A DNA stretch of 28,555 nucleotides from positions 1-28,555 of the IMG/VR virus record IMGVR_UViG_3300032286_000147; one strand, 5' to 3'. Under the pieces are notes generated by a model that saw only the letters and a program-made list of their open reading frames with translations, was not told the DNA's origin and made no database searches. The position numbers were made by a program, and so were the translations under genes. Source of the stretch: a virus. This document shows positions 1-28,555 of this stretch, piece after piece (position 1 is the first letter of the stretch; each line of letters opens with the position of its first letter).

Positions 1-2
1 AC

Positions 3-59
3 GCTGGCGGCGCTGGTGGGTCTGGGTACATTCTTGTTGAAGAACACTACAACTACTGA
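3..59 (+). CDS. C-terminal end of a glycine-rich tail fibre-like protein (5' truncated)
   Basis: The window opens inside a gene read in frame 3. The 18 residues left are AGGAGGSGYILVEEHYNY followed by TGA. A Gly/Ala-rich stretch ending in an aromatic-rich IxVxExY tail is typical of the C-terminus of phage tail fibres and glycine-rich adhesin-like virion proteins, which contact the host receptor. The GAGG that serves as ribosome binding site for the next gene lies across its stop codon, which fits a continuous late operon. With so little sequence, the family assignment is an inference from the end motif only. It could be any glycine-rich phage structural protein. Confidence 0.55.
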   Translation, partial: AGGAGGSGYILVEEHYNY

Positions 60-67
60 GGTTGCAA

Positions 68-352
68 ATGAAAAAGTATGCAATCATTAACGGGCAAGAT
101 GTAATTAATCTCATTGAGTATGAAAACGCCCCCGGCAACCCTGTTCCCGGTTTTGACGAGCATATTGTCGCCGTTGAAACAGAAACTGCTAGTCCGGGAT
201 GGACTTATGCTAATGGCACGTTTACCGCACCACAACCTTATCCATCATGGACATTGATTGACAATGTTTGGACACCCCCCACCCCAATGCCTAAAAATAA
301 CAAAATAAATACCTGGGATGAAGCTACGTTATCTTGGATGTATACGGGGTAA
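68..352 (+). CDS. Small conserved phage protein, probably fibre-associated, unknown function
   Basis: This is a 94-residue protein without signal peptide or membrane segment. I chose the ATG at 68 because GAGG at 58-61 sits six bases upstream. It begins MKKYAIINGQDVINLIEYEN, has a central W-x-Y-x-N-G-x-F-x-x-P segment, and ends with repeated tryptophan/proline motifs (PSWTL, VWTPPTPMP, TWDEATLSW). Proteins of this pattern recur next to fibre or structural genes in environmental phages, but I know of no assigned function. Its place directly behind a fibre C-terminus suggests a fibre accessory or small virion role. Base composition is visibly more AT-rich than the capsid genes that follow, which could mean separate acquisition. 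Confidence 0.7.
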   Translation: MKKYAIINGQDVINLIEYENAPGNPVPGFDEHIVAVETETASPGWTYANGTFTAPQPYPSWTLIDNVWTPPTPMPKNNKINTWDEATLSWMYTG

Positions 353-357
353 ATTTA

Positions 358-450
358 ATGGCTTTTATCAAGGCATCTGAAGAAGCATAGATTGCTGCTG
401 CTCCGGCTGCTCCCGTTGAATCTTTGCCGGTTGAAAAGCCGGTTGTCTGA
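358..450 (+). pseudogene. Small ORF interrupted by an in-frame amber codon
   Basis: An ATG at 358, with GGGG at 346-349 as a possible ribosome binding site, opens MAFIKASEEA and stops at TAG 388-390. The same frame continues open for 19 more codons (IAAAPAAPVESLPVEKPVV) to TGA at 448-450. The downstream part has the Ala/Pro/Val composition of a real small phage protein. A single C-to-T change (CAG to TAG) would explain the break and leave a 30-residue protein. TAG is used as an ordinary stop elsewhere in the window (1324-1326, 7275-7277), so genome-wide recoding is not supported. It may be a decayed gene, an amber allele, a readthrough site, or just a 10-residue leader peptide. Confidence 0.45.
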
Positions 451-453
451 CAT

Positions 454-485
454 TTGACGTCAACGACGCTTTGTCGTAATGTCAA
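454..485 (+). promoter_or_regulatory. Nested hairpin in the scaffold-gene leader
   Basis: The arms TTGAC (454-458) and GTCAA (481-485) enclose ACGAC (463-467) and GTCGT (473-477), with a five-base loop. No T-run follows, so it is not a classical terminator. It lies in the untranslated leader of the scaffold gene and could be an RNA-processing or mRNA-stability element. Confidence 0.45.
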
Positions 486-497
486 GCCCTAACCGTA

Positions 498-514
498 CTG
501 GTGAGGTTCACCAG
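498..514 (+). promoter_or_regulatory. Perfect 7-bp hairpin upstream of the scaffold ribosome binding site
   Basis: CTGGTGA (498-504) pairs with TCACCAG (508-514) over a three-base loop. It ends just before the AAAGGA ribosome binding site of the scaffold gene (about 522-527) and has no U-tract. With the hairpin at 454-485 it forms a two-hairpin 5' leader. A role in RNase III processing or in protecting the coat/scaffold transcript is plausible but inferred. Confidence 0.5.
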
Positions 515-537
515 GTATCCGAAAGGACACTCAGCAT

Positions 538-1326
538 ATGAGCGATGAAGCTCTAGACCTACCAGCGGATGACACCGCGCCGGTTGCAGAAGCCACGGCA
601 GCTCCTGTTCCTGTTGATACCCAGCCGGATGAATCCACGACGGAAGCCTCAAAGTCTTTCACACAGGAAGAACTTGACGCCATTGTCGGAAAGCGTCTTG
701 CACGCGAACAGCGTAAGTGGGAACGAGAGCAGGCCCAGCGCGTTGCGGACTTTGAGGCCCGAAAGGCCGTCTCAGTCACACCGCCCGACGTTAACGATTT
801 TGACAATGCACAGGCTTACGCGGAAGCGTTGGCGGAACGCAAAGCTCAAGAGATGTTGGCCCGGCGCGAGACAGCAAAGCAGCAAGCTCAGCTTCTGGAT
901 GTCTATCACGAAAAGGAAGAGGACGCGCGGGTCCGCTACGACGACTTCGAACAGGTCGCGTACAACCCAAACCTCCCCGTCACGGACGTGATGGCCCAGA
1001 CGATCCAGTCTTCGGACAACGGCCCCGATGTCATCTACTGGCTTGGGTCCAACCCGAAGGAAGCTGGCCGTATCGCTGCCCTTCCGCCCATCCTGCAAGC
1101 GCGAGAGATCGGTCGAATTGAAGCCAAACTGGCTGCAAGCCCTCCGATTAAAAAGACCTCAAATGCTCCCGCGCCTATTAATCCGATTGCAAATGCCAGA
1201 TCGTCTGGCAAGCAGGTTTACGATACGACCGACCCACGCTCCATGAAGAACATGAGCACGTCGGAGTGGATCGAAGCCGAGCGTATGCGTCAGATTAAGA
1301 AGCAGGAAGCGCAGCGCAACCGCTAG
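538..1326 (+). CDS. Capsid scaffolding protein
   Basis: This 262-residue, highly charged, helix-rich protein sits directly before the coat gene, the standard position of the internal scaffold that guides procapsid assembly and then leaves. The N-terminus (about residues 1-40) is acidic and disordered (Asp/Glu/Pro/Ala). FTQEELDAIVGKRLAREQRK at about 41-60 is the coiled-coil start typical of podophage scaffolds. A long Glu/Lys/Arg/Gln-rich coiled coil follows to about residue 125, then an Ala/Pro/Asn linker and a C-terminal basic helix (EWIEAERMRQIKKQEAQRNR) resembling coat-binding C-termini. P22 scaffold is somewhat longer (303 residues). The ATG at 538 has AAAGGA about ten bases upstream. The gene ends in TAG 19 bases before the coat gene. 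Confidence 0.85.
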   Translation: MSDEALDLPADDTAPVAEATAAPVPVDTQPDESTTEASKSFTQEELDAIVGKRLAREQRKWEREQAQRVADFEARKAVSVTPPDVNDFDNAQAYAEALAERKAQEMLARRETAKQQAQLLDVYHEKEEDARVRYDDFEQVAYNPNLPVTDVMAQTIQSSDNGPDVIYWLGSNPKEAGRIAALPPILQAREIGRIEAKLAASPPIKKTSNAPAPINPIANARSSGKQVYDTTDPRSMKNMSTSEWIEAERMRQIKKQEAQRNR

Positions 1327-1345
1327 CTTTTGAAAGTGTAAAACA

Positions 1346-2560
1346 ATGGCTAACAGCCTTCTTACCATCGACATGATCACCCGGAAGTCTCTCGAAATCC
1401 TTGAGAACAACCTGGTGATTACCCGCAACGTCAACCGCCAGTACGACGACTCGTTCGCCGTTGAAGGTGCCAAGATCGGCTCGACCCTCCGCATCCGCCT
1501 GCCCGACCGCGCTCTGGTCACGGACGGCGCTGCGCTTCAGGTTCAGGACGACAACGAGCAGTTCACGACCCTGACCGTCTCCTCGCAGAAGCACATCGGC
1601 GTGAACTTCACGTCCGCTGAGCTGACGATGCAGCTTGACGATTTTGCGGAACGTGTTCTCAAGCCGCGTATCTCGCAGCTCGCCTCCAGCATCGACGCCG
1701 ATGTCGCCAACTCGTTCCAGTCGATCTACAATTCGGTTGGCACGCCCGGCACCGTCCCGTCCACTTCGCTTGTCCTGCTTCAGGCCCAGCAGAAGCTGAA
1801 CGAGTTCGCCACCCCGATGGCCCCGCGCTATGCGACGGTCAACCCGGCTGCGAACGCTGGCCTCGTCGAAGGCATGAAGGGTCTCTTCAACCCGACCTCC
1901 ACCATTAGCCGCCAGTTTAAAAACGGCATGATGGGCGAAGGCATCCTCGGCCTTGAAGAAGTCAACATGTCCCAGTCGATCCGTCAGTTCCTGACCGGCT
2001 CGGCCGTGCGTACCGACTCCCTCGCCGTCAAGACCACCCTGTCCACGCAGGGCATTAGCACGATCACGTTCAAGTCGGCTACCAACGCGAAGACCCTCGT
2101 CCCCGGCGATGTCTTCACGATTGCCAACGTGTACGCGGTCAACCCGCAGGTTCGTGAGTCCACTGGTTCGCTCCAGCAGTTCGTTGTGACCAACACGGTC
2201 ACCTCGTCCGGCACCGAGTTCGCCAGCGTCACGTTCTCCCCGGCGATCTACACCTCGACCAACGCCCTCGCGACCGTTGACTCGTTCCCCGTGGCTGACG
2301 CTGCCGTCACGCTGCTTGGTTCGGCCAGCACCTACTACCCGCAGAACCTTGTGTACCACAAGGACGCGATCACCTTCGCCACCGCCGACCTTCTGCTTCC
2401 GCAGGGTGTCGATATGGCCTCGCGTCAGGTCCACAACGGCATCTCGCTCCGCATTGTGCGCCAGTACGACATCAACAACGACCGTATGCCTTGTCGTATT
2501 GATGTGTTGTACGGCTTCAACACAATCCGTCCGCAGATGGCCACTCGCCTCTGGGGCTAA
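1346..2560 (+). CDS. Major capsid (coat) protein, P22 coat family
   Basis: This 404-residue protein forms the icosahedral shell. The N-terminus (MANSLLTIDMITRKSLEILE, then NNLVITRNVNRQY) and the following segment, in which a region rich in IGSTLRIRLPDR precedes QKHIGVNFTSAELTMQ, are hallmarks of the P22 coat family, which has an HK97 fold with an inserted domain. Length is close to the 430 residues of P22 coat. Residues about 225-320 are Thr/Ser/Val-rich beta structure and may correspond to the inserted domain. Codons are strongly C-ending (gtc, acc, aac, ctc), more so than in neighbours, as expected for the most expressed virion gene. A GC-rich hairpin follows the stop codon and probably sets the expression step between coat and downstream genes. 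Confidence 0.93.
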   Translation: MANSLLTIDMITRKSLEILENNLVITRNVNRQYDDSFAVEGAKIGSTLRIRLPDRALVTDGAALQVQDDNEQFTTLTVSSQKHIGVNFTSAELTMQLDDFAERVLKPRISQLASSIDADVANSFQSIYNSVGTPGTVPSTSLVLLQAQQKLNEFATPMAPRYATVNPAANAGLVEGMKGLFNPTSTISRQFKNGMMGEGILGLEEVNMSQSIRQFLTGSAVRTDSLAVKTTLSTQGISTITFKSATNAKTLVPGDVFTIANVYAVNPQVRESTGSLQQFVVTNTVTSSGTEFASVTFSPAIYTSTNALATVDSFPVADAAVTLLGSASTYYPQNLVYHKDAITFATADLLLPQGVDMASRQVHNGISLRIVRQYDINNDRMPCRIDVLYGFNTIRPQMATRLWG

Positions 2561-2568
2561 ACTAACCC

Positions 2569-2600
2569 GCCCCCGGCCAACGCCGGGGGCACCTCCTTTT
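2569..2600 (+). terminator. Hairpin terminator/attenuator after the coat gene
   Basis: A perfect 9-bp GC stem, GCCCCCGGC (2569-2577) with GCCGGGGGC (2582-2590), closes a CAAC loop and is followed by the pyrimidine-rich ACCTCCTTTT. It lies between the coat gene and the next late gene. Partial termination here would lower expression of everything downstream relative to coat. Confidence 0.8.
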
Positions 2601-2617
2601 CTTGAAAGGCTCTTATC

Positions 2618-3034
2618 ATGGCTCTTCCTTCTGTTGGCGGTGGCTATCAGTTTAATGATGGCAACCTAAATGAAGTAAAACTCACCGTTGCCGCTGTACC
2701 GACTACGGCAACCGACAGCGCCACGCTGACGGCTGCTCAGCTCACCAACGGCATCATCATCGGCACACCGACGACGACGGCCGCCTACACGCTGCCTCTG
2801 GCGACCGACCTCGACGCCTTGCTGACGAACTCCAAGCCTGGCTCCACGTTTGACTTCCGCGTCATTAACACGACGACGGCGGGCGTCATCACCGTGACCA
2901 CCAACACTGGCTGGACCATCGGCAGCAGCGGCTCGCAGGGTCTCATGACCATTGCGGCTACGGCTGGCACCGTGCGCGGCTTCCGCGCCCGTAAAACTGC
3001 TGACGGTTCTTGGGCGCTCTACGCCATCTCGTAA
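2618..3034 (+). CDS. Probable head decoration or structural protein
   Basis: This 138-residue protein is very rich in Thr, Ala, Gly and Val, with no signal peptide, membrane segment or cysteine. It reads as an all-beta domain: alternating hydrophobic strands around residues 55-95 (TTAAYTLPLATDLDALL, FDFRVINTT) and 95-135. The pattern 'LTAAQLxxGIIxGTPTTxAAYTLP' is familiar from small virion proteins encoded straight after coat genes in environmental phages. Position and fold character suggest a capsid decoration protein or a trimeric beta-rich surface protein. The start at 2618 follows a GAAAGG ribosome binding site. The gene lies alone between two strong hairpins (2569-2600 and 3042-3069), so its mRNA level may be tuned separately. 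The function is inferred. Confidence 0.7.
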   Translation: MALPSVGGGYQFNDGNLNEVKLTVAAVPTTATDSATLTAAQLTNGIIIGTPTTTAAYTLPLATDLDALLTNSKPGSTFDFRVINTTTAGVITVTTNTGWTIGSSGSQGLMTIAATAGTVRGFRARKTADGSWALYAIS

Positions 3035-3041
3035 GCAAACC

Positions 3042-3069
3042 GGCCCCTGCTTCGGCAGGGGCCACCTTT
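3042..3069 (+). terminator. UUCG-capped hairpin terminator/attenuator
   Basis: GGCCCCTGC (3042-3050) pairs with GCAGGGGCC (3055-3063) over a TTCG tetraloop, a very stable 9-bp stem, followed by ACCTTT. The short T-run suggests partial termination or protection of the 3' end of the upstream message. It is the second such element flanking the 2618-3034 gene. Confidence 0.7.
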
Positions 3070-3081
3070 ACAGGAAATTTT

Positions 3082-3297
3082 ATGCACATCTATCTGCGCC
3101 ACCCGGACCACGGCACCAAGGTCGCCACGATGGACCTTGAAGCGATTTATGATGAAGAGAACGGTTGGACGCGCTATACTCCCGGCCAGCCTGCGGTAAG
3201 TGCGTCGGCTAACGAACTGGTCTCCAGACGGCGCGGGCGTCGTCCTTCGGTTGAGGAAATAGCGGCAGATGACAACGACAGCGGGCGATCAGATTAA
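3082..3297 (+). CDS. Small conserved phage head-region protein, unknown function
   Basis: This is a 71-residue protein. The ATG at 3082 is preferred over upstream in-frame starts because AGGA (3072-3075) precedes it and because upstream starts would lie inside the previous gene and the hairpin. It begins MHIYLRHPDHGTKV, continues to YDEENGWTRYTPGQPA and ends in a basic segment (SRRRGRRPS) and an acidic tail. The same 'M-x-V/I-YLxHPxHGTKVA...NGWxRY...RRRGRP' layout is common in podophage late operons between the coat and the gp4-like gene. No enzymatic motif is visible. The basic patch could bind DNA or an acidic partner. Its last 29 bases overlap the next gene in another frame, which suggests translational coupling. 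Confidence 0.72.
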   Translation: MHIYLRHPDHGTKVATMDLEAIYDEENGWTRYTPGQPAVSASANELVSRRRGRRPSVEEIAADDNDSGRSD

Positions 3298-3982
3298 TGG
3301 CGCGCTTCGTCTCCTCGGCGTCCTAGCCGAAGGCGAAACCCCGTCTGCGGCCACGTCGCAGGATGCGTTGAACGCGCTCAACCAGATGATTGATTCGTGG
3401 AACACCGAGCGACTGGCCGTGTTCTCCACGCAGGACCAGGTGTTTAGTTGGCTGCCCGGCCTCATCTCGCGCACGCTGGGGCCGACCGGCGACTTCGTCG
3501 GCAACCGCCCAATCCTGCTGGACGATGCAACCTACTTCAAAGACCCGGCCAGCGGCATCTCCTACGGCATCAAGATCATCAACCAGCAGCAGTACGACGG
3601 CATTGCCGTCAAGACTGTCACCAGCACCTACCCGCAGGTGATCTGGATCAACATGAGCTACCCCAACATTGAGATGTACGTATACCCGGTGCCGACCAAG
3701 ACGCTGGAGTGGCACTTCGTCTCGGTTGAGGAGCTGACGCAGCCCGCCACAATCGCAACAACACTAGCCTTCCCGCCGGGCTACCTCCGCGCGTTTCGTT
3801 ACAATCTGGCTTGCGAAATGGCCCCGGAGTTTGGCGTTGAACCAACGCCCACGGTGTCGCGCATCGCGATGGCGTCCAAGCGCAACCTGAAGCGCATCAA
3901 CAACCCTGACGACATCATGGCGCTGCCCTACAGCATCGTCGGGACAAGACAGCGTTACAATATTTTTGCAGGGAATTTCTGA
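3269..3982 (+). CDS. P22 gp4-like head-to-tail adaptor (tail accessory factor)
   Basis: This is a 237-residue protein. In P22 the gp4 family attaches under the portal and is the first protein added after packaging; it stabilises packaged DNA and receives gp10. The N-terminal half shows the helical adaptor pattern (GDQINGALRLLGVLAEGETP, QDALNALNQMIDSW) followed by a segment with WLPG, FVGNRPI and a YGIKIINQQQYDGI motif. The C-terminal part includes FPPGYLRAFRYNLACEMAPEF, the usual signature of this family in environmental phages. It is longer than P22 gp4 (166 residues). The next gene is the gp10-like plug/hub, whose start codon overlaps this stop, as expected for consecutive neck components. 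Confidence 0.82.
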   Translation: MTTTAGDQINGALRLLGVLAEGETPSAATSQDALNALNQMIDSWNTERLAVFSTQDQVFSWLPGLISRTLGPTGDFVGNRPILLDDATYFKDPASGISYGIKIINQQQYDGIAVKTVTSTYPQVIWINMSYPNIEMYVYPVPTKTLEWHFVSVEELTQPATIATTLAFPPGYLRAFRYNLACEMAPEFGVEPTPTVSRIAMASKRNLKRINNPDDIMALPYSIVGTRQRYNIFAGNF

Positions 3983-5514
3983 TGCAGACGCCCATCCTCG
4001 GCTCTGCGTACGTAGCCCGCAGCGTCAACGCTGCGGACAACCGCATGATCAACATGTACCCTGAAACCGTGCCTGAAGGCGGCAAGCAGCCTGCGTTCCT
4101 TCAGCGTGCGCCGGGGCTAAATTATCTTGCAACAATGGGCGCAGGCCCGGTACGTGGGCTTTGGCAGTTTGGCAACTATGGCTACGCCGTGTCGGGCACG
4201 TCGCTCTATAAAATCGACACCGATTTCAATGTCGTATCTAAAGGCACCGTGGCCGGAACTGGCCCCGTGTCGATGGTTGATAATGGCACCCAATTGTTTA
4301 TCGCGGCGGGCGCTAACGGTTACATTTACAACGCTGGCACGGACGTGTTCGCACAGATTACGGATGTTGATTTTGCTGGCGCGGTAACGGTTGGGTTCCT
4401 CGACGGATACTTCGTCTACAATCAACCCAACAGCCAGAAATTCTGGGTTACGTCGTTATACGACGGCACGTCCGTTGACCCGCTTGATTTTGCCAGCGCC
4501 GAAGGCTCGCCTGACAATCTGGTGTCGCTAATCGTGGACCACCGCGAAGTTTGGCTGTTCGGTCAAAATTCAACCGAAGTCTGGTACGACGCAGGTCTGC
4601 CGGATTTTCCGCTATCCCGCATTCAAGGCGCGTTTATTGAAATTGGCTGCGCTGCGCCATTTTCTGTCGCCAAACTTGACAACGGCGTGTTTTGGCTTAG
4701 CTCAGACGCGCGCGGGCGAGGCATGGTGTACCGGTCCAACGGCTACGCTGGCGTTCGCATCTCAACACATTCCGTTGAATGGCAAATCCAGCAATACGAA
4801 GACATCTCCGATGCTGTGGCGTATACCTACCAGCAAGACGGCCACGCCTTTTACGTGCTAAATTTTCCCTCCGCCAACATCACATGGGTTTACGACGTAG
4901 CAACCCAAGCGTGGCACCAGCGCGCCGGTTGGCTTAACAACCAGTACACCCGCCATCGTGGCAACTGCCAAATGGCGTTCAATGGCCAGATCGTCATTGG
5001 CGATTATTTGACCGGCCAGATCTACGCCTATGACCTCACGGTCTACACCGAAGCCGGGTCTGTTCAAAAATGGCTGCGCTCGTGGCGGGCGCTGCCCACC
5101 GGCACCAACAACCTGAAGCGCACCACGCAACACAGTTTGCAACTTGATTGCGAAGTAGGCGTAGGTCTGGATGGCGCAACGCCTGCGACCACAACCTATC
5201 TTAGCAGCATCTCGTCTGACGCCGCGTCTGCAAGCGCAATTAGCGGCGAGTCGGAAGAAACCACAAACGGAATTATTGTGCAGGGTTCCGATCCGCAGGT
5301 CATGCTGCGTTGGTCGGATGACGGCGGGCACACTTGGTCCAGCGAGCATTGGCGGTCAATGGGCAAGCTTGGCGAAACCGGGCGGCGCGTTTTGTGGCGC
5401 AGGCTTGGCATGACCCTGAAGCTCCGCGACCGCGTGTACGAAGTGTCAGGGACCGATCCGGTCAAGATCGCCATTATGGGCGCGGAACTGATCGTGGCAC
5501 CCACCAATGCCTGA
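3982..5514 (+). CDS. P22 gp10-like DNA-stabilisation protein (tail hub)
   Basis: This 510-residue protein, rich in beta structure, is close to P22 gp10 (472 residues). The gp10 family forms a hexameric tube beneath gp4 that closes the portal channel after packaging. The start MQTPILGSAYVARSVNAADN, then RMINMYPE and FLQRAPGL, is the characteristic opening of this family. Repeated blades such as GLWQFGNYGYAVSGTSLYKI, HREVWLFGQNSTEVWY and YVLNFPSANITWVYDVAT suggest a beta-propeller-like arrangement. The C-terminal part holds MLRWSDDGGHTWSSEHWRSM, also widely conserved. The start codon overlaps the stop of the gp4-like gene and the stop overlaps the next start by 8 bases. Assignment rests on recognised sequence pattern and gene order. 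Confidence 0.85.
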   Translation: MQTPILGSAYVARSVNAADNRMINMYPETVPEGGKQPAFLQRAPGLNYLATMGAGPVRGLWQFGNYGYAVSGTSLYKIDTDFNVVSKGTVAGTGPVSMVDNGTQLFIAAGANGYIYNAGTDVFAQITDVDFAGAVTVGFLDGYFVYNQPNSQKFWVTSLYDGTSVDPLDFASAEGSPDNLVSLIVDHREVWLFGQNSTEVWYDAGLPDFPLSRIQGAFIEIGCAAPFSVAKLDNGVFWLSSDARGRGMVYRSNGYAGVRISTHSVEWQIQQYEDISDAVAYTYQQDGHAFYVLNFPSANITWVYDVATQAWHQRAGWLNNQYTRHRGNCQMAFNGQIVIGDYLTGQIYAYDLTVYTEAGSVQKWLRSWRALPTGTNNLKRTTQHSLQLDCEVGVGLDGATPATTTYLSSISSDAASASAISGESEETTNGIIVQGSDPQVMLRWSDDGGHTWSSEHWRSMGKLGETGRRVLWRRLGMTLKLRDRVYEVSGTDPVKIAIMGAELIVAPTNA

Positions 5515-6085
5515 CAACATCACACAAATTCCGGCTCCGCGCGTCCTGCTTTGGGACGCAATGACGAACTATGTGACACGCGCCTGGTATCGGTATTTCT
5601 ACAACCTTTATGCCATTCTTGGTAGCGGCTCGCTCCGCAGCGGGGCGTTTTACGACACCACTACGCAGACCCCCGCCGCCATCAACACGGCCTACGCCAT
5701 AACGCTTAACAACACCAGCATAAGCCAAGGCGTCAGCATCGGGACGCCGACATCGCGGGTCTACGTGGACCGCACGGGTTCGTACAACATTCAGTTCTCG
5801 TTGCAACTGACCAGCACCAACGCGGCGGATAAAGACGTGTACATCTGGGCGGATGTAAATGGAACGTCCGTACCTGAAAGCGCCACCAAGCTAAGTTTGT
5901 CTGGCTCTAGTAAAGCTTACGTTGCGGCTTGGAACTTTGTCATCCGCATGAGCGCAGGTGACTATTTCCGGTTAATGTGGTCTACTACCAACACGAACGT
6001 GCAGATAGCCCGCATAGCGGCGTCTGCGCCTGTACCGGCCATCCCATCGGTTATCTTGACCGTAGCTGCAAACATAGGTGAATAA
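5507..6085 (+). CDS. Virion structural protein with TNF/C1q-like beta domain
   Basis: This is a 192-residue protein. The first 45 residues are aromatic-rich (LLWDAMTNYVTRAWYRYFYN) and could be the anchor to the tail hub. Residues about 50-190 look like a jelly-roll domain: GAFYDTTTQTPAAINTAYAI, a YNIQFSLQLTSTNAADKDVY strand pair, then WNFVIRMSAGDYFRLMWST. This pattern resembles the TNF/C1q-like trimeric domains found in tail-associated phage proteins. It sits between the gp10-like gene and the fibre gene with coupled start and stop codons. Likely a minor tail or receptor-side structural protein; the exact role is unknown. Confidence 0.68.
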   Translation: MPDNITQIPAPRVLLWDAMTNYVTRAWYRYFYNLYAILGSGSLRSGAFYDTTTQTPAAINTAYAITLNNTSISQGVSIGTPTSRVYVDRTGSYNIQFSLQLTSTNAADKDVYIWADVNGTSVPESATKLSLSGSSKAYVAAWNFVIRMSAGDYFRLMWSTTNTNVQIARIAASAPVPAIPSVILTVAANIGE

Positions 6086-7005
6086 TGGCTGTTCTCACCC
6101 CATCCCCCAAAACAGCTTTCGTTGACGCAGCAGGCGAGCCGCTGGTTGGCGGGCAGTTGTACACTTACGTTGCCGGTACAACGACGTTGCAGGCCACTTA
6201 CACGGATTCAACCGCAACGACGGCCAATACCAACCCTATCATCTTGGACTCGCGTGGCGAGGCTAGCGTTTGGTTGGGCGGCGCTATCTACAAGTTTGTG
6301 CTGAATGATGCGGACGGCGCACTGATCTGGACGGTAGATAACATCTCGGCCCCTACGGCTGCGGTGTCGCCCGTGCTGTCTGGCAATGTCACCATCGACT
6401 CCAACACATCCTCGCCTGCATTGACGATCACCCAAACTGGCACGGGTGCCGCGTTAAAAGTGCAAGATTCGGCAGATCCTGACGTAACGCCATTTATCAT
6501 CGACGCCACGGGCCAAGTTGGCATTGGCACCGCCACGCCTGTGTCCGCGCTTGAAGTTGCAAGCCCAGGTGTGATCACGGGCGCGTGGGCGTACTTGCCC
6601 GCTGGCACAACAATGCTCTTTGTGCAGACCAGCGCCCCCACCGGCTGGACAAAAAGCACAACGCATGACAACAAGGCGCTGCGTGTGGTGTCGGGCGCGG
6701 CCAGCAGTGGCGGCACAACGGCGTTCACCAGCGTCTTCACGTCGCGCACCATCACCACAGCCAATATGCCAACGCACACGCATACGGTCACGGACCCCGG
6801 CCATACGCATACCGCAGGCATATACTCAATCCTTTTGAACGGCGCAGGCGGCTCTACACTTAATACTGGTTCAGGATTTAACACTGTTACAGCAGCCGCA
6901 ACTAACTCGTCTACAACCGGCATCACTAATCAGAACGCCGGTAGCGGCACGGCAATGGACTTTGCGGTCCAATATGTTGATGTCATCATCGCAACCAAGG
7001 ACTGA
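6085..7005 (+). CDS. Tail fibre with head-binding N-terminus and HxH receptor-tip motif
   Basis: This is a 306-residue protein. Residues 1-90 (SPKTAFVDAAGEPLVGGQLY, then YVAGTTTLQATYTDST and DSRGEASVWLGG) match the head-binding domain pattern that attaches P22-type tailspikes to the tail. Residues about 95-160 are a beta-helical linker with a 'QVGIGTATPVSALEV' motif seen in chaperone-type fibre ends. From about 170 there is the 'APTGWTK...ALRVVSG' collar-type domain. Histidines at 231, 233, 240 and 242 (HTHTVTDPGHTH) resemble the metal-coordinating HxH motifs at T4 fibre tips. At 306 residues it is a short fibre without a recognisable enzymatic tailspike domain. It probably acts in host binding; host range cannot be read from the sequence. 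Confidence 0.82.
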   Translation: MAVLTPSPKTAFVDAAGEPLVGGQLYTYVAGTTTLQATYTDSTATTANTNPIILDSRGEASVWLGGAIYKFVLNDADGALIWTVDNISAPTAAVSPVLSGNVTIDSNTSSPALTITQTGTGAALKVQDSADPDVTPFIIDATGQVGIGTATPVSALEVASPGVITGAWAYLPAGTTMLFVQTSAPTGWTKSTTHDNKALRVVSGAASSGGTTAFTSVFTSRTITTANMPTHTHTVTDPGHTHTAGIYSILLNGAGGSTLNTGSGFNTVTAAATNSSTTGITNQNAGSGTAMDFAVQYVDVIIATKD

Positions 7006-7007
7006 CG

Positions 7008-7277
7008 ATGCAGCTTAAGAATGGCACGTTCTGCCCGCTGATTAAAAAGGACTGCGTGCAGCTCCAGTGCGCGTGGTTCACGCAATTGCGCGGCACGCAC
7101 CCCCAGACGGGCGCGGAAATTGACGAGTGGATGTGCGCCATTTCGGCCATGCCCATGTTGCAGATTGAGGTCGCCAAGGAAGCCCGCCAGGGCGCTGCGG
7201 CGACGGAGAGCTTCCGAAACGAGATGGTGCGGGCGCAGGGCGAAGTGCTGCCGCCGCTTCTCAAACAATTGTCGTAG
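7008..7277 (+). CDS. Small cysteine-containing phage protein, unknown function
   Basis: This 89-residue protein has four cysteines in a CPLIKKDCVQLQC block (residues 9, 16 and 21) and a later WMCAIS (43). They could bind a metal or form disulphides. The C-terminal half is a predicted amphipathic helix (EVAKEARQGAAATESFRNEM). The block with FRNEMVRAQGEVLPP recurs in small genes upstream of ejection proteins in environmental podophages, but no function is known to me. The gene starts two bases after the fibre gene and its TAG stop is followed immediately by GGAA, the ribosome binding site of the next gene, so it belongs to the late operon. Confidence 0.7.
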   Translation: MQLKNGTFCPLIKKDCVQLQCAWFTQLRGTHPQTGAEIDEWMCAISAMPMLQIEVAKEARQGAAATESFRNEMVRAQGEVLPPLLKQLS

Positions 7278-7284
7278 GAACCCG

Positions 7285-7644
7285 ATGGCAACGCGGTTGG
7301 TCAATGATCGTGATTTGGCCCTAAAAGTCGGTTTTCAGGCTACGGATTGGTCACACCCGGTCGCATACGAGGACTACGCAAACGTTTTGCAAACGTGGGA
7401 CGTTAAGGCTATAATCCGCAACGACACCTGTGTTGGGGCGGCGTACTTCAAAGACGGCGAGGTCCATGTGTCGGTACTGCCTGAGTGGCGGCGGCGGTGG
7501 GCAACGCGGCGGATAATAGCGGAATTGTTCGCGCATGAGGACGCCCACACGCGGATCATGCCGGGGCATGAGTATATGTACGGTATCTTCGACCGCCTTG
7601 GGTTCAAGGCTCGCGATGACGGCGCGCTGGTGAAAGGCAACTGA
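7285..7644 (+). CDS. GNAT-like protein preceding the ejection proteins
   Basis: This is a 119-residue protein. I placed the start at ATG 7285 because AGGA lies six bases upstream and longer in-frame starts run back into the previous gene. It shows a reduced acetyltransferase (GNAT) layout: a central strand pair with GAAYFKDGEVHVSVLPEWRR, a basic RRRWATRRII helix and a C-terminal YGIFDRLGFKARDDGALVKG strand. In T7-like phages a small protein of comparable layout (gp13) sits just ahead of the ejection proteins gp14-16, and the order here is the same. The usual acetyl-CoA loop (Q/R-x-x-G-x-G/A) is not obvious, so catalytic activity is doubtful. It more likely has a virion assembly role. Order-based assignment is inference. 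Confidence 0.6.
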   Translation: MATRLVNDRDLALKVGFQATDWSHPVAYEDYANVLQTWDVKAIIRNDTCVGAAYFKDGEVHVSVLPEWRRRWATRRIIAELFAHEDAHTRIMPGHEYMYGIFDRLGFKARDDGALVKGN

Positions 7645-7645
7645 T

Positions 7646-8431
7646 ATGGGTATCGAAACCGCCATTCTAGGGTCCGCCGTTCTCGGTGCGGGGTCCAGCT
7701 TGTTTGGGTCCAGCAGTGCTGCGGACGCTCAGCAGGCCGCTGCGGCCGAAAGCGCGGCGGCTCAACGGTACGCTGCCGACCAAAGCATTGCCGCCCAGAA
7801 AGAAATGTACCAGCAGGGTCGCACGGACCTTGCGCCCTACCGTGAGGGCGGCGTCACCGCGCAGAACCAACTTTTGCAGCTATTGGGCCTTGGCGGAAAT
7901 ACCACAGCGGGAAATTACGGAAAATACGCCAAAGATTTTGGCATGTCGGACTTTACGGCAGACCCTGGCTATGGGTTCCGCTTTGACCAAGGCATGAAGG
8001 CGCTAAACGCCAGCGCCGCCGCGCGCGGCATGGGCATGTCTGGCGCGAACATTAAAGGCGCTACGGAATACGGCCAAAACATGGGCTCGCAAGAGTACCA
8101 GAACGCGTTCAACCGTTACCAGATTAACCGCGCCAATCAACTTACTCCGTTGCAAGGCTTATATACCGGCGGTCAGGCGGCTGCTGCTGGGTCTGCGGCA
8201 TCGGCTAACGCGCTGGGCCAGAATTTGGGCCAGACCTACACCAATCTGGGCCAAGGGCTTGGACAGGCGGCGGTCGCTGGCGGCAACGCGCAGGCGGCGG
8301 GGTATATGAACGCCAGCAACGCGATAAACAACGCGCTGAGCAGCGGCATGAGTTCGTATATGAACTCCAACTTGATGAACCGCATGTACCCCGGCGGTAG
8401 CGGCGAAACCGCCATTGGCGGGCTGTGGTAA
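7646..8431 (+). CDS. DNA ejection protein (internal virion protein, small)
   Basis: This 261-residue protein is dominated by Ala, Gly, Asn and Gln. An N-terminal hydrophobic, glycine-rich segment (ETAILGSAVLGAGSSLFGSS) could insert into membranes and is followed by an Ala/Gln coiled coil. The core carries the well-known phage signature DPGYGFRFDQGMKALNASAA followed by ARGMGMSGANIKGATEYGQN and YQNAFNRYQINRANQL, typical of P22 gp7-like/DNA transfer proteins. The C-terminal 90 residues are low-complexity Gly/Asn/Ala repeats with 'NLGQ' motifs. Such proteins are packaged in the head and extruded to form a channel across the host envelope. It is the first of three consecutive ejection genes. Confidence 0.82.
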   Translation: MGIETAILGSAVLGAGSSLFGSSSAADAQQAAAAESAAAQRYAADQSIAAQKEMYQQGRTDLAPYREGGVTAQNQLLQLLGLGGNTTAGNYGKYAKDFGMSDFTADPGYGFRFDQGMKALNASAAARGMGMSGANIKGATEYGQNMGSQEYQNAFNRYQINRANQLTPLQGLYTGGQAAAAGSAASANALGQNLGQTYTNLGQGLGQAAVAGGNAQAAGYMNASNAINNALSSGMSSYMNSNLMNRMYPGGSGETAIGGLW

Positions 8432-8456
8432 CCCATTCATTTCTGAGGACAAATTA

Positions 8457-10463
8457 ATGGTCGATTACAGCACCGCGCTCCCACAACAGCAGTTCTTTCA
8501 AGCTCCTGATATGTTGCAGAACGCCATGCGTATGCAGCAGATACAAGCGCAGGGCGCGCAGATGCGGGAGCTTGCGCGTCAGCGGTCTGAAGAAGAAGCC
8601 TTGCGGGGCATTACGGTAGACCCTAACTCGCCTGAGTACATCCAGCAGCTTCAGCGCATTAAACCTTCGCTTGTTTTTCCTGCGTTGACAGCGCAGAGCC
8701 AAAATCGTGCGTCTGACCGCGCGGCGGCGGTATCTACGGCAGAACTGGCGCTTAAAAACCGCGAGCTTATCTCCAGACACGGTCAAGAATTTCGTGACAA
8801 CCTGCGTATGGTTGACGCTTACCCGGAGGACCAGCGCCCGGCGGCGTATGGTAGGCTTATATCTTCGCTCCCGCCAGACTTGCAGACTGTCTTTCCGCGC
8901 CAATACAGCCCCGACGCCGTCCGCCGTGGGATGAGCACCACGACCCAGCTTCTGGACGCGGCCAAGCCGCAATATCAGATGTTTGATGGTGTTCCGGTAG
9001 CTGTAACCCCCGAAACAGGAACTTTTACCCCGCTCCGCGAAGCGGGCGCAGGCGCTCCGATGGGCGGCGGCGTTGGCGCTTCGGCAATGCCGGGCGCGGC
9101 CGCTCCCACAGGCCGTGCAGGCGCGGCAGCGGCACCCGCTGGTTTTGACATGGACCGGGCCAAGCAGGCCATTGCGGGCATTGAGAGCGGCGGCAGATAC
9201 GACGCTCTTGGGCCGGTCACAAATCGTGGCGACCGCGCATTCGGCAAGTACCAGGTCATGGGCGCGAACATCCCTTCGTGGACCAAGGAAGCCCTTGGCA
9301 GCAGCATGACGCCTGCTGAGTTCTTGGCTAGCCCAGAAGCTCAGGAGCGAGTGTTTGAGACGCAGTTTGGCAAGAGCGTCGCCAAATATGGCAATCCGGC
9401 TGATGCCGCGTCTGTGTGGTTCTCCGGTCGCCCGCTTGCGAAGGCGGGCAACGCTTCGGACGTGCTGGGGACGACCGTCCCGCAGTACGCGCAGAAGTTT
9501 ATGGCTGCGTATGAAGGCGGCGCTAACACGCCCGCCATGATGCGTGCGCCGGGGTTTGCGTCTAGCTCTGGCATCCCGGCCAACGTCGGCCTTCCGGTCG
9601 CGCCGGTCCTGAACGCGCTTGCAGGCCCGCAACCCGCGCAGCAGGGCAACGCGCTCGCCATGCAGGCTGCTCCAATGACGCAGTTGCAGGCTGCACCAAT
9701 CGCGGCCCCGCAGCCCGCGCCAGCGTTGTCAGCGTTTGATAGCGCACAACAAACCGCGCCTGCGTTGTCTCCGTATCAACAGGCGCGACAAGACGCCAGA
9801 CAGCGTGAATTAGACGTTTACAAGCAAAAAGAAGAGATTAAACGGTCAGCGTCGCAAGAACTTACGCCCGTTCAAGAGCAGAAAATGCGCACCGACATTG
9901 GCGAAGCCCGCGCCAACGCCGGGGAGTCTATGGCAACGCTTCAGGAAACGGTTCGCGCGGCCAAAGATGTTTTGGCGCTGCCTGAAGAGGCTAAAAACGC
10001 CATTTCTGGCTACACGGGAAGATATACGCCTAACCTTAGCGCGTCAGCGAAAGACGCGCAGACAAAATTTAACGACATTGTTGGCCAGATAACCGCGATG
10101 TCCAAAGCCAGCACAGGGCCTATCGGCAGCATGGCCGTTCAAGAATGGAAAATCTTGGCCGACCAAGTCGCGTCCTTGGACCTTACAAATATGGACGCAA
10201 AAACGCTTGATAGGCAGATGAAGATCATCGTCAATCGAGCCGAAGGGCTTATGAACCGTACGCGGGCTAACTACACGAACATATACGGCCCTTTGATGGA
10301 GAAATATAAGGGCCAGTTTGACCTTCCCGCACCTACTCCGTCTATCGCCATAGGTATTGATCCCCGCGCAATTGAGAAGTTGCGCAACGATCCGTCTATG
10401 GCTAAGGCTTTTGATGAGCACTTTGGCCGTCCTGGCGCTGCCGCAGCAATTCTGGGGAAATAA
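8457..10463 (+). CDS. Ejection protein with lytic transglycosylase domain
   Basis: This is a 668-residue protein. The ATG at 8457 is chosen because GAGGA (8445-8449) is seven bases upstream. Residues 1-120 are Gln/Arg/Glu-rich helices. About 230-335 is a soluble lytic transglycosylase-type domain: AIAGIESGGRYDALGP with putative catalytic Glu243, then GDRAFGKYQVMGANIPSW, and DAASVWFSGRP. Flanking this are Ala/Pro/Gln-rich linkers (about 190-230 and 380-470). The C-terminal 200 residues are long helices with conserved SKASTGPIGSMAVQEWKILA. A virion-borne transglycosylase locally opens peptidoglycan during DNA entry, as T7 gp16 does. Neighbours on both sides are also ejection proteins. The next gene begins at the base after its stop codon. 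Confidence 0.83.
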   Translation: MVDYSTALPQQQFFQAPDMLQNAMRMQQIQAQGAQMRELARQRSEEEALRGITVDPNSPEYIQQLQRIKPSLVFPALTAQSQNRASDRAAAVSTAELALKNRELISRHGQEFRDNLRMVDAYPEDQRPAAYGRLISSLPPDLQTVFPRQYSPDAVRRGMSTTTQLLDAAKPQYQMFDGVPVAVTPETGTFTPLREAGAGAPMGGGVGASAMPGAAAPTGRAGAAAAPAGFDMDRAKQAIAGIESGGRYDALGPVTNRGDRAFGKYQVMGANIPSWTKEALGSSMTPAEFLASPEAQERVFETQFGKSVAKYGNPADAASVWFSGRPLAKAGNASDVLGTTVPQYAQKFMAAYEGGANTPAMMRAPGFASSSGIPANVGLPVAPVLNALAGPQPAQQGNALAMQAAPMTQLQAAPIAAPQPAPALSAFDSAQQTAPALSPYQQARQDARQRELDVYKQKEEIKRSASQELTPVQEQKMRTDIGEARANAGESMATLQETVRAAKDVLALPEEAKNAISGYTGRYTPNLSASAKDAQTKFNDIVGQITAMSKASTGPIGSMAVQEWKILADQVASLDLTNMDAKTLDRQMKIIVNRAEGLMNRTRANYTNIYGPLMEKYKGQFDLPAPTPSIAIGIDPRAIEKLRNDPSMAKAFDEHFGRPGAAAAILGK

Positions 10464-12533
10464 ATGGCAAACCCTTTTGCTGAATTTGAAGTTCCGGCTG
10501 GACCGCGCAAAACTGTGGGCGGCCGTGAAACCGCGCCGAGTTCAGCGAACCCTTTTGCTGAATTTGAAGTTCCGAAAGCCCCGTCTAACGAACGCACTTT
10601 GACCGGCGCGTTGTTAGAGGGCGCAAAAGCATTGCCCGGTGACATCCTGACTATGGCAGGGGGTCTTCTTGACGTAGCGGCTGGCGTGCCGCGCGCTGCG
10701 GCCAAGGCCGTGCTACCCGCGCAAATGTTCTCCGCGATAGACACGTCAATGGGCGCGCCCGGCGCGGGCGAACGCGCCACTAATGCGTTCAACACCGCCG
10801 CCCGCGATCTTCCGCAAGGGTTGTTCACTAAAGCCGCTGAGGCTGTGATTCCCGCCGATACGTTGGCGGGTATCCGCGCAAGAGCGCCTTTTGCAGAGCA
10901 AGCCAATCCCGAATTGCAAGCCCGCGCCAAAGCGACGGCGGATGCGTTCATTGACTCATACGCGGCGTATGGCGACAAGCAGAAATTCTTGGAGAAGCTG
11001 GCTACGCAGCCGACTTCGGTTCTGGCTGACTTGTCCCTTGGGCTGGGCTTGGGCGCTAAGGTTGCGCCCGCTGGGCGCATAGCCGAAGCGCTTGAACGCG
11101 CGAGCGTGCTTACAGACCCCATCCGAGGCACCGCAAACGCGCTGCAAGTTACCGGGAACGCCTTGGCGCGTCCGGTCACGGCGGTGTCTAACTTGTTTAC
11201 GCCTAGCGCCAACATGCTCGTTCCGGCTTTGGAAGGTCGCGGCGCGGCGTACGTCAACGCGCTTCGCGGCGAAGGTAACGTCATTGTGCCCGGCAGCAAG
11301 CCTACAGCCGCCGAAGTGTTGGCGGGCGCAGGCGTCAGCGGCACGCAGTTTCCTGCGTTGCAGCAGCGGCTGCTTAAAGAAAACATGCCCACAGCCGCAG
11401 CGGAATTGGAAGCCGCGCAGACCGCCGCCCGTCAGCGGTCTATCGGTTCTATCGCTGAGACGCCCGCTAACCTTGAACAGGCTCGCACGACACGCGCGGT
11501 CAACGCCAAGGCTAATTACGAAGGGCCGATGGCCGTTGAAGTTACGGCGGATGAAAAGCTTGCCCGTATGCTTCAAACGCCCGCTATGCAAGACGCCGTC
11601 AGAACGGCGCAAAAGAACGCCGCAAATGAGCAACGGCTGTTCAAAACAGGCGAAGACGTTCCGGCGCAAACTGTTACGTCCACGGTTATGGGGCCGGATG
11701 GCAAGCCCCTTACTCGTGAAGCGCCAGCGGCATTTGCGACATACCCCGGCCAGAGCTTGCACGACATCAAGCTCGCGCTAGACGAAATGATAAAATCCTC
11801 GCCGGGTGTTACGGCGGCAGAAAGGGCCGAACAAAGGACTATTAAATCCGTTCGCGATCAATTCGTCGGGTGGATGGAGAACAAACTGCCCGGTTACAAA
11901 ACCGCGCGTGAGACTTTTGCCGCCGAAAGCAAGCCGATCAACGTCATGGAAGTCGGTAAGGTGCTTGAGCAGGCGCTCACTAGCCCGCTCAACGAAGGCG
12001 TCAGTCGTCCAGGTGTGTTCGCTACTGCGGTTCGCAACGCTCCCGCCACCATCAAAAAGGCCACGGGCGACACGCGGTTCCAGACGTTATCCGACACGCT
12101 TGAGGCTGGGGACAGCCAAAAAGTGTCCAACATCTTGCAAGACCTCGCGCGGACGGATGAGTATAAGCGTCTGGCCCAACGCGGGGCGGAGCAGGCGAAG
12201 ACCTTGGAAGCGGGCAACATCCCGCGTACGCCTGCTTTCTTTAGCTGGATCGCAACGGCGGCGAATAAGATCGCAGGCGCGCTGGAAGGGCGCATCCAAA
12301 GCGCGACGGCCATACGTTTGGCGGAAGCCATGCTTGACCCGGCAACAGCCGCGACTGCTATTGAGAAAGCTATGGCTACAAAAGCAAATACTGCGGCACG
12401 CGGCGCGGCTGTACGCGCGCCGTTTAACGCGGCGGCGGAAGCCGCCCGCGCAGCAGCGCCTTACGGCTCGCCCATATTGACGATCAACCGGCTCGCGCCG
12501 CCCCAAGAAAACCGCAACTCAATGGCCCGGTGA
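10464..12533 (+). CDS. Large internal virion / ejection protein
   Basis: This is a 689-residue Ala-rich protein, almost entirely helical by composition. It starts with MANPFAEFEVP and the same nonapeptide NPFAEFEVP returns 26 codons later. NPF-containing N-terminal repeats of this type are seen in large ejection proteins of other phages. Hydrophobic Gly/Ala-rich segments around residues 50-80 (GDILTMAGGLLDVAAGVP) and 190-210 (VLADLSLGLGLGAKVAPAG) may form channel or membrane-contact helices. Later regions are coiled coils. No catalytic motif is seen. Size and position as the last gene before lysis match the largest ejected protein of podophages (P22 gp16/gp20, T7 gp15/16 by position). The start codon directly follows the stop of the transglycosylase gene. 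Confidence 0.75.
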   Translation: MANPFAEFEVPAGPRKTVGGRETAPSSANPFAEFEVPKAPSNERTLTGALLEGAKALPGDILTMAGGLLDVAAGVPRAAAKAVLPAQMFSAIDTSMGAPGAGERATNAFNTAARDLPQGLFTKAAEAVIPADTLAGIRARAPFAEQANPELQARAKATADAFIDSYAAYGDKQKFLEKLATQPTSVLADLSLGLGLGAKVAPAGRIAEALERASVLTDPIRGTANALQVTGNALARPVTAVSNLFTPSANMLVPALEGRGAAYVNALRGEGNVIVPGSKPTAAEVLAGAGVSGTQFPALQQRLLKENMPTAAAELEAAQTAARQRSIGSIAETPANLEQARTTRAVNAKANYEGPMAVEVTADEKLARMLQTPAMQDAVRTAQKNAANEQRLFKTGEDVPAQTVTSTVMGPDGKPLTREAPAAFATYPGQSLHDIKLALDEMIKSSPGVTAAERAEQRTIKSVRDQFVGWMENKLPGYKTARETFAAESKPINVMEVGKVLEQALTSPLNEGVSRPGVFATAVRNAPATIKKATGDTRFQTLSDTLEAGDSQKVSNILQDLARTDEYKRLAQRGAEQAKTLEAGNIPRTPAFFSWIATAANKIAGALEGRIQSATAIRLAEAMLDPATAATAIEKAMATKANTAARGAAVRAPFNAAAEAARAAAPYGSPILTINRLAPPQENRNSMAR
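10470..10574 (+). repeat. Tandem-spaced 27-bp exact direct repeat in the ejection gene
   Basis: The 27 bases at 10470-10496 recur exactly at 10548-10574, 78 bp (26 codons) apart and in frame. Both copies encode NPFAEFEVP. Identity extends to every synonymous position, which indicates a recent duplication or active homogenisation rather than convergent peptide selection. Confidence 0.9.
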
Positions 12534-12534
12534 C

Positions 12535-12768
12535 ATGGAACCTCAGACGCTCATCAACATCGCCGGAGGTCTTACCCTTTCAATCGTGGGCTGGTTAGCC
12601 CGCGAATTGTGGGGCGCGGTCAAGGACTTGCGCGAGGACATCCACCGGATCGAGGTCGATCTGCCCAAGACCTACGTCCCCCGCGTGGACATTGACGCAC
12701 GGATGAAACATATCGAGGACATGTTCCAGCGCATCTACGACAAGCTAGACGCAAAGGCGGACAAATAA
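12535..12768 (+). CDS. Lysis-cassette protein with one TM segment and a coiled coil
   Basis: This is a 77-residue protein. Residues 4-24 (QTLINIAGGLTLSIVGWLAR) form one transmembrane or signal-anchor helix. Residues 25-77 are a charged heptad-like helix (ELWGAVKDLREDIHRIEVDL, then DARMKHIEDMFQRIYDKLDA). Small proteins with this 'WLARELWxAVxxLxxDIxxIEVDLPxxYV' pattern precede holin and endolysin genes in many proteobacterial phages. The function is not established; it may be an antiholin, a holin partner or a spanin-like component. Its stop codon overlaps the start of the 3TM holin gene (TAATG), so translation is probably coupled. Confidence 0.75.
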   Translation: MEPQTLINIAGGLTLSIVGWLARELWGAVKDLREDIHRIEVDLPKTYVPRVDIDARMKHIEDMFQRIYDKLDAKADK

Positions 12769-13160
12769 TGGCATTCGGCATCGACGACGCCATCGCGGCG
12801 GCTCTCAAGGTTCTTGACAAGTTCGTGCCAGATCCGCAGGCCAAGGCCAAGGCGGAGGGCGAGCTGCGCTCCAGCCTCCAACTCTGGGACAAGAGCCAGA
12901 CCGACGTCAACGTCGTCGAGGCGGCCAACCCGAACCTGTTCGTGTCGGGCTGGCGTCCGTTCATCGGCTGGGTGTGCGGCGCTGCGCTGGCCTACCAGTA
13001 CGTTGCGGCTCCGCTGCTGATGTGGGTAGCCACCAGCCTGCACATCACGCTGGCGGCACCTCCCAAGCTTGATGGTATGCTATGGGAGCTGGTCTTCGCC
13101 CTACTCGGAATGGGTGGGCTTCGCACGCTGGAGAAAGTCAAGGGAGTGGCGTCCAAATGA
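12768..13160 (+). CDS. Holin of the 3TM (GTA-type) family
   Basis: This is a 130-residue protein. The signature EAANPNLFVSGWRPFIGWVC followed by GAALAYQYVAAPLL is diagnostic of the 3TM holin family named from gene transfer agents. Three hydrophobic segments are visible: about residues 66-88, a short one around 84-97, and 104-120 (LWELVFALLGMGGLRTLEK). The N-terminal 55 residues are a charged cytoplasmic helix. Holins make timed lesions in the inner membrane that release the endolysin. It overlaps the upstream TM/coiled-coil gene by one base and the endolysin gene by four bases (ATGA), so the three form one coupled lysis cassette. Confidence 0.88.
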   Translation: MAFGIDDAIAAALKVLDKFVPDPQAKAKAEGELRSSLQLWDKSQTDVNVVEAANPNLFVSGWRPFIGWVCGAALAYQYVAAPLLMWVATSLHITLAAPPKLDGMLWELVFALLGMGGLRTLEKVKGVASK

Positions 13161-13681
13161 AATCCAATTTCGACCGTTCCTTGAAGATGATGCTCGCGCA
13201 TGAGGGCGGCTACGTCTGCAATCCGCGCGATCCTGGGGGTATGACAAACCTCGGCGTCACCAAGGCAACGTGGGAGTCCTACATCGATTGCGACGTGACG
13301 GAGTCGCAGATGCGGGCGCTGACGCCCGCCAAGGTCGCGCCGCTGTACAAGGAGCGGTACTGGGACGCCGTGCGTGGCGATGACCTGCCAGCAGGCGTGG
13401 ACTTCGCCATGTTCGACTTCGCGGTCAACTCCGGCCCCGTGCGCGCCATCAGGACGCTGCAATCGTCGCTGGCGGTCCCGACAGACGGCATGATCGGCCC
13501 GCGCACGTTGAAGGCCGTCAGCATGCTTGAGCCGGGCGTCGTCATCGACAACCTGTGCCGCGAGCGTGTGCAGTTCTTGGCCCGGCTCTCAACCTACAAG
13601 ACCTTCGGGCGCGGCTGGATACGCCGCGTCAACGAAGTGGAAGTGCAGGCTAGGGAGATGGCTGCGCGGCCCGGAGCGTAG
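13157..13681 (+). CDS. Endolysin, GH108-family N-acetylmuramidase with peptidoglycan-binding domain
   Basis: This is a 174-residue protein. The start at 13157 overlaps the holin stop by ATGA. Residues 5-90 fit glycosyl hydrolase family 108: LKMMLAHEGGYVCNPRDPGG with catalytic Glu16 in HEGG, then MTNLGVTKATWE, and YKERYWDAVRGDDLPAGVD. Residues about 95-165 match the accompanying peptidoglycan-binding domain (FDFAVNSGPVRAIRTLQ, DGMIGPRTLKAV, NLCRERVQFLARL). The enzyme cleaves the glycan backbone after holin opening. No signal peptide or SAR helix is present, so export depends on the holin. Its last 32 bases overlap, tail to tail, the end of the leftward gene at 13650-13853. Confidence 0.92.
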   Translation: MKSNFDRSLKMMLAHEGGYVCNPRDPGGMTNLGVTKATWESYIDCDVTESQMRALTPAKVAPLYKERYWDAVRGDDLPAGVDFAMFDFAVNSGPVRAIRTLQSSLAVPTDGMIGPRTLKAVSMLEPGVVIDNLCRERVQFLARLSTYKTFGRGWIRRVNEVEVQAREMAARPGA

Positions 13682-13853
13682 CGAGCAGCTCGTCACGCTC
13701 GCGCGTGGCCCGCAGGGACGTGAACCGCTGGTGCAGCCGCACGACGACGGTGCCCCGGCGCATCCCGACCAGTTCGTCATGCAGCAATTGCTGGACCGCC
13801 GCTTCGGACAGCGACGGCAGCTTTTTGTTTAGATCGCGCCAATTGAGTGTCAT
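13650..13853 (-). CDS. Small basic protein at the end of the VRR-NUC/helicase operon
   Basis: This is a 67-residue protein, MTLNWRDLNKKLPSLSEAAV at the start, then LLHDELVGMRRGTVVVRLHQ and RFTSLRATRERDELLATLRA. It is helical, Arg/Leu-rich and cysteine-free. Small proteins with the same 'WxDLNxxLPxLxExxVxxLL...RxTxxxRLHQRxxxLRATRERxELL' pattern follow the phage SNF2-type helicase in many environmental phages, so I take it as real. Its ATG overlaps the helicase stop (ATGA). It may be a helicase or DNA accessory factor, but nothing in the sequence proves this. Its 3' end is antisense to the final 32 bases of the endolysin gene. Confidence 0.72.
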   Translation of the reverse strand: MTLNWRDLNKKLPSLSEAAVQQLLHDELVGMRRGTVVVRLHQRFTSLRATRERDELLATLRAAQPSP

Positions 13854-15193
13854 GCTTTCAGTTCCTCTAGGGCTATGTCCGAGATCGCGCGCTTGTCGCG
13901 CAGGGCGGACCAGATCCGTTCGTCGATAGTCTTATTACAAAGCAGCAGATAACACCAGACCGGTTGCGTTTGCCCGCCCCGGTGCAGGCGTCCGACCGTC
14001 TGCTCGTACAGCTCCAGCGACCACGGCAGCGACACGAAGACGATCTTGTTGCCGCCGTGTTGCAGATTGAGACCGTGGCCCGCCGACTTGGGGTGGATCA
14101 GCAGCAGCTCAATCTGGCCCGCGTTCCAGCGTTCGATGGCGCGGGCGTCGTCAATCGTCTGGGCGTGCGGGAACCGGCGGCGCAGCTCGGCCAGCTCCTC
14201 CTTGTAGTTGTAGACGACGATGGTGTTCGCCCGCTGGTTCTCGTCCAGCAGCTCGGCCAGCCGGTCGAACTTGTGGCCGCTGATCCAGATCGCGCGCTTG
14301 TCCACGTCGAACTTGCCCGGCCTGTCGCTGGCGGTTGACGTGCTGTGGTAGACGAACCCGGACGCCATCTGCTGGAGCTTGCTCGTCACGGCGGCCGCGT
14401 TGGCCGCGATGACCTGCGCCGATCCCAGCTCCAGCATCAGGTCGCGCTTCATGACGTTGTAAGGCTTGATGTCGGCCATGTCGCACGCCAGCTCGACCGT
14501 GTGGAGCGGCGGCAGCTTGTCAGCGTACACGCCAGGCTCCAGCACGAACGTCGCGGGCTTGATCGTCGCCATGATTTGCTCCAGCGATCCCTTGCGGGGC
14601 GACCACTCGCCGAAGTCGCGGTTGATGCAGACGAAGTAGCGTTGCAGGAACGCGCCTTTGGACCGGCCCAGCAGCGCCTGATCGACGATCTTGCACTGCC
14701 CGAACACGTCCTCCAGACCGTTAGACGTGAACGACCCGGTCAAGCCCCAGCGGTAGCGCACGCCCTTGAGGAGCTTCTCCAGCGCCTTGAACCGCTTGCC
14801 GCTGGGGTTCTTGACGCGCGTCAGTTCGTCGAACACCACGCCGTCGAAGCGGCGCATGTCGGCCTCCGTCAGCGTCTGGATGTTGTCGTAGTTCATCACG
14901 ACCACCTCCGCGTCGGACGCTAACGCCGCCGCCCGCTGTGCCGGTGTGCCGACCGCCAGCGCCATCGTCAGCCCCGCCGCCCACTTGGGCCGCTCGACCG
15001 GCCACACGTCGGTGCAGACCCGCTTGGGCGCGAGGATCAGCCAGCGCCGGGCGTAGCCGTCCGACACCGCCGCCGCCAGCGCCGTGAGCGTGATGGCGGT
15101 CTTGCCCGCGCCGACCGGCGCGAGGATCATGGCGGTGTCGTGCTCGAACAGGAAGTCGGCCGCATCGTCTTGGTACGGTCTGAGCTTCAGCAT
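13850..15193 (-). CDS. SNF2/DEAD-like DNA helicase (ATPase)
   Basis: This 447-residue superfamily 2 helicase core lacks extra domains. The start at 15193 (MLKLRPYQDDAADFLFEHDT) begins with the Q-type LRPYQ motif. Walker A is APVGAGKTAIT with Lys31. Motif II is VVFDELTRVKNP (Asp122, Glu123). Motif III LTGSFTSNG and the second RecA lobe with HPKSAGHGLNLQHGGNKIVF and QTVGRLHRGGQTQPVWCYLL follow. The order and the HRGGQ end are typical of phage SNF2-like translocases. It probably remodels or unwinds phage DNA in replication or recombination together with the VRR-NUC nuclease, whose gene overlaps it by seven bases upstream. Confidence 0.9.
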   Translation of the reverse strand: MLKLRPYQDDAADFLFEHDTAMILAPVGAGKTAITLTALAAAVSDGYARRWLILAPKRVCTDVWPVERPKWAAGLTMALAVGTPAQRAAALASDAEVVVMNYDNIQTLTEADMRRFDGVVFDELTRVKNPSGKRFKALEKLLKGVRYRWGLTGSFTSNGLEDVFGQCKIVDQALLGRSKGAFLQRYFVCINRDFGEWSPRKGSLEQIMATIKPATFVLEPGVYADKLPPLHTVELACDMADIKPYNVMKRDLMLELGSAQVIAANAAAVTSKLQQMASGFVYHSTSTASDRPGKFDVDKRAIWISGHKFDRLAELLDENQRANTIVVYNYKEELAELRRRFPHAQTIDDARAIERWNAGQIELLLIHPKSAGHGLNLQHGGNKIVFVSLPWSLELYEQTVGRLHRGGQTQPVWCYLLLCNKTIDERIWSALRDKRAISDIALEELKA

Positions 15194-15465
15194 CCCGTCT
15201 CCCGCGCCCACTCGTTGATCTCTTCGCGCGACCACAGGCAGGCGTAGTCCTGCCCCAGCGACAGCATGTCAGCGGCGAACTTCGTCTGGAGCGGTGCCAG
15301 CCGCCCGCCCTTCTTCTTCAGCTCCACAAACCACGTCTGGCCGTTGGGTAGGCACGCCACCTGATCCGACACGCCGCGCAGCGTGGGCGACTTGAACTTG
15401 TACGTCCGCCCACCCATGCGGGCGACCGTCCAGATGAAATACGCCTCGATTTCTTTCTCAAGCAT
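15187..15465 (-). CDS. VRR-NUC domain nuclease
   Basis: This 92-residue stand-alone VRR-NUC nuclease is of the usual phage length. The start at 15465 (MLEKEIEAYF) has GGGAG upstream; a longer reading frame exists but crosses the divergent promoter region. Catalytic pattern: Glu7 in the first helix, GVSDQV with Asp34, FVELKKKGG with Glu48 and Lys50 (E-x-K), and Gln60 in LAPLQTKF. VRR-NUC proteins are PD-(D/E)XK-type structure-specific nucleases that cleave branched or Holliday-type DNA. Pairing with an SNF2 helicase in one overlapping operon is a common phage module for branch processing. It is the first gene of the leftward operon starting from the 15.5-kb divergent region. Confidence 0.9.
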   Translation of the reverse strand: MLEKEIEAYFIWTVARMGGRTYKFKSPTLRGVSDQVACLPNGQTWFVELKKKGGRLAPLQTKFAADMLSLGQDYACLWSREEINEWARETGC

Positions 15466-15554
15466 TTTTCTGCTCCCGTTGCAAAAAAAGGTATTGCATG
15501 ACTGCAAAGGATTGTCTAGTGTCCGTCTTGTCAAAAACACAGGAAGGTTCACTG
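15466..15554. promoter_or_regulatory. Divergent intergenic region with an inverted repeat and GACAA half-sites
   Basis: This 89-bp stretch separates the leftward VRR-NUC operon from the rightward replication operon. It holds an inverted repeat TTGCA-TGAC-TGCAA at 15494-15507, with one more TTGCA at 15479-15483. Read leftward, two GACAA half-sites lie at 15512-15516 and 15528-15532; the second is within a perfect -35-like TTGACA (15528-15533). No convincing -10 follows it at the standard spacing, so promoters may need an activator. AGGAAGG just before 15555 is the ribosome binding site of the rightward gene. Confidence 0.5.
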
Positions 15555-16685
15555 ATGGCACAACACTCCTCTATCGTCGGCGGCTCCACAGCCAAGCGCG
15601 TCATGGCCTGCCCCGGCTCGGTCAAGCTCGTCCAGCAAATGCCGCCCAAGCCGTCTAGCAAATACGCGGACGAGGGCACGCTGCTCCACAACGTCATTGC
15701 GGAGATCCTGACGACCGACCGCACGCCTGAGAGCTATCTCGGCACGGTCTACGAGGGCATCACGCTCGACCAAGACCTGATCGACGCCAAGCTGCGCCCG
15801 GCGCTGGACGCGCTGAACGAGATCGACCCCAACAAGGAGATGGAATACGCCGTCGAGCAGGTCGTCGGCTTCGACACCGCGCTGCCGGGCGTGTTCGGCT
15901 CCGCCGACCTGATCGGACGGCTGGGCAACCGCGCCATCGTCCTCGACTGGAAGTTTGGCTCCGGCGTCGCCGTGGACGTGGAGGAGAACGCGCAGGCGAT
16001 GTTCTACGCCGCTGCCGCCATGCGCACGCCCGCCACGATGTGGGCGTTCCAAGGCGTGACCGAGATCGAGTGCATCATCGTGCAGCCGCCCAGTGTCAAG
16101 CGGTGGGTGACGTACCCGTCGCGCATCGCATCGTTCGAACGCGAGCTGGTCCTCGCCGTGCGCGGCGCGATGCTCTCCGACGCGCCGCTCTCGTCTGGCG
16201 ACCATTGCCGGTGGTGCGCGGCCAAGCCAATCTGCCCGGTGATGACCGGAGCTGTGGACAGGGCACTAAAAAATAAGTTGCACGCCATAGACGCGGCGCA
16301 GATTGGTGTCTATCTTAAGCAGGCTGAACTGCTAGAGGCATGGATCAGCGGCGTGAACGAGCTCGCGTATCAGATGCTTGATGAAGGTCTGTCGGTGCCA
16401 GGCTATAAGCTGGTGCCGAAGCGCTCGACGCGCAAGTGGATCGACGACGACAAGGCGCTTGAGGCGCTTGAGGCGCTCGGATGGCCTACTAGAGAATTGG
16501 TGGAGATGACGGTTATCAGTCCGGCGAAGGCGGAGAAGCTGCTCAAGAAGCAGAAGATCGCGCTGCCTGCTGACCTCGTCGTCTCCATCTCAACGGGCAA
16601 CACTCTGGTAACCGAGGATGATCCTCGCCCAGCGGTGATGCAGATCGGCAAGCAGCTTGCTTCCGCTCTTGGTAAACTCGTCTAA
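15555..16685 (+). CDS. DUF2800-type, Cas4/AddB-like PD-(D/E)XK nuclease
   Basis: This is a 376-residue protein, with its start at 15555 after AGGAAGG. It carries a RecB-type nuclease core: DEGTLLHN (Glu40, His45), FGSADLIG (Asp118) and IVLDWKFG (Asp131, Lys133). Four cysteines, Cys19 (MACPGS) and CRWCAAKPIC (218, 221, 227), reproduce the split spacing of the iron-sulphur cluster in Cas4 and AddB. The opening HSSIVGGSTAKRVMACPGS is the hallmark of DUF2800 phage proteins. It probably resects or processes DNA ends in recombination-dependent replication. The C-terminal third (about 240-376) is a separate helical region. The next gene, 12 bases downstream, encodes an SSB-like protein, so the two are likely partners. 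Confidence 0.85.
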   Translation: MAQHSSIVGGSTAKRVMACPGSVKLVQQMPPKPSSKYADEGTLLHNVIAEILTTDRTPESYLGTVYEGITLDQDLIDAKLRPALDALNEIDPNKEMEYAVEQVVGFDTALPGVFGSADLIGRLGNRAIVLDWKFGSGVAVDVEENAQAMFYAAAAMRTPATMWAFQGVTEIECIIVQPPSVKRWVTYPSRIASFERELVLAVRGAMLSDAPLSSGDHCRWCAAKPICPVMTGAVDRALKNKLHAIDAAQIGVYLKQAELLEAWISGVNELAYQMLDEGLSVPGYKLVPKRSTRKWIDDDKALEALEALGWPTRELVEMTVISPAKAEKLLKKQKIALPADLVVSISTGNTLVTEDDPRPAVMQIGKQLASALGKLV

Positions 16686-16697
16686 AGGAACACACGA

Positions 16698-17354
16698 ATG
16701 TCAAACCTTACTGTTTTCGGCAACGCTAACCTTCCCTCCGCCGCCTCACTGGCGGACTCCCTGCGCAGCATCAAGACCGGCGTGTCTGACGCTGGTGGCA
16801 GCGTCATCCTCAAGATGGACAAGACCGGGCACTGGGTGTTCGGCGCTGACCAGACTGAGGTCGAGGACGGCGCGACTTGGGCCATCAACCCGTTCTCGTT
16901 CGTCCACGGCTTTATTGCTTGGGGCGAGGGTGACGTGCTGGGCGAGAAGATGGTGCCGGTGTCGTCGCCGCTGCCAGAGCTTGACGCCGCTCCGGCGGGT
17001 GCCAAGCGTGGCTGGGAAACGCAGGTCGGCATGTCGCTGAAGTGCGTCTCAGGGGACGACAAGGACATGGAAGCCCGCTACACGGTCACGTCCGTAGGCG
17101 GCAAGCGTGCTGTGCAGGCGCTGGCGCTCGCCATCGCCAGCCAGGTCGAGAAGGACCAGACGAAGCCGGTTCCGGTTGTTCGTCTGAAGAAAGAGCACTA
17201 TATGCACAAGTCCTATGGCCGCATCTACACCCCGGTGTTTGACATCGTGGAGTGGATGGGCATGGATGGTGGTTCGACCGAAGTTGATGCGCCTCCCGTC
17301 GCTGATGCTCCGGCTGAAGCTCCCGCCGATCCGCGTCGCCGTCGCCGCGCGTAA
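16698..17354 (+). CDS. SSB-like ssDNA-binding protein with arginine-rich tail (copy 1)
   Basis: This is a 218-residue protein with a beta-rich core. Segments include ILKMDKTGHWVFGADQTEVE, GFIAWGEGDVLG, KRGWETQVGMSLKC and, at about 150-188, KPVPVVRLKKEHYMHK plus TPVFDIVEWMG. The tail (about 189-218) is disordered Ala/Pro/Asp ending in PRRRRRA. Position between the nuclease and polymerase genes, size and tail layout suggest a phage single-strand DNA-binding or annealing protein. It shares order and motif spacing with the 26204-26884 protein (PVVVLR...PIFEIVSWVG), so I consider them homologous. A basic tail is unlike the acidic tip of usual SSBs. ssDNA binding is inferred from context, not from a diagnostic motif. 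Confidence 0.65.
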   Translation: MSNLTVFGNANLPSAASLADSLRSIKTGVSDAGGSVILKMDKTGHWVFGADQTEVEDGATWAINPFSFVHGFIAWGEGDVLGEKMVPVSSPLPELDAAPAGAKRGWETQVGMSLKCVSGDDKDMEARYTVTSVGGKRAVQALALAIASQVEKDQTKPVPVVRLKKEHYMHKSYGRIYTPVFDIVEWMGMDGGSTEVDAPPVADAPAEAPADPRRRRRA

Positions 17355-17366
17355 GGGAGAGTGAAA

Positions 17367-17401
17367 GCGGGCGCTGCTGCCCCTCCCCCAGCAGCGCCCG
17401 C
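17367..17401 (+). promoter_or_regulatory. 13-bp perfect hairpin between SSB-like and polymerase genes
   Basis: GCGGGCGCTGCTG (17367-17379) pairs perfectly with CAGCAGCGCCCGC (17389-17401) around a C-rich loop CCCCTCCCC. There is no U-tract after the stem, so it is not a standard intrinsic terminator. It may be an RNA processing, stability or protein-binding element that separates expression of the abundant SSB-like protein from the polymerase. Confidence 0.7.
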
Positions 17402-17419
17402 GAGTAACTGAGAAACATC

Positions 17420-19387
17420 ATGACAACACTCTGGCTCGATTTCGAGACGCGCAGCCGCTGCGACCTTCGCTCGCGCGGCGTCTACAATTACGCACAGGAC
17501 CGCTCAACGTCCGTGCTGTGCATGTCCTACGCGTTCGACGACGAAGAGGTCGTCACTTGGACGCCAGACCAGCCGTTCCCGCGTCGCGTCGCGGAGCACA
17601 CAGGCCAGATTAGAGCACACAACGCCGCCTTCGAGCGGCTTATCTTTTGGTTCGTCCTCTGCCCCGACCAAGGCATCCGCGAGCCGTCGCTGTCGCAGTT
17701 CTACTGCACCGCGACGCAAGCCCGCGCCAACTGCGCGCCCGGCTCGCTGGAGGACGTGGGCCGGTTCAGCGGCGCGACGATGAAGAAGGACCATCGCGGG
17801 TCGCAACTGATCCGCCTGTTGTCGGTCCCCCGCGCTGACGGGACGTTCAACGACGATCCGGCGCTGCTGGACGAGATGTACCGTTATTGTGACCAGGATG
17901 TCCGTGCCATGCGCGCCATCAGCCGCAGCCTGCGCGACCTGTCCGCCGAAGAGCTGGCCGACTACCACGTCAACGAGCGCATCAACGACCGAGGCGTGCG
18001 CGTCGATCTGGCGCTGTGCAACGCAGCGGTCAAGTACGCCAGCGACGAGCTGGTTGAAATCCAGCAGATCGTGGCCGAGGTGACGCAGGGCGCGATCACG
18101 AGCGTGCGCAGCCCGAAGATGCGCCAGTGGGTGCAGGACCGCGTCGGGCCGGAGGCGCTCAAGCTAATGACCGTCCACAAGGACGGCGTCGAGAAGATGT
18201 CCATTGACAAGAACGTCCGCGCCAACTTGCTGACGTTCGCCGCCGAGAACCCCGACGAGGTGCCGCCTGACGTGGCCGAGGTGATCCAGTGCGCTGACGA
18301 CCTGTGGGCGTCCAGCGTGGCGAAGTTCAACCGTATGTCGGCGCTGGCCGACGACGAGGACCACCGCGTCCGTGGCGCGTTCGTGTTCGCTGGCGGTGCT
18401 GCCACCGGACGCGCGTCGTCGTACGGGCTTCAGTGTCACAATTTTGCGCGCAAGTGCGCCAAGGAGCCGACCGAGACGCGCGAGGCGATGGTGCGCGGCC
18501 ACAAGATCGTGCCGCTGTACGGTCGCCGCGTGACCGACGTGCTGAAGGGCATGCTACGCCCGGCGCTGCTGGCGAGCGATGGCAACTGGCTGGCCGTGGC
18601 CGACTGGTCGTCCATCGAGGCGCGCGTCAACCCGTGGCTGTCGGGCCGTGGCGACGCCAAGCTGGAGCTGTTCCGCAGCGGCCGCGATGTCTACAAGGTC
18701 AACGCGATGGCGACGTTCCGTGTTGAGTTCGACGACGTGACGCCTGACCAGCGCCAAGTTGGAAAAGTTCAAGAACTCGCCTGTGGCTTCGCTGGCGGTG
18801 TCGGCGCGTTCGCCGCGATGGGCCGCGTTTACGGCTTGGCGCTGCCAGAGCCAGAGGCCAAGCGCATGGTGGACGGCTGGCGCAAGGCGAACACTTGGGC
18901 CTTGCCGTTCTGGCAGGATCTGGAGCAGGCGTATACGCGCGCCATGCGCCACAAGGGCCACGAGTTCACGGCGGGCCGGATTACCTACTTGTTCGACGGA
19001 TCGCACCTCTGGTACGCTCTGCCTTCCGGCCGCGTGCTCTGCTATCCGTTCGCGCGTCTGGAGGCCGAGGGCGTCACTTACGCCAAGGCCGCGTGGAAGC
19101 CCGCCGCAGATGCGAAAGAATGGCCACGCGCCCGGCTCTGGAAGGGGCTGGCGTGCGAGAATGTGACGCAAGCGACGGCCAACGACCTGTTGCGCTATTC
19201 GCTGCGGATGCTGGACGCGGAGAAGTTCGAACCCGTGCTGCATGTCCATGACGAAATCGTCTTGGAGACGGACGACCCCGACCGTACGGTCGAGGCGATG
19301 AAGCGGATCATGTGCTCCACACCGACGTGGGCCGAGGGAATACCACTCGGCATTGAGGCGCACACGATGAGACGTTACGGGAAATAA
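17420..19387 (+). CDS. Family A DNA polymerase (phage type, with 3'-5' exonuclease domain)
   Basis: This 655-residue replicative polymerase is of the Pol I family. The N-terminal exonuclease has the Exo I motif LWLDFETRS (Asp7, Glu9), an AHNAAFE Exo II region and a YRYCDQDV Exo III region. Polymerase motif A is VADWSSIEARV (Asp395), motif B RQVGKVQELACGFAGG (Arg445, Lys449), and motif C VLHVHDEIV (His610, Asp611, Glu612). No 5'-3' exonuclease domain is present, as usual for phages. The FAGGAATGRASSYGLQCHNF block is the phage palm/thumb signature. The position Phe/Tyr in motif B that sets ddNTP sensitivity is Phe in GFAGG or its neighbour; I would not assign it without an alignment. It lies directly upstream of the primase-helicase. 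Confidence 0.95.
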   Translation: MTTLWLDFETRSRCDLRSRGVYNYAQDRSTSVLCMSYAFDDEEVVTWTPDQPFPRRVAEHTGQIRAHNAAFERLIFWFVLCPDQGIREPSLSQFYCTATQARANCAPGSLEDVGRFSGATMKKDHRGSQLIRLLSVPRADGTFNDDPALLDEMYRYCDQDVRAMRAISRSLRDLSAEELADYHVNERINDRGVRVDLALCNAAVKYASDELVEIQQIVAEVTQGAITSVRSPKMRQWVQDRVGPEALKLMTVHKDGVEKMSIDKNVRANLLTFAAENPDEVPPDVAEVIQCADDLWASSVAKFNRMSALADDEDHRVRGAFVFAGGAATGRASSYGLQCHNFARKCAKEPTETREAMVRGHKIVPLYGRRVTDVLKGMLRPALLASDGNWLAVADWSSIEARVNPWLSGRGDAKLELFRSGRDVYKVNAMATFRVEFDDVTPDQRQVGKVQELACGFAGGVGAFAAMGRVYGLALPEPEAKRMVDGWRKANTWALPFWQDLEQAYTRAMRHKGHEFTAGRITYLFDGSHLWYALPSGRVLCYPFARLEAEGVTYAKAAWKPAADAKEWPRARLWKGLACENVTQATANDLLRYSLRMLDAEKFEPVLHVHDEIVLETDDPDRTVEAMKRIMCSTPTWAEGIPLGIEAHTMRRYGK

Positions 19388-19405
19388 ACGGGGAGAACGG
19401 GTCAC

Positions 19406-21709
19406 ATGAGAGACTTTATCGAGTTCATTCAAGGACTGGCCGAACACGGCGAGACGCCGCTGCTGGTCAAGCAGAAGCCGGTCATGCACAACGGCAAGCA
19501 GGTGACGCATGGCGATGGGACGCTGAAATATACGTGGCCCGCGTACCTGCCGACGCGCACGCCAAAGGCGGGCGAAGCCTGGTACATGAACACCGGATCG
19601 TTCATTGTTGACCGTTTCAGCGAAGGTCAGCCAAGCGCCAGCGCGTCCAATTGCGAGTACGTGCTGTGCCTGATGCTGGACGATGTCGGCACGAAGGCGA
19701 AGGCACCGCCGTTGCCGCCGACGTGGGTCATCGAGACCTCGCCGGGGTCGTTCCAGTGGGGCTACGCCTTCAGCGACCAGCCGACCAAGGGCGAATTTAC
19801 CGCAGCAATTAAGGCGATTGCGGCCGCAGGCTACACCGACCCCGGCGCGACCAACGCGGTGCGGAACTTCCGCATTCCGGGTTCAACTAACCTTAAACCC
19901 GGACGCGATGGGTTCAAGTCAAGGCTCGTTTCCTTTAATCCCGAACGCGAGTTCACGCTGCCGGAGATCTGCGCCGCGCTTGGCGTGACGCCAGCCGAGG
20001 CCGACACGGCCAGAGCCATCAGCTTCCGCCTGCGCGACACCGGCAAGGACAGCGTCTTGGAGTGGCTGAACGATCAAGGCTTGGTCCTATCCAACGTCAA
20101 CGCGGAGGGCTGGATGGGCGTCGTCTGCCCGAACAGCGCCCAGCACTCGGACGGCCAGATTGAAGCGCGCTACAAGCCGCTTGACCGGTCGTTTTGTTGT
20201 TACCACGGCCACTGCGAGGACTTCAACAGCCGTGCGTTCTTGCGCTGGGTCTGCGATAATGGTGGGCCGCGCGTCAATCCTGGCCTGCGCGACGAGCTGC
20301 TGGCCGAACACATGAGCAACACGCTGTCCAAGCTGACGCCGACCGAGATGTTTTCCGACGAGGCGGCCAAGGTCGTGGCCGAGGTTGAGCGTAAGGAGCT
20401 TGGTCGCGTCGAGAAGTCTGACTGGTACGAACGCTTCGCCTACATCTTGGATGACGACTCGTTCTTTGACATCCGCGACTGTCGCGAGCTGGGCCGCACG
20501 ACCTTTAACGCGATTTATCGCCACGTTCCCTGTCAGTCGATCCACAACGGCCGCAAGGTCGAGGCGTCGATCTGCTTCGACGAGAACCGCCAGGCCATGA
20601 ACGCCCGCCTGCTGCGCGGTGTCACCTACGCCGCTGGCGAGGCCGTGCTGGTCGCGCGTGACGGCGAGGTGTACGGCAACCGCTGGCGCAACGCGCGGCC
20701 GGACGTGTCCGGGACAAGTCCCGGCGATGTCAGCCCGTGGCTGGACCACTGCCGGTTGCTGGTGCCGGAGCCTGCGGAGCTGGAGCACGTCCTCAACATG
20801 ATGGCGTTCAAGATCCAGAACCCCGGCGTCAAGATCAACCACGCGGCGCTGCACGGCGGTGACGAAGGCTGTGGCAAGGACTCCATGTGGGCACCGTTCA
20901 TCTGGGCTGTCTGTGGCCCGCATCTGCGCAACCGTGGCTTGATCGACAACGACGCGCTGTCGTCCCAATGGGGCTACCAGCTTGAGAGCGAGATCCTGAT
21001 CCTCAACGAGCTGAAGGAGCCGGAGGCGGCGCAGCGCCGCGCGCTGGCGAACAAGCTGAAGCCCGTCATCGCCGCCCCGCCTGACATGATCGTCGTCAAC
21101 CGCAAGGGGCTGCACCCTTACAACATGCTGAACCGCATGTTCGTCCTCGCGTTCACGAACGATCCGGTGCCGATTAGCATTCCCTCGCAGGACCGCCGCT
21201 GGTTCTGCCTTTGGTCGAACGCGCCCCGGATGGCCCCGGCGGATGCTGACCGTCTGTGGACTTGGTACAAGACGGGCGGGTTCGAGAAGGTCGCGGCGTG
21301 GATGTACGCCCGTGACGTGTCAAAGTTCAACCCAGCGGCCGCGCCGCCCTTCACCGAGTTCAAGGCGAACCTGGTCGAGCATGGCATGAGCATCGCGGAG
21401 AGCTTCCTTGTAGACCTGATCCGCGTCAAGGCTGGCGAGTTCTCGCGCGGCGTGATCGGCTCGCCGTTCTTCGCGCTCTGCGACCGTCTGGTCGCGTCCG
21501 CCCCGGCGGGCGTCAAGATCCCGCAAGCCGCGCTGCTGCACGCGCTCAAGGAGGCCGGGTGGGTGGACATGGGGCGGCTGGCGTCTGGCTCGCACATGAC
21601 CAAGAAGCACGTCTTCGCCACGCCAGACATGGCGCGCAACCACAGCAAGTCGGAGCTGCGCAACATGCTGGAAGCGCCCGCAACGCCAAGCTTGAAGATT
21701 GTAAAATGA
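19406..21709 (+). CDS. Primase-helicase fusion (RepB-type AEP primase + D5-like SF3 helicase)
   Basis: This is a 767-residue protein. Residues about 75-215 resemble RepB/AEP-type primases: CLMLDDVG, then WVIETSPGSFQWGYAFSDQP and AVRNFRIPGSTNLKPG. A zinc-binding-like cluster follows (Cys241 in VVCPNS, His247, and CCYHGHC at 264-270). The C-terminal half is a superfamily 3 helicase: Walker A HGGDEGCGKDSMW (Lys491), Walker B-like ILILNELKE, and sensor region VLAFTNDPVPISIPSQDRRW. D5/DUF5906-type proteins of this plan unwind the fork and prime synthesis for the polymerase encoded just upstream. It closes the rightward replication operon; a strong terminator follows. Confidence 0.87.
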   Translation: MRDFIEFIQGLAEHGETPLLVKQKPVMHNGKQVTHGDGTLKYTWPAYLPTRTPKAGEAWYMNTGSFIVDRFSEGQPSASASNCEYVLCLMLDDVGTKAKAPPLPPTWVIETSPGSFQWGYAFSDQPTKGEFTAAIKAIAAAGYTDPGATNAVRNFRIPGSTNLKPGRDGFKSRLVSFNPEREFTLPEICAALGVTPAEADTARAISFRLRDTGKDSVLEWLNDQGLVLSNVNAEGWMGVVCPNSAQHSDGQIEARYKPLDRSFCCYHGHCEDFNSRAFLRWVCDNGGPRVNPGLRDELLAEHMSNTLSKLTPTEMFSDEAAKVVAEVERKELGRVEKSDWYERFAYILDDDSFFDIRDCRELGRTTFNAIYRHVPCQSIHNGRKVEASICFDENRQAMNARLLRGVTYAAGEAVLVARDGEVYGNRWRNARPDVSGTSPGDVSPWLDHCRLLVPEPAELEHVLNMMAFKIQNPGVKINHAALHGGDEGCGKDSMWAPFIWAVCGPHLRNRGLIDNDALSSQWGYQLESEILILNELKEPEAAQRRALANKLKPVIAAPPDMIVVNRKGLHPYNMLNRMFVLAFTNDPVPISIPSQDRRWFCLWSNAPRMAPADADRLWTWYKTGGFEKVAAWMYARDVSKFNPAAAPPFTEFKANLVEHGMSIAESFLVDLIRVKAGEFSRGVIGSPFFALCDRLVASAPAGVKIPQAALLHALKEAGWVDMGRLASGSHMTKKHVFATPDMARNHSKSELRNMLEAPATPSLKIVK

Positions 21710-21714
21710 GAGCG

Positions 21715-21749
21715 CCGCCCCGGTTGATAGCCGGGGCGGTCTTCTAATT
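21715..21749. terminator. Bidirectional rho-independent terminator between converging operons
   Basis: CCGCCCCGG (21715-21723) pairs with CCGGGGCGG (21731-21739) around TTGATAG, followed rightward by TCTTCTAATTT. On the opposite strand the stem is followed by a T-rich CTCATTTTAC. It lies between the primase-helicase stop and the end of the leftward operon, so it can stop transcription from both sides. Confidence 0.88.
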
Positions 21750-21965
21750 TATTGTTTTGAGTTCCGCCGTTGATGGCGTTTTGATTGACGTGATGATCTT
21801 CTGCATCATGAGCAACGTCAGCTCTTTTGTTTTTCTGTCTACTGATGTCTCGGAAAAATGCGCCAGCGTTACGAATGCAATGGCTCGCTGCGACACAATG
21901 TCGCTGAAGAACATTGGTTCGGAGTCGTCGATGTGGACCACGTTGTCGTTGTCGTCTTCATCCAT
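21744..21965 (-). CDS. Small acidic phage protein, unknown function
   Basis: This is a 73-residue protein, last gene of the leftward early operon. I prefer ATG at 21965 (MDEDDNDNVVHIDDSEPMFF), which overlaps the preceding stop by 8 bases, a spacing repeated elsewhere in this operon. A GTG at 21992 would add nine residues. The N-terminal 18 residues are strongly acidic. The rest is an amphipathic helix-rich region (AIAFVTLAHFSETSVDRKTK, then LLMMQKIITSIKTP). There are no cysteines or membrane segments. The acidic front could mimic DNA or bind a basic partner, but this is speculation. It ends at the bidirectional terminator. Confidence 0.6.
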   Translation of the reverse strand: MDEDDNDNVVHIDDSEPMFFSDIVSQRAIAFVTLAHFSETSVDRKTKELTLLMMQKIITSIKTPSTAELKTIN

Positions 21966-22176
21966 TGGGCGCGTCCGTTCTTGGGGGTTCACGATAGAAT
22001 GCCAGATGTCGATCCTTCAACAGCTCCTGTATCGTTTGCTCCTGCGCCAAGATCACAAGATTTAGCGCGATTAACTCCTCTGCCATGCGAAACTCGGTCT
22101 GTGATCCGCTCCATTTATACCGGAACTCGTTCACAAGATCGTGAATAAGGCGTTCGTGTGGATGTAGCCCCGGCAT
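21958..22176 (-). CDS. Small helical protein, unknown function
   Basis: This is a 72-residue protein, MPGLHPHERLIHDLVNEFRY then KWSGSQTEFRMAEELIALNL. It is all helix by composition, with a Leu/Glu-rich middle (VILAQEQTIQELLKDRHLAF) and a Pro/Arg tail. Start and the upstream metallophosphoesterase stop share one base (TGATG), and its end overlaps the next gene, so it sits in a tightly coupled cluster. No known motif was recognised. Overlap pattern and operon position support it as a real gene. Confidence 0.6.
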   Translation of the reverse strand: MPGLHPHERLIHDLVNEFRYKWSGSQTEFRMAEELIALNLVILAQEQTIQELLKDRHLAFYREPPRTDAPNG

Positions 22177-23174
22177 CAGGCATACAGCTCCTCAAGCTGC
22201 GCCATTGACGTGAACGTGTGGGACACGACGTGGCCGCCGCGCAGCTCCAGCTCGTAGACGCCGTAAGACCAGCCGGTCGTCGCCGTGCCAGCGTACTTGG
22301 CCACGTGGCCGTGCGGCATGGCTGACCCCAGGTTCATGACTTCTATGGAATGGTTCGCGCCGATTTTAGGCGTCTTGCGGAACGACGCGCGGTGTGTGTG
22401 GCCGAAGACGATGCTGTGGGTGGCATGGTTCGCGATCTGGTTCTCCGCCTGCTGTCCGCCGTAGGGGCGGCCCATGATGTTCATCGGCACATGGATGAAG
22501 CCCACGCCGTCGATGATCAGCCATTGACCGTAGGGGTGGAGTCGCCAGCGGTGCCTGGCGCACAGGTCTTCGAATTGCGCCCACAAAGTTCCAACAGTTT
22601 CGGGCGTTTTGTCCTCAAAGCGTTGGATTCTGGCTTCATGGTTGCCGCAGACCAGCTCTAGCGGAATGCTCAGGCCGGAAGTCTCTTTATAAAACGCGGC
22701 CATCGCCTCGCCGCAGGATTGCAGATCTTCTTGGAAGCTAGGGCGCTGCGCGTAGCCTAGGCTGCCGCGCTCCTCGTGAGACGACACCGAGTTCCACGAC
22801 GCGAAATCCCCGATCTGGACAATTCTGTCGGGCATACGTGCGACACAATGCCGCCCCAGCCAAGTAAAGCGGTCCTTGGCCATGCCTGGCTCGTCGTGCG
22901 TGTCGCCTATCGCGACGACGCGGGTCGAGCGGCCTTCTCTTGCTGGGATGACGCGCGTGCGGATCGGCGGCTTGGCATCGCGCGCGGCACGTAGCGCCGC
23001 CACCTCGGCCTCTAACTGGCTGGCGGTGCGGACTAAATCCGATACGCGCAGAGGCTTGTTGCGCCTTAGCGCATATCGGACTGTGCTTTCGTTTCGACCT
23101 ATGTGCTCAGCGACGCGTGATGCCCCGCCCATCTGCACGATCAGGGTCTGCAATTCCGCCGGGCTTAACATCAT
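22176..23174 (-). CDS. HTH-metallophosphoesterase fusion protein
   Basis: This is a 332-residue protein. GGAGG lies seven bases before the ATG at 23174. Residues 10-42 (MGGASRVAEHIGRNESTVRY) form a helix-turn-helix of the resolvase/Cro kind, followed by a coiled coil (about 48-66) and a basic linker. From residue 84 comes a calcineurin-like metallophosphoesterase with all metal-binding motifs: AIGDTHDEP (Asp91, His93), IGDFASW (Asp123), CGNHEA (Asn178, His179) and FGHTHR (His259, His261). Stand-alone phosphoesterases are common in phages; the N-terminal DNA-binding fusion suggests DNA-targeted hydrolysis (nuclease or 3'-end processing) or a regulated phosphatase. Substrate cannot be predicted. 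Confidence 0.85.
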   Translation of the reverse strand: MMLSPAELQTLIVQMGGASRVAEHIGRNESTVRYALRRNKPLRVSDLVRTASQLEAEVAALRAARDAKPPIRTRVIPAREGRSTRVVAIGDTHDEPGMAKDRFTWLGRHCVARMPDRIVQIGDFASWNSVSSHEERGSLGYAQRPSFQEDLQSCGEAMAAFYKETSGLSIPLELVCGNHEARIQRFEDKTPETVGTLWAQFEDLCARHRWRLHPYGQWLIIDGVGFIHVPMNIMGRPYGGQQAENQIANHATHSIVFGHTHRASFRKTPKIGANHSIEVMNLGSAMPHGHVAKYAGTATTGWSYGVYELELRGGHVVSHTFTSMAQLEELYA

Positions 23175-23259
23175 GTCGCCGCCTCCGTCGTTCGCGGCGA
23201 AGCTTATTGCGGTTTTATGTCTGATGCATGTCTTTTTTGGTTAATATTGTTTCATAAAC

Positions 23260-23367
23260 TCAATCATTGAAAAAGTCCCTCCAAAAAAGGTGGCAGACTG
23301 CGGCCATTCCGACCCAAGCCATGACAACCACTGGGATCATTATCAGCACAGAAATTACCTCAATCAT
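23260..23367 (-). CDS. 35-residue single-pass membrane peptide
   Basis: A short gene reads MIEVISVLIMIPVVVMAW, then VGMAAVCHLFWRDFFND, and stops with TGA at 23260-23262. Its ATG at 23365-23367 overlaps the stop of the upstream gene by 8 bases, the same coupling distance used by several neighbours. An AGAGG/GGAG stretch lies just upstream. Residues 4-28 are one strong hydrophobic segment followed by a charged C-terminus. This layout fits small phage early membrane proteins (superinfection exclusion or antiholin-like), but the role is unknown. Without it, about 185 bases here would be empty in an otherwise packed operon. The remaining 85 bases between this gene and 23174 show no gene. Confidence 0.6.
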   Translation of the reverse strand: MIEVISVLIMIPVVVMAWVGMAAVCHLFWRDFFND

Positions 23368-23566
23368 CCTCTTTCTCCATCAATTCACGCCGTAGTTCGT
23401 TGCGCTGGTGCCGGACCCTTTCTAATTTCCTGCACAGGTTCTTTTCATAGTCGCGGGAGCTGACGAGGCGGCGCTCCAGATACTCGATGTAATCCGCCGC
23501 CTTCAGAGACGCCTCGCATCCATCTTTGGCCGCCAGCGCCCGCAGCGCCGCCTTATGGTCAGTCAT
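23360..23566 (-). CDS. Small coiled-coil protein, unknown function
   Basis: This is a 68-residue protein. The ATG at 23566 (MTDHKAALRALAAKDGCEAS) is preferred to an upstream extension because of its 8-base overlap with the upstream stop. The second half is an extended charged helix (YIEYLERRLVSSRDYEKNLC, then RKLERVRHQRNELRRELMEK) with heptad-like Leu spacing, so dimerisation is likely. Ends MEKEDD. Similar small early genes are frequent in phages and have no assigned function. Confidence 0.65.
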   Translation of the reverse strand: MTDHKAALRALAAKDGCEASLKAADYIEYLERRLVSSRDYEKNLCRKLERVRHQRNELRRELMEKEDD

Positions 23567-23732
23567 GACGCGGCCTCCCATTCTTGCGCGGAGGGGCACC
23601 GTTGCGCCTCGCGATCTGCCGAATGTACCCCGGCGAGCGCAGCCCGAACAGCCGCATGATGTCGGTCAGCTTGCGCCCGGCGAGATAGTGCTGCGTGATT
23701 AATTTGTCCCGTTCTGCGCTGTAGTTACTCAC
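23559..23732 (-). CDS. Small HTH DNA-binding protein
   Basis: This is a 57-residue protein. I place the start at GTG 23732 with GGGAG eight bases upstream; a TTG at 23747 is possible but overlaps the ribosome binding site. SAERDKLITQHYLAGRKLTD, then IMRLFGLRSPGYIRQIARRN, has the pattern of a simple helix-turn-helix ('...AGRKLTDIMRLFGLRSPGYIRQIARRNG'), followed by a basic tail (APPRKNGRPRHD). It resembles the DNA-binding half of small phage regulators or the recognition domain of homing or terminase small-type proteins. Most likely a DNA-binding regulator; target unknown. Its end overlaps the next start by eight bases. Confidence 0.65.
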   Translation of the reverse strand: MSNYSAERDKLITQHYLAGRKLTDIMRLFGLRSPGYIRQIARRNGAPPRKNGRPRHD

Positions 23733-23750
23733 ACTATTTTCTCCCAAAGG

Positions 23751-24005
23751 TCACGTTTGTTCCACAAAAGATCCAAACCACACTGCCCGCTTGATGCTCG
23801 CTTCAACCGGGTCGCACGGCCCCTCGATCAGGTCATTCGGATTTTCATAGCGCGCCCAAGAGCCACCCCGCATCCACGAGTGGCAAAGCCAGCCCTCTGC
23901 GCGCTTAATTGCCCCATGCACGGGGTGGGAGCCTCCCCCATCCGTCGCGTAGATGCGGACCTCGCGCCCGTCGCGTGTGTGGTATGTTTTATCGATGTCG
24001 ATCAT
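23751..24005 (-). CDS. Conserved small phage protein, unknown function
   Basis: This is an 84-residue protein. GGGAGGAAATGAG precedes the ATG at 24005, the best ribosome binding site in this cluster. KTYHTRDGREVRIYATDGGG followed by HPVHGAIKRAEGWLCHSW is a compact beta-rich motif common in short phage early genes. The remaining part (YENPNDLIE, EASIKRAVWFGSF) is hydrophilic with scattered aromatics. No catalytic residues stand out. It may be a small DNA- or nucleotide-interacting domain, but I do not assign a function. Confidence 0.68.
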   Translation of the reverse strand: MIDIDKTYHTRDGREVRIYATDGGGSHPVHGAIKRAEGWLCHSWMRGGSWARYENPNDLIEGPCDPVEASIKRAVWFGSFVEQT

Positions 24006-24006
24006 C

Positions 24007-24195
24007 TCATTTCCTCCCGAATGTCACGTTCTTTTCGGCGCGGATGTCCTGATTGCGCCACGTCCAGCACTCGCCGCTGTCCTGAAACACGACCCAGCAC
24101 AGGTCGTGCTCGGCACCATAGTCGATCAAGACGTGCGCCAGCCCCTTGCCTTGCGGCGTCACCACGGGCAGCGGCGGATCAAGTCGCAGCATCAT
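24007..24195 (-). CDS. Conserved small phage protein, unknown function
   Basis: This is a 62-residue protein; MM at the start allows 24195 or 24192. The sequence runs LRLDPPLPVVTPQGKGLAHV, then LIDYGAEHDLCWVVFQDSGE and CWTWRNQDIRAEKNVTFGRK. It is a single beta-rich domain with many aromatics; the strand-turn pattern 'GxAHVLIDYGxEHDLxWVVFxDxGExWxWRNxDIRAxxNxTFGR' occurs as a stand-alone early gene in many phages. No function is established. Its stop lies one base before the next ATG, and its ribosome binding site lies inside the previous gene. Confidence 0.68.
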   Translation of the reverse strand: MMLRLDPPLPVVTPQGKGLAHVLIDYGAEHDLCWVVFQDSGECWTWRNQDIRAEKNVTFGRK

Positions 24196-24454
24196 CGGAC
24201 GCCTCCCCTAACGCGGCGCGGCGCGGCTCAGGCCACGGCTCGTCCCCGTACAGAAGATGGGCAGTACGCTGCGCGGCATACGTCATGTCAGACATGGCTT
24301 CACGCGATCCGCTATATTGATGCTCAATGAGGGCATCCCACTCATGCAGCGCCGCCCGCAGCCGGTCGATCTCGTCAACCAAACCGCGCAGCTCGTTCTT
24401 GCCCACCGGCCACGTCGGCCACGGGTCTTTGTCCATCGCATCAAGATCAATCAT
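24179..24454 (-). CDS. Small acidic helical protein, unknown function
   Basis: This is a 91-residue protein, MIDLDAMDKDPWPTWPVGKN, then a helical stretch VDEIDRLRAALHEWDALIEH and REAMSDMTYAAQRTAHLL. The N-terminus is Trp/Pro-rich. The heptad Leu/Ile spacing suggests coiled-coil dimerisation. It overlaps the upstream gene by 8 bases and the downstream gene by 17, which is strong evidence that it belongs to the polycistronic early transcript. No homologous family is recognised. Confidence 0.6.
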   Translation of the reverse strand: MIDLDAMDKDPWPTWPVGKNELRGLVDEIDRLRAALHEWDALIEHQYSGSREAMSDMTYAAQRTAHLLYGDEPWPEPRRAALGEASDDAAT

Positions 24455-24653
24455 CTGTCTTCTCCTTTAGTGCAGCGCGGGCGATCAGCACCGCTTCCTC
24501 GTGGCCGTCAGCGCAGTAGACTTTGCCATGCGGCGCGTGGGCGATGCGGCGCAGCGCGTCCCGCATCCGCTCGATCTCGTCCTTCATGCTGTCCTGACCT
24601 TTTCTAAAGCCGAACATGTAGACCAGCGTCAGATCGTCCTGCTCTTCTTTCAT
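24447..24653 (-). CDS. Small phage early protein, unknown function
   Basis: This is a 68-residue protein. The ATG at 24653 has GGGGAGGAGG upstream and is preferred over longer in-frame starts that would overlap the sigma-like gene. MKEEQDDLTLVYMFGFRKGQ, then a helix DEIERMRDALRRIAHAPHGK, then a CADGHEEAVLIARAALKEK segment. The 'YMxGFRxG...' opening is seen in many small phage genes of unknown role. It is the gene immediately downstream of the XRE-sigma regulator. Confidence 0.62.
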   Translation of the reverse strand: MKEEQDDLTLVYMFGFRKGQDSMKDEIERMRDALRRIAHAPHGKVYCADGHEEAVLIARAALKEKTDD

Positions 24654-24666
24654 CTGCCTCCTCCCC

Positions 24667-25284
24667 TTACCGACTTTTGAGCTCACTAAGAAAATCATTG
24701 TATTCCCGCAGCGGTTTGGAAATATCCGGGTGCTTTAAAAGACGAAGAGCCCTTTCTTCTAACTGGCGGATGCGATCCTTGCTGACGCCCATGTCGGCTG
24801 CAATTTCGGCCAATGTTTCTACATTGCCCGTTGTCAACCCAAAACGCCTGTCAATAATTTCTCTGTGGCGGGGAGTAAGGCATTCATCCATAATTTTCGA
24901 AAGAATTTTCGGAAAATCTTCCAGCATCTTTCGGTCATCAGGCGGCAACGCATCCATGCGCAAGCTACCAGCGATTTGCATCAAGTCGTTTTTGTTAGCT
25001 TCGATGTTGTAAGTGTTGCAAGCCAGCGGCTTATTACGGCGCTCCGGCGGGTAAATATGATCAGGAAGCAAACTCAATGCGTCCGCCAGCTTAGAAATCT
25101 GGAGGCTGATAGTCCCATTCTTGATGTAAAATGGGAGCTTAAAATTGATGATCTCAGTGACGCATTGATATGAAAGCTCCTTGGCGCGGCAAAATTCCGG
25201 GATGCTGTCAAAGCCCAGCTCTTCAATACGCTTCAGGACGACATTGTTGCGAATTTTAATTTGAAAGCGATATTCATCAGTCAT
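24667..25284 (-). CDS. XRE-sigma region 4 hybrid transcription regulator
   Basis: This is a 205-residue protein. Of four clustered ATGs the one at 25284 is best placed, six bases after GGAG. Residues about 20-80 look like an XRE/Cro helix-turn-helix: PEFCRAKELSYQCVTEIINF, then SKLADALSLLPDHIYPPE. Residues about 136-187 are sigma-70 region 4: CLTPRHREIIDRRFGLTTGN, TLAEIAADMGVSKDRIRQLE and ERALRLLKHPD, the classic -35 recognition and RNA polymerase flap-binding module. Region 2 (-10 binding, core clamp contact) is absent. It may act as an appropriator or coactivator that redirects host polymerase to phage promoters, rather than a full sigma. It sits mid-operon among small early genes and is relatively AT-rich. 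Confidence 0.82.
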   Translation of the reverse strand: MTDEYRFQIKIRNNVVLKRIEELGFDSIPEFCRAKELSYQCVTEIINFKLPFYIKNGTISLQISKLADALSLLPDHIYPPERRNKPLACNTYNIEANKNDLMQIAGSLRMDALPPDDRKMLEDFPKILSKIMDECLTPRHREIIDRRFGLTTGNVETLAEIAADMGVSKDRIRQLEERALRLLKHPDISKPLREYNDFLSELKSR

Positions 25285-25328
25285 CATCATCTCCATAAAA
25301 AGGGCGGGCGCTTGTGCGCCCACCAATA

Positions 25329-25607
25329 TCAATTCGGCTTCGCGTCGTTCTCCGCCATCGCCGCCTTGGCGGCATCGAAGTTGGTGCGGAGGAGGCTCTC
25401 AACATCATCATAGAGGGCGTCGAGGCCCTCTATGGCGTGGTCAACGTCCTTGGCCCCGCCAAACATCAGGCCCGCCACCATGTTCGTGATGAAGGAGCCG
25501 ACGGCGGCGACATTTTGGTTAACGTCGCCCACGGCTATCTGGTCCAAGATATATGCGGCCAGTGATCGCATATTCTCCCGGCTCAGAAATTCGTTTTCTT
25601 CGGTCAT
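25329..25607 (-). CDS. Small helical protein, unknown function
   Basis: This is a 92-residue, all-helical protein: SRENMRSLAAYILDQIAVGD, then GSFITNMVAGLMFGGAKDVD and SLLRTNFDAAKAAMAENDAK. The moderately hydrophobic middle (SFITNMVAGLMFGG) is too short and glycine-rich to call a membrane helix firmly. The ATG overlaps the upstream stop by ATGA, so translation is coupled to the DUF6378-like gene. No family is recognised. Confidence 0.62.
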   Translation of the reverse strand: MTEENEFLSRENMRSLAAYILDQIAVGDVNQNVAAVGSFITNMVAGLMFGGAKDVDHAIEGLDALYDDVESLLRTNFDAAKAAMAENDAKPN

Positions 25608-25867
25608 TTTGCATCTCCAAATTGGCCAGCGAAGGCCAGATAATTAATTGCGTCCGCATATGTGTCGGCCTTGTCTGGGCTCGTCTTGAGCCGGGCCATT
25701 TTCACCGCCACGAGGAACAGCGCCGCCTCGTGGCAAGTCAATCCTATACCCGTCATTGCATCAAAAATTGAAATGATGCGCTCAAAGTTCTCATCCAAGT
25801 CGCCATATTCCATGCCCCGCTGGTGGGACAGTCTGGTTGCATCTTCCAAAAATTCAATGTGGTTCAT
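25604..25867 (-). CDS. DUF6378-like small phage protein
   Basis: This is an 87-residue protein with GGAGATAAAA before ATG 25867. FLEDATRLSHQRGMEYGDLD, ENFERIISIFDAMTGIGLTC and HEAALFLVAVKMARLKTSPD reproduce the 'R...YGD..ENF.RI..I......G.LT..E.AL..V..K.ARL..SP...D...D..NYL' pattern that I associate with DUF6378, a short helical phage family of unknown function. The conserved Tyr-Gly-Asp, Glu-Asn-Phe and Lys-Met-Ala-Arg positions suggest a small nucleotide-pyrophosphatase-like helical bundle, but this is not established. It precedes and overlaps the next gene by 4 bases. Confidence 0.65.
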   Translation of the reverse strand: MNHIEFLEDATRLSHQRGMEYGDLDENFERIISIFDAMTGIGLTCHEAALFLVAVKMARLKTSPDKADTYADAINYLAFAGQFGDAK

Positions 25868-25876
25868 TTTTATCTC

Positions 25877-26155
25877 CTAAGCCTCGTGGTGCCCGCGATT
25901 GGCGTGCGTGGACGACACGACAGCCTTTACCTTGCCGATGAAGAGTGGGTTGATGGCGATGCGGCCCACGGAATAATGCCCCTCAGAGCCCGAGGACATA
26001 TTCGCGTCACGGTAAAATTCCTCGACGACAATGAAGTCGTGATCGGCGAGGGCGTTGGCAAATTGATCGACGGACGTGGCCGGGTGTTCGCAGATGATCT
26101 GGTGGATCGGAACGCCGGAGCGGGCAGGCATATTCATGGTGATGAGAAATTTCAC
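25877..26155 (-). CDS. Small phage early protein, unknown function
   Basis: This is a 92-residue protein; start at GTG 26155 with GGAGATCGAC before it, no in-frame ATG gives a better site. MKFLITMNMPARSGVPIHQI and CEHPATSVDQFANALADHDF, then IVVEEFYRDANM, describe a mixed alpha/beta domain with one strand-loop-helix start. It then has YSVGRIAINPLFIGKVKAVV and a His-rich end. I see no catalytic motif. It might be a nucleotide- or protein-binding fold; unknown. It is separated by 48 bases from the SSB-like gene. Confidence 0.62.
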   Translation of the reverse strand: MKFLITMNMPARSGVPIHQIICEHPATSVDQFANALADHDFIVVEEFYRDANMSSGSEGHYSVGRIAINPLFIGKVKAVVSSTHANRGHHEA

Positions 26156-26203
26156 GTCGATCTCCGTGGTGTGGAGGGGCGAGCCGGAGCCCGCCCCAGT
26201 GAA

Positions 26204-26884
26204 TTAACCGAAGTCTTCGTCGTCGGCGGGTGCCACGGCGCGGGGAGCCGGTGCGGCTGCGCGTGAGGATCCCGTCGAGGGCGGAGCGCCGCGGGCGGCG
26301 AGCGGTGCCGGTGCGGCAGTCGGGGCCTTGGCCTTGGCGGCGTCGTCAAGGGCAGAGGGGCGTCCCACCCACGAGACAATCTCAAAGATCGGCTGGTAGT
26401 TGGTGCTTTTCTTGTCGCCCGAGCCGCTGGTGAGGGGCACAGTGTCGCGCAGGACCACGACAGGGAGTTTACCGGGATTGGCTTTTACGCCCGACAGGTA
26501 CTCGTCGTGCAGGGCATTGAGGCCCGCCTTCATGACGCCCGCCGTGCTGGCAAGTTCGCGGCAATCTCCGCCGCACTCAGCGCCAAGTTTGACGTTCATG
26601 CGGAACCCTTCCTTGTGGTTCGCACTTGGGCGCTCCACGCCGGGCGTCCCCATTGGGGACATCTGGAAGTCGGGAGCAGACCCCGCGACGAAGGCAATCC
26701 AGCCCGTCTCGACGTTTTCAAAGTCAAACACGGCCTTGAAGGTGCGCGTGATGTCCACGGGCGTCGAGACGCCGTCCTCACGATCAACGCGAAAGAAGCG
26801 TCCGGCACGGGCGTCGTACTTGACGATGGGGAGGAAGTCGCCGCCGCCACTTGAAGTTCCAGTATTGCTAAAACCGAGAGCCAT
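26204..26884 (-). CDS. SSB-like ssDNA-binding protein with acidic tail (copy 2)
   Basis: This is a 226-residue protein; the start is ATG 26884 with GGAG/GGAA upstream. Core motifs: FLPIVKYDARAGRFFRVDRE, VETGWIAFVAGSAPDFQM, KEGFRMNVKLGAE and, at about 140-174, KLPVVVLRDTVP plus QPIFEIVSWVG. The tail (about 175-226) is disordered Ala/Pro and ends DDEDFG, like the acidic tip by which bacterial and T7 SSBs recruit replication proteins. Motif order and spacing match the 16698-17354 protein (GFIAW, GW-x-x-x-V, PVPVV, PVFDIVEWMG). It precedes a gp49/66-like gene and a second PD-(D/E)XK nuclease, forming a parallel module. ssDNA binding is inferred. Confidence 0.7.
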   Translation of the reverse strand: MALGFSNTGTSSGGGDFLPIVKYDARAGRFFRVDREDGVSTPVDITRTFKAVFDFENVETGWIAFVAGSAPDFQMSPMGTPGVERPSANHKEGFRMNVKLGAECGGDCRELASTAGVMKAGLNALHDEYLSGVKANPGKLPVVVLRDTVPLTSGSGDKKSTNYQPIFEIVSWVGRPSALDDAAKAKAPTAAPAPLAARGAPPSTGSSRAAAPAPRAVAPADDEDFG

Positions 26885-26949
26885 TTTCCATTCTCCATTT
26901 TGGGGCCGTGTGGCCGACCCCGAGCCTTCGCCCACATGGGCAGAACTTT

Positions 26950-27258
26950 TCAGCGCGAAAGTTGTTCGCGCAGCAGGTATCCCTCATGCGCCCAGATCTG
27001 ACGGTAGGCGTCGTCATAGGCGTAGTATTCGCCGATCTTGGCGTCGTGGTTTTCGGGGCTCGCCGCCGCCGACTTGCCGACAAAGACGAAGCCGTTGCGC
27101 ATCAGGATGAAGCAGACGGTGACCTTGGCCGCGCCGATGCTCTCGACGTGGAAGCTGTGGCAGTCAATCTTGGCGCGAATGCCTTCCTCGGTGACGCGCG
27201 GCGCGCGGCTGTCCTTGAGCATCTCAATCACGGTGTCGGCAGAAATTCGGTCAGTCAT
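26950..27258 (-). CDS. Gp49/gp66 family phage protein (N4 gp49 / Sf6 gene 66 type)
   Basis: This is a 102-residue protein. The ATG at 27258 shares one base with the preceding stop (TGATG); a GTG four codons upstream is less likely. RVTEEGIRAKIDCHSFHVES, then VTVCFILMRNGFVFVGKSAA, PENHDAKIGEYYAYDDAYRQ and IWAHEGYLLREQL reproduce the family signature 'V..NGF.VVG.SA...PENFD...G...A...A...IW.LEGYLLREQL'. The family is widespread in phages but its biochemical role is unknown; frequent co-occurrence with replication and recombination genes suggests a supporting role there. It lies between the nuclease gene and the SSB-like gene. Confidence 0.8.
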   Translation of the reverse strand: MTDRISADTVIEMLKDSRAPRVTEEGIRAKIDCHSFHVESIGAAKVTVCFILMRNGFVFVGKSAAASPENHDAKIGEYYAYDDAYRQIWAHEGYLLREQLSR

Positions 27259-28010
27259 CACATCCCCCACACATCAAACGTGGCCTTGCGGGCCACCGGG
27301 TCAGAAAAGTAAAACGTGTCCACGTCTGGCACGACATATGACGCCAGAACCTTCGGGTCGTCGCTCAGGGACAGGAACCGCTGGATCGTCATCCCGATCA
27401 GGCGCAGCGCCTCCAGATGCTCGCGAGCATTCTCAAGGACGTATGTCGCAGACTTCTTCGGGGTGACGTAGGAAACACGAGCATCGAGATTGTCACCCCG
27501 TGAAGCGCGATAAAGCGCAACTTGCCGGGCGTGGTTGGTGGAGATCTTCGACGGGAGCGCGTGCGTGGTCTTGATGTCAGTGAGGATCCCGTGATCAGCC
27601 CACTCAATGTCGTAGAAGCCCAGCATCGGGACCAGAAGGCCCTCAAATTTATAATTGATCCTGCCCTGTGTCGATGTCGGCTTGCCGTAGGGCAGAAGCT
27701 CCTTCAGGCCGGTCTTGACGAAGTCGGCAATGACCGCCTCCTCCTTCTCCTTCTTCGGGCCACCCATGAGCGCCGTCAGCGACGCAAACTCGCAGCGCGC
27801 GATGTCGATGCACTTAGCCTCAGACACCCCATCAACAAGGCCAGCCACAATGCCGCTCTCGACAGCAGTCCCACGGTGCGCGGCGGGGCCGACCGAGTTC
27901 TTCACTTTCATGAGCTTCTGGAGGATGAACATGGCAGGGCTGGCCACGAACAGGCTGCAAGAAGACGGCGAAAGGTGGTGGATGTCGTAGTGTTCAAAAG
28001 GGTTTTTCAT
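27258..28010 (-). CDS. PD-(D/E)XK (RecB/lambda-exonuclease-like) nuclease, copy 2 module
   Basis: This is a 250-residue protein and first gene of the leftward early operon. It begins KNPFEHYDIHHLSPSSCSLF. The nuclease core comprises a helix with HRGTAVESG (His45, Glu51), then MLGFYDIEW (Asp134), LTDIKTTH (Asp145, Lys147) and QVALYRAS (Gln163, Tyr167), i.e. the complete D-(x)n-D-x-K plus QxxxY RecB motif set. The usual iron-sulphur cysteines are absent, unlike the 15555-16685 nuclease. Such proteins act as exonucleases in phage recombination. Neighbouring gp49/66-like and SSB-like genes suggest a recombination module. Confidence 0.85.
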   Translation of the reverse strand: MKNPFEHYDIHHLSPSSCSLFVASPAMFILQKLMKVKNSVGPAAHRGTAVESGIVAGLVDGVSEAKCIDIARCEFASLTALMGGPKKEKEEAVIADFVKTGLKELLPYGKPTSTQGRINYKFEGLLVPMLGFYDIEWADHGILTDIKTTHALPSKISTNHARQVALYRASRGDNLDARVSYVTPKKSATYVLENAREHLEALRLIGMTIQRFLSLSDDPKVLASYVVPDVDTFYFSDPVARKATFDVWGM

Positions 28011-28035
28011 CAGCTCTCAATCGGTAAGGTTCAGC

Positions 28036-28065
28036 ACCATAGGCCGATCTGATCGGGGCGGTCAA
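28036..28065 (-). promoter_or_regulatory. Predicted leftward early promoter
   Basis: On the minus strand, TTGACC (28065-28060) and TATGGT (28041-28036) form -35 and -10 boxes with an 18-bp spacer, 5/6 and 4/6 matches to sigma-70 consensus. It would drive the 28010-21744 operon with about 25 bases of leader. A 13-bp inverted repeat CCGAT-CTG-ATCGG (28044-28056) fills the spacer and is a candidate operator. This is a sequence prediction only. Confidence 0.55.
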
Positions 28066-28067
28066 GC

Positions 28068-28112
28068 GACAAATTGTCTAATTTCATGGATTGACTTGGT
28101 GGACAAAATGTC
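28068..28112. promoter_or_regulatory. Pair of GACAAAnTGTC operator-like palindromes
   Basis: GACAAATTGTC (28068-28078) and GACAAAATGTC (28102-28112) differ at one base and both have dyad symmetry GACA...TGTC. Their centres are 34 bp apart, about three helical turns. They lie between the divergent early genes, one just upstream of the predicted leftward -35, the other after a rightward TTGACT (28091-28096). They are likely binding sites of a phage repressor, possibly the HTH protein encoded next to them. Confidence 0.6.
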
Positions 28113-28142
28113 TCACGCTCGGTGTTCGCATGGGAGGATTGT

Positions 28143-28340
28143 ATGAAAACGGACAGCATTAACTGGGAGCTTGTGCGTGCCGTTGGCGTGACGCAGGGCG
28201 CGACCCGCCACGCAGTCAGCAAGTGGAGGCAGCGCAAGATGGTGCCCCACAAGTGGCGCGCTCACTTGGTGGCCGCGACTAACGGCAGGATCCGGTGGGA
28301 TCACTTCGAAGACATGGACAAGGCGAGGGACGCATCATGA
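28143..28340 (+). CDS. Cro-like HTH regulator
   Basis: This is a 65-residue protein; start at ATG 28143 with GGGAGG upstream. INWELVRAVGVTQGATRHAV, then SKWRQRKMVPHKWRAHLVAA, is a helix-turn-helix of the YdaS/Cro kind: the recognition helix HAVSKWRQR follows GVTQGAT, and a third helix includes HKWRAHLV. The C-terminus (RIRWDHFEDMDKARDAS) is charged. It is encoded directly next to an operator pair and divergently from the big leftward early operon, the standard place for a Cro-like switch protein. The next gene overlaps its stop by ATGA. Confidence 0.75.
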   Translation: MKTDSINWELVRAVGVTQGATRHAVSKWRQRKMVPHKWRAHLVAATNGRIRWDHFEDMDKARDAS

Positions 28341-28555
28341 TCTTCATCGGCATCGACCCCGGCTTGAACGGCGCAATAGCCTTCTTTGACCTCGCCAAGG
28401 GCCACCTGTCTGTCGTGGACATGCCGGTCGTTGAGATGCTGCGCGGTGGCAAGAAGAAACGCGAAGTAAGTGCGCAGATGCTCGCCCAGATCATTCGCCT
28501 CGCCGAGCGCCCCTGCACAGCCATGTTTGAGCGGGTCAATGCGATGCCCGGTCAG
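28337..28555 (+). CDS. RuvC-like Holliday junction resolvase (3' truncated by window end)
   Basis: The first 73 residues are visible. MIFIGIDPGLNGAIAFFDL is the RuvC/RNase H-fold first strand with catalytic Asp7, and the segment at the window edge, MFERVNAMPGQ, has the second acidic residue (Glu65) in the typical 'E-x-V/P-x-A-M-P-G-Q' motif. Phage RuvC-like resolvases cut Holliday and branched junctions before packaging. The start overlaps the upstream HTH gene by four bases (ATGA), so they form an operon that continues beyond the window. Confidence 0.88.
   Translation, partial: MIFIGIDPGLNGAIAFFDLAKGHLSVVDMPVVEMLRGGKKKREVSAQMLAQIIRLAERPCTAMFERVNAMPGQ

Follow-up and report, generated by a model that had tools for sequence, protein, structure and literature searches.

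The flap tip of RNA polymerase is a docking site common to sigma region 4, T4 gp33 and lambda Q (PMC2988020, PMC7171158). T4 gp33 is a flap-docking mimic of region 4 without DNA sequence recognition (PMC2988020). In the T4 MotA/AsiA system a phage DNA reader replaces the host contact to the -35 element, and sigma region 2 keeps the -10 element (PMC2988021). Phage proteins acting at the flap/sigma region 4 site are thus known. The fusion of a Cro/C1-type (XRE) helix-turn-helix (HTH) to a sigma-70 region 4, here called XRE-sigma4, is apparently undescribed, and no paper on the family was found in the open-licence literature.

The gene for such a protein, P0001, is located in a virus fragment of 28.6 kb. 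The fragment is an entire IMG/VR record and constitutes the whole stretch of DNA analysed (the window). The gene coordinates in Table 1 are exact, with the stop codon counted. The frame is complete with 205 codons, a GGAG Shine-Dalgarno sequence is located just 5' of the ATG, and no open frame was found on the opposite (plus) strand at 24667-25284. The start is kept in five close relatives. A truncated host sigma factor or a frameshift was ruled out, because the start, with a Shine-Dalgarno sequence of its own, is kept in relatives.

Table 1. Features of the window, followed by palindromes and gene cassettes in other records.
Feature	Position	Strand	Basis or remark
Replication cluster	~15498 to 21709	+	Minus-strand cluster converges on it
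Early-type gene cluster holding the P0001 gene and many small genes	21744..28010	-	
Metallophosphoesterase, calcineurin-like	22176-23174	-	PF12850, PF00149
XRE-sigma region 4 gene, P0001	24667..25284	-	205 aa, ATG at 25284
Sigma-70 region 4, residues 135-185	24730..24882	-	Pfam and fold match
Acidic linker and helices, residues 97-135	24880..24996	-	pI 4.8
Second predicted strand, residues 91-96	24997..25014	-	Alignment and AF2 model
Cro/C1-type (XRE) HTH, residues 14-78	25051..25245	-	AF2 helices and homologue Pfam matches
Conserved N-terminal beta strand, residues 5-10	25255..25272	-	Homologue alignment and AF2 model
9-bp hairpin GGTGGGCGC-N4-GCGCCCGCC	25303..25324	-	Within the 44-nt gap, immediately 5' of the Shine-Dalgarno sequence
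PD-(D/E)XK-like nuclease	27258-28010	-	Named by reading the sequence, not by family match
Cro-like gene	28122-28340	+	
Palindrome CATCTAAGnCTTAGATG, carrier G006	L106-L109		
Palindrome CGGGTCACnGTGACCCG, carrier G007	L130		
Palindrome TTAACAnnTGTTAA, carrier G018	L125		
Cassette, G451	L256:16806-20000 with L257:1-1321		
Cassette, G523	L263:1495-5986		
Cassette, G500	L262:6590-11297		
Cassette, partial, G583	L255		

The earlier note on this DNA, which named no strand, had described the protein as an XRE-like HTH joined to a convincing sigma region 4 without region 2. This architecture was borne out by Pfam, by an AF2 model and by the homologues, and a structure prediction, which by the note would have refuted the reading had it shown no sigma region 4 or XRE fold, returned both the sigma region 4 fold and the XRE helix order. 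The AF2 model was built from 35 sequences and had a mean pLDDT of 85.9. Its pTM was 0.48, and the domain arrangement of P0001 is therefore uncertain. An earlier model from a shallow alignment (pLDDT 54.8) was dropped in favour of the 35-sequence model.

At its C-terminus, P0001 clearly has a sigma-70 region 4 of the housekeeping type. PF04545 matched over its cut-off at 8e-14, and was also matched in all 35 aligned family members. The best PDB sequence matches of P0001 were SigA/RpoD chains, at the C-termini of these primary sigma factors, and comparison of the predicted model with region 4 of sigma-A/sigma-70 gave Z ~12 and an rmsd of 1.3-2.1 Å over 83-88 residues. K169-D170-R173-Q174 of P0001 occupy the positions of R584-E585-R588-Q589 in sigma-70. 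Residues R554, R562, E585, R588 and Q589 of sigma-70 are taken here to be the contacts to the -35 element, and F563, L595, L598 and L607 to be the flap-side hydrophobics, as is established for sigma-70. Among 35 divergent members, the -35-contact positions hold R/K in 34 (R554), R in 33 (R562), E/D in 32 (E585), R in 31 (R588) and Q in 34 (Q589). The flap-side positions are F/Y in 33/35 (F563), L/I in 34/35 (L595), L/M in 34/35 (L598) and L/I in 32/35 (L607). By these alignments, both functional faces of region 4 are kept in the family, which agrees with a module that engages polymerase and/or the -35 element. With the -35-contact positions conserved, DNA reading by P0001 would be expected.

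Residues 1-97 form the XRE module, and this N-terminus is common to the 35 aligned homologues. The first conserved strand has the motif (D/E)Y-x-V-x-I/V with an invariant Y5. The second strand comes after the conserved L87/N90 and may pair with the first. No Pfam HTH match was obtained with the N-terminus of P0001 alone. Four distant full-length homologues, each scanned singly against curated cut-offs, scored at or over the cut-off of a Cro/C1 profile at the aligned position: PF13443 (HTH_26, cut-off 22) in L043 with 27.9 bits (2.8e-6) and in L051 and L083 with 23.0 and 22.0 bits, and PF01381 (HTH_3) in L077 with 26.4 bits against a cut-off of 23 (7.1e-6). In the AF2 model the helices H14-22, H28-35, H39-46 and H61-70 follow the expected HTH order with high pLDDT. 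The ranking of the whole-model fold search was filled by the region 4 half, so the XRE fold was judged from helix order only. When PDB sequences were searched with an N-terminal-half profile, the EnrR repressor came out best with an E-value of 0.15, which is suggestive only. Alignments to MzaA and to sigma factors from residue 59 onward hinted at a sigma region 3 in the N-terminal part. This candidate was rejected, since in homologues this part scores as a Cro/C1 HTH and structural matches to sigma factors begin at residue 104-114.

No region 2 was found in P0001 using Pfam, NCBIfam and the AF2 model. Neither was PF04542 (Sigma70_r2) matched in 26 related carrier phage records, many of which are fragments; control genomes do match. 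Because region 2 is absent, P0001 was not classed as a sigma factor. A T7-type RNA polymerase was not found in the window, nor in 25 of the 26 carrier records, which counts toward dependence on the host polymerase. The single record with such an enzyme is G025, which encodes a T7-type RNA polymerase (PF00940, 4.5e-11) together with a divergent family member (L100, G025:11612-12505).

Compared with RpoD/SigA, P0001 is alike in region 4 (PF04545) in sequence, in fold and in the -35-contact and flap-side positions, but this region stands alone behind an XRE domain and regions 1-3 are missing. By analogy with T4 gp33, P0001 would be a phage module resembling sigma region 4, lacking region 2 and having the host polymerase as its target. 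It differs in keeping the -35-reading residues and in the fused XRE domain, and no sequence match to gp33 was seen. A likeness to MotA/AsiA would be one of functional idea, a phage reader in place of the host -35 contact. MotA and AsiA are two proteins that remodel the host sigma region 4, whereas P0001 is a copy of region 4 fused to a reader, and the folds are unrelated. Lambda Q and Q21 contact both promoter DNA and the tip of the beta-flap, the same role as is proposed for P0001, but P0001 has a sigma region 4-like fold and no Pfam or PHROGs match to Q families. In SigO-RsoA of Bacillus subtilis the sigma regions are located on separate polypeptides, as they would be with P0001, which has an added XRE domain and for which no region 2 partner was found in the 26 carrier records (many of them fragments). 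The best NCBIfam match was MzaA, a sigma-like protein associated with MZA defence. Its last ~140 residues resemble residues 59-202 of P0001, but MzaA, at ~726-750 aa, has a long N-terminal part without counterpart in P0001, and the score of 57.5 against a cut-off of 800 refers to the C-terminal part only.

At least 60 full-length homologues were collected by stepwise widening of the search. Alignments containing artificially varied rows (A4, A5) helped to choose the search patterns and had no other use. Apart from the window, ~55 IMG/VR records hold full-length homologues of roughly 24-97% identity, in agreement with the remark of the earlier note on comparable architectures in environmental phages. 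Homologues across this range of identity retain both XRE and region 4. Prophage-type copies were seen in several Pseudomonadota genomes, and copies from bacterial assemblies were collected as L022-L024. Of 397 further Pseudomonadota genomes searched with the N-terminal profile alone, 4 have the gene, as does 1 of 368 in a class sample. Among 50,697 GenBank phages no full-length homologue was found. Searches of GenBank phages and plasmids by tblastn gave region-4-only or sigma matches, many of them host rpoD, and no match with the N-terminal half. The XRE-sigma4 family belongs to uncultivated phages and is widespread and apparently undescribed. In BFVD, UniProt A0A0F7L6V6 from an uncultured marine virus matched by fold (Foldseek E-value 3e-9 over 181 columns; the protein has 200 aa). 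The likeness to P0001 is a fold match and the name of the entry, "Sigma-70 region 3 domain protein", is an automatic annotation only; by the predicted structures the protein is probably a family member. Values of dN/dS among close relatives were 0.12-0.25, and the XRE and region 4 halves have correlated identities over the family (Mantel r 0.56; none of 2000 permutations as high). As judged from these comparisons, both halves evolve jointly under purifying selection, and the family is read as one old, stable fusion.

The left 13 kb of the window is taken up by structural genes on the plus strand, one of them for a coat protein with a match to P22-like phages. The left edge is already inside the structural genes, and the late promoter region is therefore outside the window. 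In most of the records in which neighbours were read, the XRE-sigma4 gene is found among early or replication genes, the functions of which were partly assigned by eye. A DNA polymerase gene adjoins it in L084, a primase-polymerase-like gene is downstream in L040, nuclease, helicase or exonuclease genes are beside it in L058 and L073, and in the prophage G410 it is located between an exonuclease gene and a VapE-like gene. In the window, an N-terminal stretch of the phosphoesterase of the minus-strand cluster reads like an HTH. The RNA fold of the hairpin before the P0001 gene has an energy of -20.4 kcal/mol (z -4.0). Six relatives retain the stem, with variation in the loop and U-tract. The hairpin could be an attenuator or an autoregulatory operator.

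XRE regulators bind a defined operator, mostly as dimers. Several carrier phages have genome-specific perfect palindromes that resemble XRE operators, present in multiple copies and located in short gaps before Shine-Dalgarno sites or start codons. The XRE recognition helices differ between G006 and G007, which carry different palindromes. CGGGTCACnGTGACCCG is present in 96 IMG/VR stretches, often several times per contig and mostly in phages without XRE-sigma4 (L147-L226). As a control, the collection was scanned twice for CGGGTCACnGTGACCCG and 50 records were checked. The repeated palindromes were rejected as evidence for the XRE operator, because only 4 of 39 sampled records with CGGGTCACnGTGACCCG carry the gene and several records of ~60 kb are without it. 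Other records holding the G006 palindrome CATCTAAGnCTTAGATG were short and uninformative for co-occurrence. The genome-specific palindromes are candidates for an operator or an mRNA hairpin. A different layout was seen in two close relatives, with five early-type promoters in L126:9985-12562 (G002) and two in L128:9409-10179 (G003). Here a TTGACC/A hexamer is followed one base on by the palindrome GCGAA-N5-TTCGC, which fills the 17-nt spacer up to a TATAAC-like -10 element. These promoters serve small minus-strand genes, which correspond to positions right of the window's edge. GCGAA-N5-TTCGC is not enriched in the window (2 matches vs 2.5 expected). Two short palindromic sites, GACAAATTGTC and GACAAAATGTC, are present at 28010-28122 between the minus-strand cluster and the Cro-like gene, and this stretch is likely a lambda-like operator region.

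In Pseudomonadota the gene was also found last in a conserved row of four, in three genomes and partly in a fourth, after genes for a RecF/SMC-like AAA ATPase, a HEAT and HATPase_c kinase and a response regulator (cassettes in Table 1). In a three-sequence search the cassette copies gave full-length matches to the family profile with E-values of ~1e-42 to 1e-44. Region 4 of this branch is shorter and weaker (38 bits) and the FGL stretch is missing. Phage-like genes are near the cassette in G451 and G500, and a divergent regulator that reads like the WYL/DeoR type is beside it. The ATPase resembles PADLOC "Ppl" (2e-27), which is a lead only. The cassette may be a signalling or defence unit carried by a prophage.

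P0001 is tentatively read as a sequence-specific transcription factor of the phage, acting in early or mid infection on the host RNA polymerase through the flap and/or the -35 element. The XRE half would read an operator, and the region 4 half would dock on the beta-flap tip and/or on a -35-like hexamer beside the operator, taking the place of region 4 of the host sigma factor. For lack of region 2, the host sigma factor would have to provide -10 recognition, core binding at the beta prime coiled-coil and melting. The host holoenzyme would then be redirected to, or blocked at, promoters chosen by the phage; activation as the net outcome, as well as the class of promoter, is presumed. In more general terms, phages probably use XRE-sigma4 to steer or block the host RNA polymerase. 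Region-4-like HTHs can be plain DNA-binding domains, and this counts against docking on the polymerase, as does the shorter and weaker region 4 of the cassette branch. A further point against the reading is that the palindrome search linked neither an operator nor a promoter to P0001.

A possible but doubtful extension is that P0001 appropriates the host sigma factor as a single protein. Its copy of region 4, joined to XRE, would displace the host region 4 from the flap and create hybrid promoters, with the operator and the -35 element read by the phage protein and the -10 element by region 2 of the host sigma factor. This device would serve a large branch of uncultivated phages, and would also have been taken up as the output of the prophage-associated kinase/response regulator/ATPase cassette.

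That region 4 is simply a second DNA-binding head, and that P0001 is a repressor shutting off early promoters without docking on the polymerase, is considered rather unlikely. Phage XRE proteins are mostly repressors, which counts for this reading, and the palindrome beside TTGACC/A in the two close relatives (G002/L126 and L128) fits an XRE domain next to a region 4 that reads the -35 element. The flap-side hydrophobics are, however, as conserved as the DNA face, the Cro-like gene is near the palindrome region, and the palindrome of the relatives showed no enrichment in the window.

It is improbable that P0001 acts as a shut-off factor, in which region 4 would compete with the host region 4 at the flap and lower -35-dependent transcription of the host, and XRE would serve autoregulation or exempt phage promoters. 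The conserved hairpin/palindrome just before the gene is placed as an autoregulatory site might be, and T4 gp33, a flap-tip mimic of region 4, represses basal transcription (PMC2988020). A pure competitor, on the other hand, needs neither a conserved -35-reading surface nor a second DNA-binding domain.

A role as a Q-like factor seems quite improbable. In such a role XRE would bind a promoter-embedded site and the region 4 head would take the flap upon departure of sigma region 4 and modify the elongating polymerase, for antitermination of late genes. Lambda Q is a DNA binder that competes with sigma region 4 for the helix at the flap tip (PMC7171158), the phage has a P22-type coat protein and podovirus-like structural genes, and a hairpin precedes the P0001 gene. 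However, P0001 is without a Q-family match, a weak Q-like PHROG match was obtained in only 3 of 35 members, and a -35-reading surface is needless for such a role. Very improbable is a split sigma factor completed by a region 2 protein of the same phage, for which gp55 with gp33 (PMC2988020) and SigO-RsoA (PMC10141391) are precedents, but against which stands the lack of a Sigma70_r2 match in the 26 records, although these are often fragments and a divergent, gp55-like region 2 could escape.

If the proposed action of P0001 on the host polymerase is correct, phages relying on the host RNA polymerase would change promoter choice by one protein, and neither a full sigma factor nor a polymerase of their own would be needed for the switch. 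XRE-sigma4 would test sigma region 4 as an exchangeable flap module, with region 2 on another polypeptide. With the sequence signature of the family (A7 alignment), early regulators that otherwise lack annotation can be detected, and through the cassette branch the XRE-sigma4 module is linked to signalling and possibly to defence.

Sigma-70-like genes were also seen on plasmids of Thalassospira marina (L014:2300-4552) and Roseomonas (L015:3239-4360), where they adjoin ATPase/Z1 or helicase genes in MZA-like or other defence-type neighbourhoods.
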